A program made the translations under genes and the position numbers. 64,000 nucleotides of DNA, taken from Dirofilaria immitis. Lineage: Eukaryota > Nematoda > Chromadorea > Rhabditida > Onchocercidae. The stretch spans positions 3,642,501 through 3,706,500 of the forward strand of contig JAKNDB010000107.1 of assembly GCA_024305405.1 (NCBI GenBank), given 5' to 3'. Below are positions 1 to 64,000 of the stretch, one piece after another (within the stretch, counting starts at the first letter, position 1; each line of letters opens with the position of its first letter). The notes under the pieces were generated by a model. The model was not told where the DNA came from and made no database searches. It was given only the letters and a program-made list of their open reading frames with translations.

Positions 1-3000
1 TCTATCTTTTTATCTGTCTATCTATGTGTTTCGAATATTTTTTATCAGTCTGTCCAATATTTTTATCAATTCACATTTAGTTTCAATTTTATCAAATTAT
101 CATTTCCATATTCAAAGAATAGAAGAAATATGTTCAAAGAAAGAGATAAATGAATGAACGGAAAAGATAAGAATGATTTGTGAAATAACTGAAGGTAATG
201 CATAAAAGTTTTTGATATTTTCTGAAGAATATATTATTGTTCAAAAATAACTAAAATTATGTGTTTTAGATATAGATAAGAAGTTGATTAATTATGAGAT
301 AATTTTTAATTGAATAATTGATAAATAATTCTTATTAATTTATAATCAAGTGATAATTTTAAAGTTAAAACTTCTGAAATAAGTAGGATGAATTTGGAGT
401 AAAAAAATGATCTCTCAGTGAATTCTCGCAATTAGTAAAAATTTGATTAATGATTAAGTTGCATTTTCGTTATTTTTCGCTTAATTTATCAATTCATAGC
501 AACGTGTGGAAGTTATCAATTGTAATGAGATAATAAGCAATCATATATATAGTAAATTATTCAAAATGCAAAATTAATTTTTATTCCAAACTTAATTTCA
601 ATTTTCGTATGTTTGAAATTGAATTAATGCCTATTTAGCAGTTGCTATTAATTTCAAAGAGAAAAAGTTTCAGTATAATAATGCATATTGCATAAGATAT
701 ATGATAAATAATTGCTGTAAAATTTGTGAGATAAATTCTATGGTTAACAAAATATTTGTCTCATTATGAAAAAGCTAAAATTCTGAATGAGAAAGAAAGA
801 AAAGAAAAATGGAAGAGAGTTTTTCAATATGAAATTTTAATTTCATTTAAATTATTTTTGTGAATGTTTTTTCTGTTTGTTATCATAATCAATTTTGCCC
901 CATAATAAATAAATGAATGAATGTTTAATGGTATAAATAAATATCATAATCAATTAAACTTCTTTTTCTATCTTTTAATTCGTTGCAATTTTACATCTCA
1001 TCTGTTTTACTTTCTCATTACTTCGTCAGATTCTCTACTATTACGATCAAAAAAAATAGCATTGATCTTTTTTTTTTATCATTATTGACACTTTCTTATC
1101 ACATCCTTTTCCATCTTACAACGGATCATTTTCGCTTTCACTATTATTCACTTTACGTACTACAAATTTTTGCAACATAATGATTTGTACATTGAAATAA
1201 TTTCAAGATATACTGATAAGTTATGGGAAGAAGTAAGTTTAAATGAAATCCTAATAGAAAATAACTGCAAATTATGTTCCAAGTGATGCTTAAATTAGTT
1301 TCAAGTGATAAGTGGCGGGAGATCGATAAATTATTCAATAAAAATTATTTAATATAAAAACAATCCAGGTGAAAATATTGAAAAAATGACGACAAAAGAT
1401 TTTAGCATTTGCAGAATATTTGAAACAGTTGTTAATTATTTGCCTGTAAATATGATAAAACAGAAATTTCATCTATCTCAATTTGAGTAAAGTTTTTTTT
1501 TAATTGTAAAGCTATATGTAAGAATGATGGACAGTATATATTGAATGATATTACAAATTAAAATTATCGATTAGTAATCGATTACTGCTTGATTTAAAAT
1601 TAAATATATTTGATACTTTTTTCGAAATGCTAATTGTTTTTAGCATTATAATGGCTTACAAAGATTCTAGAAAGTATAAAAAAGTAACTGATAAACGAAA
1701 AGATGAACTGCAAATTTGTGATAAAGCTATGATTAGTGATAACCAATTAATTTACTAATATATATATAGAATATTTATTAAATATTAAAGCAAATATCTG
1801 ATAAGGTGATTATTGATATGCAATCATTTATTAAAAGAAAATACATCTTTGAGTGGAAATTAAATCTAATGAAGGTATAGAGATTTATTTAATTTTCAGT
1901 TGAATCATTATAAAGTAATGATTTCATCTTGCTTTATAATATTAAATTCTTAATTTTTAATGAAAATTTGTGATTTGAAATCTATATTAAACTGAAAATT
2001 TAGGTTTAAATTTCTGGATCCTATAAATTTTTATTGTTGATAGCTTTGATAAATTCGAAAATTTTTAAATAAGGTAATATAAACTTTCATATTATCGAGA
2101 GTGACACTATTATCGAGAGTGATAAATTAATATTTGAGAAATTATGCAAGAATTCAATGAAATTTTTAATTTCTCTAAAGTTTATTAGTATAAAAATTTG
2201 TCATAAGATTTCCATGTACGCCTTCAATTTTTAAAAGCGTAGTATAAAAAGATAATGCTAGGTAAAAGTTGGTGATAGCAGATGGATGCTTTTACTCAAT
2301 GATTGGAAATGGAAAGGAAGCGGAAAAGCATTGAAATTTTAAGATACAAAATGGTATAAAAATGAGCATAATACAACGATTGTCATCTGAAGGAACGAAC
2401 GTATGGATGGATGGATGGATGGATGAATGGATGGATGGATGGATGGATTGATGATGAAGATGGGGTGTGTGAAGGAGTCAGTTCAGAATGTCGAAGCATC
2501 GGCGGCTTCATCCTTTCATCTATTTGATGCCTCAAATGGAGGAATGGTCTCGTTGCTTTTGTGAAGCATTCAAATCAGAAGCAAATTTTAGCACTATATT
2601 TATGTACGAAAGAGTTTCTCTTGTTGCTATCACTTAGTGTTTGATTTTTAAAAGATCAAACGATTATGCCGAACAATTCTCTTCCTGCCACTTCCATCTT
2701 CAGCTTCCTTTGCATGCATTCAATGGGTATATTGGGTTAGTTTGTTCTCCTCTTCCTACCATGTGGTTTCTTGAAAGCTTTTCAATTTTACTTTCTCAAC
2801 TATTTCAAATCAGTTATTCTTTAGTGATGTGACACATGAAATAACAGAAGGATCATTGTTATCATGAAGAGTATGTTCATTTCAAGCTTAATAAGTCTTT
2901 ATTGCAGTAGTAATGCTTGCATGATCATGAAGGATAATGCAAGTTATTCAGATTCTAATCATATCAATTCTCTTTGATGATGAGAAAGAATCTTGAAGAG

Positions 3001-3923
3001 AGGATGGAAGATTTGGTATAAAGATGGAATAAAATACTCATATTTATTCTTACTGATATATTTATAGAGAGTTCATTCTCTTCTACTGGAATAAAGAGAA
3101 TCCAATCGCTGCTAAAAAACATTTCGAAATTATTATATTTAAGAGAAGAGATTATCAAAATTTTCAGAATTTACACGATAGGTAGAATATTTCAAATTCT
3201 TCACATAATATGTCATAATTTCTTGACATCTATGATTAAGATTCGACGTTGCTTCTGAAAAATTTGCATCTTTAATATGTCTAGCATATGTGTGTATGTT
3301 TATGCATATATATATGCAATATGCATGCAAATATATATATATAACTTTTCTGTACAGCTATTTGGAACGGTTATTGTCACTACAACGATGATTGGTGTCT
3401 CGGAATGAACAATTCTGCTCAGATCACTTGACATATCATACGACGTATTATCAACGAATAACGTTTCATCTTTGCCGACATTTATACTATTGTAACCTTT
3501 GTGTAAAGATATTAAAAGCTTACTTATTGACAGGCAAACATGCAAATGACAGATAAACAATTTGTTTGCGGACATGCAAATAACATATGAAAGCTAGCTG
3601 ACATACTACACAATTCATGTACATTCATAGATAGATGCAAAATAAATATTTAAAAAAAAAGCCACAAAGTATGCCGACATGTTTTATAAACAGTACTTAT
3701 CAGTCATGTCAGTCTTAAAGTACATAGCATATGAGATATGATTATGTGAGAATCACTACAATTCAGATTCCTTCTAACAAAAGAACTGAATCAAATCAGC
3801 ATTCCGTTCTTGAAAAACTTTTTAAGAATCTGGATAATTTTCCTAATTTTTTCCTTTTATTCTTACAAACTCATACCATTTACCAGACTAAATTAGTTTA
3901 TTTCAAAAATTCTTTTCTTTCTT
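1..3923. other. AT-rich intergenic DNA
   Basis: No gene is supported here. The short open frames are AT-rich, lack family resemblance and have no splice context that makes sense. It holds simple repeats (an ATGG run near 2400, an AT-rich ATATATGC stretch near 3303-3345) and a short duplicated motif at about 2092-2124. Confidence 0.7.
2401..2449. repeat. (ATGG)n microsatellite
   Basis: About a dozen tandem ATGG units with one interrupted unit (ATGA) near the middle. This is a simple tetranucleotide repeat and probably length-variable. No gene contains it. Confidence 0.9.
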
Positions 3924-4317
3924 TCACTGATAATAGTAATATCTTAGATTTTCAGGAATAGTGGCGCAGTTGGCCTGTTTTTGGATGTTGCAAAATCGCA
4001 CGATTTCAGAAATTAAAATGCGCCCTCTTTCTGGTCCGTATCCATTCGGTGGTTTCGTGTCATTGACTGGAACCCAGCAATCAGCTCCTCCGGTACCGCC
4101 GGTACCAACAATCTTCCTAATCAATATACAAACGAGCAATGGAACCGCTATTATATGCACATGTATCGCCAAATGTTGTTCGCTCAGATTTCGGCCGATG
4201 CGCAGGTTGTTTTCGTAGTGACAATTGCAAATTTATCTTCACCATCTCCGACCAAATAGAATCACTTTGTCGATCACAAACGTAAGTAAACATCATTCGA
4301 CGAGTACGTTTAGACAT
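3924..4317 (-). other. Unrecognised open stretch, possible short membrane protein
   Basis: This block is less AT-rich than its surroundings. On the minus strand one frame opens at the ATG at 4317 (starts MSKRTRRMMFTYVCDRQSD) and stops near 4117. A second frame, open from about 4240 to 3924, carries a hydrophobic segment (HIIAVPLLVCILI), a Gly/Thr-rich turn and two Cys-containing stretches. The two overlapping frames could be one protein of roughly 130 residues split by a base-count error at the AAATTT near 4230, since such errors are frequent in this window. I do not recognise a family. The plus strand is also open over 3961-4218, so it may not be coding at all. Confidence 0.25.
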
Positions 4318-4594
4318 AATGCGTTATTGCACAAAAAGAAAAACTACTATTTGCGCTCTCTGGAAAATTTGTAACCATATGCCGATGAAGATGGCGAATC
4401 GGAATTGAACGTCAGCTAGGTAAGAATAGATGGTATTTCGACTTGAAAATAGCATCATTAGCGAACTATCTTTAGTGATCAGTAGTTATTAGTGGATGAT
4501 CGATTTTAGTACTGATCAATTTAACATTTATGTATCATTGGTGTATCGATAACAAATTCTTCAGAGGCAACGAATTATTCATTTTCACCAGCAA

Positions 4595-6397
4595 ATGGCC
4601 GTAAAAGCAGCGACAGAGGATAAAAACGGGAATGCTTCATTGGTACAATGTAACAATCATCCGAAATTTGATTTCACTCAGCTTGCCAAAAGTATCGAAA
4701 ATGAAAGCAAAGTGAGTTTGACGTATCATTATTTGATTTCAAAATTAATGGATGATTGATTGCATGTGAAACTAAATTTGAAAATAGCTAAACTCAATTA
4801 CTTCTATAATCGGGATTCAGGTTAAGAATCAAAATGGACTTTTTATTCTGTATACATCGAAACATTTTTGTTTTTAATGAACGTTTTGGCAGAAAAGAAT
4901 AGTAAAAAGAAGGAAGAGGAAAAGCTAATATTTTGCTATTTTTGATTTCACAAACAGAATTTTTCATGAATTGTTTCATTTTTTTCAAAAACTATATTTT
5001 CTATTCATATTTTATATTGCTATTTCAGTTTATTTCACTTTTCTTTTTATTTTCATTAATTTTAGTTGGCGAAAGCAACAAGAAATCGTAATAGATTAAC
5101 ACGAAATTGTTTACCGAATACATCAACTGCATCCACTACTTCCGAGAATGATTCTAATAAACCATGGTTAATAATTTATTTAATAGTTAAATAATTAAGC
5201 TTGATATAAGCCAGGTATGGCGTAGCAATAATTTCCGAATTCAGAATTGAGAACCAAATAAATATCGAGCAAATGTATTAGTATTGGGATAAAATTGACT
5301 TAAGTAGTAGGATAGTTTCAAAAATCTAATAATATTTGATTTCAGGTTTTTATTACCAAAACGTAATACTGGTAGAGGAAATCGTCCCAAGAAAGAGTTC
5401 ATTTGTAAATTTTGTAATCGACATTTTACTAAATCATATAATTTGTTAATACATGAACGTACGCATACCGACGAGCGACCATATGACTGTGATATTTGTG
5501 GGAAAGCTTTCCGCAGACAGGATCATCTGCGAGATCACAGGTTTTAATTTTTTTTTAAATTATCACTTTCGTTTTTAACCTCTGCGCGTAAGCTGACAAA
5601 ATAGACACTTCAGTAATATGATACCTATTACTGAATTTAGATATGTATTTCAATTTACATTTTGTCTTTTTTCTTTTCAGATTTATTCATTCGAAGGATA
5701 AGCCATTCAAATGTGAGATATGCCAGAAAGGATTCTGTCAATCACGAACACTTCAAGTTCATCGAATTTCACATACCAACTCATTAGATGTGGAACAGAG
5801 GAAATCAAGAAAAGATCAGAATAACGTCATGATTTCTCCATCAAATAAGGTAAGATATATATTTTAGTCATTTCGTTCAAAGACAAGCAAATATGATTCA
5901 GTATTCAAGAAGTTCATTCTTCTTCAACAGGATTAAAATTTTAATTGTTACTTCATTCATATAAATCTGGAAAAAGTTAGGTCAGGTGAATTTTTTCCTG
6001 ACAGAGGAATGTTCTTATTCATAAACACAAATATGATTCCATAGCTAAAAATAGTTTTAGATGGGACTAAAATCATCGATATTCAATTTTTCCGATAGAT
6101 GAATAAAATTAGTATCTAGTTTGATTATTTTATTTTATTTCATTAGCCATGTATTTTTTTAATCATACTTGTATTTTGAAATTTCATAGATCTTATTTCA
6201 AAGAATACAACTTATTTCTTCTATTACATTTTACTTATGAATAATCCTTTAGAGATATTTCCTGCAATACTTTTTTCTTTCAGGATAAACGGATGTTATC
6301 CGGAAGAACAAATATTGTCAAGAAGAATATGATTTCTACCAATAGTGATTCAAAATCACCATTATTAGAAAAAATTTCTGTCGTGAACTCATTATAA
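4595..6397 (+). CDS. odd: Odd-skipped/OSR C2H2 zinc-finger transcription factor
   Basis: Likely exons: 4595-4711, 5066-5166, 5346-5540, 5681-5849, 6284-6397. The N-terminal part has the short motif KFDFTQLA, resembling the FDF-x-x-LA motif before the fingers of vertebrate OSR proteins. Three consecutive C2H2 fingers follow, starting at CKFC, CDIC and CEIC, joined by the linkers HTDERPY and HSKDKPF. The finger helices ([25 protein letters not shown]) are near-identical to fly odd and human OSR1/2, so DNA binding in the nucleus is a safe inference. The family patterns gut and other epithelial development; C. elegans has odd-1 and odd-2, and I cannot say which this matches. The tail after finger 3 is short and lysine/serine-rich. 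The start is the first ATG after a TTCTTCAG acceptor at 4563, which could be a cis or a spliced-leader site. Confidence 0.95.
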
Positions 6398-7631
6398 TTG
6401 TTTGGAAAATATATTTGAAATATTTGCAAAATAGTAAATCATTATTTCATTAGGATTTAAATTTAAAAACCAATCTTTTACGATATGCTAAAATCGATTT
6501 ACTAAATTTATGCCAATATTTTAATGAATTTTTTTTTTTGCATAGTTTAAATTGCAGTGGTATGAAATTTTAAACTTTACATTGAGATGTACGATAGAGG
6601 CGATTATCATAATTTATCTAAATTTCCTTTTATTCATGTACAACTATATTTTTTGACGTTTCTTTTATATGTGTATATTTTATAGCTTCTTATTAATTTA
6701 GTTTAACCTTTAGTTTAAAATCTAAAAATTGATAAATTTTGTTTAAAAGAGACAGGGAAAAAAGAATAATCAAAATAATGAAAACAGAAATGACAAAAAA
6801 TATACTGTTTATATCATTGCATTTGTATCGAATACAATTTTAATGCATAATTTCTTAAATATAAAAATATTTGGAAATGAAATTGTCCTTTCTATTCTCT
6901 CTGCAATTTTTATTCATATTTCTTTTATTTATTTGTTATTTCATAATTATATTTATTCCGATGCTATAAATATTTTTTGTATTACTATTTTATTACATCA
7001 GGTAATCAGATATATCTTATCAGAATATCATGGTGAGCTAAAAAGTTAATGATCATCGAGCAAAATTATGATAAAATCAACTGCTCAGGCAAATATTTCA
7101 CTTTTCATTATCCATTAGAGACACTAAGTTTTAAAAATCTATAACATCCATTACTGAGAGAAATACTAAGTGATAGTTCTGTTTTCTCGAAATAAATCGA
7201 TAAAAATATCATTTGATGTTAGCTATTCCAGCTTGGAAATGCAATAATATTCAATTTTTATTTGCTTGATAGGGATGCTTATGAATAATGAATGGTACTA
7301 CTTTAGAAATGATTATCTATATCTTACAAAACTGTATTGCTTATGATTATCAATAATATCGCTGTAATCCTAATTCTACCTCTAAAATAGTTCCAAACGA
7401 ACATTAATCATATCTACCAAGACATCATGAATAATCAGTATGTATCTGCAACCAGATCTCCATTTTGTATATACCATTTCGGGACGAGAAAAGTACATGG
7501 TGTTTCACGGTTACCATTGGCCGTTGTTCGATATTTCAGAACAATAGTAAGGAATGAGGAGGTTGTACTCCTTGAGGTTAAATTCTTATTAATTATCATT
7601 TGTGCTATCATTCAGTGAGTTACTTATTTCG
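6398..7631. other. Intergenic, no gene seen
   Basis: AT-rich spacer between the odd-skipped gene and RECQ1. It holds no open frame with family resemblance. The last part contains the candidate trans-splice acceptor for RECQ1. Confidence 0.6.
7609..7616 (+). promoter_or_regulatory. Candidate spliced-leader acceptor for RECQ1
   Basis: ATTCAG ends at 7615, 16 bases before the RECQ1 ATG at 7632, after a T/A-rich stretch. Nematode mRNAs commonly receive a spliced leader at such sites close to the start codon. It could also be a cis acceptor of a 5' UTR intron. Confidence 0.4.
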
Positions 7632-13030
<5,399 letters not shown>

Positions 13031-13170
13031 TGACGTCTTAAATGAATATTATTTTTCCACATTCATGTATTTGCTATTTCATATTGGCAGTTTTTTCTCA
13101 TTTGTACAGAAATATGTTAGATGAGTTGTGGATGTTATTAATTTGTTCATCAAGATAATGTATTACCGCG

Positions 13171-13176
13171 AATAAA
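13171..13176 (+). terminator. Candidate RECQ1 poly(A) signal
   Basis: Canonical AATAAA about 140 bases after the RECQ1 stop codon, in AT-rich DNA. Such hexamers occur by chance in this background, so support is moderate. Confidence 0.45.
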
Positions 13177-13749
13177 TATATTTACTACATTGTAGGTGTT
13201 ACCAATTTTTAAGGATAAATGGATCCGTGCAATGAAATCGTTTCGTGCTTTGAAGCCTTTTAATTTGAAATTTCTTGAAACAACAAATTAGTTGAAACGG
13301 TAAAATATTTATGATTTATTCTGTGCAGTAGTGATCGAATATTTTTGAATGTGTTGAAAAGGGAAATTAGGATAGGGGAAAGAAATAGTTTAACTCATTA
13401 GGAGACTTAAGTCGTATTCTCGTCCCGATTAATCGATTAAATAATTGAGTGACTTTTCTGCTTAATTTAGTACACGAGAAGGAAAGGAATGAAAAAAATA
13501 ATTCCGTAATTATTCCAAATTATTGCTTTTTCTTTTTAATTTAAGCGTTCATTTTTTTAGATTAAAAGGCTCATGAAATTATCTATTGAAGTGGAACATG
13601 AGATTTATTAGAATTTGATGGACGAACATGGATATTTAGAAAATCAGAATTGAAATTAGAAATTAAGTAAAAATGAGTATGGTTTTCTAAACCATAGGGA
13701 TGAAGGATTTTCCTATTCAACACTCGTAATTTTTCTGAAAAAACAAGCG

Positions 13750-13757
13750 TTTTGCAG
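13750..13757 (+). promoter_or_regulatory. Candidate spliced-leader acceptor for the DDAH-like gene
   Basis: TTTTGCAG ends at 13757, 23 bases before the chosen ATG at 13781. The match to a nematode 3' splice site and the short distance suggest trans-splicing or a 5' UTR intron. Confidence 0.45.
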
Positions 13758-13780
13758 CTGCGGAAGTGAATGTAATCAAC

Positions 13781-15822
13781 ATGCGTTACACGCATGCTAT
13801 CATTGCTCGTATTCCAAACAGTGTAAAAATGGAGAAGAAAATGAAAATTGATCTGGCGCTTGCCGAGAAGCAACTAGAAGAGCTTTGCGAGATGCTTAGA
13901 GAAGTTTGTATTTTGTGTCATATGCAGATCTGTCAATGCTTTCAGCTTTATGAAATCATTACAGGCTGGTATAGATATTATTGAACTCTCACCTGAGGAG
14001 CATTGTTTACAACACACTTTATTTACTGGAGACGCTGCCATTTGTATTAACGGTACTGCCTTGATTACTCGTCCAAAGAAAATTGGAAGCCGTTTACTTG
14101 AGGTATATAATTTTTTTCGAAATTGCGGCGAGGAATGATCGACAAATAACAACGCAGCGGCTGTGATACTTTCGAGGGAGAGAAAGAGAGACTGAAAAGA
14201 GTAATGAGAAATAGGAGACGAAGTATCCAAAACTATCCTATTTACCGATTCCACCCACCCATCTTTTTCTGTAGAATTTCTGTTTATCACTTTCAAGAAT
14301 TATTTTTATAAATATTTTGCTTGGAATATATAACTGATAGGAACCAGTTGAACAATAGCTACATGAACAATATGTGTATAATATCTGTTGCGATCTTAAT
14401 GGCTAAAAGTGCTAATTTTGTTTATAATATATCAGGCTTTTCCATTATAGAATCACCGTTGAAAGGAAATATAATTTAGTCATATTGTTGCTATTATTTA
14501 TATATCCGATACTTTATTAATGAATTATTATTTATAGATTAGCAATTTGCTTAATCAACTTGCCTGGCAGGTTGTAGAAACACCACAAGCTTCTGAACAC
14601 AATAAAAAAATTGTACTAGAGGGAAGTGATGTTTTGTATACTGGTAAAGAAGTATTTGTTGGTATACGAAAGAATGGAACCAATATGGAAGGAGCATTGG
14701 TAATTTTATCTGAATTCCTAATATATTTTTATTATTTCAAGAATTGTAACGTTATATTATATAACAAATGCTATTTCTAAACTTAAGAGGAATTTTTGAA
14801 TGATAATTCATTCGTTTATCGATTATTTTCAGGTTGTTGCGCGAACATTTTCTGATTTAGCTGTAATACCAATTACACTTCCTGGAACTGAGCCTTTAAG
14901 ACATTATGTTTCATTGATTTCGGCCGATGTTCTTGCAGTAGGGAGTTCAAAAGAAGCGAAACAAATTATACAAGTATTTCTTCATTAAATTATATATTTT
15001 TTAACGCATGGGGAGGCAATTTATTGCTTAACTGCTATTGAATCAGTCCAATATTTTTAGTTCAAGTAAATAACATTTCCACTGATAAATTTATGCAAAT
15101 CTTTCTATTAGCGGTCTTGTTTGCTTTCTTAGGCCAGTCATATATATATTTCATTTATTGTTTCACTGTTTTTTCTTTTTTAAATGTAACTCAAAGAAGA
15201 TCTATAAGAATCTATTTTTAGAATATGGAGCGGCAGGCAACCTTCCGATACAAAACTCTTACAGTGAAGCATGATGAAGCTGTAAATTGCATAAATGTTA
15301 ATGATTACGTCATTTACCGGCAGGATACTCCAGAAACGGTATTTTTATAATTTTTGTGCTAATTGCGTCATAAATTTTTCGTAAGTTTTAAACGAAAAAA
15401 TGATGAGGCATCATAATGAAAAATGGATTAAGTTAATACCTTACTTATACATATATGGAATTTTAATAATATATCATAGTACTTTCTTATTTTTTGTCGC
15501 GTATCCTGTTTACATTAAAGTCGAAGATATTGATAGTTATAAACAAGGCTGTGACTTTTCAGATTTGTCATGATTTTAAATATTGGCTAATATCATCCTG
15601 AGATTTCTGGCCGTTACTGCTACTTAGTAGCGAGATATTTTACATACAATATATACATTTCCTTCCACTTATTTCTAAGAATTGTTTCAGAAATTTCAAA
15701 TTCTTCATGAACCGATCCAAATGGTTGGAATAACAGCGCGTGAATTGGCAAAAATTGGCAGTCCTATCTCACGTCTCATTTTGCTCACTATGAAAATGAA
15801 AATCTTGAAATCTCTTTGGTGA
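13781..15822 (+). CDS. ddah: DDAH-like protein, probably a pseudoenzyme
   Basis: Six exons: 13781-13903, 13965-14102, 14538-14699, 14833-14973, 15222-15338, 15691-15822, all in phase, giving about 270 residues (human DDAH1 285). DDAH enzymes hydrolyse asymmetric dimethylarginine and so relieve nitric-oxide synthase inhibition. Family blocks are clear: TGDAAICINGTALITRPKK (human EDVAVV..ALITRP), LEGSDVLYTGKEVFVG (human LDGGDVLFTGREFFVG), DVLAVGSSKEAKQ, and RYKTLTVKHDEAVNCI. However, the catalytic His of human DDAH1 (His173) aligns with Pro in TEPLRHYVS, and the nucleophilic Cys (Cys274) aligns with Arg in GSPISRLILL. The Asp of the first block and the Arg of ALITRP are kept. I infer a folded protein without hydrolase activity, perhaps a binder or regulator. 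A one-base sequence error at each site cannot be excluded. Confidence 0.92.
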
Positions 15823-17447
15823 TTGTCCCCAATTTGCTTAACTTTTATAGAATTACGTATACCTTGTTTTCTGAGACATAATCCGGTAACTATGTATAAT
15901 TCCTATCTTTTTATGCTAATCTTTCATTATATGTTGCACATATTTATTGTCGAAGTCAAGAGGACTTTTCTAAGAGATTGTAGATATCATCTCATCTAGA
16001 TGTTTTACATTACTAAACATAAATAGGATAGGCAATATCATTTTAGATCTTCTATTCATTATCTTATGATTTTTTGAATCATGCTTCACTACAGCGATAC
16101 ATTAAGATCTCTTTTTATTTAACCATATTTACTTATATAGAATTATGCTACCAAAATTTTCAGTTCTTTCGGCACATTTGCCTTGCTTGTACGTTTCTCC
16201 AACTGCTCCGTACTTTTCCGTTAACGACACATTCCCTTAACATTCCGCAACATGGAGTGAGCGAAAGGTGGTAGGGTAACGGAAGATGTACAAAAGAAAA
16301 TATCGTACATCTTCATGAAAAACCGATTACGGCTTTTGACAGTAACGGATGTTATATTTTCTATCCGATTTAGAAAGCCTCATTTTTCCAATATGAGCAG
16401 GATCAATGCTAGCAAAATGTTTTTAGTTGAAATAAGTTACTAAATTTCTTGGACGATGTAGGTACAGAAAGTATACAAGCAATAATAGAACTTTAAATAA
16501 AAATTTGACACTCACTAAAATAGTGATACAGCAAATAACCACAATCACGGGCTACGAAGAAGTATTGGAAAGAAGCGTAACGAATTCATGAAATGATAAC
16601 AAAAATAACAACCGAATGGTCCAGCAGACATCAAAGCCACAATTTTGTCGTATACCTAGAAAGTTAAAATATTGGAAAAAATTACAAATACCTATGGATT
16701 TAGGATTAGAGAACGATTTGATCCAGAAATTAATGGAAAATCCCCATAATGCTCAAGCACTATTTTGTCTGGTCTGCTTTTGTATGAAAGAACGTTGAGG
16801 AATATTAGCTAGAAAAAGTCGAGAAATATTAGCTGTAGGTTATACTAATTATTCAGTCGCTAAAATGAACAGATAAAGTAATCAAAACGAAGAAGGCAAA
16901 AAGGCAGCTCAGAAAAGCACGCAACTCTTAACATGTATAAACTTTTCTATTGTGTAGCATATAAGTAAAATTTGAAAGTTATGGTCGTGGCGTACGAAAA
17001 AAAAGAATAACGCTGGTTAAGAAAAAGCCTAAAGAAAGATATAAAGAAAGTGAAAAATCGTTCTATTATTGCCAAAAATCATCGGGAGGAAAGGATTGCA
17101 CAAACTAGTAACGAGTTCAAACAGAAAACATAATCTACAATAACATCCACCAGTATTATTACGGTGTAAATAAAATTATATTTGCTGAACTGCGTGAAAG
17201 TTGCATATTTTAAACAATTTTTCTTTCCAAGAGTTTAACGGAAACAGATGAAAAAATTTTGATGATTTAGATGGAATTTTTCGCTAATATATTGCGTACT
17301 ATAATGGAAAGAAAAATTCGGATATTTTTTTCCTCGAATTTTAGATCGCAAGAATAGGAACATAAACGACTATCACGCTTTCGAAAGGAAACGAAAAATG
17401 ATTGAAATATAATGAAGATTGAGATCAGTTTCCAAATACATATGAAA
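15823..17447. other. Intergenic region between convergent genes
   Basis: 3' regions of the DDAH-like gene (+) and flower (-). The only open frame of note, 16616-16798 (+), is lysine-rich and unrecognised, with no splice or family support. I see no mobile element or RNA gene. Confidence 0.6.
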
Positions 17448-18491
17448 TTAAGCCATGGATGGATTTCCAAAGGATGCCGGTGTCTGCTGCTGGTTAACAT
17501 TTGCATTCCAGGCTGGATCTGTGGTGCCACCCATCGATGATAAATCCGCTTTTTGCCCAATGCCAAGAAACCATAAACTGTGCCTGATGCAAAAATCATC
17601 CCACCACCAAGCACAGTATTTAACTCAGTGCACAGTAATATTGGCAGCACACCCATGCTATAAAAATTTAACTGTATACTGTATGATACAATACACAGAA
17701 AGAACTAAGCGTTTTAAGTTTTAGGAGAGGAGAGAGAAGTACGAAATATACCTCTGAACAACATTTCTAAGGAAATGTAAAATAACAATTCTGATTTGTG
17801 TCATGTGTTGAGAGAATAATAATACTAATATCTTTTTCCTTTAGAAATCTCAAAACTGTTTAAAAATAGTCAATATGCATCAAAATATTAAAAACTTACG
17901 TGCAATAAAGAGCTGCTTTCTGCCAATACTTTCGTGATTCCGAAAACATGGCAATTTTTTCAATGAAATCAATAAACATACAACAAAACGGAGCCTCCAA
18001 TGCCACCGTAAGTATACCAAATGCTCTGCAATACAGTTATTGAAATACATTAAATGAAATATTAATTAAAAATATCCTAACTATTGCTTATAAATTTTGG
18101 AAATTACTTTGGAATCAAATTAACTATAACTCTTAAAAATCTTAATAAGATTTAATACACTTTTCATAAACTTTTTCATAAACCGTAACATTTGCAGCAA
18201 GCAACAAAAATCCATGGCCGCATGATACCCTTTACTATTAAGTTTCATTACATTAGAAATAATTAATAGATAAAATTGCAAATAAATAACAGTAACTAAC
18301 AGCTGCAATAGAACAGCAATGATACAGGTTGCAGAAAACGAAAGTAAACCAAGTACAGCAAAGCAAATAGCCACAAAACCGCCAAGTACTCCCAGTGCTT
18401 TAGCCAAGAAACGCACCCACCACGGAAAAGCAGCATTTGGATCATGCTCTTGTTGCATTTGCGATTGCAGTCCAGATGTTGCTGCACCCAT
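17448..18491 (-). CDS. fwe: Flower homologue (CACFD1 family), multi-pass membrane protein
   Basis: Exons on the minus strand: 18491-18301, 18025-17900, 17657-17448, giving about 175 residues (fly flower about 194). The N-terminus (AAFPWWVRFLAKALGVLGGF) and the segment TVALEAPFCCMFIDF match flower, including the conserved membrane Glu in LEAP. The third membrane block, GGGMIFASGTVYGFLALGKK, matches fly [21 protein letters not shown]. Flower proteins sit in synaptic vesicles and plasma membrane, where they have been linked to calcium entry, endocytosis and cell competition. After LALGKK the frame must shift: the A5 run (T5 at 17550-17554 on the plus strand) needs one more A, giving a polar tail ADLSSMGGTTDPAW...FGNPSMA and a stop at 17448-17450. 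Unshifted, the frame runs to 17267 with an unrelated tail. Confidence 0.92.
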
Positions 18492-20450
18492 TATAATATG
18501 AAGTTAACTATTTGTTACCAAATTAATAAATCTGAAATATACTTTTAAGTTACAGTTCGTTCAAACATCTCAAAATTGCTCAATTCTGAAAATTTCGAAA
18601 CTACTATGCATGTCTGTCCTCACATAGCAAAAATCTCCATAAATAGACAACAACAAAACCTGCGCGAAGAGTGCCGATCAAATCAAATAATTAGTCAAAA
18701 TTATTTCAAATTTCTAAAAGTGATCTCTGTAAGAAAAGCTACACAGTCTGGGCGTTCAAAACAGAATGAAGCTTCATGTTTAACGAAATGGAATAAAGCA
18801 GGAGCATACGAGAGAGATATGCAACAATCCACGATACGTACAATATAGCGATGGAAATCCCATTCTGCCCTACACCGCTCAATTCCCATTTCTGAATCAA
18901 CATTTGGTTAAAAATTTTATAAATCAATCAATAATTCCATAGTTTCGATGATTTATTTAAAAGTAGTATATCTGATTTAGTAATAACATAAGTTAGATCA
19001 TTTAAGAAGTTTATATCAGCTTTATTCATAGCAATTTTCTTTTTTCTTTAAATAGCTGTACAGTATTAAATAAACAACTGTGTGTACGAAAAAACTTGGA
19101 AATATTCAAAAAAATACAAAAATTCCATCTATAATCTAAAAGTGAAAAGAAACGAATAAGTTTTTAATGATACTGGATGATACATGAAAAATAGGTTTTT
19201 AAACACATTGCATGTATTAGAAAAGGGTAACTTGATTCAAGAACAAATATATGAACCAAATTGATATAAGACAAAATATTCTGAAATAAAAAAACATTAA
19301 AAACAAGGAAAACAAGGAAAAAATATGGATATGTAGGAAACAATACAGGAATGATACCGGACGAACTAAATCAAGACAGAAAACCGACTAGAACAAAAAC
19401 CAAGTAGTCTAATCGTAGCTTACTGACACTGAACAAAAGGAATCCCCTCTAGCACACTATACATTCCAAAAAAACCGTAAACCTAGAAATTTAGACAACG
19501 CTTTCTATGAGACTAAAAAATTTGAAAATTCCTGCCAAATCACTACACAAAAACCATTCAATATAAAAATAAACGAAACACTAAATATAAAAATACAATA
19601 AACAAATCCATAAATACAACTGGAACAAAGCGTTCGGGAAATGAAATCAAGAAAAACCCGAAAATTATTCAAGTGTGTTTTTGCCGATGCATAAAATAAA
19701 TAAAAACAGATTTAAATAGCAAATTAAATTTGAGTTGAGACCATTATTATTCGTTATTTGACAATATACCAACAGTTTCTTTCCCAATTATGTATTTTTA
19801 TTCTTTATTTATTTTAAAAAAAAGAAAAAACTAATCCTTTATTTAATTCAAGTCTTTTCTCAATCACTTTCACCAAAATAGACTACAGTTAGCGTCGAAA
19901 ATTATGATTAATTCTTTTTTCCCATTCACATTGCGCTTCTTTTTACCAACAACAAATGAGATCTTAAAATATTTATCAGGAGAGAAATAAAGTTTATATA
20001 TAGCAATATTCATTCTTCAAACATCATTCATAGTTACTTAATATTAGAACTTTTGAAAATAGAGAAAAATTTTCAAAACAATATGCACCCTTTAAAAATC
20101 TTGTTTAATAAAGCTTCTCAAATTTAAAAATTAGGTCAAATTTCCAATTATGATAGAATCAGGGGATGATCGAGCGCATATGATCATGATCAATAAAGGC
20201 AATGCAGCGATTTCTATAGTCTCTGGATGTGTCAAAAATACATTAGAAGTACTAAATTTTATTTCAGTTCATGGAAAACTAAATATAAAAATTTGAAATG
20301 CCATCTCAATAAAATTCTGATCTTATTGTACTTACTTAAGACACTTGGTAAATAGAGAAGGTGGAAACATAATAAGTTACAAAGGAAAACAAATCTCATA
20401 TCCAAAAATTTGATACATTTTAAACCTGAGTGAGAAGTACCAACGGAATG
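18492..20450. other. Intergenic between flower and MED14
   Basis: Very AT-rich. It contains the upstream region of flower and the 3' region of MED14, both read on the minus strand. No gene or mobile element was recognised; the open frames near 18576-18927 overlap on both strands and look random. Confidence 0.6.
20258..20263 (-). terminator. Candidate MED14 poly(A) signal
   Basis: AATAAA on the minus strand about 190 bases after the MED14 stop. This is a weak call because the hexamer is common in AT-rich DNA. Confidence 0.35.
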
Positions 20451-23400
20451 TTATCGCTGTACAGCAAAATTATGAGCAAGAGAATAGATTGCTGGCCACA
20501 AAGCTGGTTCATTTGTTAGAGAATATTGCTCGGAAACATTTGATAAAACAGTTGTAGCATTGCTAGCATCGTCATCTGCACCGCTGCTACGTCGAGCAAC
20601 GGTATTCCTGAACCAATTAATTGATCAATATACAGCAGGAATGACTTAACCTTAGCTTGGCAATAAAAAAAAGAATTAAAATAGATTGTATCATAGTTAA
20701 TTCAGTCAATTAGTCAATTCATTTGCGTCAAGTTAATAATTTAATGATTAAATGTCAAGATTGGACTTAGTCATCAATCAAATCGAATCCTGATATTTAC
20801 CGGATATGATATTGGTTCTGTAAAAGACGAAATTTTTTTTTTTTTGGCTTTAACTTATCTGCTTCAGTATTTCCTTAACATTTTAAAATAAAAATTTAAA
20901 TATCATAAATCTTACGTTTGTGTGTTGTAAATTAGAGGTATCAAATGTTTTGATGCATCTGCATTTTTTCTAATGGATTATGACGCGCTGGTCTTAAGCA
21001 AAGCTAAAAGTTTTAAAAAATTGTTACAATTAATGAATAACAATTAATGAAAATAGCGAAGGACTTTCGCATTTTGACTTTCAAACATTTTATTATCCAG
21101 AACAGCTTAAGAGAAAAAAAACATATTTATCAGAAAAATAAATGTCCATCAAGAAATTAATAAGTCCTTTAATTTAGGAGACCTACCAAAATCAGAACAC
21201 TGATATTCGTCTGATCAATAACAATGCCGGGTGAAATACGTGCTCTTGGTATTGAACCTTCCTGACTCCACATCACCAACTGTATTGATGGACGCCAAGG
21301 TGTATCTTCAGTCCAATTCTATTTGAGAGAAATTTTTTTAAGTTAAATATGGCAGTTAAAAATTATTACTCATTTTTTTCGTTCATAGATATCTCTTTTG
21401 ATTAATACAATATATATTACCAAATAATTGCCTTCTTCGTCACATACGAAAAAAATATATAATATATGAAATTGAAATGAAGCTAAACACTATAAGCAAG
21501 ACATCGCATGTCGTACTAAACATCAGTTACTGTCAAAGATAAACACATAATAATTTACCATTTGCACACTCATTACACGGGCAATAGCCGAGAACGCACC
21601 CGGAGCAGCAAGCCTGCATGCATTCGCGAATGCAACTACTGCAATTTCATTTCCCAATCGAGCAACAAATCTCACAAAATAAAGCTCCGCAGTACGGATA
21701 TCATTGTCAGCTGGTATATCTTCACCGTCTAAAATTAATGCAAAATTTCTCTCTGGATTAATGGATTAATAGATAAATTTGATTAGAAGCACTAATTCCA
21801 TTAAAATTAAACTTTTTAATCTCAAATTGAATTTTCTAGAAATATAAATTCTATCATGGTAAAGATTATTGTAAGGTATTGAAGTAAAAGATGAGGGTAT
21901 CTCACTCGTGTCATATCATTTACCTATCTCTCATAATGAGAATTCTAATGGTATAACTGAGAATTTTAATGAAAAAAAAGTTTATTTAAAGAAAACTTAT
22001 CGAAATCCAATTTCATTTTTAAACTCATCGTTTCTTCATCCAAATAAATATTCATATTGACTAAAAACGGTTCATGTTTTAAATTCGGTGGCGCAGCGCC
22101 TAACACCGACAATCGCACACTTTCTGGAGTTGCAATTAGCTGTCGAAACTGAATCACTGGATGCGCACCTGACCCACGATGCTCTCGACGATATCCCTCT
22201 AAGGCTGGACCCAATTTTGACAAATATGCTAATGCAAACAAATATTGATCGAGTGGACAGTTTCCTATAACATTTTTGATTAATACAACTAGAATGAGAG
22301 ATTTCAGGAAATGATATACAAATGTAGCTGAATACATCATATTAAAATAAAATGAATGAAGAATATTAAAAGCAACCCACCAGATACATCAATGGATGTC
22401 ATGCAGTGCAATGAATCATGGTCTAACAAAATCGGAGTTTTCGAGCGATAATCCGATGAACACCGCAAAGAACCAAAGCTGTCTATGGGCGGAACCGATA
22501 ATGACATATGTGACATTGGCGACGACACAATTCTTGACGCCGGAGAGCGAACCACCTAGAACAAAAATTACACACCAATCAGTAAGTTCAAAGCAACTAA
22601 AAGAATTATTATTCTCGAAAAAATTAGTTAGAAATACTTTATTATTCTAATTTTTTATATTATTTTACTATAATTCTTTTTTAAACTGTATACAACAGCG
22701 TACCTTAAGAATATAAATTCAACTTATGGGAATGAAATTTCACTTATTAATCATTAAACAATGAATTACTTGATGAGATGGTAGTGATCCAGGTCCAGAA
22801 GCAGTAGTTGCCCAGCCAAAAGCACTAGGCGATTTCTCTTCATTCATACTTCGTAATTCCGGACTAAAAAAAGACTAGAACAGACATGCACCAATTCAAG
22901 CATATGGAATACTGAATCATCATAATTTTCACTATTTTTTCATCACATGGAGGACAAGGCCATATATGAAAAATAGCTTTTTGTATAAATTCAAGACAAA
23001 AGTAAAAGTATGTTCAATGTAATAATCAACACCTTAAGAAATTACTACAAAATTGACGCAAACGGAATGCACAAGCTGAACCCAATGAACAGTCACGTAA
23101 ACCAATTCGTGAATTACCCAATAAAAGAAATTCCAAATGAATATGGCCATAAATTAAACGAATTCTGTATTCATCCACTATTGATATTGTGATCTAGACA
23201 AGCATAGTAAAGACTTACTGCAAGAATTCACAATAAGAATTTTATAAATTTGAATTAATAAAACGTGTCATTCGAATCGTTTAGACATTTAGGAAATAGC
23301 AATTCTGTGTTGGCATGATCAGGTGTAGAGCATTATTGCCATTTACATCTTTAAGGTATAATATCTACTGAGATTCATAAAAGAGCAATCAACCATCATG

Positions 23401-26400
23401 CCAAAGACTTGAAACGTCCGATTATAAGTGACAGTACAAGCAGTACGATTCCGAAAAGTTTGAAACTTTTGTGAATATTTTTCCATCATATTTTGATTTT
23501 GTCTCTTTGTTTTAATCTACAGTGACATGTATAAATCAAACCCGCAAAAAAATGAAGAAATCTAAAGATGAAATGTGCTTGAGCATGCTTTCAATTTATT
23601 AACAAGTACATACTTGCAAACTCAGTGCCAAAGCAGCATCATAACACATCATCTGACAAAATGCCCGTAGCGACTGAAGTCGAATTCGAGTAAAAGAATG
23701 AAGTGCAGAAAGTGGGGTAACAGAATCAATTAAGTATTGCACGAGATCAATAAGGGAACGTCGTTTATTAAATCGTTCTTGAAGACGAGAAGCCAGTAGT
23801 ACGTGTGGATTCCACAACCTATAATTTCCTTCAAACAAATTTTGCAATTTCTAGTCTGGTTTTCCATAATTAATTAAATAAATAATTTGATGCAGATGTT
23901 TTTAAAGAATCACACAATGCAATGTCGACGCACTGTTCAATAAATAGACAGAATGTGTTTAGGCTGTAAAGAGATACTTACTAAAACAACCAATGGGAAC
24001 TGAATTAAGGTTGAGCTAAGATGATAAAAAGATTGATTAACAAATAGAAAATTTGTTCCCATTTTTTGTGAATGATTGCAAATCATTATTATCATAAATT
24101 GAATTAATTATCAAAACTATTGTCCACTGAAGAGTGATTGAGCCAAGATGATTAAATTCTCGACAGCAAATGTGTAAAATTATACGTTTCGGAGTTGGTG
24201 AGATCAACTGTTATCGCTCGACGACTTGGTCCAATTCCAAATGTAAGATAAAAATATTGCTTATTGTTTGGAGCTTTTTGTGTTCTCCAAGAAAGCATCA
24301 TCAGCATATTGCGACTTGAACCATATGCTAACACAAGTTTATGATAAGTGAATGCCACAATCTAAAAGCGAAAATTATTTCTTAACAACAATTGGATATT
24401 GACGTTCAATTTTAGAAATGATGTACTAAAATTGTCTAAAATACTTATGGAACTATTCAAATTAATTAATAACTAAATCAATCCAATTCAACCGCATATT
24501 TCGTGATCATATTTAATGATTCTGATTAAAAAATTAGGATGGGAAGTGAGAGTTGAAACCGTTTGAAAAGCGCAACATGTACCATGTAACATCACGTACT
24601 TAACCTACGAACGTAAATTTTATTAAAAGTAACAACTTACATTACAGTACTTATTATAGTGATTATAATAAGCAGCTGCAAATTCCTTTACTGGATCAAA
24701 CATATGCGCAAAAACGATTAAACGATCAATCATATGGGTTGAAACACTTTCCGATGTATTTGGTGATGAAACTCCTCCACTACCATGAATCTCCATGACC
24801 GTCGTCTTCGTCTGAACAGAATTCTCCAAGAAATGTTGTTTATTTATCATAAATTTAAGTCAATGATCAGAGAGATGAGTGTTGCCATTGTTCATTCAAA
24901 CATATTTTTGGTATAAACATATCGTAGTATTTCTTCCAAACATATCATTTCTAGTGCAGAGAAAATTATATAACCTTTGTAGATTCATAATCAACACATA
25001 TAATCGGCTCGTAGAAATCAGCAATCAATGGTGTATTAATCAATGTGCATTCAAATGGCCAAATAACTCGAGTTCTGGTATCCAATCGAAGGCAACAATT
25101 AATTACGGATGAAAAGAAATCATCAGATCCGGAAGGTACGGCTTCAGAAAAGCTGGATAAAAAGTCTTGATCATTTAAACATAATTCAGTGATATTAAAA
25201 TAAAATGGATATTTAGCAAAAATAACAAAAAAATTTTTTTACTCTGTTATATGCAAAATTAGACCACCAACTGTCGGTTCCACAGTAAGGGGCTTATATT
25301 TTACGTTACGGCGGTCGAGTTCTTCGCAGATCCTCATAAATGCTAACCGATCATCCAAAGTTGCTACAGCTGACGTTAGCAACCTCCTGTCACCTAACCA
25401 GCGGCGGCGCTAAAACATAATTTACAGAGTTCTACAGTAAAAAAAAAATTCTCGTTTTTTAAAATTAAGTCAAGTTCATTCATACTAATAATACCTTCGC
25501 AGGAGGTTCCAAATCATCCTCATTTCTTGGGCTTGAGGAACTCGATTCCGGTAGCGTTGTCAACAGTTGGGAAGGATGCAGCCGCACCATATTCAATTTT
25601 CGATCAACATTTGACAATAAATACATATCAATGTTTACTCCAATTTCTTCGCTAGGGGTAAATGAAACTATCTAAAGACAAGTTTGAAACGTTTACAATT
25701 TCCGAAAATACGATGTATTATCTATGTATGATCTTAAGTCTTTTATAATGTCCATTGATACGTTTTCATATGTAATTATGACGTCATAATGATTCAAAAG
25801 ATCAGTCAAACTAAATACTAATTACGTATTTTAAAAGACAAGTTAAAAACGGAAAATAACTTCCCACATTTTAATTGAATGAAATATTCTTCAATACTAA
25901 AGTAATAAACAATCAAATCATAATTCCATCTACCACACTTGGATAGAAAAACACTTACAAGATAATACATTTCTTCTTTGATAAACTGAAGGTATATTCG
26001 ATCAGGTGGTAGTTCCGGTAAACTTGACAGTCGAGTGCAAAACACGTTTTCCGGAACAATTCGAACTGGGAGAGGTGCAACTGCTTTACGATACCGTTCC
26101 AACATTAATAAAATTCTACAAAAAATCATGTCCAATGCAATATACTTTAGTAACCAAATGAATAAATTCTAAAATCTTGAACCTGATATTTCGGGGTAAA
26201 GTGCATGCGATCAATAAAATATAAGTAGCATAAAATACCTTAGTCTATTCATTTTGTCTGTGATTGTTTGCAAAGGCACGCGATCATCGATAAGATGTTC
26301 CAATTCTCGAAGTTCTGGGGATGATCCTTAAATTTGAAGAGAATCCAAAAATAGGAATTACAAATTTCTTTTTATTTACTATTAAATGCTCTATGACACA

Positions 26401-29400
26401 AAATTTTTATGTTTACCTAATGCTCGCACTATTGCAATCACATTTCCAGAAAAATCGTTAATTGATAAAACGAGCATTTCATCAGCATGTGATTGAGAAC
26501 CTAACAGCGGATAAGTAAGCGTAGGAGCAGCTCTACCCGTAAGCGATACAATAACCGGTGGTTTCAGCAAACCGAGTCTTTCACGGATACGTAAAAGTTG
26601 TTCACGACAACGAACACCAACTGTTTCCGATATCAAACGATTGATTGATAACCTTCTAAAAAAGATTCATGATTAGGAAATTTATTTTTGTGTAGACTAA
26701 GATCAAAAGTATATTATGCATAAATAAAAACAACCAAATTTTATAAATGAATAAAAACTATCACTTTCTTGATCATACAAATTAATGCTAAATTATAGAG
26801 AAATCATCAGAACTTACCCACTACGATCATCTATATACGGCAATCCTTTACCTACTGGAAAATGACGCACACGTAAACCATTATTTTCATTTTCTCTGTC
26901 GATAAATATTTTAATCCTATATTGAGAAGTATAACTGAAAATTTCTAAAGTTGCAACAGATTCTAAAAATGATGAAGAACAATAAACCATATTGCTTAAA
27001 TAAAATTTTAATAAACAGCTACACTCGAAATAATTTCTCCAATCAATCTTCATCGAAAGCGAAGCAGGAAATCTGCTAAATAACAAAGTCGAAAACATAA
27101 GCAAGTACCGATTATGTGTTCTTTTCAACCAGTAAGCTAGTGTAAGAATCCCGATATTCCGATCATACCGTTCGATAATTGCATACTGACACATGTCACC
27201 ACTGAATACTTGGGTCGCTTGACAAAATAACACATCCAATTGCAGCATTTGAGCAAATGAGTGGAGCAAATTATACACTTCTTGAAGAGGCTGGAAAAAA
27301 CAAGCATAAATATCTGAACTGAAGTCAGCAGTTAATTTAAATTTCTTATATGTATGGATAAGGCTAAAATTACTAAATTCAATAAAGTATAGATGCTACA
27401 AAAATAAAATCCTACATTCCTCTTGTCTTCCAGATTAAGGTACCTTTAATTTGATCATAAAAATTTAGTCTTAGTGAAAATTTTTAAATAAATTTTTTTC
27501 ACAATTATTAGTCAGTGCACAAAATTAAATTTAAATTATTGTATCGAATCCAGTTTTCATTTTTACAAGCCAAGAATTTACAGATTTGATGAAAATCAAA
27601 AACATAATTCGTAAATTATGCACTTAAATTAAATAATAGTAGAAATGTTAAATTTAGTCCTTTAAGTTCACATATCACCAACCTCTAAGCTTTTATCCAT
27701 CCTTAACTGCAAAACATTGTGAAGCATATTGACTTGCAATGGATGAACCAATTTAGTTCCAAAACCAATTTCGTAATCCTCAACTAGTATTTTGATGTTC
27801 AACAGAGTCCACTTTGTAGTTGGCCGTTCACCCAACAAAGTTAATGACACTTCAAATTCACCATTAACAGTCATCGTTACCTAAAAACATTTAAGATCCT
27901 TCGGAGAACTTTTTGACGATACAAATAATTTTACCTTTATAAATTTGATACCATTCATTATAGAAAAAGTTAGCAGCGATTCCAAATTATTTCATAAGGC
28001 CATTTCATACATAATCTGGCGCTAGAACTCCTAGACCTAAATTATCTAATTTTAAAATTAGAATAAATCTAGTGGTCAGACTCAAAATCAGTGTCAAAAT
28101 TTACCATTCCATTTCTAATCACAGTTTTCGATATACGAGGTGAAAGTTTTGTTCCATAACTCGAAAGACGATACTGTATGACTTGATTGAGCCGAGCTAA
28201 AACACATGCTTCTTCACGTGGCGTTATTGGCGGATCGGGAATGAAACGGCTCTGGAAGCAAATTCAACCAATGTTTGAGAAAGGTCAATATTGGACTTTA
28301 TAAAACTTCAAAAATCCTCATATTACAAAGCAGCAAACTAAGAATTAAAATCTGACCGCATTTCATTCCAACACAATATTTATCTCCTGCAAAAATTAAA
28401 AATATATTCTACTCTGTAGAATACGTTCACTTACAATAAATTGTTACCTTTATGCACAACGGAAGTCGTGGAAATGTTCCGACCGTAAGAACATCAACAG
28501 CCAAAGCTACTTGAAAGGTCGGTAACCTGAATAAAAAAACCATCAGCACAGGCAATAACCATTCTCGTGATTCAACTTCGATTTCACAAAATATTCCATG
28601 AAATTTTCACTTTCATCTCTTCTTTATATATTTAATTTATATTTTTATTTATAGTCACATTTTTCACTTTTTCAAGGACTAAACAATGTAAATCAATTTT
28701 GAAGAAATGTTTTTGTCAAAAAGTAGCCAGAAATATGAGATGTAAAATTCTAAGTAATACTTTCTTTCTTTTGCCAACATGGGGTAGTTTCTTAATTTAT
28801 CCCTCCAAAATTTAGATTAGAACCTCGCAAAGACAAGCTCTTCACGTGCTAATTGTACCAGACGATCAGCTGTATCCACAAAATACTGCGACTGTTGATC
28901 CAGGAAGTAACAAATCGACTGGAAAGTATAAATGGTAATTTGAAAAAAATTTCTTTTACAAGAAATTTTTACACATTATATGCATCAATTGATACAAAAG
29001 CACTTACAGCACATGATTCAAATTTCTTCGATGATTTTACCCATTTTACTACTGCCAGAAGTTTGATAAAAAGTACACGCGTTGAATGTGCAAATTGCAC
29101 AATGCTAATTTTTTATCCGAATCAAGCTTTTTCGGCAATCTGAAATGTCAAAAACTTTCTTGATTACAGTTTTATTTCTTTTATTTCCTCCAAAAAATGA
29201 ACTAATTTTGTCTAACTGATATAAAAAGAAATTTTCACGTGTATTTTACTATAAGTTCGAGTAAAAATGCTGGGTGAATTCTTACATACCATTCGGCTTA
29301 TCATAATATTTATCATGTTACTATGTATCATGTTTCGAAACTAACTAATACCATGTTTCAATTCTGTTCAGTCAGTAAAATTGCTTCCCAACTTAAACTT

Positions 29401-29575
29401 ATAAACTGCTTGAAATGCAATAAAATTCGATAACTTACAATTCGGAAAGAACAGTAAGTTCATGAAAAATTTGCTGCACGGCAAATTCAATCAAGTGCCC
29501 TAATGGAATAACCGGCGGACCGCATTTTTCCGGTACAGTTGGCAACATTGGCTTCATATATTCTTCATCGTCCAT
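20451..29575 (-). CDS. mdt-14: Mediator complex subunit 14 (MED14/RGR-1)
   Basis: About 24 exons, starting at the ATG at 29575. N-terminal exons are 29575-29439, 29139-29008, 28918-28824, 28526-28448, 28252-28105, 27880-27683, 27290-27109 and 26934-26818; the last are 21318-21187, 21003-20916 and 20607-20451. Diagnostic MED14 blocks: [93 protein letters not shown], and near the end [15 protein letters not shown]14 is the backbone subunit joining head, middle and tail of Mediator, relaying activators to RNA polymerase II. Frame is kept only if T6 runs at 20964-20969 and 29109-29114 gain one base and the A5 at 28199-28203 loses one. The exon 23818-23614 to 22863-22770 junction does not join in phase, so a small exon or another base error is missing there. 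Middle exon ends, especially 24361-24165 and 22264-22025, are less certain. Confidence 0.93.
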
Positions 29576-31982
29576 TTCGTCTTTTCACCCTTTGATCCCG
29601 CTGAAAAACACCTACTTTTTGAATTATGTGTGAAATCCATTTTAAGATTATCTATGTTTCAAAATCCTAATTTGCAATTTTCTTTTATAACATACAAGAG
29701 AGTATTTATAACATTTCCTTCAGTACTGTTTAAGCGATAAAGAAGAAAAATAAAATAAAATATTACTAATCCCGAATTCTATCCTAAATCCAGTATTAAA
29801 AAAGTATTAGAGCTTTAGGATTTTTAAGGTGTTGTTGGTAGGGAAATTAAGCAAATAATTTTTATAGATTTCCAGAATTTAATATGCTATTCATATTGAA
29901 TTTATTCAGTTTTGAGTATATTTTTATTTAGACAAAATTTATTTTTACACATTTCAAAATTTAATTACCTTTTAGATCGCCTGATTAAGCCAAGGAAAAT
30001 TATAGTCAAAAAGGAAACTGTAAAAGAAACAAACTACATACATTTTCACGGTGATATGAAATACGTGATTTGATCAAGGATATCGAAATTTTTTTCTACA
30101 AAACACTGATCCATAATATTTAACTTTTGCTGCTATCTTTTTGGCCTCTTCAGCAATATTTCAAATGACAGATAGTACAGCGAAAATTTCTCAATTTTTC
30201 ATTAACATTATTCCAGTATAATTAGACAGATTGTAAAATATGAATATCAATACGCCAAATTCAATCTTCCAGCATTAAATAGAAGTGAAAGAATATGATG
30301 ATTTATTGGCATGAAATGGTTCGAATCAGTGATAGTTTCCTAAGAGATCGAATTATAAAAAATATCATTAGCATAAAGTTTAATTACGATATAAAACTTA
30401 ACTTTTCACTAAAAAAAATCACTAATTCCAAAATGAACAATAACAATAATTGTAAAAGCATGTGAAGCAAGCAAAGAACAATGTTGCGAAATATTTTTTT
30501 GCAATTCTATTATTTCAAATCACTTTTAAATTGATCTTATGGATATATTTTTAAGGATTGCCATAAAATCTTTTTGAAGAATTTTCCTATCTATTTTACG
30601 GATTATTTCGCTACTGTTCAAAAGCTAGAATTTTGTCCTGCAGGATATTTAGAAAGATGATAAGTAGAATGAAGTAAGAAACTAAATGGAAATTAAATAT
30701 TAATGTTATACTGCGCACAACTTGTTTTCCATATCAATTTCACGCCGCTGCAACTCGAATTCCATGCAAATATAGAAAAAATATTCATCTGAATCTCGGG
30801 TAAATGATAGGCATAATTTTCATATTTTGGATAAATAATAGGCATAACTTTCTTCTCCGTCCCCTCTTGAATTCTACTTTACCACCAACAATTCCGCATA
30901 ACACGAGACAAAAGCACGGGAGTTGAACATACGGCCCCTTCTTATCGGCAACTAGCCAATAGTATAGGAATGCACAAATACTTCTTGGGTTTGAATCAAA
31001 ATTGCCAAAAATCAACGAGTATATTTCACAAATTTTCTTGTTGTTTTGCAACTTTCCCTTACCCTTGCACTATTTCGTTTTTGTTTTTCGTTTATTTGGC
31101 ACGCTTGGTTGTTGTGTTAGAGAAAGAGAGAATCAAATATTTTAAATAGCAAAAAGATTGAACTATCTTATCCAGAACATTCAACATCTGTTTTCTTTTT
31201 ATTAATTAGTTTTTTCTTTTCTTTCTCCACTATTAACATAGTTTATTTGTTTTGTCATAATGTCTGCTGCACGAGTAACTAGTGTCCAAGTCTAATCGAA
31301 AATAGCAGCGTTATAATTGAAAGTTATAGAAAATTAGAAAAGGTTAGAATGGAAGGATATGAAAGACAAAGTAGCAAGGTATATAAAGAGAGCTGAATGA
31401 CTGGTCCGATTCAGTTTATGGTGGGGAGATGCTCCATTATGAGTGAGTGTGTGTCGGACGTACGTGACGTGGTTAAAGGCTAGAGGATCAGGGATTTGTG
31501 CGTTACCGAGGGTTACCGGGTGGTCTGCGTGTTATCGATTATTTGTCTGTGCTCTCTGTTGTCACTTATTCTTCTTCTCTTCCTTGATTTTTGAAATTTG
31601 ACGGTTAGTTCAATCGTAGATAAATTTCATTCATTCACATTGTTATGAGCATTGAACTTTTTTATTGTTTCTCCACTGTTAGCTTATTTCCTGCAATTTC
31701 ATAATGGGGGAAGAGAGGAAGGAAGAGTGAGAAAGAAGAAGAAAGAGGAAAAGAGAGAGAGGAAGAGAGAGAGATAGTTAGTAGAGAATGAAATTAATTT
31801 GAAGAAAAATATAATATTGCTTCTTTTGGTGTACTGGTGATTGTGGAAAAGAAGGAAAAGATACGGTGCTGAGAGTGATTCAGCTTGACAGCTAAATTAG
31901 GAGGAGGAGGAAGAGAACGGGCGACGACGAAAAGGCAATAGGATACGAACGGTGGTTTGGTGGAGATGAGAAGTGTGAAAGG
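29576..31982. other. Divergent intergenic region, MED14/INTS6 promoters
   Basis: Upstream DNA of two divergently transcribed transcription-machinery genes. The INTS6 side (31400-31980) is less AT-rich and contains a polypurine tract and a motif ACGTGACGTGG near 31460. The minus-strand frame 30785-31051 shows no resemblance to a protein family. No gene is supported. Confidence 0.6.
31706..31778 (+). repeat. Polypurine (GA-rich) tract upstream of INTS6
   Basis: About 70 bases are almost entirely A and G on the plus strand, in GAGAGGAAG-like imperfect units, within the probable 5' UTR or promoter of INTS6. It could bind GAGA-type factors or form unusual DNA structure; function is inference only. 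Confidence 0.7.
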
Positions 31983-34900
31983 ATGACAATTGTCGTTTTC
32001 CTCATCGATTCCAGTGCCTCGATGGCCCAGAAGACTTATCAAGGCACTTCGATGCTAGATGTAGCTCGGTCCATCGTGGAATTGGTCCTCAAGGTAATTC
32101 CTTCCTCTCACTCATTCTTGCTCTCTCTCTTATACCCTCATCTTCCCTCCATTTTTGCATTTCTTTTTCGCAGGTTACAAGATTTCGTATTTTTTTTGGA
32201 TAATAGTTAGTGGAAATCTCAGGACAGAAATCAGTTTCAGAAAGCTGAGGTTTTTCGCTTCTTTCTTTTTCAGTATAGTATTGACATTTAGAATTTTTAC
32301 ATTTGTAATATTAGTCTACCACTCTTTTACCGTAATGTTGCAGCAACGGGTGCGTGATGCAAGTGCGCGTGGTGACCGATACATGCTGATGTCGTTCGAA
32401 GAATTTCCTATGAATGTAAAGGTTCGTAAAAGCTGAGCTAATATTGGTGGCAGATCAATCCAAAAATGGCAACAGAACCTTTCTGAATCGGTGATAAAAA
32501 AGTACAGTGCGGGCGAAAAAAATTTCGGGAAATTGTGGAGAGAGAGGGAGAAAGAGAAAAGAGAAGCGCCAAAAGACATCATCAAGAATGGCGCACAATT
32601 CTTGCATTTTAAATGAAAAAAGTAAAAGAATACAGTTGCACAAAGTTAAATTCGAATTTTGAGGACTGATCGTAAAAATAAAATTATGGATAAAGTAGGC
32701 CTGAACTGCTGTCGCTATCAGTGAGGATTTTGCTATGGCAGTCAGTTTTGAGCTTGCTCGATGAGTTAATTGAAAAGTTGCTTACCTGCAAAATCACAAG
32801 TGCTTTAAACTGGCAGAATTATGGAACGATTGTCAAATCTCGTTTAAGGAAGGTGTTTCGAACTGGCGTGAAATTGAATCCATATAGGTACAAGTAGCTG
32901 CAGCTGCACAGCAAATGGAAATAACGGTCGGATAGTACAACCGAAGTTGCAAACAGGGTTTTATTGAATTTAAAATTTAAAAAATCTTGTGAAATATAGA
33001 TTTTCGGATCATAATAAACTTTATCGTGGGGTTGTGTGTACCCATCCTTGTTGATGTCTTTGGGTTTGGTCGGTTCGGTCAAGAAAGGACGGTAGAGAGC
33101 AGCTAGCGAAACAAAAGGAGTATTATCAGTAGAACTGAACAAAATTAGATGTAATTGTGAAGCATATGGAGAGTGAAAAGGACCATGTTATAGAAATTGG
33201 GGGATTTCGTGGTTCGAAAATAGGAAATTAGAATGGGAATAAATGGGCAGGAAGTTCAGGATGAGAAGGATAAAGTGTAAATGGTGATGATCTATGGTTC
33301 TTTCAACCGTAGCACAACTTTTTCTTATTAGCGAACAGCTTCTCAAATAAGCATATATTGCTAGCCGATATTATTCAGCAAATAAGAAATGATTGCACAA
33401 AATGCACTCCTGAAATTTAATAAGCATTCATTATTTGCTGAACAAATGACTTCAAACTTCTAAAAATCCTGAGAGTTGAAATCAATGGGATACACTGGTT
33501 AGATAAGAACCGGAGAAAGTGGCGGTTTAGTTCGAGATCTTACCGAAAAGATTGAAGAGACAAGCCGGCATTGATGATTTTATGATTTCGTGCGAAGAGA
33601 TTATCGCTCGTAAAAGTGATTCCAGCTAAGTTGAGAATGCGTTACTTATAGAGGTATTGAATCATGTGAAAAGATTTTAGAAATAGCAAACTGCTCCGTT
33701 ACAATCGTATCGGGCTACACCGTGAACTGTGAAGATTAGAAGGAGTTAAAAATCAGTTATTTAAAATTTTGTAGTAAAATATTTACTCTAAAGAAATCGC
33801 ACTCTGAAATTGTAGATATTTGTTATCAGACTTCCTTAAATTTTATGTCTTCATTGATTTTCATGCAAAGGTATTTATCTAAATTAACTTAATATCTCAC
33901 ATAGAAAGCTGTCATGTGCTGTTATGTTTATGTAGTTCTCTGTGCAAAAGTGTTCTACTAAGTGGTCAAGAATTGTAATTAAATTTTAGTTGAAAAACAA
34001 CAGTTTAGAGTGATCAAACAGTGCTGTTGCTTTAAATTAAGCTATGCGACCATCTTATCACTATGCGTTTTATGAATTTTCGTTTCAGGCGGGATGGCGA
34101 GAAAGCCAAAGTATCTTCCAAGAACAATTAAAAATGTTGAAACCGCATGGTCTAACGTCTTTGGTACTGCCTTAGGCTCAGCATTGAGGTATTTATCAAG
34201 ATTAAACATTTCCAATAATTATCAGCATCATCATTTGTCTAATTTAACTGCATCGAGAGAAAATGAGTGGATTAAGTGTTAAACTGTAAAAACATGAATG
34301 TTTCTGACTGATTAAAGCAGTGTCAAGGCTTCATGGATGCAATAAAATCTTTATCGAAGCAAGAAATTAGGCATTCTTTCAAATTTTTAAATTTTCAATT
34401 TTTCTTCAAGATTTATCAATGTGAATCGGCTGCAAACTGGTATTGACAATTTTGGTGGTGGTCGTTATCCATTCTATATTGAACCGGTTGTTATAATTAG
34501 TATAACTGATGGTAATTGTTTGACATGTCCTCAGTTTGGAACTGTTAATGAGGTAAAAGCTTTGCTTACTGGATAATATCTCTGTAGTTTCTATTATAAA
34601 GTTAAAATGAAGTGATGTGATGATTGATGATAGGTCAAAATGGTTAAGGTAACAAATTTTTAAAGGAATAGTAGGTGCTTAGCAGCCGTACCGAATATTA
34701 TTTGATGAGAAATGTTGCAATTTTGGTACTATCCTCAATCTGCAGATGATGAGAAAGTTTTGTATTGCCCATAACGAATGATTGGTTTTTATGATTGTGA
34801 TCTAGAAATACGGCAAAACTTCAACATAAGAGAAGTATACATATAGTTATAGCAATATTTCTGTTCCAGATTAAAGTTGCTAAGCCTACAGCAATTGGTA

Positions 34901-37900
34901 ACGAATTGATTGAGGAGCCATTTAGATGGGATCAGCGCCTCTATTCAATAGTTTTGCGTCTTAGTGGTAATACTCCCGTTGGGAAAGTTTCTCCTGGAAT
35001 GAATATACCTTCCGATAATAGCCCTATTGATGCTATGTGTGTTGCAACTGGAGGTAAGATATTCATTCAGGAAATGATTTCTTTGTCATCTTTAAGTAAA
35101 AGGCATTTTTGTCACATTTTTTTCTCTTATATAGATAATTTGTAGTTTTTGCTTGAAATTTGGTTTTATATTTTATTTTGTTCTTTATTTTCATCAGATT
35201 TTTTCATCACTTATAATTTATAGTGGGAATTTTATTAAACAATTGAATATCCATGAAAGATTTAGGACGATCATACTGCGTATCGTCACATAAGATGTTG
35301 GCTATGTGTGTTGAATCGGTTGTTCAGAAACTACAGCAACAGGGAATCGTTTTGCGTTTCGAAAAATACGGACCAGATCCTACACTGAATTCTGGTATTT
35401 TCCGCGACTTATTTATTCTAAAATTTAAGCACCTGAACGCAGAAAAAATAGTTGCCTTACAAACTTGCGAGGTGAGTTTTTTTTGTTTTTCAGATCGAAC
35501 AAATGGTATTATTGAAAATGGAAGTTCGAAGAAAAATGGTGAATTATCATGTACTGGTGGTAAACCATTTAATTCAGAAAATTGGCATAATGTTACTTGT
35601 ACCGTTTACTCACGTGCATCGCGATCATATCCTGGTCACTGGCCTATTCCAGAGGCATTTTGGCCCGATCGCAGCATGTAATTTTTTTCACTTTGGAGAT
35701 TTAAAACTCACTGTATGGTTATTACAGTCATGAAATATAAAATTCACTACACAGTTGTTATAGTCATGAGATTTCGAAATATGTTGCATTCGTTTTTCAA
35801 AAAATCGCTAGTAAATTGCAGTGTATTTTTTTCTTCAAGAGAAACCTTTCGTTAATACATCAGGTTGCAGGACAAGTTTACCGCCACGAAAAGCTCATCC
35901 GGTGATCTCATTTCGTTGTGAATCATGCGAACCTCTTGTTTGTCAGGATTTTCCATTTGATAAATATGAACTTGAGCCTTCGCCCTTAACAAGGTTTATC
36001 TTAGAGCGTAAACAATCTGGAGTTTGTTGGCAGGTATAATTTTGTTTCCCATTTTTTCTAAAATTTTTTTTTGAAAAATCATAAACTTTTCTAGACTAGA
36101 AATTTGGTTTTGTCAACTTTTTTAATTCTTCTTGTTCGGATGCGTTTTTCATGAACTTCAAATTTTCATGAAAATAGACGCTTAGTTAAAAAGAAGTGGG
36201 CCAAACTATATCATTTAATGTTGACAATAAAACAAAGTGAGTCTTTATCAGAAAACCCATATATATTTTCTTATACGATTAGTGATAGAAGGTAGTTATT
36301 GGATCTTAAATCTTTTGTTAGGGGTGATGAAGATTTCAGGTTTTTGTTCATAACTCAAGTATACTCGGGAGTTCACTGGCTCCTTTTGGATACCTCAAAG
36401 CGGCTACCAACTTATCATCTGTAAATTTATTTATTATGCCTTACAATTATCCACTTTTGCTTCCTCTCATTGAGGAAATGAAGATGGATTCAAAAGCCAA
36501 GAACAGCCACTCTTGGAGGCTGCGTCTGGAAAAGTATTTATCTACAGTACCAAGTTATTACGTGCAGGTACATATAATTTTGACATCAGAATTGTACTTA
36601 TCATTTATCTGGTGTTGTTTTATCACCAGTGCCATTTTCAGTAATCAATAGTCAGGAAGATATGAGTTCGGTCTCATTTTGTCTCATTCACATCACTTTA
36701 GGTGATTATTCTTTATTTTCAGAAGGATGAAATAGTACGGAATTAGTTTTATAATTTCAACATTTCAAAATGCTTTCATAATGTGAATTGGAAGAGCATT
36801 TATGTTTGCTATTCCTCTGCAATTTTAAAACTGAGTCTTCATTTTAGCCATTGAAAAAGGCATTTACTCGATTAAATATCTCACATCCGATGTTGGAACC
36901 TGATCAAATGCAACAATATTCATATAACATATTGTCATACATTGCGAAAGTGAAACACATGGCTCGTGAAGAATTTGAATCACTGTGTAGTACTGTGGCG
37001 GCATCATTACAAATTTCGGTCCCACTTATATCATTGGTTTGTTTTATGTACAAATATTTGTTAGGAAGCCAGTTTCTCTATTGAAATCAGTTGGATTCGT
37101 TTATATTATTATTTTAGGTTAGTGTTCAGAAACGTGCGCGTCTACGAGATAGTTGGAGTTTGAAAAGAATCTCTGGATATAGTGATATGGACAGTTTTCA
37201 CGGGTTCCAGGTTTTTTTCTAATTGGGCAAAGTTTTCATTTTTGTTGCTTATATATTATTTATAGCAGAGTTTATATATGTTTCTAGGATTCAAAGTACT
37301 TTTTCATAAAATAACTGTATCCATATATAAGTAAATAATAAATAATGTATACTACAAAAATTATTATGTGAAATTTGCATATGTTAAATATGCAACTAAC
37401 TGCAGGTGCAAGTTGATATACCTAAAATATTAATTGCTCCATCGTTGCAATTTCGAAATCCCTTTGAAATCAGGCGAGGTAAACTCTTCGAACAAGTACA
37501 GAAAATGCGAATTAATTTAATGCAACAGCTCAGCATTGGGCAGATACCGGTGTTTGAGGGTGGTCGACCGGGTACCAGCATCAAATTACAACATGCCGGT
37601 TTGTTTTATTGTTTTCCAGTATTTTTCATTAATAGATAATTGATAGATTTTTTATTGATAGTTTTTTAGTGAGCATTCCATGTTGCATTTATACTTATTT
37701 TGCAGAGGATTTGCACAATCTTCCCATTAGCCAGATGGGAAATTATCAAGAATATATCAAGAGTCTTGAGGCTGTAGGACGTGCCCCACTTAGAGAAGTT
37801 GAACCTCAAGCAATCCGTGTACATGCTTTCGGAAATCCATTTAAAATCGATAAGGTATGTAATCCTCGAACATTTTTCGAAAAGCTGTATAAAATTCGAG

Positions 37901-39284
37901 TGAACTTGACACATTTCAAAGCTGAATTATATGTGCGATTAATTTTGTATATTGCAGAAGACTATGACGGTGGATGAAGTGGGCGAAGGAAACTTATTAG
38001 GAACTTCTCCGAAAGTAGAAATTTCAAAAAACGGTTGTCTTCGGCTGGTTCAAATGCTTCAGGTACAGATAGCAGTCGTCCACCGCGACGAAAGGCTGGG
38101 CCTTTGGCACCTGACTCCTTGTCTCGATGGCGGTAATCATATTTACTATATTTTAATTTCAGCATAGACGTTGTGAAAATGTTTAGGTCTTTTTATATAT
38201 TAAGAAATTCTGACAGCTTTATCTTTTTTGAAAGTAGTATGGAAATGCCACATTATTAGTTGTAGGCGACGGCGCCGGCGAAATACATCGTTATGTTCAT
38301 CGACTATTTCTTCTTTATCGGATCTCGAATCAACTGTCAGTTCTGATCTCTCTTCCGAAGATACTCGTGAGTTTCCTGCATCATTTTCATCATTGTTTCT
38401 GCCGAAATTTTATGTACAAAAAATGACTGCTAATGTGGTTATTTGTTTTTTTCTTTTCGTTTTTCTCATTATTGGATTATTTGAAGCATTCCTTGATTAG
38501 TGTGACAAATGGTAATACAGCGGGAATTCGAGCAAAGTAGAAAGATTGAATTAAATTAAGAAACAATTAGATTTATTCTCCTATGTTAGAATTTGGCAGA
38601 GATATAAATTTATAGTCAACAATGACGATGCATTTAAACATTTCTAATTTAAACAGTGTGGAATACTTTCAGAAGCAATTATTGGTTCAGACTGTGTGCC
38701 ATCTACATCAGGTTTGAACGGTAATATTGAGCATAGATTGAATGGTGATGTGCATGAAAAATCGTTGAAAAGAGTTTCTCCACTAAGATCTCAATTTTCA
38801 CCAGTGGAAAAAAAGCACGCTCAGAAGGTGCAACACGCTTAGAAGAATGGGCATTGAAGGAGAAGAAATTACTTTTGGGCAAATTTGTAAGAAAGCTTGC
38901 AGACGGTACATTTCACTCGCATAACTCTAGAATTCGATAAATTAGGCTTTATGAACAAAATTTCGGTTGACGAAAATTTTGATTGATTTTTTCTATCAAG
39001 AGAAGAACTTTTAGCTGGGATAGCTTAATGGCACATACCTATGATTAAATGTATTTCTTCTTCTGATTCGTAAATTCATTTAAAAAAAAAAAAGCATTTC
39101 AGCTGAAAAGGTGATGTCGATGCAAAATAGTGAAATAAAAGACCTTTGTATTGTGGATCGTAGGATATGCTTACGTTATGCATTACGTGAAGCAAGGCGA
39201 TTTCGAAGGAAAGCACTAACAGACCTTATAACGAAACAGTTGAATCAGATACTGCCAAATGCTTCCTTCAATGAAGATTTGTAG
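31983..39284 (+). CDS. ints-6: Integrator complex subunit 6 (INTS6/DICE1)
   Basis: Seventeen exons: 31983-32093, 32344-32421, 34089-34188, 34411-34552, 34870-35053, 35266-35394, 35494-35677, 35871-36033, 36340-36567, 36848-37036, 37118-37210, 37406-37598, 37706-37854, 37958-38132, 38266-38366, 38673-38905, 39103-39284; about 878 residues (human 887). The N-terminal VWA domain begins MTIVVFLIDSSASM with a DxSxS metal site. Further matches are RGDRYMLMSFEEFP, EEPFRWDQRLYSIVLRL, GHWPIPEAFWPD, FDKYELEPSPLTRFILERK, FIMPYNYPLLLPL, PISQMGNYQEYIKS and AFGNPFKIDK. The basic patch KKRLSS then RRRRRR corresponds to the KRRR region of human INTS6, and the C-terminal helix ALREARRFRRKALTDLI matches the conserved INTS6 end. 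Integrator cleaves snRNA and promoter-proximal nascent RNA and recruits PP2A; INTS6 sits in the phosphatase module. Frame needs one extra base at 34163-34164, 38026-38031 and 38808-38814. Confidence 0.96.
35395..35493 (+). other. In-frame, stop-free short intron in INTS6
   Basis: This 99-nt segment has a GTATTT donor and a TTTTTCAG acceptor. Removing it restores the spacing seen in human INTS6 after GPDP, but it is divisible by three and open in the gene's frame, so retention would add 33 residues without breaking the protein. Confidence 0.6.
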
Positions 39285-40659
39285 TTTATCATCAAAACAC
39301 ATATGTATGAGGGTTATGTCACTTCAGTTTACCTAGAAGAGATCTTAAATTGTGTGGTATTTCTTTTAGCTATAAATTTTGGTAAGATTAGGCTGATACA
39401 CATCAAGGATTCTTTCTTGACTCAATTACAAAATAAAGAAAATTTACAAGGAATCCTTTCATGAACGTCGCTAACCTTAATGTGATTTCTTATTCATTAT
39501 TGTTTTCGATCGATCTCATTGGTTCACTTATTTTAAATTCTGTAGTTATATGTACATTGTTGTAATTGTTTTAACGGATATCTTTGCTTGCTCATTCAGG
39601 CGGGTGCTTCTTCATGCTATCTTTTGTGCATGTACTAAATCTTCCGTGTTTGCAAATATATTATGCTGTATAAGAAATTTACAAACTATAATTTTTTAAT
39701 GTACATTCCTGGATATATGTATGGAAAGGCACTTTGAACTAACTGTGAGCAGAAATCGGGGATCTCTCTTGTTTTTTCTTCTCCTTTACCCTCACCACGT
39801 GTTCATCTTTATGTTTGCAGTTATTCAACAGCTCTTTCTAAATTTCCACAGGATTGGAGAGATTTCCTAAATTTTATAATGAATTGTTTGAATTCATGGT
39901 ATGTCAATTTCTTGAATATATGTTTAAAATTTTGTTATGCAGGAGACAAATACCCAGTGATGAGTTGTTTGTTGTTGATCTTAAACACACCATGCATTTT
40001 CTTCTATTTGTTCAATTCTATATGTTGTTTAAATGAAAAAATTACTCACATTGTAAAGAGACATATATTTCAAATGCGTTGTGGATAGTAATTTCGAATT
40101 GGCCAATTCCGCTAATTACTCCGGATAATGCGAGACAATTACGAATAATTAAGTTAAATCGTTTCCATCAAAATGAATCTGTCCCCCTCTCCCACCGGAA
40201 CAAGTTAATTTATCCGTGAACATTCAAAGAATCTGCCTAAATCAGAGCGACTGCAAATTTTCTATGCAGAGAGGGGAGGGGAGAAAGAGGGGAAGTTCCC
40301 GAATTAATCACGAAACGAATACTCCAGTTACGAGATAAACGGTGGATTTCACCAGGATCACAATGGTATTGATATTAGTTGTGCGGTTTCTACACTTTTT
40401 CTCCGTTTCTCTGTCATTGTTTTGCAAAGACTTTGAATAGCGATAACATTTAATGGAAAAGAATATAAATTTGACAAAACAATTATTTAGTATATCTAAG
40501 AAAACGAAGTCGGTTAGCAGAGAATCAACGAGCCTGAAATAATTACTGGAGCGCTATACAAAATTTCTTGAGCTTTCATGACAATCTTGAAAAATACAAA
40601 AGTGGTCGCATCACGCCATCAAAATAACAAAAACGGATGAAGGTTCCAACAAACAAAAT
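39285..40659. other. Convergent 3' region of INTS6 and RUVBL2
   Basis: No coding exon seen. The block 40140-40340 is less AT-rich and contains a C-rich run and a facing G-rich run. The rest is AT-rich. Confidence 0.6.
39432..39437 (+). terminator. Candidate INTS6 poly(A) signal
   Basis: AATAAA about 150 bases after the INTS6 stop codon, a reasonable distance for a nematode 3' UTR. Confidence 0.4.
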
Positions 40660-43910
<3,251 letters not shown>

Positions 43911-44351
43911 TTAAATGTCAACAAATTTAGAGCACGAAGAGCGGAGAAAATGAGAGAAAAATAAAGTCAAGCATAATGCAACGCTCCCACCATTGCACTC
44001 GGAACACGACAAGTAAAATTATCACCATTACAATTGCGGTCTATATATTCTGAATATCACTATGATGGATCACTATGAAAATGATTCACCTTTCCGTCTC
44101 TAATAATGGAAGTGTGGGGATCAATCATGAAATAGTACGATGGTATTTATGAGAAGGAGAATAATTGGCTATTAAGCATGACAGTAGAAAAAAAGAAAAT
44201 GAGGCTATAGCATCGAAAATTTTAAGCCCAGTTCATTCCAATATTTAAGAAAATTTCTATGTACAATCGAAATATTCACTTGTAACTGAATCAAATCTTG
44301 ATCTCTTTTGCTCCTTAAATGATGAAAGTATCGAAAAAGTCTTCATATTCA

Positions 44352-44439
44352 CGGACAAAGAACAAGAGGACATAAACAACAAATCAGACTTTTAAGAAAA
44401 ATATTCAAATTTACCGGACAAAGAACAAGAGGATATAAA
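44352..44439 (+). repeat. Short direct repeat
   Basis: CGGACAAAGAACAAGAGGA at 44352-44370 recurs exactly at 44415-44433, and the match extends six more bases with one difference. Spacing between copies is 63 bases. Function unknown. Confidence 0.85.
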
Positions 44440-44705
44440 TTGCTAGAACCAGATCAGAATGCTATCAAAATTACCAGTTTAATCCAGTTTGAATAAAAAT
44501 TCATTCCGTTCTTCAAAATCGTAAAATAAAAAGCATTTCCCTAGCCCGATTGTTAGTGCATACTAATTTTCTCCAAATATCAACAACTGTATCTCTTTCT
44601 CACTTCATCGCGACATATCTGTACTCATGAACCATCGATTTCTACAATTTAAAATGGCGCAGCGTAATGTCTTACTACTGTCTATATCAAAACTGAACAT
44701 CGCTG

Positions 44706-44728
44706 GTTGCTATGGCAACAGCCAATCA
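44706..44728 (+). promoter_or_regulatory. X-box (RFX site) next to a CCAAT box
   Basis: GTTGCTATGGCAAC at 44706-44719 fits the RFX-factor X-box, an imperfect palindrome of GTTGC-type half-sites. CCAATCA, the NF-Y core, follows at 44722-44728, two bases later. They lie about 1.3 kb before the BET ATG and 0.9 kb from the RUVBL2 ATG. In worms the RFX protein is DAF-19. Binding is inferred from sequence alone. Confidence 0.6.
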
Positions 44729-45390
44729 GATTAGAGTTGTATGAGACTGGCGAGCTGGGCGGTTGGGTTAGTCATTGTCAGTTGGGTCGCTGGTTGGGTC
44801 GGCTGCTCTCTGTTGTTCGCGCGTTAACGCGCAGACTTTCGCTTCATTTTTCACATTCTTGCGTGAGTTTCATTTCAAATTTGATGTATTTTAGTTTGGT
44901 TTACATCGGTAATTTACGTTAACTGCACGTCACGTCACGTTCTCGCCAGCTATTGATTTTTTGCGGTTGATATATGCGAAGCGATGAATCTTGCGATGGA
45001 AGCTGTTACATCCTAAGCAGAGCTATTTTTCGTGTGTTTTCATGTTTCAACTAGTGAAAATAAGATCGAATTCGTCGAGTAGGATGAGAAACGAAATCGT
45101 CGCTTTCTTTCATTTGTTTCATTAGCAAATACATTATCGTATGAGACGGTCCCCGAAATTACCAGATATCGATTGGTTTGTTGCCGTGCGCTGTTGAAAG
45201 AGACGCATCATTTTCTGTAGCTTGCGGTGCGTGCATGGTGCTGAGCTATCATTGTGATAACAATCGATTCTTTTCTGCGTCTCTCTTCACCGTTCGTTGT
45301 TTTGTCAGCTGTTTCTGGTCTATTCACGCATCTTTTAATTCTGTCTGCATATCCTTCTAAGCAAGTGCGTTGCAGGCCAGAGAGCTGCGT

Positions 45391-45402
45391 GCGTGCGCAC
45401 GC
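45391..45402. promoter_or_regulatory. GC-rich palindrome, NRF1-like
   Basis: GCGTGCGCACGC is a perfect 12-base palindrome resembling an NRF1 core (TGCGCA flanked by GC). It is followed by two TGACGTG/ACGTG motifs. It sits in the presumed BET promoter; the factor assignment is tentative. Confidence 0.35.
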
Positions 45403-46030
45403 TTGACGTGCTGACGTGTATCGCATACCAATCGATACAATATAGCTGTGCTGGGTAAGATAATGCATGTTGATTTGTCTACGTTTCGCGAGATATATGT
45501 ATTTTGGGTTGGATAAGTTTTTGAGGAAGCCATAGGTAAATGTTTCTATCATGATTTTTCCGTGTATTTCATGTGCAAAAGTGCTATATGGTTCTTAAAA
45601 TCATGATACATTTTGGATTTACCGGAAAAATGTGTGACGTGAGGATATGTTGTGTTCGCGGCATACCGTGTTGCGTTGTACGAAGTAGGCAGCCTTTACA
45701 ATGATTTCATACTATGCATTTGTATCGTTTAAAGTGCTGTCTTGGTATAGCTTCGTAAACTAACGCAGTATAAGTCTTCTATCTCGATTAGAGAACTGTA
45801 TTGCAAGGTTACGGTATTTAGTTTGTACTGTTAAAATTGTTCCTCGAATTACATAACATGTAGTTGTTACTTAAATTAGATCGGAAATCTAGGTATGAAA
45901 GCATGGAGGGTAGATATGAATGATGAATGGATTTTGAATCATATATTATGTCGCTGTATTCATCGCTTATTGGTAATATTTTTTTGCATAGATTTGTTTA
46001 GGATTTCTTGCACGTCGCTGGAATTTATAG

Positions 46031-49000
46031 ATGTCTGTTTCTGCGGCTTCAACCTCAAATGCAAACAGTAGCAGTAATGAACCAGTAACGACTAGTGGCA
46101 GCACGTTGGGAGCATCAGAAAATCCATCTGCGTCAGATGAGAAAGCATCGGCAATGGACGTAGAAAACATTCAAATTGAGGAGTCACAAAATGGCGAAGG
46201 AGCCTCATCAGAACAGCATGTTGATGATGGAGATAATGATGATAGTGGTGCTGATATTGGTTTAGCTGTACCATCAACAAATGGCTGGGAATCGCCGCGA
46301 CAGGTTTGTTTAACTTAGTGCGCTGTTTGCATTCTTTTTGTTTGACGAGCATAAATTTTGGCTAGTTACTGCGTAAGCCTCATTTGAGTCACGTTGATGC
46401 TGTTTACCCATTCAGTAATCCAAATTTTATAGGAAGCAATTAATGGAGTAGTGCAGCCGCGTGTGATCCCACCGCCAGGTAAGCCTACACGGCATACAAA
46501 TCAGTTGGAGTTCATGTTGAAGGAAGTTCTGAAACCGGCGATGCGTCATAAGCACGCTTGGCCATTTATGAAACCTGTAGATGCTGTGCGTCTGGGACTT
46601 CCGGTATGCTTTTGTATGTGAACGAATTTTTTTGCAAATTTAGTTATTAATTATTGAGATCACTTAATACATTAAGGGAATTCAAATATTTCGAAGATAT
46701 AGTAAGAGTTAGTGACAATTAAATTTTTGAAGGATTATCACAAGGTGATCAAGCGTCCAATGGACATGAATACCATCGAAAAACGCTTGCGCAACTGCTA
46801 TTACTACTCGGCAAAAGACTGCATGCAAGTAAGTAGGCCCTTATTTTTTGAGCTCGAAACAATGTGTGCGGGGGACGCTATTCGAATCTGAAATTATATT
46901 TTCTTGATACTCTCATTGTCTTTCTATTACATATATTATGAGAAAACCGGGCGGATGAATGGTCACAAAATTGATTATAAAATAAGAATGGGTTGTTGTG
47001 TGCACACAACCGTTTGTTATCATTCTCATCCATTTAAATAAGCAAATATTTCTCGCTTTATAAAATCATCTAAGAAAAACTGATTTAAAAAGTCTGCCTT
47101 AGTTTTGTATTCAATGGACGAGAAAATTCTTTAGATGCCAGGGGTAATTCTTGACTCTTTTGAAGTTTCCACAATAACGAGCAGGAAATATTCTTGCACC
47201 AGCTTTTTGTTACGAATTTCTTTCAATTAGCGCCTTCCGAATTTAATGGGCGCTATTTAAAAGTCATTTGCAAAGAGAACATCGCAACGCGAGCATATTT
47301 CATAAGTGATTCGATTGAAAACGAAAAAATAAAACGAGGATTATGTGGCATTGATTTCATCTGAATCATTTTTGGGCTGCTTCATTTCCGTTCACTCCTA
47401 AATTTTTGGTGTTTTTAAACTTAGCTGTGTCTTTGTGTGTGTGTGTGTTTTTTCTCACCGATTTTTTCAGATATAGATAACTATTGGATTACTTTTTTCG
47501 TTATGAAACATTGGTAACAAAAAATTTCAAAAAGTTCAGTTCTGTTTTTTCGCAAAATGTATATGACATGTTTTTTTGGTATGAGAAAGAGAAAAATGGA
47601 GTTCCAAGCTTTTGTTTGGTTATAGCACAATTTTTTGTTCACCATTGCTGTTTTAGTTATTACAGTTTTAGAAGATGAGGAGTTGCTTTGTTGTTTTACA
47701 TGAAGTTAATTGTTTCACTCTTTTTTCTTCATGTATTTATGCGGTTTCTGAAGCACGAACTGTGTTGCTGTGTTCGATGTTACTTTTTCTACTAACGCTT
47801 TGGCTTTTATGTTGTTGAGACTCTAATTGTATATTGAATTTTCCAGCAGAAAAGGAAGAAATTATGAGTGATTTACGAACACTTGCGCAGAGAGAACTGT
47901 TTCCTCACAAGGCTGATTTCCCAGAATTTGAATCCTTAGCCGTTAATGGTAATCTAGGTTTTGATTTCGAGATTGAGAAGCATTTGATGTAACTTTCAGT
48001 TCGATTCCTTCAATCTTTATCCTTAAATGATTTGAAGGCTTCCAGAAGTTTCTGTGATAGTCTTCTACCTAAAGACTGGGGTAAAGAAGTTCCATTGATG
48101 TGGGTTGTGGAGAGTTAGGAATCGTACCACATCTGGGAAGACGTGCGAGCGGTGACAGAATGATTGTATTTTGCATGTAATCGCAGGGATATCAAAAGCT
48201 TTGGTCGCTACAGGACTCACGTAGCTAATTCTGTGCTATGACCCGTTTAACATGCATGGTTTTCCTTTGTTACAAATCTGGCACTAAGATATCAAAGAAA
48301 ACGCATAACAGAATTATTTCCTGATCTGCTGTGTCTTGGACGGTATAAATGTATCATGTATACATGTGCTGTATATGTATGGTATGCTTCTTTTGTTTTT
48401 CCCAAACTTGTTTTCTTAGTGCACCGTGCATGCGGAGTAATAGGGAATAATGGAATAGAAGCTGAAGGGCAGGCCTGTTTTTCTTTATTGCAAATTTTGG
48501 GATTCTGGATTGGTCTTGGCATTTTTTTTTTTGCAATTCATTTTATGATTTTTGCGACGAGTATGGAATACAATCTTTCTCGGCAGAAATACTGCAAATA
48601 GATGATGATAGTGTGAGGTTAGAAAGGAACTCTTCTTTTCATTTTGAGTATATGCTGTTTTCTGATCTCATAATGTTATTGCGAAGTAAATTGGTTAGAC
48701 TATTAGAATTATGTGGGTGATAATAAACCAGATATTGACAGTAAGGATGAAAGATGCTGCAAGGAAAAATTCTAAGACTCGGAGAACTTTGCCAATATTT
48801 CCTTCAGTTTTCACATATAGTTTTTCCAGTACTTTCCGGAATATAAAAACCGAAGAAAATTAATTGTGGATTTGAAAGTAGAGTTGCTTATCTTCAGGTT
48901 TTTAAATTCTAACGCTGCTAAATTCTCATTTCTTCATGCTATGTATTGTCCTTTTGTGAGTTCATTTTGTAAAATCTCAATTATTATTTTAGTATCCAGG

Positions 49001-52000
49001 GTACAAATACCCGTGATATTTTTTTGAATGTTAAATTATTGAGTGAGAGGAATCATGTATGTCTTTAGGAATTACAAGATGTACTTTGTATGGTTCGTTG
49101 TGTTTGCTTGGGAGTGGATGGTAATTGTTGCAGCTTAAAATATTTATTATGCAGAAACTGTTGCCACTTTGAAGCTTGAAATAGCTAGCAGCTAAGCGCG
49201 GTTCTCTTTGTTCAGGACGTTATGACAATGTTCAACAATTGCTACACGTACAACCCTCCTGAGTATGGGGTTTATATGATGGCGAAGAACCTGGAACAAT
49301 ACATTCTCACCAAACTCGCAGCGATGCCCCGGAAGTAAGACTTTTCTATTATTCATTAGATCTGTTTTTGCTAGTTTTCAGGATTTTGAGTCCATTTTTT
49401 CCAACTGCTACAAATTCAACCAAAATGAGGACGACGTGTCACTTATGTGCAAGAACGTGGAAAATTTGTACAGAGAAAAATGAAACTGCTTCCTTCTCAG
49501 GTATTTTTAAAAGTTTCACACTGTTCGATTTTGCGTGCAGTATTCAAAGGTTTGTGAATGTTTTTTGTTTTTTTATTTTCCGCTTGTTTCTAATTGTTAT
49601 GGCACTCTCTGTGCTAGCCTGATATTCACGAGTATTTGATTTAGGAAGTGGAGATACCGCGTCCAACAGCTAAGCGAACTGCTGGTAAATCGAAGAAGTT
49701 AACTGGTCGTGTTGCAGTTGTGAAAGGAGGTTCTCTTGCACTTTTATGATTAAACCATTGTAAATTGTGTTTTTTCACATTTAAGTATTTCTAATCTTCA
49801 GGAAGCCGTGAGTCATCTGTATCTGTACAACGTGGGGCTGCCGATAGCTCATCGATTTTGGATGCCGCAGCAAATGGAGCCATTCACGCTTCTGCATCAG
49901 CTGGTGTAGATGATGTTCATCCTTCATCGTCGCAAGCGCCTGTCCAACCTGTTCTTCCTTCGAAGGTTCTTCTGCTGTCCGTAAAAAATCTCACATTCCA
50001 CTTTGAAATTTTTGCTTTGATTCTTATTGATCTTATCGACCATTTCGTTTGATAAATGTTATAATCGATGAGCGATTTCTTCCTTACTTGTATCTGGTAT
50101 ATGAACCAATTTTAGGTTCAGAAAGGTGTCAAGCGGAAGGCAGATACAACAACATCATTTGGTGACGACCTCGTAAGCGCAAAAATTGCAACTCGCCGGG
50201 AATCTGGACGACCACCCAAAAAGCCAAACTATTTCATCGATTACAATCAGTTGAAGCCGCGTTTTAAAGGAAAACAAACTGAACAAATGAAATTTTGTCA
50301 ACGCCTCGTCAATGAATTATTTACGAAGGTATCAAATAACATTCAGCTGTGTAACGATGCAAATTAGTGTCTTTTTTTTTCCTTTTTTTTGAAATACGTG
50401 CGTTACGTGTTTCCCAAAAGAAGGACCAAGGCTTTATTCTTACTAGAGGTCTTGCCATTCTTTAGAGTATACAATGTTAATTTTTAACGGATTTTGTCTG
50501 CGTATTATACGGAAGTATGGAATATGTACTTCACTACCTACTGTTGATTCTAAGAATTTGAATCACATAGGAAACAAAAGAATGGTTGTGATAGGAATAA
50601 TGAACGAAATATTTTTCTAGTAGTTGGTATGGTTAGTTAATGGAGGTATTTTATTTGGTTATTAAGGCTAGGATGTAACATATTTCCTTTATTTGATTAA
50701 TCTTTGCATAATTTAATAAATGGATATATATTTAGAAATGTAAGTCATTTACCTGGCCATTTCTTGAGCCGGTGGATGTCGAAGGTTTAAAATTGGAAGA
50801 TTACTATGATATTGTGAAGAATCCAATGGATCTTGGGACGATTAGGTAATTGATTGTCAGTTATTTTCATTTGAGGTATTAACTGTTGGTTGTAGTCTGC
50901 AAATATCTAATTTACTCGTTCTTATTCGGTTTAAGATTACAATTAAAATAAATGCGGAAAATGACTGGTTGGTTGAAGATTTGAATTTTTTGAGTTCCCA
51001 TATAATATTGAAATTTCTCTCTATTGCTTGCCATTGTATTTACGATAGATCAGTGTTTTTTGTTTTAAATAAAATATGTCTTACCTGAAATTAATAATTT
51101 TGAGGAGGAAGCTGGATGCTAAGCAATATGCCACGCCAGAGGAGCTACGGGCTGATGTTATTTTGGTCTGCGAGAATTGCTATAAATATAATCCCACGTC
51201 AGATCCAATTCACCAGCACGGTCGAGCTCTTCAGGTTATTTGAAATTTCAAATTTCAGCGGACTAAAGGAAAATTTTTGGTTGTATCATAAGTTAGAACA
51301 TTTTTAGAAGTATTTCGAAGACAAATGGCGTCAAATGCCTGAAGAACCAGTAATAGTTGATGAGGGAACAGCATCAGCGATGGCAGCACAATTGGTAACA
51401 GCAGCGATCCCCACACCAATGAGTCATGTTACACCGCCAACTCATACAGTCACACCTGCTTCCACAATAGTCAAGGATGATTCAGTGGTCTCTGGACTTC
51501 CTCTTGTACCATTGGATGTTTCTTCAGGTGTTATTGACAGTGATGAACATATTGATCTCATTTTACTTGCACTGCAAACTGAAACTGCCAAATGCCAGGA
51601 AAAATATCCGAGCTTCAGCGTCATTCGCAGGAAATTCTGTCATTAAGGTTTAGTTTTTATTTTGTTTAAAAAAAATCTCTATTAGACAAATAACAAAAAT
51701 GGAAATTGAAAAGTAGCTCATCGAAAGTACGGGATGTTAAAATTTGCGGATTTATTGTAAAACTAATTCTGATATTGTTATAGGCTGAAACGAAGGGAAG
51801 CACAAGCAAATCATCTGCCAGTCCCAGTTCTTTCGGCATCTACTGTGGGCACTCTTCAATCTTTAGTTTCAACACAGTTTTCCTTTATTGCCAGTAGTCC
51901 AACTTCGATGATGAAGCCATCCGCTGCGTATCCAACCAGCAGTGGTTCTGCTTCTGTGTCACGTAAAAACCCGGACGTCCTGCCAGGACATACCAGCAGC

Positions 52001-55000
52001 AAGCACCGGGATTACCAGCAGGGCTGCGTGCAAATAATGTTACCCCAGAGATATTGACTCAAGAGCGAGAACTGAAGCATGAAATAAATTCACCGTTGAA
52101 CAAGACTTCTACTCATCAACGGCAGGTTCAAAATTCGGTGCATGTGACTACTGCAAATGTACGCTCAGCGACATCGGTTCCACCTCAGGGAACACCTCAG
52201 AAGTCTTCGGAACAGAATGCCCAAGCGTCAGTAGCTCGTAAGCGCGGTCGACAGCCTGGCTCTAAGAACAAACCAAAGACAGATATGGCTCAGCCAGGTA
52301 CACCGGTTGCAGACGTTCCACCGCGACAGTCTGGATCAAAGAGGGTACGTGAAGATTATGACTTCGATTCTGAAGATGAACGAACCGCAGAACCAATGAG
52401 TTATGACGAAAAGAGACAGCTTTCGTTAGATATCAACAAACTGCCCGGTGATAAACTCAGCAGTGTAAGTTTTTAATAAACTGTTAGATATGATTAGAAT
52501 TGTTATTTCATTATGTTGAAGTTTTTTAAATTGATGTTTTGTTTATCATGAAAATTAGTTTTTAATTTGGAATACTTGAGGAAATTTATCCCATTTCAGA
52601 GATAAGTTTTTATGATACTAAACTGTAGACAAATAATACATCTTGATGTCTGTACCCACATTTCTGTAGTAAGGTGCAATTTAAATTGCACTTTGGATTC
52701 AGTTTTATTTGGTTTCATGCTTTTAGGTTGTCAGTATCATTGAGTCGAGAGAGCAGCTTCCGGGTTTTAATCCGGAAGAAATTGAAATCGATTTCGAAAC
52801 TCTTAAAGCTACTACGTTGCGCGAATTAGAAGCTTTTGTTGCTGCATGCTTAAAAAGAAACCGCGAAAACCGTACAGTATGTTTCAGTTCTTTCTAAATG
52901 ATTATGTTGTGTCTTAACAGCCGTAAAGATTCCAATATTAACAGTTTGATTCTTCCAGCACCGAAGTCGCAGAAAGAAGTTGAGATTAAGAAACGAGAAT
53001 TAGAAGAGAAGATCAAAGGCTTGGGTGGAGTAATCACTTCAACTCCTGTAGCTGTAGGTTGGTGTTTGTATTAATTGAAATTTTGCTGAAGATTTTGATG
53101 GTCATATCTTCAGTAAGTTGTTGCTTGCTTTCTTTTTCACTGTGCGCAAAGAGTGTTATTTTTATTTCAGCGCAAAATGGTGCACGAACAGAGCCAACAA
53201 CCACGGGTAAAGGCGGTGAGCCGTCGTCTTCAGAATCTTCTTCAAGTGAAGATGATTCATCATCGGACTCGTCATCTTCGGATTCCTCAGATAGTGAATC
53301 AGGTTAGAGTGTTATTTGACATGGTGACATGAAATTTTAAGACACTTTCGCGTTTTTTCTCATTTTTATTTGTTCCTCTTGTTTATTTGATCTTGTTTTT
53401 AGAAACTCATTTCTTCTACTTACCTCATTAGCATTTATTGTAATTTAATTGCTTAATTCAGGCACTTAATTTTATTTTTTGGTCGTTATTAATGCCAAAA
53501 TAACTAGCATAGGGCGATAGTAATTCTTAATGTCATTAATTTTTGATTGTTGATTCCTACTATAATTTAAGGGAACGTTGTTTTTGAATTAATAAGAGGT
53601 GCTCTTTTCATTTATTTTAATGACAAAAGCTTCATCATCGAGAATGTGTGATGCTGTTGTTTATCCATGTAAGATTATGCCCGTAAGTGCAATATCTACA
53701 ACAGGCAACACAGTTGCATACAAATCTCTCGCTCTAAACACGGTGGTTGATGCCTGTCAATAGGAAAGATCTCTTTAAAAATCATTTAAAAAGTTAAAAT
53801 GAGACGAAGTAAAGACAAAAATTGCAGTTGTGTGATTCTCAATTCTTTTTCACGAGTCTTTGATTGCCAGAGCCGGAACCATTTGCCATCTTCATTATTT
53901 TCGATAATTGAGTTATCTTTTTAAAATTTTTGCAAACAACTTTTCTCCTTTTTTGCACATCACTTAGTAAGATGATTATTCATAGTTAGTGCTTGGCGAA
54001 TTCTGTTGAAAAAAAAAGGAAGTCGCTGTTTGTGTTGATAACCTGAAGTGGAATTGCACTTCCGGAAAGGGTTTATTTGTTCTATATGGTATACCTTTTA
54101 AATTGAAAAAGCAGGAAGACAAGATAAGATATGAAAGTACTGCTAGAAATTGTTATTCCACATTTCTTTTGTGGTTATTTCCTTTATTTTTTCGTGATGT
54201 GCAAAAATTTTTTGACAATGTTTTGTCAGATTTTTTTGTTGAATCCTATCGTTTCTTAATTTCTGCAGTTCTGTTTATTTTCTGATCATTTTATACTCTC
54301 CTAACTTTTCGTTCAAAAGTAATTGTAGGAAATAGCCTTATGTTTCTGCCGTTCGAGAATATTTCGAAGGGACATGTGCTGTATGACTTGGTTCTGGGAA
54401 ATCATCAAATAGTAATAGAATTTGATTTAAACTCTCCTGTTATTCCCATCTTCTAAGAATTGGATTTCTTTGATATTTATTCATGAAACCATTGGTAATA
54501 AAATGACAGTTTCTCTTCAGATCTTACTGCATCGTTTCATGTTTTTCGTAGTAACACGTTTTATGGTGCATATTATCTCGCTGCAGTTTTCCTGAGTTCA
54601 AACGTTGTATCTGTTTTAAAATGCCAGTAATTGATTGATTGATAATACGATTCTCATTGCATAGTACAGCGATCTTATAAAATATTTGTTGGTGATGATT
54701 TACTGACTACTTTTTGTTTTTTTTTTGCTGTGCACGGAATATTATTGTTATTTTGTCCAGTTCGATTCCACGACACAATATTTATCATTCATTCTTCATC
54801 GATAAAATAAGTCGTTTTTATTTATACTGATACCATACAAAAAAGAAAAAAATAGCGTGGAAAAGAAAAAAATAGGCGTCAATCACCATTCGTACAGAAG
54901 CGAGAGTTTTGTATGTGAAGGTAAAATATTATTAATCTTTGTTCAGAAGATTCTGTTCAAAGTGTATAATTTATTCATAACCAAGCTTTTATCATAGCAT

Positions 55001-57403
55001 AAAAGAAGGCTTTCAGAGACCACAGGTAATGCAAAAGTGGAACATCAGGGACAGTGTATTGATGCTGAAAAGTCACAAGGTGCTGAACAATCAGTAGAAA
55101 AGGTGAAATTCCGTACTATATTTGGATAGTATTAGCAAAATAAAAAAACTTCAAGATTATGCACTGCTGATTCGATTCCTTCGATGATTTTGGGCGTAGT
55201 AAATGTATTAAATTATCCTTAATTTTTTTGAGTTTGAAGAATGTGAGTTATGCTGACATTGTAGTAGTGAAACCGTGGATCCATGATTTGAGGTTTAAAA
55301 TAAAATGTTTGAAGAAGGAAATAGCACCAAATGCATCATCTACAAACAGTCAGCAACAGCAGCTGGGTCCTATGTTGCAACAACCTACAAGCCATTTTCA
55401 GTTTGGGAGTGTCAAAGGTAATTTCGGTTTTTCTAAGTTAAGGATTTAGATAGGAAAGGAATCGTGTAATGGATAGTTGAGGAATGATAATTTTATATTT
55501 GGCAGAAAGAAAGTTACATTAACATAGGATTTCACATTTTCAGTGTGAAGTTTTTTAACGGTTATTACTGTTAATGAGTAATGTGTAATTTTTTTATTTT
55601 TATGTTTTTTCCATACTTTCCATGTAACGTGAAAATTTTTGTGTATCTGTAATGATGAATGCAATCAGCAGAAAAATGATACCATACAAAAAATAGTAAA
55701 TAGCAACGTGCGGAGATATAATTTTTTCCATTTCATACACAAAAATGATTTGTTCAACAAGCTGTCCATTTAAAAATACATTAGGAAGAATCCTCTATTT
55801 GCTCATTTTGATTCGTAAATGTTATTTGAGATTATTTGTCATTCTTTGTATCGCAGGATATTCAGCTGGATTTTTCAGAAGAACGGGGGATGGTGATAGT
55901 GGTGATTTAACAGTATCAGGAAACCAGCTCAGTAGTATAAGTTCGAATAATGCATTATCCGTTGTGTCGCAGCCACAGCAAGCACAACTGCAAATATCGG
56001 GAGGATCAATACTTGATCAGTTATTACCGGCAAAACAAAATGGTTTGACTAGCGAATCGTTAAGCGTGTAGTATTCTTCTGACAGTTTAATAAGTAGATG
56101 AACTAATGAGTGAAGAGTATTAAACTCTTCATGTTTGCATATCAGTTGGGCTGTTTGCACTGAATTCTGATATAGTTTTGATGTATGAATTATCAAATTA
56201 GTTATGGATTTCTTTTGCTTGGGATTTAAAATTGTTTCAAGAAAGGTTGCTTGATGATTGGTACGGAGATGATTAGACAAGTCCTATTCAAGTCCAAATA
56301 CTAAATGGTGTAAGAAGTATTTATTAACATTATTTTTTTAGAAATGGAAGACAAAACTGGTATAAAGAAGTTAGCTGGATGGGATACTTTAGCAAAAAGA
56401 GCCAGAGTGGTAGTTTGAATATGCAAACGTCAACGCAGTTTGAGTTATTTCGAAAACATGCCAGAGAAAAGGAAGAGAAGGTTGTTTATATTATTATGTC
56501 ATTATGCATCGGAAACGAAGAAGGATGTGTTATAGTTCGCATTGTCGAAAGATTATGTTGAATGGTAGTACCGGTGGGGAGTTTGTATGTTAAGTAGTAT
56601 GTTGTACTTAATGATGAAAATTTGTGTAGCGATGATAGGCATAAAAACATGTTAGGGAAATATTTATAATAATTGCATTATTTCATTTTGAAGCGTAAAC
56701 AGTTGAGAGTAGAGGAAGAACGAAGGCGCCGTTTGAAAGAACAGGAAGAAAAAGAGCGTGCTAAGGACCAGGCTGCAGCAGAAACTGCTGAGCTGGAGCA
56801 AAGAAGACAAAATGAACTTTTACGTCAAAAGAGCAGGTTAGATCTGCGATTTGGTTTAAATTTATAGGTCAATAGACGAAATAGTATGTTGAGATTAATC
56901 AGTAAATTGCAAAGCGAGCTTATTTATGGAGTATAAAATCATTTGCGCCACTACTCTTAACAATTCTTTTAATGAATTTTTTTCTGTCATAGCGAACGCA
57001 AAAGAAATTTGTTAGCACTTCGCTGAATATGTGACACTGTACGCAAATGTGACTAATTACCATGCTACGTGTTTCTCGTGTGGTAGCTTTAAATCATTAG
57101 GTCTTATGCGATAGTTTTAGATCGGTATTTAAAGGTAATTATTAATGACGGGGAGATTTTATATGTTGTATTCTATAGTAAATAAAAAAGTCATCACTTT
57201 TATGTTTGATGAGAACGTCATGTTGAAATGAAAATTACTTTGCAAACCAAGAACAAAACTAGTCTTTTAAGGAACAAAAAAATATGCGGATTTTTGAGAA
57301 AGCAACTAATTTGCAGGAAAGGCGACGTCGAGAAGCGATGAGTACAGGTGGCGATGTTACAAGCCAGATGGATTTAATGCTCAATTTTGAAGCTAATTTT
57401 TAG
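46031..57403 (+). CDS. bet-1: BET double-bromodomain protein with BRD4-type C-terminus
   Basis: Twenty exons per transcript, about 1,169 residues: 46031-46303, 46433-46603, 46733-46828, one of two exon 4 copies, 49645-49729, 49802-49965, 50116-50328, 50736-50845, 51108-51234, 51308-51647, 51784-52464, 52727-52876, 52959-53057, 53171-53302, 55017-55102, 55315-55417, 55857 to about 56042, 56342-56480, 56694-56836, 57317-57403. Order: acidic/Ser N-terminus; bromodomain 1 ([19 protein letters not shown], then [14 protein letters not shown]); AT-hook-like [11 protein letters not shown]; bromodomain 2 ([37 protein letters not shown]); AT-hook-like KKPGRPAR and [11 protein letters not shown] domain ([34 protein letters not shown]); Ser/Asp stretch; a charged coiled coil; and a final ERRRREAM...[11 protein letters not shown] like the P-TEFb-binding end of BRD4. 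It reads acetylated histones in the nucleus to drive Pol II transcription. Frame requires one extra base at 51600-51604, 51965-51969, 52852-52856, 56394-56398 and 56827-56830, and in each exon 4 copy. Confidence 0.97.
49216..49334 (+). other. BET alternative exon 4a (second half of bromodomain 1)
   Basis: The acceptor is TTGTTCAG and the donor GTAAGA. It encodes [19 protein letters not shown] followed by [19 protein letters not shown], i.e. helix B, the BC loop with the acetyl-lysine-contacting Asn, and helix C. It is 119 nt, but needs 120 to join exon 5 in phase; C4 at 49327-49330 read as C5 gives MPPE then EVEIPRP, as in other BET proteins. Confidence 0.9.
49382..49500 (+). other. BET alternative exon 4b (second half of bromodomain 1)
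   Basis: The acceptor is GTTTTCAG and the donor GTATTT, only 47 nt downstream of exon 4a. It encodes [19 protein letters not shown], then [13 protein letters not shown], and after adding one A to the A5 at 49476-49480, KMKLLPSQ. It is also 119 nt (120 corrected) and joins exons 3 and 5 in phase. It aligns residue for residue with exon 4a and with BRD4 bromodomain 1 (NCYIYNKPGDD). The Asn is kept, but the BC loop and helix C differ strongly from 4a. Confidence 0.85.
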
Positions 57404-60400
57404 AGATAGATTTTAAATTGTGTTTTTTACATCTTTCTTCATGTTTTATGTCACTTGTAGTGGTAATGTTAAGCGATATAATTGCTGATAATGTTTACTT
57501 GTCCATATCATAAGACTAGTATTATGTCTAAACTTTGTTCATTTTTAGGCCTCAATGATAGGGAAAGGAAGATAAGAAAAGAATATTTCTGGTTTAATTG
57601 TTTTGTTTCTTTTATTAGATAATTTGACATATCAGTGTTTTTATTTTTCCCCGTGAATCAATTTAAAAGTAACATATGCGAATCTAAGAATATCTGAAAT
57701 CTGCAAAGAAAATCTCAAGAAAACTACTTCACCTAAAGAAATTTATAGATGTCGTGATTGCTTGATGATGAATTTAATGGAATACCTCTTAAATGATTTG
57801 TCAGTAGGATTCTTTATTGGAGTGGAGACGGTTTGTAGGTTTTAGTTTCGTGGGTTATAAGAGGACATTCTCTTTTGCAATCTTAGATTTATCGATCGTC
57901 GAATCATCTTTTTCCTGGGGATGAAAAGCAAGTTCACAATGTTATTAATGATATATTTTTCTGTACAGTGGCGTGTATAGTTTAACTTTGTTTTCATCGG
58001 TTTAAAACTTGAAATTTCGTTATTTCCCATCTAAAATTGTTTTAATCCTTTATGGTATCAGCAGCAGCGGTTCATTCATATTTGCAGAAATGGTGGATAT
58101 TGTTGATGTCATTTGTTTATTTGCCTTTTGTAGGAGGGACGTTTGTTGATGAATTCCTTTAGAATGTTATTTTTTTCTGTTACAGTTTATTGCGAGATAA
58201 TTCGACTTAAATATCTTTAGTTCATTTACTTTTGAAGATTGTTATTGACTGAGAAATCTAGTAGATTTTCGTAATAATTATGCATAATTTAAACTTATTG
58301 CTCTTCAAATAATCGTACGCTTTCATATATATAGTGGATTAAAAACTAAGCAACTGATTAAAGTAAAAGATTGAACGGCTACTGTTCTAAACAACATCCT
58401 ATCTGGGAAGGTGGGTGAAAATGTGGTAAGAGAAGTGGCTAGATACATGATCATATTCAATATCTGGTTGCGAAAATATGGTCGAATGAATGGGAATACT
58501 CGAATTGCTCTAATATTTGAGTTCAAATTTAACCCAATATCTAATTAGTCAATTAGCTGCTCTTATCTTTCGGAAGATAGTTAAGATTCCTTGTGTATTG
58601 TTAATAACTTATTAACGTGATAGTGTATTCTCGGATTTTTGGTCTGTACCATCTTTTATTTATTCGTCTGAAAGAAATTTGTTTTCAGTAATCATATTTT
58701 AATTCTATATCCTCAATCTATTTTGGTTGAGATATCGTTGAAGTACAGTTTTCTTGCATGACACGTGAGGAAGTATTATTTATCCTGACATTAGAATTGC
58801 GATAAATAAAAGACCTTTTAGGTGAGACACGGTAATGCGGTGTCAGGTTCATTTGCTGTGCCACCAATTAGCTTTTCGTAGGTCTTTTATTTCGTTTGAA
58901 ATTGAGATTTCGCCATTGCAGATTTCCGTCGTCAGGTTGTCCTCTTGGTATTCCCCATAACATGTGGGAACATTTTTTGATCGTTTTTGTTTGTATTTTG
59001 ATTTGAGGATTTTCCAGTGTTACGTGGTCATTTGTATGGTTTTTTTTTCGATTGTAACTGTTTTATTCCGATCATTATTATTTTCCTATAGATTTTTGCT
59101 CATAATGCGATGTTTTAAAAAAATCTTTTATAGAAAGGAAGTAATGCGAATGTTTGTGTTTTGCCTTACATATACTTTCAAAAAGAAAATGAAGAAGCAA
59201 GTTATGTAGGAACAAACAATATTTGAGGATTACAAAAGAAAATCCAGGCGGATTTGACACGAGCAACAAAATAGGAATTTATATTAGAATAACAATTATT
59301 TAATCCATTTGTCTTGGTAGTTCGTGATATATGATTAAAAGGATTTTCTGGATAACTTCGTTGTGAAGATTTGAAGTATGATACTGTTATTAATATGGGA
59401 CAAGGATGGGACGGAAATCTCCGGAATTTCCTTAATGATTTACTCCAATACATCGTTAGGACTAGACAAATGAAGCATTTCCGGCTCATTTTGTTATGGA
59501 TGTCGTCGCTACTGTCGCTACTGCCGTGTGGGAATTCTTGATTAGGATTTCTAAATAAGATTTTCTATCATGAAAAATGAAATACTTGTGAAATTTGGCA
59601 ATTAAAGGAAAAAAATAAACAGAATTTAGATGAAGCGTCACTTCTCTCGTTTAACAATATATTGAAGTAAACATATTCAATACTGTATCATTTTTGATAA
59701 AGTGACACATTTTACGATAATTGACATTTGTAATGTATCAGTTTGAAGTAGTATTTTCATTTAATATTCATATTAATCCATCCAGACGTATAATTCAGGT
59801 CTGTGCTAGGTAGAGGTATTTACATCGTTGGAGTCATTTCACAATCTTTAGCAGTGATTAGCGAATATTGGCAGACATCTCCTCTAGTTCCTGTTGCTTT
59901 CATTTTTATATCAAATTTATCGCATAAAGAAGATAAATACATTAATTTCGTGAGGTCAAGATGTTATGTCATGTCCTAAATTACCGGATTGCCTATTCCT
60001 GTCTTTTCTTCTTATCTTCAATCACGCATATCTCTTGTACTGCTTCTTCTGCATTCTGAAATCAATATTCGACCAAGTTTACCCGGTATGCTTCCTAAAT
60101 CGATAGATTTCAATATAGATGAGATTTTATCCAGAAGTCCGCTCCTAGATCGATAAATATTCATTTGCTTTTTTCTGCCATATTATTCGCACAATTCATT
60201 ACTATTATTAAATTCAACCATATCTAACATGCATCATTCTCTTCTTAGCTGCATGACAAGTACTGCTTATTGATGGTATTCGAAAACGGACCGCAAAACA
60301 AAGAACCATAATTCAGTAATGAATAAATGTAAGTTTTTTAGTCTTTCTCTCAATTGGATTATTCCGAAAATAATTCATTTTATAAAAATTTTTTTCAATC

Positions 60401-60798
60401 TTAATATTTAATGATTTTGCAAACTTTACTGTTTAATATTTATGTAAAGAGTTCTTATGAAAAGAATGACTTACGAAGTGAATGGCTTCATATTTCGAGA
60501 TTCATAAAGTAATAATTTTTTTAACATTGCTGCATATAGTAGTGAATTATAATAAAGAGTAAAATAAATGCCTTAAAAGACCTGTGTCATGTAATCTCTC
60601 AAAAAAAAGACTGATGTTCATCTTATAAACGACTTAGAAAAACATTCTGAAATTGTTGTCCAAATGCTTAGATACCCTGATATGAATGTAATGAAGCAAA
60701 TTCAAATTTCGGCGAATATTTGTTGCTAACGAAATTTTTAAATCGTAGATATTGCTAATAATAATAATATATAAGGAAATGTTTTTATCATATTTTAG
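57404..60798. other. Intergenic, BET 3' region and nhx upstream DNA
   Basis: AT-rich with no coding exon recognised. It includes an inverted repeat at 58804-58892. Short open frames at 58323-58526 and 58964-59489 overlap on both strands and show no family resemblance. Confidence 0.6.
58804..58892. repeat. 13-bp perfect inverted repeat, 63-base loop
   Basis: AAATAAAAGACCT (58804-58816) faces its exact complement AGGTCTTTTATTT (58880-58892). The loop holds a further short stem, GACAC at 58826-58830 with GTGTC at 58840-58844. It could be a hairpin RNA, a foldback-element remnant or a 3' end structure. Confidence 0.8.
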
Positions 60799-63700
60799 GT
60801 AAAATATTTCTGTTGTTTTCGTTGTTACATCTTCACTGCATTTCCGGATTCGGCGGAAGGCATGATTCATCGGAACACATTGAACAAGCTGCCGAGAAGG
60901 TAAATTAGCTGGGAAAATGGAGAAATTTTTATATAGAGCGGAAACAATTCATTTATTTTTAGTTTTTATTTTTTCTGAATTTCTTTTCATTCAAGTTCAT
61001 GAAAACCTTAGTGAAATCATAAAATTGAAACTTTGCGAAGCTTTGCATTTCTTTCTAGAGAGCGTATAGTATTCATCGTATTGATACTTTGATATTATTG
61101 ATTTTCGTTACTTTGCTTGTTTTTATTGTTCTCACGGCATGGTTTTTCAAGCATCATCGTCTCCGGTTTATTCATGAAACTGGTCTTACACTCTGTTATG
61201 GTTAGTTTTGTTTTCCTATTTATTAAAAAATTAGAATCACATCTTCTTCAGAAGAAGTGCATATTACTTATTTAATTATAAAGAAAATCAGATTGATTAT
61301 TTGAATGGACAATATCCTAAATTCTATTTGATTATAATCTTAATTATAGTTTTATTAAATCATTTCATTTAAATGAAAAAAATTCTTCAAGTTTCTCCAA
61401 GTTAAACTTTTCATTTCTTTACTTTCTATTTAGTTTGATTTGTTTCGACTGTTTTAATATGAACAATTAGAAATATGTTTTGCATTATTCATTTCTTCTC
61501 TGAATTCATAATGGAATTGATTTCAGGTTTATTGATCGGTATCTTATTACGTTATACAAATATTAGCGTGATTGAAAGTCAAACAATAGATGTAATGCAA
61601 AAGAATAGATCTGTCGTACGCGATCCACCAGATTATTTACGTCTTGAGGTTCGGTTATTTAACTCCAAATATACAAATACCAGGAAAAATTCTATGGACT
61701 TTTATTCTTATAAGTCGTTTTTCCTAATGTCGATATACTTGAGGCTCGGTTATTTATATATTTTTAGGTTGAACCAGTAAAAACGCAGAACGTACAGTTC
61801 CATTATGAATTAATGGAAGGTTTTTGGTGATAAAGAAAAACAGAGTGAACGACATCTCGAGCAAAAAGTATATTTGAATATTCCTCAGAGTTTGTTACAA
61901 TTTATTTATCATATGTACAAATTATTGATTTTCCTAGTAGTGTTTGACAAACGAAATGTTAATGTTAACTATGTTTTCAGGCTGTATTTTCTCCGGAGAT
62001 ATTTTTCAATTTACTTCTTCCACCAATTATTTTCAATGCTGGCTATAGCTTAAAAAAGTATGAAGTTAGTAGTGAATTAGTAGGAAATAAATATAATTAA
62101 CAGCAATTAATTAAACTGATGATTTTTATGCAAAATTTTGACTTCTCAGCTAAAAACCCTTGCTCATTAAGGAGTAAATTATGCCATCTTTTATTCTTTT
62201 GCTTCATACATCCAAAGAAATAAATTAAATAATAAAAATGATAAATATGTTATTGAAAAATTTATGTAATCAATGTTTTCAGCGACATTTTTCCGAAATA
62301 TTGGTAGTATTCTGATGTTTGCTTTCGCTGGCACTACTATATCAGCCATAGTTATTGCGTACGTTCTCGACATTCTTTTGTTATTCTGATTTTCGAAATC
62401 TGCTAAATGGCAAAACCACTTTTGAAAATTAAGAGACAAAAGATTCGAGCTTTTCAAAGATGAAAATCACTTCGAAAGACTTTGGTTTTCATTTTCTTAT
62501 AATGCTTTCAGATTTATCAGCTTATTTTATACTTTTAGAATAATAATGCATTCATTTTGTTGGTTATTCTCTTCATCATTTACGTTCAAGGAACTTCTTC
62601 TTTTCGGCGCACTAATGTCGTCAACTGATCCTGGTTGGTTTTCTTATAGGTTTCATACTTTGTAAAGTTTTTTCTAATAGAATAAACGTGAATTTCCTAA
62701 ATTCTTCAATCGTTACTGTGAATATTAAAAAGGAGGTTTATAGCGGTCAATGCATTAAAATGTGAATTGAGAAAATTTTATCAATTCGACCTGATCGTTC
62801 TCAAAATTAAAACTGAAATAACTTAACTTTAGATAAGGTTTTGAAACAAATCGATCTCTACCTTGATATCGTTACGAAAGCTTTAAGCAAGTATGCAAGC
62901 TTAACAGCACGAAGAATATCAGTAATACTGATGTGCATGTATTTCCATTGTCATTGTTTTTAAAAGAACATCTTCTAGTATCAACGGAAATAATCATTAT
63001 GATTATTATGTTACCATTAATTACTATTGCTGTTAGATTTTCAGAAGGAGTTTTCTCATAAGAAGTATATAAATCCGATAGTCTGTTTGCAAATTTAGGA
63101 TTTATTCGACATATTTAACCACTTCAGTTTTTTTAATCATGAACAATGATGTAACAAGTGGTGTAGTGGTAGTACTTTCAGTATGAGGCACATAATAATT
63201 CAGGGTGGAGGCTTAGTCGGTGCCTTCATACTTGGTAGCATGTGCAAGAAGAAACTGCATTATTGTCTCATTGTTCGATACCATTCCGAATGTTGCTATT
63301 CAGAAGCAATGATGTAACAGTAACTGAGAGATTCCGTCATCTTAGGAAATAGAAGGATTGAGATGCTGCTATGCTTATGAAGTTTCTAACTAGCTGCAAG
63401 GAACTGTTGATAAGAAAAAGTGGGGTGTTTTTGTTTCTTTCTCCCATGAAAATTATACAGAAGAAAGACGAAGTTTTATTGTTCGTATATATTGTTATTT
63501 CTTTCTAAGAGAAGAATAATTTGCCAAAAGATTGGAAATTTTTCATAAAATACCATTCACATGAAAATACTATTCATATTTAACCATAATGGATCATCTT
63601 TATTTTTTGATAATATTGATAAATTTTTATTTATGTTGGAGTAAATCGAAATTCTCTTTTATAAGTTATATTGTGACTCTAATTTTTTTTAAATTTCTCT

Positions 63701-63824
63701 TCTGTTGAACACTTTCAGTATCGGTATTGGCTGTTTTTCAAGAGATGGAAGTGGAATCAGATTTGTATGCATTGGTTTTTGGTGAAAGTGTATTGAACGA
63801 TGCGGTTGCTATTGTTTTAGCTAG
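60799..63824 (+). CDS. nhx-5: Endosomal Na+/H+ exchanger, SLC9A6/9 (NHX-5) type, 5' part
   Basis: Exons seen: about 60799-60899, 61059-61200, 61526-61648, 61768-61867, 61981-62057, 62283-62358, 62539-62633, 63719-63824; the gene runs past the window. The first seen exon encodes a signal-like hydrophobic run ([14 protein letters not shown]); its ATG is not clear and may lie in an upstream exon. Then come a membrane segment before [84 protein letters not shown] and [19 protein letters not shown]. These match SLC9A6/7/9, including the ND ion-binding pair in SVLNDA. Such exchangers swap luminal H+ for Na+/K+ in endosomes and Golgi. Three runs need correction: T5 at 61821-61825 (two bases short, or one long), A6 at 62052-62057 and T5 at 62288-62292 (one short each). 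Confidence 0.94.
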
Positions 63825-64000
63825 GTAATCTAATTTTTATTTATTGTTAAAAGTTTGATTCATGAGAATACCGGTGAACTTTTATATCTGTTATGCAATC
63901 TCAGCGCAGTAGATCATAAAGTGAAACCTGAAACTTAAATTTATAATGAAAAACTCGAATTCGTTTTGTTATCATGATTTCTGATTGCTATCAAGATTCT

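What the first reader, a model, noticed from the sequence alone, without database searches (positions are those of the whole stretch)
49216..49500. Two mutually exclusive exons give the BET protein alternative bromodomain 1 pockets
Exons 4a and 4b are adjacent, equally long (119 nt), flanked by good splice sites, in the same phase context, and both align with helix B, BC loop and helix C of bromodomain 1. Both keep the acetyl-lysine-contacting Asn (NNCYTYN versus SNCYKFN), but the following loop is PPEYGV in one and QNEDDV in the other, and helix C differs almost throughout. The ZA-loop half (exons 2-3) is shared. The 47-nt gap between them could limit joint inclusion. One gene could thus make two BET readers differing in ligand preference. 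I know of no description of such a switch in BET genes.
Basis: partly seen in the sequence, partly recalled or inferred. Interest (0 to 1): 0.85.

Follow-up and report, generated by a model that had tools for sequence, protein, structure and literature searches.

The report
Heartworm BET gene's swappable bromodomain exons
A heartworm gene for a chromatin-reading protein carries two alternative versions of one exon, a pair also seen across many nematodes, that would give its first bromodomain two different binding pockets and change the residue that drug designers use to tell such pockets apart.

Summary
The exon pair is real. Exons 4a (49216-49334) and 4b (49382-49500) are homologous, adjacent and in the same phase, and each completes bromodomain 1 (BD1) of a BET protein. 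The window's exons match a public Dirofilaria immitis BET protein at 1195 of 1203 residues.

Correction: as assembled, neither exon joins exon 5 in frame, and 4b holds an in-frame TGA. The gene has seven frame breaks, each near a short run of one base; the public protein reads through them all. I take them as assembly errors.

Of 72 nematode BET proteins listed, 26 carry only 4a, 20 only 4b, 20 both in tandem, 3 (Dorylaimia) a single unduplicated type, and 3 lack the region. 4b is monophyletic (support 99) across Plectus and clades III, IV and V.

At the BRD4 Asp144 position 4b has Asp in 39 of 39, 4a in 0 of 41. Chromadorean BD2 lacks the partner His437 in 66 of 67. The residue pair that separates BD1 from BD2 elsewhere thus looks, in these worms, like a splicing choice inside BD1.

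Splicing exclusivity and ligand preference are inferred; no RNA or binding data were available.

The parts
46031..46303 (+). exon 1 of the BET gene (start codon to phase 0)
   Evidence: identical to residues 1-91 of P0131
46433..46603 (+). exon 2: start of BD1, ZA-loop side including the WPF motif
   Evidence: identical to residues 92-148 of P0131
46733..46828 (+). exon 3: BD1 up to helix B, ends at phase 0
   Evidence: identical to residues 149-180 of P0131; donor CAA/GTAAGT
49216..49334 (+). exon 4a: helix B, BC loop (NPPEYGV) and helix C of BD1, variant a
   Evidence: broken in frame near its end as assembled, intact in P0131
49335..49381 (+). 47-nt intron between 4a and 4b
   Evidence: GTAAGA ... 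TTTTCAG
49382..49500 (+). exon 4b: helix B, BC loop (NQNEDDV) and helix C of BD1, variant b
   Evidence: in-frame TGA at 49481-49483 as assembled, intact in P0131
49264..49266 (+). 4a codon at the BRD4 Asp144 position: Tyr
   Evidence: numbering from the gapless alignment to BRD4 BD1
49430..49432 (+). 4b codon at the BRD4 Asp144 position: Asp
   Evidence: numbering from the gapless alignment to BRD4 BD1
49645..49729 (+). exon 5, constitutive, begins at phase 0
   Evidence: EVEIPRP... follows 4b in P0131
50736..51234 (+). exons 8 (50736-50845) and 9 (51105-51234): most of BD2, with Asp at the BRD4 His437 position (51202-51204)
   Evidence: identical to P0131 residues 415-494; BD2 count; position
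51784..52464 (+). exon 11, end of which begins the extra-terminal (ET) domain; the domain goes on in exon 12 (from 52727)
   Evidence: PF17035 BET match at the end of 51967-52476; P0131 residues 608-836

Best explanation
This is the BET gene of Dirofilaria immitis (the BRD2/3/4 and C. elegans bet-1 kind). An exon duplication in an early chromadorean nematode gave it two versions, 4a and 4b, of the exon for helix B, BC loop and helix C of BD1. The spliceosome takes one or the other between constitutive exons 3 and 5, giving two full-length BET proteins that share the ZA-loop half but differ at the pocket mouth. 4b keeps the BD1-type acidic pair (Asp-Asp at BRD4 144-145). 4a puts Tyr-Gly there (Tyr, Ser, Phe or Cys at 144 in relatives), inside an NPP loop that resembles a canonical BD2. 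Both keep the Asn that holds acetyl-lysine. The likely effect is a change in affinity and flank preference for acetylated tails and in sensitivity to domain-selective ligands. Shown: exons, homology, phase, conservation, residue swap, each exon alone in database proteins. Inferred: single inclusion by regulated splicing, and the binding difference.
For: Exons and sites. Both BD1 forms pass Pfam Bromodomain and align without gaps to BRD4 BD1. Public D. immitis protein has both exons intact. Single-exon proteins: 26 with 4a, 20 with 4b of 72; in B. malayi P0006 has 4a only and P0139 ('Bm4523, isoform k') 4b only. 4b monophyletic, support 99. Class-specific residues: Asp at the 144 position 39 of 39 in 4b against 0 of 41 in 4a; Cys at exon position 23 in 39 of 39 of 4b against Ala or Gly in 41 of 41 of 4a. 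Within-class identity 0.72 and 0.76 against 0.35 between classes in one protein, 17 proteins. Asp144/His437 is the BD1/BD2 difference used for selective inhibitors (PMC10726358, passages).
Against: No RNA reads were available. 20 of 72 database models hold both exons in tandem, some with partial copies, among them the public D. immitis model P0131 and a B. malayi model P0145 ('Bm10119, isoform c'). Joint inclusion keeps the frame. The 47-nt intron has good splice sites. As assembled here neither exon keeps frame. No intronic motif or RNA structure that would enforce exclusivity was found. Published C. elegans bet-1A, B and C sequences show one exon form only, which is about equally far from 4a (17 of 40) and 4b (16 of 40) overall.
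Confidence: 0.75

Rival explanations
1. Both exons are joined in the normal mRNA. The protein then has a BD1 completed by 4a, followed by a second, orphan B-C hairpin from 4b.
For: 20 of 72 models are tandem, including P0131 of D. immitis; 40 + 40 codons keep the frame; the 47-nt intron has good splice sites.
Against: 46 of 72 models hold one exon only; C. elegans bet-1 coding sequences cloned from cDNA hold one. Both exons conserve bromodomain core and pocket residues, which an orphan hairpin would not need. Gene predictors tend to join such exons (recalled).
Confidence: 0.12
2. The exons are alternatively spliced, but the two BD1 forms bind the same ligands alike; the difference is neutral drift or tunes stability only.
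For: Asn140 (39 of 39 and 40 of 41) and Met149 side of the pocket are kept in both; the gatekeeper is Val or Ile in both. No binding data exist.
Against: Residues at the pocket mouth are fixed within each class across the sample, and the same residue decides selectivity between human BD1 and BD2.
Confidence: 0.1
3. One exon is a dead or unproductive duplicate, as the broken frames in this assembly would suggest.
For: As assembled, 4b has TGA in frame and 4a cannot join exon 5 in frame.
Against: P0131 of the same species is intact; five further exons of this gene show the same kind of break, all seven near runs of 4-5 identical bases; both exons are conserved across clades.
Confidence: 0.03

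Closest known systems
macroH2A1 (H2AFY) mutually exclusive exons, isoforms macroH2A1.1 and 1.2
   Same: A chromatin protein whose ligand-binding domain is changed by choice between two exons; 1.1 binds poly(ADP-ribose), the 1.2-specific exon abolishes it (PMC5770377, passage).
   Different: Different domain and lineage (vertebrate histone macrodomain, not a bromodomain). There the exon decides binding or no binding; here both forms keep the key Asn.
Human and animal BET proteins BRD2, BRD3, BRD4
   Same: Two bromodomains and ET domain; BD1 with either exon aligns to BRD4 BD1 over its length.
   Different: The non-nematode proteins compared fit one canonical exon-4 type (175 of 177) and keep His437 in BD2 (174 of 177). 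A review table of splicing in acetyl readers, seen in passages, lists other events for BRD2, BRD3, BRD4 and BRDT (PMC10968829).
C. elegans bet-1 isoforms A, B, C
   Same: Orthologous kind of gene; Asp-Asp in the BD1 loop as in 4b; Asp at the His437 position in BD2.
   Different: The printed sequences show the same BD1 by eye and diverge towards the 3' end; no 4a form among them.

Membership tests
BET protein | two bromodomains | tested here: met
   BD1 with either exon passes PF00439; BD2 exons match in the genome search with PF00439 and equal P0131
BET protein | extra-terminal (ET) domain | tested here: met
   PF17035 over its cut-off in one exon; P0131 carries PF17035
mutually exclusive exon pair | adjacent, homologous, similar length, same phase | tested here: met
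   40 codons each in P0131
mutually exclusive exon pair | each exon alone gives a complete product in frame | tested here: inconclusive
   true of public single-exon proteins such as P0006 and P0139; not of this assembly
mutually exclusive exon pair | the two are not joined in mature mRNA | tested here: inconclusive
   46 single-exon and 20 tandem models of 72; these are mostly predictions, no reads
mutually exclusive exon pair | regulated choice by stage or tissue | not testable with these tools

The most novel reading that the evidence does not exclude
In chromadorean nematodes the Asp/His difference that tells BD1 from BD2 in other animals has been taken apart. BD2 has lost the His (mostly to Asp), and BD1 has gained a splice switch between an Asp-Asp mouth (4b) and an aromatic or small one in a BD2-like loop (4a). 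One gene would then choose its acetyl-histone and inhibitor selectivity by exon choice: an ancient reader-pocket switch, older than the split of Plectus from clades III, IV and V, and absent from mammalian hosts.
Probability: 0.45. Interest if true: 0.82.

Novelty: new variant of a known kind. Interest (0 to 1): 0.7.

Why it matters
BET proteins are heavily studied epigenetic readers and drug targets, and the BET inhibitor JQ1 kills adult Brugia malayi in culture (PMC6890932, abstract and passages). If filarial worms make two BD1 pockets that differ at the residue used to design BD1- and BD2-selective inhibitors, inhibitor work in worms has to treat two targets, and parasite-selective ligands become conceivable, because the vertebrate proteins compared here show neither the 4a type nor the altered BD2. 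It would also be a natural experiment on what the Asp/His difference does. The splice question can be tested at once with existing RNA-seq.

Tried and rejected
Dead duplicate: rejected, because the seven frame breaks of the assembled gene are absent from P0131. Recent filarial-only duplication: rejected, because 4b is monophyletic across Plectus and clades III, IV and V. Steric exclusion by the 47-nt gap: not supported; tandem models exist and both splice sites look good. Splicing motifs: in intron 3, GTGTG 8 against 2.4 expected (1 of 300 shuffles reached it), five of the eight in one GT run; TGCATG 3 against 0.9 (6% of shuffles); no motif of the nine was enriched in the two short introns or the exons; no second genome at DNA level to test conservation. 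RNA folding of 49100-49700: z = 0.39, no sign of a special structure. Other copies in the genome: one place for the pair by DNA; protein searches found 4a and 4b plus distant bromodomain loci. Nematode DNA in prokaryote contigs: 42 pattern matches, none a relative. A first tblastn of P0131 against the window lost exons through my identity filter and was replaced by exact matching. The idea that C. elegans bet-1A/B/C differ in exon 4 was checked by eye on the printed sequences and rejected.

Full report
WHAT IS THERE. The window lies in an 86.7-Mb, 65-contig genome. The gene from 46031 to about 57400 on the + strand encodes a BET protein. Exact matching of its translated exons gives 1195 of 1203 residues identical to P0131, 'Bromodomain-containing protein [Dirofilaria immitis]', so I take the window as D. 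immitis, the dog heartworm. P0001, also D. immitis, looks like a model from this same assembly, since it ends in the same shifted frame in exon 10. Exons 4a (49216-49334) and 4b (49382-49500) lie between exon 3 (ends at phase 0) and exon 5 (begins at phase 0), with good splice sites.

THE FRAMES. As assembled both exons are 119 nt, which cannot lead into exon 5 in frame. No acceptor of the phase that 4a would need was found in 49501-49730, and 4b has TGA at 49481-49483. The same gene shows one net frame break each in exons 10, 11 and 12, in an exon near 55886 and in the exon at 56341-56480; with 4a and 4b that makes seven. Each lies within 12 nt of a run of 4-5 identical bases, and P0131 reads through all seven. 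The simplest reading is run-length error in this assembly.

HOMOLOGY AND FOLD. 4a and 4b share 14 of 40 residues. The ungapped BLOSUM62 score is 76 against a maximum of 30 in 100,000 shuffles, and profile comparison gives 98.7%. BD1 built with either exon passes Pfam Bromodomain (75.1 and 72.6 bits, cut-off 21.7) and aligns without gaps to BRD4 BD1, which fixes the numbering: exon position 13 is Asn140, 17 is Asp144, 18 is Asp145, 19 is the gatekeeper Ile146. At these places 4a reads Asn, Tyr, Gly, Val and 4b reads Asn, Asp, Asp, Val. No structure could be predicted.

DISTRIBUTION. Three protein searches listed their best 120 of 1685, 474 and 858 hits: 249 distinct proteins, of which I took 72 as nematode by name. 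Profiles of the two exon types and of a single canonical type sorted these 72: 26 hold 4a only, 20 hold 4b only, 20 hold both in tandem (some of them partial: P0016, P0144, P0163), 3 (Trichuris and two Trichinella) hold the canonical type, and 3 lack this part of BD1 (P0001, P0018, P0164). Several species appear more than once, so these are proteins, not species, and a 90%-identity cluster can hide further isoforms. Both types occur in clades III, IV and V (clade membership recalled); Plectus sambesii shows 4b. Of the other 177 proteins, named non-nematodes and unnamed sequences together, 175 fit the canonical type best and 2 unnamed ones fit 4a weakly, at 30 bits. In a 40-residue tree of 67 distinct stretches 4b is a supported split (UFBoot 99) and 4a is paraphyletic around it, with Rhabditophanes 4a nearest to 4b. 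One duplication in an early chromadorean explains this; the branching in detail is not resolved by so short a stretch. In the 17 proteins with full copies of both exons mean identity is 0.72 within 4a, 0.76 within 4b and 0.35 between the two in one protein. In the 10 of these that also show exon 3, identity is 0.64 (4a), 0.67 (4b) and 0.76 (exon 3 stretch), so both are somewhat less conserved than the constitutive neighbour.

THE SWITCH RESIDUE. Counts use 41 of 46 4a stretches and 39 of 40 4b stretches; five and one partial or indel-bearing ones were dropped. At the Asp144 position 4b has Asp in 39 of 39; 4a has Tyr 28, Ser 8, Phe 4, Cys 1 and never Asp. At Asp145, 4b has Asp in 39 of 39, 4a Gly 27, Glu 6, Asp 5, and one each of Pro, Ser, Ala. 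Asn140 is kept in 39 of 39 and 40 of 41 (Bursaphelenchus xylophilus has Cys). Exon position 23 is Cys in 39 of 39 for 4b and Ala or Gly in 41 of 41 for 4a. In human BET proteins Asp144 in BD1 and His437 in BD2 occupy the same place, and this swap is used to build domain-selective inhibitors (PMC10726358, passages). I then checked BD2: His stands there in 174 of 177 other proteins and 3 of 3 Dorylaimia. In 67 chromadorean BD2 stretches it is Asp 48, Gln 14, Thr 3, Ser 1 and His 1, after removing two of 69 rows (P0006 and P0030) where the best match was BD1. The window's own BD2 has Asp. Against a neat story: in the Dorylaimia the single BD1 type has Ser, not Asp, at 144, so Asp was not universal in nematode BD1 outside Chromadorea.

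HOW IT PROBABLY WORKS. Exon 3 is spliced either to 4a or to 4b and then to exon 5. The 4b protein has a BD1 of ordinary acidic mouth; the 4a protein has a neutral, aromatic, BD2-like mouth. Because Asn140 and the constitutive WPF shelf stay, both should bind acetyl-lysine but differ in flanking contacts. Anatomy and conservation are shown; single inclusion is supported by single-exon models but not by reads; the binding difference is inferred. Nothing in the frame forbids joint inclusion: 20 tandem models exist, including the public D. immitis one, and I give that rival 0.12. The 47-nt gap is not a convincing barrier. I found no intronic structure or motif that explains exclusivity.

C. ELEGANS. 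The bet-1A, B and C coding sequences printed in PMC9835578 and said there to be cloned from cDNA (sections read) carry, by eye, one and the same BD1 of Asp-Asp type and diverge later. Overall that stretch is about equally far from 4a (17 of 40) and 4b (16 of 40), so 'type b' there rests on the loop. The predicted C. japonica protein P0183 holds both types. I could not fetch C. elegans genomic DNA, so loss of 4a there is open.

IS IT IN PRINT? Full-text searches for mutually exclusive exons with bromodomain and nematode, with bet-1 and elegans, with BRD4 and isoform, and for bet-1 isoforms with alternative splicing, the double bromodomain protein BET-1, bet-2 or F57C7.1 and filarial bromodomain with JQ1 listed no paper that I recognised by title or abstract start as describing this pair (of 26 hits only 10 were listed). 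Term searches inside PMC3863420 and PMC3862036 found no mention of isoform, splice or exon; passages of PMC9835578 and PMC6890932 do not mention it. The library holds open-licence papers only; Shibata et al. 2010, which defined the bet-1 isoforms, was not read. Names such as 'Bm4523, isoform k' show that annotators keep isoforms of this gene, so the exons are in databases even if, as far as I could see, not discussed.

VERDICT. It is a new variant of a known kind (an exon swap in a reader pocket, as in macroH2A1). Interest 0.7.

Noticed in passing
window 51202-51204 (BD2); 67 chromadorean BD2 stretches: The BD2-diagnostic His437 is missing from 66 of 67 chromadorean BD2 stretches (48 have Asp), against His in 174 of 177 other proteins and 3 of 3 Dorylaimia.
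   Followed up: partly
window 46031-57400: Seven net one-base frame breaks near short runs of one base against the public D. immitis protein, a sign of run-length errors in this assembly; any single-base pseudogene call made on it is suspect.
   Followed up: yes
public proteins P0002, P0003, P0004, P0131, P0132, P0134, P0145, P0146 and others: 20 of 72 nematode BET models join both exons in one protein, and two (P0003, P0004) also hold extra residues between them; likely annotation errors if the exons are exclusive.
   Followed up: partly
Trichuris P0156, Trichinella P0211 and P0212: The single exon-4 type of these Dorylaimia has Ser at the Asp144 position although their BD2 keeps His437.
   Followed up: no
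window 41003-41569, - strand: Exon(s) of a TIP49 (RuvB-like) AAA protein gene upstream of the BET gene on the other strand (PF06068, PF17856).
   Followed up: no
window 35247-35681, + strand: Open frame with a match just under the cut-off to the INTS6 beta-barrel domain, perhaps an Integrator subunit 6 gene.
   Followed up: no
Bursaphelenchus xylophilus P0159: Its 4a stretch has Cys in place of the acetyl-lysine-binding Asn140, the only such case of 41; a sequence error or a lost reader.
   Followed up: no
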